Origin: a bacterium
Lineage (GTDB): Bacteria; NPL-UPA2; JAGMAN01
Length of the DNA: 13,032 nucleotides
Reading direction: 5' to 3'
Assembly (NCBI GenBank): GCA_023130215.1
Contig: JAGMAN010000052.1
Coordinates: forward strand, 1 to 13,032
The notes under the pieces are model-generated. The model did not search any database. It had not been told where the DNA came from and saw only the letters and a program-made list of their open reading frames with translations. Each line of letters starts with the position of its first letter. The first letter of the stretch is position 1. The translations under genes and the position numbers were made by a program. Shown in pieces: positions 1 through 13,032 of this stretch.

Positions 1-18
1 GCCAAAATGCACTTTTTA

Positions 19-48
19 TTGACATTTCAACTGGCTGCATAGTACACT
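19..48 (+). promoter_or_regulatory. Candidate sigma-70-like promoter for the repeat-protein/RlaP unit
   Basis: A perfect TTGACA (19-24) is followed after 18 bases by TACACT (43-48), which matches four of six consensus -10 positions. It lies about 55 bases before the first gene in an AT-rich leader. A strong -35 can compensate for a modest -10, but the call rests on pattern matching only. Confidence 0.4.
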
Positions 49-103
49 AACCACAAAATGATAGTAAACGTTCAATAATTAATGTTCGACAAGGAGGTTA
101 ATG

Positions 104-406
104 ATGGAAAAAGCAAACAACAGCAAGTTTCTCGGCGCGCTTGGATTTTTGGGGTTTCTCGGATTGCTGGGAATCCCGCCCAGCAGTAATTACCAACATC
201 TTATCAAGTTCACCTATTTGTCTTTTTTGTCTATGGGGTCACTTCTGATCTTTATCCCGTTTGACAAGTCAAAGATTAAAGCTCCAATCAATCCAAAGAG
301 GAAAGGCTTGCTTGGTGCGCTCGGTTTTTTGGGTTTTCTTGGATTCCTTGGCAACCCATATCCACAGCTCGCATTCCTCTTGTCGAACCAATCACTATGG
401 ACATAA
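104..406 (+). CDS. Small membrane protein with duplicated Leu-Gly-Phe repeats (DUF3796-like)
   Basis: This encodes a 100-residue protein. Two ATG codons stand in tandem (101 and 104). The strong AAGGAGG at 91-97 is only 3 bases from the first and 6 from the second, so 104 is preferred. The protein has two near-identical glycine-periodic blocks, LGALGFLGFLGLLGIP (about residues 10-25) and LGALGFLGFLGFLGNP (about 70-85), exactly 60 residues apart. Between them is a hydrophobic segment (residues about 35-53) ending in a basic, proline-containing linker. Glycine at every third position suits close helix packing in a membrane. The blocks recall the glycine-rich N-terminus of DUF3796-type small membrane proteins, but I cannot confirm that assignment. 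The second unit lacks the hydrophobic part that follows the first, so the protein may be truncated at its C-terminus. Its stop overlaps the next gene by 10 bases. Function is unknown. Confidence 0.7.
   Translation: MEKANNSKFLGALGFLGFLGLLGIPPSSNYQHLIKFTYLSFLSMGSLLIFIPFDKSKIKAPINPKRKGLLGALGFLGFLGFLGNPYPQLAFLLSNQSLWT
128..358 (+). repeat. Internal coding duplication: two 51-base copies, 180 bases apart
   Basis: Bases 128-178 and 308-358 encode the two Leu-Gly-Phe blocks of the small membrane protein. The residues are almost unchanged, while many third codon positions differ (for example GGC versus GGT and CTC versus CTT). This suggests an old duplication kept by protein-level selection rather than a recent DNA repeat. 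Confidence 0.7.
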
Positions 407-1182
407 CAAAAATAATTAGAACGGAATTAGATACGATAGAAAAAGAATTTGATATCACGATCTTTTTTGCTTGCGAATCAGGAAGTCGTGCGTGGGGGTT
501 TGAATCATTGGACAGCGATTATGATATCAGATTTTTATATTACCATGATTTAAACTGGTATTTGAGTCTTGCAGACAAAAGAGATGTGATTGAAAAACCT
601 ATTGATGAAAAATTAGATATAAATGGCTGGGAGTTGAGAAAAGCTCTCAAATTAATGAGGAAGTCTAATCCACCTCTTTTTGAATGGTTACAATCACCTA
701 TTATTTACAAAGAGGAAAAGGAAATATCATCAATCCTCAAGGAAGTATTTCCAAAATATTATTCTACAAAAAGCTGCCGTTATCACTATTTGCACATGGC
801 TCAAGGAAATTTCAGAGAATACTTGAAAGGCGATGATGTGTGGCTGAAAAAATATTTTTACGTTCTTCGGCCTATTTTAGCTTGTCGGTGGATTGAAATG
901 TTTAACCAACCAGCGCCAATGGAATTCAAAATATTATTGGAAAATACATTAGATGGCTCTACTTTAAAGAAAGATATATACAATCTCCTTCAAAGTAAAA
1001 AAGCAGGTGAAGAATTAGACTTTGGCCCTAAAATTTCATCTATTAGCAAATTTATAGAATCGGAAATTGAGAGACTAGAAAAGAATCATTCCGATAAGAT
1101 TGATTATAAAGATTTTTCGGAGTTAGATGAAATTTTCAAAAAAATTGTTATAAAAAACCATAGAACAAAGCAATCCAACTGA
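397..1182 (+). CDS. RlaP-type predicted nucleotidyltransferase (COG3541 / DNA polymerase beta superfamily)
   Basis: This is a 261-residue protein. The N-terminus carries the minimal nucleotidyltransferase signature, GSRAWGFESLDSDYD (residues 29-43). It has the Gly-Ser phosphate-binding turn and the metal-binding pair Asp41/Asp43, and a likely third acidic residue at Asp74 (LDINGWEL). The rest is helical and charged, as expected for the RlaP family (PF10127). That family was named from its association with predicted RNA-repair operons, and its members are thought to transfer nucleotides to nucleic acid ends or proteins; the substrate is not established. The ATG overlaps the end of the preceding gene by 10 bases and has no good ribosome site, so translation is probably coupled. 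Codons are markedly richer in A and T than in the housekeeping operon at 6202-13032, which suggests horizontal acquisition. No RNA ligase or kinase partner is present in the window. Confidence 0.8.
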   Translation: MDITKIIRTELDTIEKEFDITIFFACESGSRAWGFESLDSDYDIRFLYYHDLNWYLSLADKRDVIEKPIDEKLDINGWELRKALKLMRKSNPPLFEWLQSPIIYKEEKEISSILKEVFPKYYSTKSCRYHYLHMAQGNFREYLKGDDVWLKKYFYVLRPILACRWIEMFNQPAPMEFKILLENTLDGSTLKKDIYNLLQSKKAGEELDFGPKISSISKFIESEIERLEKNHSDKIDYKDFSELDEIFKKIVIKNHRTKQSN

Positions 1183-1194
1183 CCTTGTTCCGCC

Positions 1195-1201
1195 GTTAGG
1201 C
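1195..1201 (+). other. Isolated integron core-site motif GTTAGGC (possible attC remnant)
   Basis: GTTAGGC fits the R' consensus GTTRRRY exactly and sits in CCGCCGTTAGGC between the RlaP gene and the toxin-antitoxin pair. ATCCAAC, about 20 bases upstream, fits RYYYAAC, but the pair is too close for a complete attC. It may be the truncated right end of a cassette junction. A seven-base motif alone is weak; it gains weight from the fuller attC-like element on the other side of the toxin-antitoxin genes. Confidence 0.3.
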
Positions 1202-1242
1202 TTTATGGATAAAATGGGAGAGACCCAAAGGAGGGAAAACCT

Positions 1243-1437
1243 ATGAAGATTATTGAGGCAACGATTTTGGACCCAACGCATTTAGAGTTGAAACAGCCAA
1301 TTTCTGCTCAACAAGGAGAGCATATCCAGATCTCCATCCCAGATGAGAGAGAGGAAGATCGCTTATGGCAAGAAGCGGCAAGGAAGCACTTCTTAGAAAC
1401 CTACGGTGAGCAGGATGCAATGTATGATGAACTATAA
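1243..1437 (+). CDS. Antitoxin of a MazEF-like type II toxin-antitoxin pair
   Basis: This encodes 64 residues, preceded by an excellent AAGGAGGG (1228-1235). The N-terminal half (residues 1-32) looks like a small beta-rich segment (IIEATILDPTHLELKQPI). The C-terminal half is a charged, mostly acidic helix (EEDRLWQEAARKHF and onward), the usual type of tail by which antitoxins block MazF toxins. It is not a recognisable AbrB, PHD or RHH protein, so the identification rests mainly on size, layout and the overlapping MazF gene. The stop lies inside the toxin gene. Such antitoxins usually repress their own operon, but no operator palindrome was recognised upstream. Confidence 0.7.
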   Translation: MKIIEATILDPTHLELKQPISAQQGEHIQISIPDEREEDRLWQEAARKHFLETYGEQDAMYDEL

Positions 1438-1750
1438 GTTTGGGGAAGTTGTATTGGTAGATTTTCCGGAGTCGGGTGCTGCTAACATGAAAAGACGTCC
1501 TGCTCTCGTAGTCTTAGACATAGGCGATGCAGATATCGTTCTGGCTCCCATAACCACAAAAGAACGATCTGGACGAGGTGACTATAAGCTGAGAGATTGG
1601 TCAAGCAGTGGCTTATTGCGAGACTCTTGGGTACGACTGGCAAAGATTTCCTGCTTGGGTAAGAGCGATATTGCTCGCCGCTTAGGACGACTCACAGATC
1701 ACGATAAAGGCATGCTGGTTACTGTCTGGCAGACACTACATACGTTTTAA
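1424..1750 (+). CDS. MazF/PemK-family endoribonuclease toxin
   Basis: Encodes about 108 residues with the MazF/PemK layout: NYKFGEVVLVDFP at the N-terminus (first SH3-like strand), RRPALVV around residue 25 with the expected catalytic Arg, LAPITTKE around residue 41-47 with the Thr expected in the active site, then the C-terminal helix. MazF proteins cleave mRNA at short specific sequences and arrest growth when the antitoxin is degraded. An in-frame GTG (1406) and ATGs (1415, 1424, 1427) are possible starts. 1424 or 1427 best matches the family N-terminus, with the purine-rich GAGCAGGA just upstream. The gene overlaps the antitoxin by about 14 bases, typical of coupled pairs. No catalytic residue appears missing, so it is probably functional. 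Confidence 0.85.
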   Translation: MMNYKFGEVVLVDFPESGAANMKRRPALVVLDIGDADIVLAPITTKERSGRGDYKLRDWSSSGLLRDSWVRLAKISCLGKSDIARRLGRLTDHDKGMLVTVWQTLHTF

Positions 1751-1779
1751 CTACCACATTCTGATGGTGCGAATAATTA

Positions 1780-1842
1780 GCCTAACACTGCACCTGACCA
1801 AAAAGCTGACGCTTTTTAGCGGGTGAGTTCTAGCATTAGGGC
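1780..1842 (+). other. attC-like integron recombination site
   Basis: GCCTAAC (1780-1786) fits the R'' consensus RYYYAAC. CACCTG (1791-1796) pairs with CGGGTG (1820-1825), giving the L''/L' stem with one wobble. AAAAAGC/GCTTTTT (1800-1806/1811-1817) closes a TGAC tip. TTAGGGC at 1836-1842 is an imperfect R' that still pairs CCTAA with TTAGG. The 63-base length is within the known attC range. The right core is degenerate (ATTAGG instead of GTTAGG), so the site may be weak or decayed. It follows the MazF gene by 29 bases, the normal place for an attC in a cassette. No integrase gene is visible here. Confidence 0.55.
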
Positions 1843-1861
1843 ATAAGGGAAAAGAACAGCG

Positions 1862-2602
1862 ATGGCAATTGCGAGAGAGAATATCAAGACTATCTGCTTC
1901 GACTTTGGCAATACGCTGGTTGAATTCGGTCCGGAACAGGTCGCCTATCAGTACATTGCACTCGAGAAAGCGCTGACAGAGCTGTTTGGTTCCTGCGATC
2001 CTGCCCGGCTGAAGACCATACGTGATCGACAGATCGTCGCTCCGTTCAGCAACGGCTACAGGGAGAAAAATATAAGATCCCTTTGTGAGGAGCTGGTTCG
2101 TGAAATCTACAACATCGTTCCGGAAGAGAGCCAGGTCGCTATGTTGATGAGAACACGTTACGAATCGTTTATAAATATCGTTGAACTTCCCGATAGTGTT
2201 CCGTTACTGTTGAACAAACTTCGTCAGCGGTATCGTCTCGGCCTTCTGTCCAACTACCCGTGCGGTCGGTCTATTCGAGACAGCCTTGCGAAAATGGGAT
2301 TGTCGGATATGTTCGAGGTGGTAGTCATCTCCGGTGATGTTGGCTATGTGAAACCTCACGCAAAGCCCTTTGAGACCCTGCTCTCACAGCTTCATCTTTC
2401 ACCATCGGAATGCGTGTACGTCGGCGACAATTGGCTGGCTGATACGCAGGGGGCAAAGCGGATCGGGATCTGCGCAATTCACACAACTCAATATGTTCCC
2501 TACGAGAGTTTCGAGCCAATTGAGGGGGATTATGTCCCCGATGCACGCATTGATCACCTTGATGAACTTGAGGAATTGCTACTGCCACGATTCAAAGAGT
2601 AG
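1862..2602 (+). CDS. HAD-superfamily hydrolase (predicted phosphatase, C1 cap)
   Basis: A 246-residue protein with all four HAD motifs: nucleophile Asp14 in ICFDFGNTLV, Ser130 in GLLSNYP (motif II), Lys164 in VKPHAKPF (motif III), and Asp189/Asp194 in YVGDNWLADTQGA (motif IV). Residues about 25-110 form a helical cap of C1 type. These enzymes remove phosphate from small molecules through an aspartyl-phosphate; the substrate cannot be predicted. In motif I the usual second Asp (DxD) is replaced by Gly (DFG), as also seen in YihX-type phosphatases, so this is a known variant rather than a lesion. The gene starts 19 bases after the attC-like site behind a weak AAGGGA, and could itself have been captured as a cassette. 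GCCCAAC just after its stop resembles an attC left box, but no matching right box follows. Confidence 0.85.
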   Translation: MAIARENIKTICFDFGNTLVEFGPEQVAYQYIALEKALTELFGSCDPARLKTIRDRQIVAPFSNGYREKNIRSLCEELVREIYNIVPEESQVAMLMRTRYESFINIVELPDSVPLLLNKLRQRYRLGLLSNYPCGRSIRDSLAKMGLSDMFEVVVISGDVGYVKPHAKPFETLLSQLHLSPSECVYVGDNWLADTQGAKRIGICAIHTTQYVPYESFEPIEGDYVPDARIDHLDELEELLLPRFKE

Positions 2603-2621
2603 AATGCCCAACAATTGCCAA

Positions 2622-2627
2622 TTTAAT
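2622..2627 (+). promoter_or_regulatory. Candidate -10 element for the structured RNA
   Basis: TTTAAT matches five of six positions of TATAAT. A start seven bases downstream would be at about 2634, exactly the first base of the closing stem of the predicted RNA. No convincing -35 is seen at the usual distance. Confidence 0.3.
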
Positions 2628-2633
2628 GAAACT

Positions 2634-2772
2634 AGGGCGGGGTGGCAGAACTCGGGTCCAAATGCCAGGTATGGGGTTGAAGAAGCCTGGGGCGTCAGGA
2701 CATCCGCCACTGGCGGATAGAATCCAGTTTCTGGAGCGCCTACCTCTGTGAGTCAACTCCACCCCGCCTTTT
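2634..2772 (+). ncRNA. Candidate structured non-coding RNA of unknown family
   Basis: The stretch is bounded by a 12-bp stem: AGGGCGGGGTGG (2634-2645) pairs with CCACCCCGCCTT (2759-2770) with a single G-U, and is followed by a short U-run (2769-2772). Inside are ACUC/GAGU (2650-2653/2750-2753), CCAGG/CCUGG (2665-2669/2686-2690), the perfect hairpin AUCCGCC-ACU-GGCGGAU (2702-2718), and UCCAG-UUU-CUGGA (2723-2735). No convincing coding frame with a ribosome site occupies it. I do not recognise SRP RNA, tmRNA, RNase P or a common riboswitch. A 6S-like RNA is possible from the closed rod with internal loops, but at about 139 bases it is short for that family. Confidence 0.5.
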
Positions 2773-3016
2773 AAGTGAAATAGAAATTGAACGGCACGGT
2801 TCTATTTTTGATGAATATAAGTTATTATTGTTGAAGCGAGAGAAAATATATGAAAACCAGTATGGGGAGTAAGTTAAATGGAATGTTTAACAAGGTCTCC
2901 AGAGGATTCACCAGTCCGAATTGATGCTGGTCAGAAAGTACAACGCTGATCTGTTGAACGAAGACTGACAGTCATCAAAATGGGTTCTGTGGAAAGAACA
3001 GGGAAAGGAAGTTTTT
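2773..3016 (+). other. Gene-poor stretch with marginal short frames
   Basis: Nothing here is a confident gene. Two minimal frames overlap as TGATG: 2850-2924 (24 codons, no good ribosome site) and 2924-2968 (MLVRKYNADLLNED). The second reads like ordinary protein, so the pair could be coupled micro-peptides or the remains of one longer frame split by a frameshift. A short hairpin GTTCT/AGAAC occurs close to 2981-2997. Confidence 0.25.
2778..2809 (+). terminator. Weak AT-rich hairpin with U-run, possible terminator
   Basis: AAATAGAA (2778-2785) pairs with TTCTATTT (2800-2807) and runs into more T. It is AT-rich and therefore weak, but it lies immediately after the structured RNA, where a transcript end would be expected. 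Confidence 0.25.
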
Positions 3017-3094
3017 ATGGCCAGATCTAAGAGTAAATATAAAAGAAGGCTTCATCAGATCCGCCTCCGAGCTAGGCGGCGCAAGAAGAAATGA
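3017..3094 (+). CDS. Very basic 25-residue peptide, possible ribosome-associated micro-protein
   Basis: An ATG at 3017 preceded by AAGGAAG (3005-3011) opens a 25-codon frame. The product starts MARSKSKYKRRL, continues with HQIRLRARRRKKK and then stops. Fourteen of 25 residues are Arg or Lys. Small proteins of this kind include the bacterial THX-type ribosomal proteins and the AURKAIP1/COX24-like basic peptides. The resemblance is in composition and length, not a proven match. The stop is 64 bases before the receiver-channel fusion, so the two may be cotranscribed, in which case it could also act as a leader peptide. The call depends on the ribosome site and the non-random composition. Confidence 0.4.
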   Translation: MARSKSKYKRRLHQIRLRARRRKKK

Positions 3095-3158
3095 GCAGGG
3101 TTTTAACTACCTGCATATACCGTGGTTGTGGATGTGGTAGCTTTAGGGAGGTAACGCT

Positions 3159-4421
3159 ATGGCTGAGAAGATGCTGGTTATAGATGATGAAAAGGTTGTT
3201 CTGGAATCCTGCCGCAAAATATTTACGAACGAAGGTTTTGATGTTATTGCGACCGACAGTCCTCAAGAGGGTCTCAATCTTATCTCAGGTTCGTCCTTTG
3301 ACGTGATTCTGTGCGACTGGAAGATGCCGGGTTTCGATGGAATGGACGTAGTGGAAGAAATCGATCGACGCTCACCTGATTCCGCCGTAGTTATGATCAG
3401 CGGTTATCCAACGGTGGGTCGGGCGACCGAAGCTATGAAGCGAGAAGCGATGGATTATGTCGCCAAACCATTCACCCCCGAGGAGATAGCCAGTGTCGTT
3501 AAGAAAGCAGTAAGACGCAAGGTGGCAGAGGAGAAAAAAACCCTGGGACGATTCGAGAAGATAATTAAGGCCTGGCAGTTTCCTGTGCCGAGCATAGAGG
3601 ACAAGTCACCGCAAGCGATCGCGGAGACTGTAGCGCAAAACGTGGGTGTTAAGAAGACGACCTCGCCCTGGGCCACTGTTCTGGTTCTTGGTATCTTAGC
3701 TGGAGCATATATCGGTTTCGGAGGTTTGCTTTCAACTACAGTTACTTTTGATATGGCATCAAGATTTGGCATCGGCTTCACTAAATTCATAGCAGGGACG
3801 GTTTTTAGCGTCGGACTGATGCTCGTTGTCATAGCGGGTGCTGAATTATTCACTGGAAACAACCTGATGATATCAAGTGCTATGGCAAAAGAGATAACTT
3901 TCGGAATAATGGCAAAGAGATGGACGCTTGTTTACATTGCCAACTTCATCGGGTCGGTTCTCCTGGCACTACTTTTCTATTTCTCCGGGTTGTGGAAGAC
4001 AGGCGGCGGAGCGCTGGGGACAGCTGCCGTTAATATTGCTTATAGTAAAGTCACGCTCAGCTTCAGCGAAGCGCTTTTTCGCGCCATCGGCTGCAACTGG
4101 CTGGTATGCCTGGCAGTCTGGATGGCCCTCGCCGCTCGCCAAACCGTCGGCAAGATATTCGCCATCTTATTTCCGATAATGGCGTTCGTGGCCATCGGCT
4201 TTGAGCACAGCGTAGCCAATATGTATTTCATCCCCACTGGAATATTTCTGAAAAATTGGGCAGGAATTTCTGCTCCTCAGGGATTTGATCCAAATGCCCT
4301 TGGAGCGCTAAGCTTCTTGTGGAAAAACCTGCTGCCTGTAACAATAGGCAACATAATTGGAGGTGGGGTATTCGTTGGCATGAGTTATTGGAGCGCTTAT
4401 CTCAGACCCTCTAAATCCTAA
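3159..4421 (+). CDS. Response-regulator receiver domain fused to a formate/nitrite (FNT) channel
   Basis: One uninterrupted 420-residue frame with a good AGGGAGGT site upstream. Residues 1-120 are a complete receiver domain: acidic pair Asp9/Asp10, phospho-acceptor Asp53 (ILCDWKMPG), Ser81 in the Thr/Ser switch position (MISGYP) and Lys103 (AKPF). A charged linker (about 121-147) leads into a full-length FNT channel (about 148-415) starting with the usual SPQAIAETVAQ helix. Both family signatures are present: AGAELFTGNN (226-235) and GCNWLVCLAV (311-320). The central pore His350 and Asn354 lie in FEHSVANMYFIP. FNT proteins are pentameric inner-membrane channels for formate, nitrite, hydrosulfide and similar small anions, with a cytoplasmic N-terminus. 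The receiver therefore sits where the N-terminal helix of FocA is thought to influence gating. Phosphorylation-controlled transport is inferred. No histidine kinase is encoded nearby. Confidence 0.9.
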   Translation: MAEKMLVIDDEKVVLESCRKIFTNEGFDVIATDSPQEGLNLISGSSFDVILCDWKMPGFDGMDVVEEIDRRSPDSAVVMISGYPTVGRATEAMKREAMDYVAKPFTPEEIASVVKKAVRRKVAEEKKTLGRFEKIIKAWQFPVPSIEDKSPQAIAETVAQNVGVKKTTSPWATVLVLGILAGAYIGFGGLLSTTVTFDMASRFGIGFTKFIAGTVFSVGLMLVVIAGAELFTGNNLMISSAMAKEITFGIMAKRWTLVYIANFIGSVLLALLFYFSGLWKTGGGALGTAAVNIAYSKVTLSFSEALFRAIGCNWLVCLAVWMALAARQTVGKIFAILFPIMAFVAIGFEHSVANMYFIPTGIFLKNWAGISAPQGFDPNALGALSFLWKNLLPVTIGNIIGGGVFVGMSYWSAYLRPSKS

Positions 4422-4505
4422 CTATATACAACGTCCTAAATAATGCCACATAGCTTAAGAAGAACCTTGTCTGAACTAAATCAGGAAGAGAAATAAGGTT
4501 ATACT

Positions 4506-4521
4506 TTTCTTTCTTTCTTTC
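4506..4521 (+). repeat. Short TTTC tandem repeat
   Basis: Four perfect TTTC units lie just before the candidate cold-shock promoter (-35 at 4534). Four units is short for slippage, so any role in expression is speculative. Confidence 0.5.
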
Positions 4522-4533
4522 TGTAAGTTTTAC

Positions 4534-4562
4534 TTGACAAAGAATTGATTCTGTGGTAATTT
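4534..4562 (+). promoter_or_regulatory. Candidate promoter of the cold-shock gene
   Basis: TTGACA (4534-4539) is followed by a 17-base spacer and TAATTT (4557-4562). The -35 is perfect and the -10 poor. A start near 4569 would give a leader of about 130 bases, in keeping with the long leaders common in cold-shock genes. Confidence 0.35.
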
Positions 4563-4615
4563 TAACCTGAGTAAATTTGGGATTAGGTTTTGGTTCTTGT
4601 AAATTCAGGATTTTC

Positions 4616-4660
4616 AAAAACCGTGAGGCTTATTACTCAAATTCACGGTTTTTTGTTTTT
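4616..4660 (+). terminator. Rho-independent terminator or attenuator hairpin
   Basis: AAAAACCGTGA (4616-4626) pairs perfectly with TCACGGTTTTT (4643-4653), followed by further T-rich sequence to 4660. TGAG/CTCA inside the loop offers a competing fold. It is 195 bases after the channel fusion and 40 before the cold-shock gene, so it either ends the upstream transcript or, if the promoter at 4534 is real, acts inside the cold-shock leader. Confidence 0.65.
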
Positions 4661-4699
4661 ATGAGGCCAGTGAACTTAATTGGAGGGGGTGAATAAGGA

Positions 4700-4900
4700 A
4701 TGCCTAAAGGAACAGTAAAATGGTTCAACGACACGAAGGGCTATGGGTTCATTACTCCTGAAGAAGGTAATGATGTATTCGTTCATCACTCCGCCATTCA
4801 GGGAGAGGGATTCAAAAGTCTCCGTGAAGGAGAAGAAGTCGAGTTTGAAATCACTCAGGGCCCTAAGGGCGAACAGGCCACAAACGTAACGAAGGTCTGA
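4700..4900 (+). CDS. Cold-shock protein, CspA family
   Basis: A 66-residue single-domain protein, the family's normal length. It is a five-stranded beta barrel that binds single-stranded RNA and DNA. Both RNA-binding motifs are intact: KGYGFI (RNP1, residues 14-19) and VFVHHSAI (RNP2, 26-33), with the typical start GTVKWFN and the closing ATNV. Members act as RNA chaperones, melting secondary structure, though many are not cold-induced. The GGAGGGGG at 4682-4689 supports the start. It appears monocistronic, with a strong terminator after it and a structured leader before it. Confidence 0.95.
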
Positions 4901-4924
4901 GAAGCGTGAGTTGACCAAAAAGAG

Positions 4925-4957
4925 CCCCAGCTTTATCTATCGAGCTGGGGTTTCTTT
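4925..4957 (+). terminator. Rho-independent terminator of the cold-shock gene
   Basis: CCCCAGCT (4925-4932) and AGCTGGGG (4943-4950) form a perfect 8-bp GC-rich stem with a 10-base loop, followed by TTTCTTT. It begins 25 bases after the stop codon. Confidence 0.92.
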
Positions 4958-5028
4958 ATATCAGGAAAGTATACGGTGAAACACGGTGAAGCAGTGCTGC
5001 TGCGCTGTACAGCAAAAAAGTATTGTAG

Positions 5029-5074
5029 CGAATTGCCTCATCAAAAATTTATGCAATTCGTCAATGCAATTCGT
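5029..5074 (+). repeat. Repeated GCAATTCG elements upstream of the exporter gene
   Basis: ATGCAATTCGT occurs twice as a direct repeat (5051-5061 and 5064-5074), 13 bases apart. The inverse half CGAATTGC lies at 5029-5036, making an inverted repeat with either copy. They end just before the candidate -35 at 5079, a position suited to a regulator. Which regulator would bind is not known. Confidence 0.45.
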
Positions 5075-5078
5075 TCAA

Positions 5079-5107
5079 TTGACAACGCTTAGTGACAGTG
5101 ATAAAGT
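5079..5107 (+). promoter_or_regulatory. Candidate promoter of the TSUP exporter gene
   Basis: TTGACA (5079-5084), a 17-base spacer and TAAAGT (5102-5107; four of six matches). A start near 5114 would leave only about 12 bases before the ATG, just enough to include GGGAGGAA. That very short leader is a reason for caution. Confidence 0.4.
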
Positions 5108-5125
5108 AAAGCTTGGGAGGAAATA

Positions 5126-6052
5126 ATGTTAACCATTTATCTGCCCATTGCAAATATGGAGGTAAACGGGATTGCGCTGTTAGGACTTGGCTTGATGGTT
5201 GGATTTCTGGTCGGGCTATTTGGTGTGGGAGGCGGTTTTCTCATGACTCCCATGCTAAACATTCTTTTCGGAATTCCATATAATGTGGCGGTGGGGAGCG
5301 ACCTGGCCCAGATTCTTGGAACTTCAACCTCAGGAGCAATTCGCCATAGAAGATTGGGGAATGTAGATTATAAGCTTGCTTTTCTGATGGTCCTTGGTTT
5401 AGTCCCTGGGGTGGAAGTGGGCGCGCGGATTATACAGAAGCTGAAATTTATTGCATCAGTTGATCTCTGGGGGAAGACGATTACTGCCCTTGACCTTTTT
5501 GTCCCTCTTGCCTATATAGCTCTTCTCATTACCATCGGGACTTTGATTTTCAGAGAAAGCAGAGGGGCCAGGAGGAGACCTCCCCGGGGAGGGAAAGTTG
5601 ATTCCCGCTTATCGCGCTGGGCAAGAAGCTTTCGTCTACCGCCTCTTATTTCGCTCCCTCGCTCTCAAGTTGAAAGCATATCTATCTGGATACTTCTGCT
5701 TGTCAGCTTCTTCACCGGCCTGGTGGCTGGTTCCCTGGGCGTTGGAGGAGGTTTCATAATGATGCCTGCCTTAATTTACCTGGTGGGAGTGCCAACCACA
5801 GTAGCCATTGGAACTGATTTATTACAAATAGTCTTTACTGCCTTTTATGGGACTCTCACTCACGCCTTGAAGGGAAATGTGGATATTATTCTGGTTATTC
5901 CCATTCTCCTTGGCGGTTCGATAGGAGCTCAATTTGGAGCAATGGTGACCAGGAGACTGAGAGGGGCTAATATAAGATATGCCTTTTCTATTCTCATCTG
6001 GTTGGTGGCCATCATGCTCATCTTTAAACTGGCCATGACCTTACTTTTTTGA
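5126..6052 (+). CDS. TauE/SafE (TSUP) family membrane exporter, probably for sulfite or organosulfonates
   Basis: A 308-residue inner-membrane protein with the duplicated TSUP fold. Each half has the glycine-rich signature: GLFGVGGGFLMTP (residues 30-42) and GSLGVGGGFIMMP (202-214), each followed by a segment ending near GSDL or GTDL (57-60 and 229-232). The halves are joined by a long, strongly basic cytoplasmic loop (about 143-185; GARRRPPRGG), which fits the positive-inside rule. The family moves sulfite, sulfoacetate, taurine-related compounds and other small anions, and the exact substrate cannot be read from the sequence. The start at 5126 has a clear GGGAGGAA. The gene seems to be transcribed alone, between the cold-shock terminator and the proC promoter. 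Confidence 0.9.
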   Translation: MLTIYLPIANMEVNGIALLGLGLMVGFLVGLFGVGGGFLMTPMLNILFGIPYNVAVGSDLAQILGTSTSGAIRHRRLGNVDYKLAFLMVLGLVPGVEVGARIIQKLKFIASVDLWGKTITALDLFVPLAYIALLITIGTLIFRESRGARRRPPRGGKVDSRLSRWARSFRLPPLISLPRSQVESISIWILLLVSFFTGLVAGSLGVGGGFIMMPALIYLVGVPTTVAIGTDLLQIVFTAFYGTLTHALKGNVDIILVIPILLGGSIGAQFGAMVTRRLRGANIRYAFSILIWLVAIMLIFKLAMTLLF

Positions 6053-6083
6053 TGGTACAGGAAGTTATATCACCATTTTTCTA

Positions 6084-6111
6084 TTGCCTTTTTGGCGGCA
6101 GTTGATATAAT
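6084..6111 (+). promoter_or_regulatory. Sigma-70-like promoter of the proC-rluD operon
   Basis: A perfect TATAAT (6106-6111) lies 16 bases after TTGCCT (6084-6089, four of six matches). It is the best-matching promoter in the window and stands at the head of the large operon, with transcription expected to start near 6118. Confidence 0.6.
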
Positions 6112-6112
6112 A

Positions 6113-6155
6113 GCAAGGCTGAAATGGGAGAGATTGCTGATAAGTTCAGCCTTGC
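6113..6155 (+). promoter_or_regulatory. 11-bp inverted repeat in the operon leader
   Basis: GCAAGGCTGAA (6113-6123) and TTCAGCCTTGC (6145-6155) are perfect reverse complements separated by 21 bases. The left arm covers the expected transcription start, so it may be a repressor operator rather than only an RNA hairpin. It has no T-run and is not a terminator. Confidence 0.5.
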
Positions 6156-6201
6156 AAAGGAGCGGATTCGGTACCGCCATATTTGGGGAACGAAAGCAGT
6201 G

Positions 6202-7014
6202 ATGGGATTTAAAAAGAAAATTGCCTTCATTGGTCTTGGAAATATGGGCCAGGCTCTCGCGAGAGGGATTCTTGAGAGGGGGATAGTTGAACCAAGCAGT
6301 ATCGTTGTTAGTGACATTGACAAAGATAAGTTGCAAAGCTGCCAAAGTGAATTACAGCTTACGGTAGCCGGGGATAATAAGGAGGCAGTCAGGAAGGCAG
6401 ATATTATCATTATAGCGGTAAAGCCGAAGTCTGTAGAGAGCGTTTTGAAGGAGGTAGCTGGTTCCCTGGAGCCTTCAAAATTGGTTATTTCTATTGCGGC
6501 TGGGGTAACTACAGGCTATATTGAGAATATACTTCGGAAGGAAGTGGCTGTAGTCAGGGTAATGCCCAACACAGCGGTCCTGGTTGGAGATGGTATGTCT
6601 GCAATAGCCCGGGGTAAATTTGTCGGAGAGGAAGAAGAGAAAATATCTCGAGAGATTTTTTCAGCAGTGGGGAAAGTGGTTGAGGTGAAGGAAGAGTTAA
6701 TGAATGCGGTCACTTCCTTAAGCGGCAGTGGTCCGGCTTATATTTTTGCTGTCATGGAGAATCTCATAGAAGCAGGAGTTAGGGAGGGACTATCTCCTCA
6801 GTTAGCTGATACTCTTGTTAAACAGACAGCCTTGGGAGCAGTTAGGATGGCAAGCCAGGCCAAGGAGAAACTTTCTACTCTCAGGGAGATGGTCACTTCT
6901 CCGGGTGGAACGACAGAGGCCGCCCTGAATGTTTTCAAGGAGAAAGGACTCCAGGATATTATGGCTGAGGCAGTCGCCTCGGCGACCAGGAGGGCAAAGG
7001 AACTACAGGAGTGA
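6202..7014 (+). CDS. proC: Pyrroline-5-carboxylate reductase
   Basis: The enzyme reduces pyrroline-5-carboxylate to L-proline with NAD(P)H, the last step of proline synthesis, in the cytoplasm. From the ATG at 6202 it is 270 residues, the usual family length. The N-terminus is a Rossmann fold with IAFIGLGNMG (8-16). The C-terminal dimerisation domain contains SLSGSGPAY (172-180) and the family signature VTSPGGTT (231-238). The frame is open further upstream (ATG at 6124), but that extension runs through the leader inverted repeat and adds residues outside the family pattern. An adjacent in-frame GTG (6199) is an alternative. The ribosome site is weak. Four bases separate it from the next gene. 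Confidence 0.96.
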   Translation: MGFKKKIAFIGLGNMGQALARGILERGIVEPSSIVVSDIDKDKLQSCQSELQLTVAGDNKEAVRKADIIIIAVKPKSVESVLKEVAGSLEPSKLVISIAAGVTTGYIENILRKEVAVVRVMPNTAVLVGDGMSAIARGKFVGEEEEKISREIFSAVGKVVEVKEELMNAVTSLSGSGPAYIFAVMENLIEAGVREGLSPQLADTLVKQTALGAVRMASQAKEKLSTLREMVTSPGGTTEAALNVFKEKGLQDIMAEAVASATRRAKELQE

Positions 7015-7018
7015 AGCT

Positions 7019-7840
7019 ATGGCAGATTTGAAGGAGAGAATAAAGGAAGCAGTCAGTCTTATCAAATCCAGAACCAAGATCAAGCCCGAGATTGGCATAA
7101 TCCTGGGAACGGGATTAGGAGCTTTGGCCGATGAGATTGAGACCGAAGAGACCGTTTCCTATTCTGAGATACCTTCTTTCCCTGCTTCTACCGTTATCGG
7201 CCACGCAGGGCGACTGGTCTTAGGGAAAATTGGAGGAAAGGTAGTAGTAGCCATGCAGGGCAGATTTCATTACTACGAGGGTTACTCCTTAGAGGAGATT
7301 ACCTTCCCGGTCAGGGTGATGAGAGCCTTGGGCGCTGAGACCTTCATCGTCTCCAATGCGGCTGGGGGCATGAACCCACAGTTTGAGACCGGGGATTTGA
7401 TGATCATCACCGACCATATAAATCTCATGGGGGTCAATCCCTTGATTGGAGTTAATGATGAGAGACTTGGTCCTCGATTCCCGGATATGTCTCAGTCCTA
7501 CGACCGCAAGTTCATCTCTCTTGCTGAGGAAGTAGCCAGGGAGGAAAAGATAAGAGTTCAGAAGGGGGTCTATGTGGCTGTCCCCGGGCCTAATTTAGAG
7601 ACAGCCGCTGAATATAGATTCTTGCGGCTGATTGGAGCTGATGCTGTTGGCATGTCCACCGTTCCTGAGGTAATTGTGGCCGTGCAGGCGGGAATGAGGG
7701 TATTAGGGATTTCCTGCATAACCGATAAGTGTCTCCCGGATGCCCTGAAGCCGGCTAACATCAAAGCTATCTTCAAGGTAGCAGGAGAAGCAGAACCTAA
7801 ACTAACTCGATTGGTAAGTAAGACAATTGGCAGAATGTAA
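7019..7840 (+). CDS. punA: Purine nucleoside phosphorylase, trimeric PNP-I family, with Asp at the base-recognition position
   Basis: Catalyses phosphorolysis of purine nucleosides to base plus ribose-1-phosphate (salvage). The 273 residues carry the family landmarks: ILGTGLG (28-34, phosphate loop), GHAGRLV (61-67), GRFHYYEGY (81-89), SNAAGGM (112-118), PGPNLETAAEYR (189-200, with base-binding Glu194) and GADAVGMSTVPE (206-217). At the position where classic 6-oxopurine enzymes have Asn (human Asn243, ITNK), this protein has Asp236 (ISCITDKCLPDAL). In the homologous methylthioadenosine phosphorylases an Asp there goes with 6-aminopurine use, so adenosine or methylthioadenosine activity is possible. 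ATG 7019 follows CAGGAGTGA at a good distance; the longer open frame upstream overlaps proC and is not used. Confidence 0.92.
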   Translation: MADLKERIKEAVSLIKSRTKIKPEIGIILGTGLGALADEIETEETVSYSEIPSFPASTVIGHAGRLVLGKIGGKVVVAMQGRFHYYEGYSLEEITFPVRVMRALGAETFIVSNAAGGMNPQFETGDLMIITDHINLMGVNPLIGVNDERLGPRFPDMSQSYDRKFISLAEEVAREEKIRVQKGVYVAVPGPNLETAAEYRFLRLIGADAVGMSTVPEVIVAVQAGMRVLGISCITDKCLPDALKPANIKAIFKVAGEAEPKLTRLVSKTIGRM

Positions 7841-7841
7841 A

Positions 7842-10664
7842 ATGGATTACCGTAAAACCCTTAATCTACCGCAGACCAAGTTTCCCATGAGGGCCGGTCT
7901 GGTCCGACGAGAGCCTGAGATCCTCAAGTTCTGGGAGGAGAACCGAATCTACGAGGCTTTGAGGAAGAAACTGAAAGGCAAACCAAAATATATCCTCCAC
8001 GACGGCCCCCCTTACGCTAACGGAGATGTTCACATTGGCACTGCCCTGAATAAGATATTAAAGGATATCATCGTCAAATATAAGTCAATGCAGGGTTATG
8101 ACAGCCCTTACCTCCCCGGCTGGGATTGCCACGGATTGCCCATTGAGCATCAGGTGATGAAATCTCTCCGAGAGGAAAAGAGAAATAGTCTGACCAAGCT
8201 GGAGATAAGGAAGGAGTGCCGGCGCTTTGCTGAGAAATTTGTGGGAATTCAAAGGGAACAGTTTAAGAGATTGGGAGTTCTGGGAGATTGGAATAATCCC
8301 TACCTTACCATGCATCCCAGCTATGAAGCTAAGATCATCGAAGTTTTCGGAGAGTTGGTTGGGAAAGGGCTCATTTACAGGGCCCTTAAGCCTGTCCGCT
8401 GGTGCATCCACTGCCAAACCGCCCTGGCCGAGGCTGAGGTTGAGTATGCAGACCACCAGTCACCTTCTATCTATGTCAGGTTCTTACTGACCCGGAAGTC
8501 AGCTAACCTGGTGTCTAACCTCTGTCCTGGCTTGGATTTGCCATCTGATGTCAGGATTAGCATTCTCATTTGGACGACTACTCCCTGGACCCTGCCAGCT
8601 AACCGGGCCACCGCTCTGCATCCAGATTACGAATATGCTCTGGTGACGGCAGGGGACGAGATACTCATTATAGTCAGGGACTTAGTAGATACTGTGATGC
8701 AGAAGGTAGGTATAACTGAATATAAAATAGCCACAACTGCGAAGGGCAGGGAACTGGGGAAGATAAAGTATCTGCATCCGCTGAGTAAGGACGAGTGCCC
8801 TGTGATTTTGGGTGAAACAGTAGTCAAGGATGAAGGAACAGGCTGTGTCCATACTGCTCCTGGCCATGGGGAAGCAGATTATGAGTTGGGACTGAAGTAT
8901 AAATTAGCCATTTTCGCCCCGGTTGATGAAGAAGGCTGTTTCACTTCCGGGGTCTCTGACTTAGCGGGGATGAATGTGTTTGAGGCTAACAAGCCGATAA
9001 CGGAAGCGCTAAAGGAGGAAGGGCAACTTCTCTACCAAGAATCCCTCACTCACTCCTATCCCCACTGCTGGCGCTGTAAGCGCCCGGTCATTTTCCGGGC
9101 AACCGACCAGTGGTTTATCTCCATTGATAAAGAGGGTCTTCGTAGAAGGAGCCTGAAGGAGATAGAGAAAGTTAACTGGATTCCAGGTTGGGGCCAGATT
9201 CGGATAAGGAATATGATGGCGGAGCGTCCTGACTGGTGTATCTCCCGCCAGAGGGTCTGGGGAGTTCCCCTCCCCATCTTCTACTGTATCGGATGTAATC
9301 AAGAGTTGCTTAGCCCGGAAGCCATCAAGGCAGTAGCAGATCTTTTCTCAAAGGAAGGCAGTGATAGTTGGTTTTTAAGGGAGGAGGTTCTGCCCGCCGA
9401 TATCAGTTGCCCGAACTGTGGTCAGAGAAAGTTCAGGAAGGAGACCGATATTCTTGATGTCTGGTTTGAATCGGGAGTAAGCCACCGGGCCGTGCTCAAA
9501 GATAATGAGAACCTCTCCTACCCAGCCGACCTCTATTTAGAGGGAAGCGACCAGCACCGAGGCTGGTTTCAAACCTCACTGCTTACTGCCGTGGGGGTGG
9601 AAGGTCAGGCTCCTTATAAGACGGTCCTAACTCACGGTTTTATGGTTGATGGAGAGGGAAAGAAGATGTCTAAATCCCTTGGGAATTTAATTTCCTCTGA
9701 GGAAGCAGTCCAAAAGTTTGGAGCTGATGTCATCCGGCTATGGGTATCCTCAGAGGACTACCGAAATGACATTGCCTTCTCTTCAGAGATTCTCACCCGG
9801 ATGGTGGAAGCCTACAGGCGCATCAGGAATAGTTGCCGTTTCATTTTAGGGAACATCTATGATTTTGAGCCTGATAAGGATAGAGTGAACTACCAGCAGT
9901 TACTTGAGATAGATAGATGGGCCCTGTCCAGGCTGGGTGGGCTTCTCGGGAAGGCCACCCGTGCATACGGTAGTTTTGAATTCCACCGTCTCTACCATGA
10001 CCTTCACAACTTCTGCGCAGTTGACCTTAGTTCCTTCTACTTTGATGTTCTCAAGGATAGACTTTATACCTTTGCTTCCTTCTCCCGGGAGCGTCGGTCT
10101 GCCCAGACAGTGCTGGAGGAAATCTTGCTCACTCTTACCAGGTTGATGGCACCGCTTCTATCCTTTACGGCTGAGGATGTCTGGCAATATCTTCCGAAGA
10201 AAGAGGAAGAAAGCGTTCACCTTGCCTCCTGGCCAAGATTAGATGAGTCTTATCTAAATGAGAAATTAGAGGAAAGATGGGCGAGACTGCTGCGGGTGAG
10301 AGGGGAAGTATATAGAGTTTTAGAGAAGGCCCGTCGGGAGGAGATGATCGGGAACTTCCTGGAAGCCAAGGTGTCGCTTTTTTCTACCTCATCTCGCCTT
10401 ACTTCGTTCCTGAAGGAATATGAATCAGAACTAACTACTGTCTTCATCGTTTCCAGCGTTGAACTAACGGAGGTCAAGATTCTTCCTGAGGATGTCTCCC
10501 CGGGAGAAGAAATAAAGGAGTTGGGAATCAGCGTGGAGAAAGCCCCGGGACGCAAATGTGAGCGATGCTGGATGTGGAGTGAGACAGTGGGGGAGAGGAA
10601 AGGGTATCCGACTATCTGTGAGAGATGCAGGAAGGTCATCGAGCAAGTAATGCAAGGGGGGTGA
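7842..10664 (+). CDS. ileS: Isoleucyl-tRNA synthetase
   Basis: Class I synthetase that charges tRNA-Ile, 940 residues from the ATG at 7842. The N-terminal MDYRKTLNLPQTKFPMRAGL is typical of bacterial IleRS. Catalytic motifs are HIGT (64-67, in PPYANGDVHIGT) and KMSKS (608-612). The inserted editing domain, which hydrolyses mischarged Val-tRNA, contains WTTTPWTLPANRA and GTGCVHTAPGHGE. The C-terminal zinc finger has Cys906, Cys909, Cys926 and Cys929 (CERC twice). The start lies one base after the punA stop with no ribosome site of its own, implying translational coupling. An upstream TTG (7827) is in frame, but it overlaps punA and adds only five residues. Confidence 0.98.
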   Translation: MDYRKTLNLPQTKFPMRAGLVRREPEILKFWEENRIYEALRKKLKGKPKYILHDGPPYANGDVHIGTALNKILKDIIVKYKSMQGYDSPYLPGWDCHGLPIEHQVMKSLREEKRNSLTKLEIRKECRRFAEKFVGIQREQFKRLGVLGDWNNPYLTMHPSYEAKIIEVFGELVGKGLIYRALKPVRWCIHCQTALAEAEVEYADHQSPSIYVRFLLTRKSANLVSNLCPGLDLPSDVRISILIWTTTPWTLPANRATALHPDYEYALVTAGDEILIIVRDLVDTVMQKVGITEYKIATTAKGRELGKIKYLHPLSKDECPVILGETVVKDEGTGCVHTAPGHGEADYELGLKYKLAIFAPVDEEGCFTSGVSDLAGMNVFEANKPITEALKEEGQLLYQESLTHSYPHCWRCKRPVIFRATDQWFISIDKEGLRRRSLKEIEKVNWIPGWGQIRIRNMMAERPDWCISRQRVWGVPLPIFYCIGCNQELLSPEAIKAVADLFSKEGSDSWFLREEVLPADISCPNCGQRKFRKETDILDVWFESGVSHRAVLKDNENLSYPADLYLEGSDQHRGWFQTSLLTAVGVEGQAPYKTVLTHGFMVDGEGKKMSKSLGNLISSEEAVQKFGADVIRLWVSSEDYRNDIAFSSEILTRMVEAYRRIRNSCRFILGNIYDFEPDKDRVNYQQLLEIDRWALSRLGGLLGKATRAYGSFEFHRLYHDLHNFCAVDLSSFYFDVLKDRLYTFASFSRERRSAQTVLEEILLTLTRLMAPLLSFTAEDVWQYLPKKEEESVHLASWPRLDESYLNEKLEERWARLLRVRGEVYRVLEKARREEMIGNFLEAKVSLFSTSSRLTSFLKEYESELTTVFIVSSVELTEVKILPEDVSPGEEIKELGISVEKAPGRKCERCWMWSETVGERKGYPTICERCRKVIEQVMQGG

Positions 10665-10669
10665 TTTAG

Positions 10670-11041
10670 ATGAATAAAAAGGATAAGGAGAAACTCAAAC
10701 ATCTTTTGGAGAAGGAGAGGGAGACCCTTCTTTCTGATATCGAGCATCTGGAAAATGACAGCCTGAATAAGTCACAGCGGGATGCTTCAGGGGACCTCTC
10801 CGGCTACTCCTTCCACATGGCTGATATGGGGACGGACAATTTTGAGCGGGAATTTACCCTCGATTTGGTTAGCACCGAGCAGAAACTCCTTTATGAAGTG
10901 GATGAGGCTTTGCGCCGACTCAAGAAGGGTCCGTTTGGCCTCTGCCAACAGTGCGAGAAAGCCATTAGCCATAAGCGCCTTGGGGCAGTCCCCTATGCCC
11001 GGCTCTGCATTAAATGCAAGGAGGAAATGGAGAAGAGATAG
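10670..11041 (+). CDS. DksA/TraR-family C4 zinc-finger protein
   Basis: A 123-residue protein. An N-terminal coiled-coil (residues 1-85) has the acidic tip ADMGTDNFERE (51-61), and a four-Cys zinc finger follows: Cys92, Cys95, Cys113, Cys116 (CQQC and CIKC). DksA-type proteins reach through the RNA polymerase secondary channel and tune promoters, often with ppGpp. This one resembles the shorter YteA/TraR-like group more than E. coli DksA, so its regulatory partner is uncertain. It begins five bases after ileS, with AGGGGGGTGAT as ribosome site that also contains the ileS stop. Its location between ileS and lspA could link it to growth-rate control, but that is inference. Confidence 0.9.
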   Translation: MNKKDKEKLKHLLEKERETLLSDIEHLENDSLNKSQRDASGDLSGYSFHMADMGTDNFEREFTLDLVSTEQKLLYEVDEALRRLKKGPFGLCQQCEKAISHKRLGAVPYARLCIKCKEEMEKR

Positions 11042-11048
11042 AAAGAAT

Positions 11049-11504
11049 ATGACATTAATTCTGGCTCTTGCTGGCCTCATTTTGGTCATAGATCAACTCT
11101 CTAAATACTATGTTCAGGAATTAATCCTTCCAGGTCAATCAATTCCAGTCCTTAAGAATATATTTCATCTCACCCACATCCACAATACCGGAGCGGCCTT
11201 CGGAATACTGCGTCACCAGACAGCTTTCCTCATTTTCATCTCTATCCTCAGCGTCATTTTGATAATCTACCTTCAGAGAAAGTTCTCCCGGAGATACCCT
11301 GATTGGACATTCTCTATCGGACTCATCCTGGGAGGGGCTACCGGCAACCTCATTGATAGAGTGCGTTTTGGGTATGTGGTTGATTTTCTGGACTTCAGCC
11401 TCTATGACCATCACTGGCCGGCCTTCAATCTTGCCGATTCAGCCATCACCGTTGGCGTAATAATCCTGTGCTGGAAAATGCTCAGGGAAAGAAAAAAAGG
11501 CTAA
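11049..11504 (+). CDS. lspA: Lipoprotein signal peptidase (signal peptidase II)
   Basis: An inner-membrane aspartyl protease that removes the signal peptide from diacylglyceryl-prolipoproteins. From ATG 11049 it is 151 residues with four predicted membrane segments. Conserved motifs are VIDQLSKYY (13-21), NTGAAFGIL (46-54), GGATGNLIDR (95-104) with catalytic Asp103, VVDFLDF (110-116) and FNLADSAI (126-133) with catalytic Asp130. The frame is open upstream, but that part overlaps the DksA-like gene out of phase and is not coding. It works directly after Lgt, whose gene follows eight bases downstream. Confidence 0.96.
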   Translation: MTLILALAGLILVIDQLSKYYVQELILPGQSIPVLKNIFHLTHIHNTGAAFGILRHQTAFLIFISILSVILIIYLQRKFSRRYPDWTFSIGLILGGATGNLIDRVRFGYVVDFLDFSLYDHHWPAFNLADSAITVGVIILCWKMLRERKKG

Positions 11505-11512
11505 GATATTTC

Positions 11513-12280
11513 ATGCATCCCATTCTATTTAAGATTGGCCCCATTTGCATTTATTCTTACGGAGCTATGCTTGCCCTCGCCTTCTTTTCAGGAATAATGT
11601 TAGTCAGGAGGCAGGCAATGAGGGAAGGTATTGATGGAGAGAGGATTCTGGACTTAGGCTTTGTTATCCTAATCTCTGCCATAGTTGGCGCAAGACTGCT
11701 CTTTGTCATCCTTAATATTAAGGATTATCTTGCTCATCCCGGGCAAATCTTCATGCTCCATCGAGGGGGATTGATATTCTATGGCGGTCTTTTTTTGGCG
11801 CTGGTCAGTGGAATATGGTATCTGCGCCGAAAACAAATGAAAGTCTTGAAAGTAGCTGATTTAGTTATTCCCTATGTAGCCCTCGGCCAGGCGGTGGGAA
11901 GGATTGGATGTCTTTTGAACGGCTGCTGTTACGGCTTCCCCGGTAATTTACCCTGGGCAATCACCTTTCCACCTAACAGCCCCGCCCACAGCCATTTCTT
12001 AGATGCCTCTCTCCATCCAACCCAGGCCTACCATTTGTTAGCTAATTTATTTATCTTTATCGTTTTGATTAAACTTCGCCGACGCAGCCGTTACCATGGG
12101 CAGATCCTTCTTAGTTACCTTCTCCTTTACTCCTTTTTTCGCTTCCTCATTGAGTTCCTGCGGGGAGATAATCCACGAATCCTCTTTCAGTTAACCATAT
12201 CTCAGCTTATCAGTCTGGCTATCTTCCCCCTGGCCGCTACCGTTATGGTGATATTATGGAAGAGAGGCAAGAATTTATAG
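11513..12280 (+). CDS. lgt: Phosphatidylglycerol-prolipoprotein diacylglyceryl transferase
   Basis: The first enzyme of lipoprotein maturation: it transfers diacylglycerol from phosphatidylglycerol to the lipobox Cys. The 255-residue multi-pass membrane protein has the Lgt signature GRIGCLLNGCCYG (129-141) with essential Arg130 and Asn136. It also has RGGLIFYGGL (84-93), HPTQAYH (168-174) and the conserved RFLIEFLRGD (210-219). The E. coli His in the GG-x(3)-GG segment is Tyr90 here, as in many non-proteobacterial enzymes. ATG 11513 gives the family N-terminus MHPILFKIGP; an ATG at 11468 is in frame, but would overlap lspA. The last 25 bases overlap the next gene. Confidence 0.96.
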   Translation: MHPILFKIGPICIYSYGAMLALAFFSGIMLVRRQAMREGIDGERILDLGFVILISAIVGARLLFVILNIKDYLAHPGQIFMLHRGGLIFYGGLFLALVSGIWYLRRKQMKVLKVADLVIPYVALGQAVGRIGCLLNGCCYGFPGNLPWAITFPPNSPAHSHFLDASLHPTQAYHLLANLFIFIVLIKLRRRSRYHGQILLSYLLLYSFFRFLIEFLRGDNPRILFQLTISQLISLAIFPLAATVMVILWKRGKNL

Positions 12281-13032
12281 TTGAAGAAGATAGGGTGCGG
12301 CTGGATAAATTCTTAGCTAAACAAGCTGTTGCCCTATCCCGGTCTCAAATTCAAAGTTTGATTAAACGAGGAAGAGTTACCGTGAATGGTCAGGTATCCA
12401 AGTCCAGCCATAGAGTGGTAGCCGGTGATAAAGTCCGTGTTCTCATTCCCGAACGGGAGCCCCTGAAAGTTCTTCCCGAGGATATTCCCCTCCATATCTT
12501 ATATGAAGACGAAGAACTTCTTATAGTCAATAAGCCCCCCGGGATGGTGGTCCATCCCGCCGCCGGACATTACTCAGGTACCCTGGTTAACGGCCTTCTC
12601 TTCCACTGCCAGAATCTTTCTACCATAAATGGTCCTCTTCGGCCGGGAATCGTGCACCGCCTGGATAAAGATACTTCCGGGACATTGATGGTGGCTAAGA
12701 CCGACGAGGCTCATCTTAATTTAGTTAGGCAGATAAAGGAGCGCCGCATTAAAAAGAAGTATTTGGCCCTGGTGGAGGGAAGACTCGAGCTGGATGAAGG
12801 AACCATTGAAGCTCCATTGGGTCGCCACATCCTTGAGCGAAAGAGAATGGCGGTGCGCCACCAGGGAGGAAGATTTGCCCTCACCCATTACCGGGTTTTA
12901 GAGAGGTTCAAGATAGCTACCTTATTAGAAATAACCTTAGCCACGGGGCGAACCCATCAGATAAGGGTGCATTTAGCCTATATTGGCCATCCGGTAGTGG
13001 GGGATAAGACCTACGGGAGAAAAGGTTTAAGG
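12256..13032 (+). CDS. rluD: RluD-type 23S rRNA pseudouridine synthase (3' end outside window)
   Basis: Open from ATG 12256 to the window end (259 codons), so the C-terminus is missing. Residues about 13-64 are an S4 RNA-binding domain (RLDKFLAKQ, RGRVTVNGQVSK). The RluA-family catalytic domain follows, with NKPPGMVVHPA (92-102), catalytic Asp137 in HRLDKDTSG (134-142), KKKYLALVEG and GRTHQIRVHL. Members isomerise specific uridines in large-subunit rRNA; RluD itself modifies helix 69. The S4-plus-RluA layout also fits RluB/RluC-like enzymes, so the symbol is provisional. The gene starts inside lgt by 25 bases in another frame, implying coupling. Confidence 0.9.
   Translation, partial: MEERQEFIVEEDRVRLDKFLAKQAVALSRSQIQSLIKRGRVTVNGQVSKSSHRVVAGDKVRVLIPEREPLKVLPEDIPLHILYEDEELLIVNKPPGMVVHPAAGHYSGTLVNGLLFHCQNLSTINGPLRPGIVHRLDKDTSGTLMVAKTDEAHLNLVRQIKERRIKKKYLALVEGRLELDEGTIEAPLGRHILERKRMAVRHQGGRFALTHYRVLERFKIATLLEITLATGRTHQIRVHLAYIGHPVVGDKTYGRKGLR

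Follow-up and report, generated by a model that had tools for sequence, protein, structure and literature searches.

A receiver domain fused to a FocA-like formate/nitrite channel: a candidate two-component system with a pore as its output

Two-component systems act in nearly all cases through transcription, through enzymes or by binding other proteins. Response regulators with outputs other than DNA binding resemble the REC-FNT protein described here in having a complete receiver with all the phosphorylation residues and, as seen in relatives of REC-FNT, a kinase gene nearby, but in REC-FNT the output is an integral membrane channel, and we know of no characterised response regulator with an output of this kind. 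In GlnK-AmtB a soluble regulator acts on an oligomeric channel from the cytoplasmic entrance of its pore; GlnK, however, is a separate PII protein, whereas the regulator in REC-FNT is covalently attached and would switch by phosphorylation. The SLC5-STAC histidine kinases (CbrA, CrbS) do unite a transporter and a two-component domain in one polypeptide, but there the transporter-like domain is the input of the kinase (PMC9100948), while in REC-FNT a channel sits on a receiver. E. coli FocA is similar to the channel half over the whole FNT domain, in key pore residues, in the Y-L-R C-terminus and in the N-terminal helix. The difference lies at this helix, which in FocA is short and cytoplasmic. 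Without it formate transport in vivo is severely impaired, and its contact with PflB is presumed to be what gates FocA (PMC11841067). REC-FNT has a whole receiver in this place. The Y-L-R C-terminal motif is described for FocA-related FNTs (PMC5572259). A survey of the FNT family from 2017, limited to sequences with six transmembrane segments and a length of 150 residues or greater, has the words response regulator, receiver and fused nowhere in its main text (PMC5525234). Text searches of an open-access library yielded no description of REC-FNT; an earlier notice in a subscription paper or a domain database, for example as an InterPro architecture, is possible.

The fusion gene and its conservation

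The window, by which we mean the whole stretch of 13,032 nucleotides analysed, carries at 3159-4421 on the + strand (the strand of all the parts of the gene given below) a single ORF of 420 residues with an ATG start and no internal stops, assigned as a REC-FNT fusion by Pfam, NCBIfam and PDB sequence matches and preceded by a Shine-Dalgarno-like AGGGAGG at 3145-3151, as read from the sequence. The sequence-only reading had described a complete receiver with Asp53 and Lys103, a complete FNT channel with His350 and Asn354, and no frameshift or stop between them, and each of these points is borne out. Pfam gives near-full matches to Response_reg at residues 6-114 (3174-3500; E 1.1e-26, 93.7 bits against a cut-off of 30.2, profile 2-110 of 111) and to Form_Nir_trans at residues 160-411 (3636-4391; E 2.8e-81, profile 7-239 of 240), the latter part showing six hydrophobic peaks in the hydropathy profile. 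In NCBIfam the FNT part passes the cut-off of the fnt subfamily TIGR00790 (250.2 against 232.3 bits) and misses that of the FocA equivalog TIGR04060 (231.6 against 290.1 bits), which makes it FocA-like but not called FocA. The top sequence matches among solved structures are E. coli FocA for the FNT part (5.7e-53) and many receivers for the REC part.

The AlphaFold2 single-chain model (mean pLDDT 80) begins with the receiver, in which strands and helices alternate, and its long last helix at residues 107-139 (3477-3575), extending into the linker with pLDDT below 50 from residue 128; a short break or hinge at 140-150 (3576-3608), the N-terminal helix of the FNT domain at 151-168 (3609-3662), which aligns with E. 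coli FocA from residue 12, and the membrane helices follow. Confidence is low over linker residues 128-146. The best Foldseek match of the model is full-length FocA (9g49), with a TM-score of 0.93 over the target, that is, the FocA chain.

At least 41 distinct full-length relatives, each in one frame, come from other genomes, among them the single-contig isolate chromosomes of Desulfosediminicola flagellatus and Desulfosarcina alkanivorans. A contig scan with one genome per species (84,980 species) yielded at least 26 fusion loci, 44-93% identical among the matches listed; the frame is intact in 24 of the 26 loci listed, an apparent frameshift breaking L030 and L034. Carriers among the matches listed are mainly Desulfobacterota, joined by MAGs labelled Spirochaetota, Acidobacteria, Latescibacterota and Zipacnadia. 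In a second genome set the class of Desulfosarcina has 26 full-length fusions and one truncated in 389 genomes, the class of Desulfosediminicola has the fusion in 2 of 257 genomes, that of a Syntrophaceae MAG in 2 of 23, and the window's phylum in one of nine, which is the window's own. The two sets overlap; with identical copies and broken frames taken out, the alignment comprises 42 distinct proteins, of which the window's is one, and the relatives are mostly 64-93% identical to the window protein. In the plasmid collection no full-length fusion was found, only matches to the FNT part. Nowhere among the relatives was the fusion seen replaced by adjacent free-standing genes for REC and FNT, although at locus L145 of genome G640 an apparent deletion has left a stand-alone REC followed by a fragment of FNT.

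The receiver residues D9, D10, D53 (3315-3317) and K103 (3465-3467) are invariant in 42 of 42 fusions, position 81 (S81, 3399-3401) is Ser in 41 and Thr in one, and position 11 is D or E; a degenerate receiver is ruled out by this conservation of the key residues. For the channel, the FocA reference row of the alignment agrees with the FocA sequence of the PDB match over residues 12-281. The equivalents of FocA F75, L79, L89, T91, N172, V175, F202, E208, H209 and N213 do not vary among the 42 proteins, nor does the Glu at the position of FocA D88, and the F90 equivalent is kept in 40. Mapping onto FocA places the pore residues of the window's protein at T232 (3852-3854), H350 (4206-4208) and N354 (4218-4220), and constriction residues including F216, L220, L230 and F343 are present as well. 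The C-terminal Y-L-R (residues 414-416, 4398-4406) is mostly kept across the fusions, and the linker varies in length by about two residues, apart from one divergent row. Between the window and its closest relative among the matches listed, L007 (93% protein and 88.7% DNA identity), dN/dS is 0.12 for REC and 0.04 for FNT, while the linker value, with one synonymous change, is unreliable. Judging from these ratios, both REC and FNT are under purifying selection.

The kinase operon of the relatives and the window's own copy

Kinase linkage first emerged when neighbouring ORFs were clustered (18 of 27 loci). A recount by tblastn at one threshold (E < 1e-20, more than 150 residues), for which alone a minimum of three to four kilobases upstream was set, refines the first count and is not independent of it. 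The window is one of 24 loci with at least 2.9 kb of upstream DNA; in 21 of them a histidine kinase gene of the same orientation lies upstream, the match starting 1.4-4.2 kb before the fusion, and the three without are the window, L014 and L031. Judged by similarity along almost their full length, with five examples scanned with Pfam, 20 of the 21 kinases are of the sCache_3_3-HAMP-HisKA-HATPase type; at L019 the match is limited to the kinase half. The H-box is intact in all 16 kinases compared. Most loci have one, two or three stand-alone receivers between the kinase and the fusion, and almost all of these retain complete catalytic motifs. A companion receiver of about 208 residues is encoded at 7941-8615 of L008 and at 32-658 of L007; it has a conserved C-terminal part that ends in WLEQRLSAEIW and belongs to no clear Pfam family. 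Over 16 loci the kinase and fusion distances correlate (r 0.62 for REC, 0.71 for FNT; in a Mantel test of REC against kinase none of 2000 permutations reached the observed value), which fits co-inheritance but may also reflect shared vertical descent.

The origin of the fusion was approached with trees built by a quick method. In that of 97 FNT sequences, whose free-standing members were picked by similarity to the fusion, all 42 fusions fall to the same side of a branch with support 85, and 41 of them group together at 99. All fusion receivers but that of L031 form one clade (100) in the receiver tree; two rows of this clade bear other labels, and these come from the broken frames L030 and L034, whose receivers are likewise fused. 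The receiver of L031 is found elsewhere on a long branch, and this distant REC-FNT from the Zipacnadia MAG (L031 7986-9257, 44% identical) may represent a second, independent fusion. Recent duplication of the companion receiver as the origin is unsupported, as the fusion receivers form their own clade.

The kinase gene that the sequence-only reading had proposed looking for in relatives is present at most of the loci counted, but beside the window's own fusion there is neither a kinase nor a companion receiver. DNA similarity between the window and L007 begins at 3132, 27 bases 5' of the ATG, and L007 retains the companion receiver directly upstream, at the contig end, whereas the window does not. 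L007 is labelled Latescibacterota, and the best ileS match in its genome is partial and 37% identical. Two genomes of the window's genus (69% and 81% complete) lack the fusion, while the genes around it have matches in the window's phylum. On these comparisons horizontal acquisition of the window's fusion looks the simplest reading, a mislabelled L007 MAG being a possible alternative. At least four histidine kinases are encoded elsewhere in the window's genome; one of them has an sCache_3_3 match (1.8e-8) and adjoins an NtrC-like regulator, and another is of the 7TM-GAF type, with no regulator seen in the surrounding stretch examined.

For the window's organism alone, and compatibly with the family-wide explanation favoured below, we regard it as unlikely, if still worth serious thought, that the acquired channel carries a receiver which gets no signal any more. 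The missing kinase and companion receiver, the start of similarity to relatives only 27 bases before the ATG, and a REC dN/dS about three times that of FNT would all agree with such a loss. However, every key residue of the receiver is intact, in 42 of 42 fusions, unlike what decay of the domain would lead one to expect; purifying selection still acts on REC, and the genome has the other kinases named above, including the one with the sCache_3_3 match.

Several features were seen around the fusion gene, near which Rfam detected no structured RNA. A tiny ORF upstream of it (3017-3094) encodes a very basic peptide of 25 residues (MARSKSKYKRRLHQIRLRARRRKKK), resembling a small ribosomal-type protein and with no Pfam match, and a long inverted repeat (GGGCGGGGTGG ... 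CCACCCCGCC) with no Rfam match lies at 2632-2772 between the HAD gene and the fusion. A weak match to the cspA thermoregulator (26.5 bits, below the gathering score of 78) covers the cold-shock gene at 4577-4957, a stretch 84% identical in a genome of another family. The short element 3' of the cold-shock gene (4963-5007) has many copies in two same-genus genomes, and its 29-base core occurs twice in the window's genome. Further upstream are a low-complexity ORF with LGFLG repeats (101-406, borderline DUF3796 match), the gene of the RNA repair nucleotidyltransferase RlaP (397-1182), with a GC of 32% in a 47% GC contig, and, adjoining it, a MazF-like toxin gene (1406-1750).

Proposed phosphorylation-dependent control of the channel and its alternatives

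Domain order, the conserved phosphorylation and pore residues, the near-fixed linker, kinase linkage in relatives and purifying selection are all supported by sequence, and we infer from them that the pore is the output of the receiver. The sequence-only reading had put the receiver at the region linked to gating in FocA, and the fusion point is indeed the N-terminal helix needed for transport and thought to gate (PMC11841067). Since the receiver covalently replaces a PflB-like partner at this helix, we favour phosphorylation-dependent modulation: REC-FNT is probably a membrane response regulator with a FocA-type formate channel as its effector, modulated by phosphorylation of Asp53.

In this mechanism a histidine kinase, in the relatives the operon neighbour with its Cache sensor domain, would autophosphorylate and pass the phosphoryl group to Asp53. 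The switch face of the receiver would then change, and through the extended last helix and the short hinge the N-terminal helix of the FNT domain would move. Since the equivalent helix presumably gates FocA, formate flux through the pore, or its direction, would shift quickly and without transcription; phosphotransfer, as well as gating and its sign, we infer. In the presumed pentamer the pore opening towards the cytoplasm would be surrounded by five receivers. The window's organism has the gene apart from its kinase, and there the phosphoryl group would have to come from a small phosphodonor or from a different kinase encoded in the genome. Formate as the putative substrate is favoured by the pore residues, by the Y-L-R end and by the neighbours of the free-standing FNT nearest to the fusion in the window's phylum (54% identical), which adjoins MTHFR and RACo-like genes and so fits a C1 substrate such as formate. 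The TIGR04060 equivalog cut-off is not reached, and therefore the substrate could be another small anion.

What if the signal runs in the opposite direction, with the channel as input? Formate occupancy or flux would then alter phosphorylation or dephosphorylation of the receiver, reporting formate to the kinase and the stand-alone receivers. There is a precedent in the SLC5-STAC kinases, transporter-kinase fusions that work as sensors (PMC9100948), and the intact stand-alone receivers between kinase and fusion in most relatives indicate that the same kinase has other outputs. We nevertheless consider this arrangement improbable, because the fused part is a receiver and not a kinase, the operon kinase already owns a Cache sensor domain, and a receiver is normally the downstream end of a pathway. 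The presence of two or more receivers per kinase in most loci is also the usual setting of a phosphate sink, and the membrane-anchored receiver might only recruit the kinase to the channel or drain phosphoryl groups, leaving the channel unregulated. This strikes us as quite improbable, since a channel is a costly anchor, the linker length is near-fixed and the helix to which the receiver is attached is the presumed gate of FocA.

An artefact of assembly or annotation that merged two genes can practically be dismissed: the source MAG is fragmented (136 contigs), but the assembly join considered by the sequence-only reading is ruled out by 41 distinct proteins of identical architecture, which come from other genomes and in part from finished chromosomes, and the other concern of that reading, relatives with the two parts always as separate genes, falls away as the architecture recurs as one frame. 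A misbinned or chimeric contig is ruled out as well, because the genes flanking the fusion on both sides have matches in other genomes from the window's phylum (HAD 75%, cold-shock gene 84%, TauE 87% identity, and about 87% DNA identity from proC to ileS).

Meaning for the family

Taken at family level, it seems to us an evenly balanced matter whether REC-FNT, recurrent among Desulfobacterota and some further anaerobes, represents an undescribed class of two-component systems: in these a Cache-domain kinase would phosphorylate a receiver fused to the gating helix and so exert fast post-translational control of formate exchange. Since the join recurs in more than 40 other genomes and mostly follows a gene for a sensor kinase at a short distance, the pore may be under direct control of a sensory signal, and not via genes. 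With a receiver placed on a channel, an external signal would reach ion flux fast and without the involvement of genes. All the parts are defined, so the idea is directly testable with Asp53 variants, and REC-FNT offers a natural handle on the gating of FNT channels, FocA among them. Partners in syntrophic and sulfate-reducing communities use formate as a carrier between them, and it is there that control of its exchange would matter.
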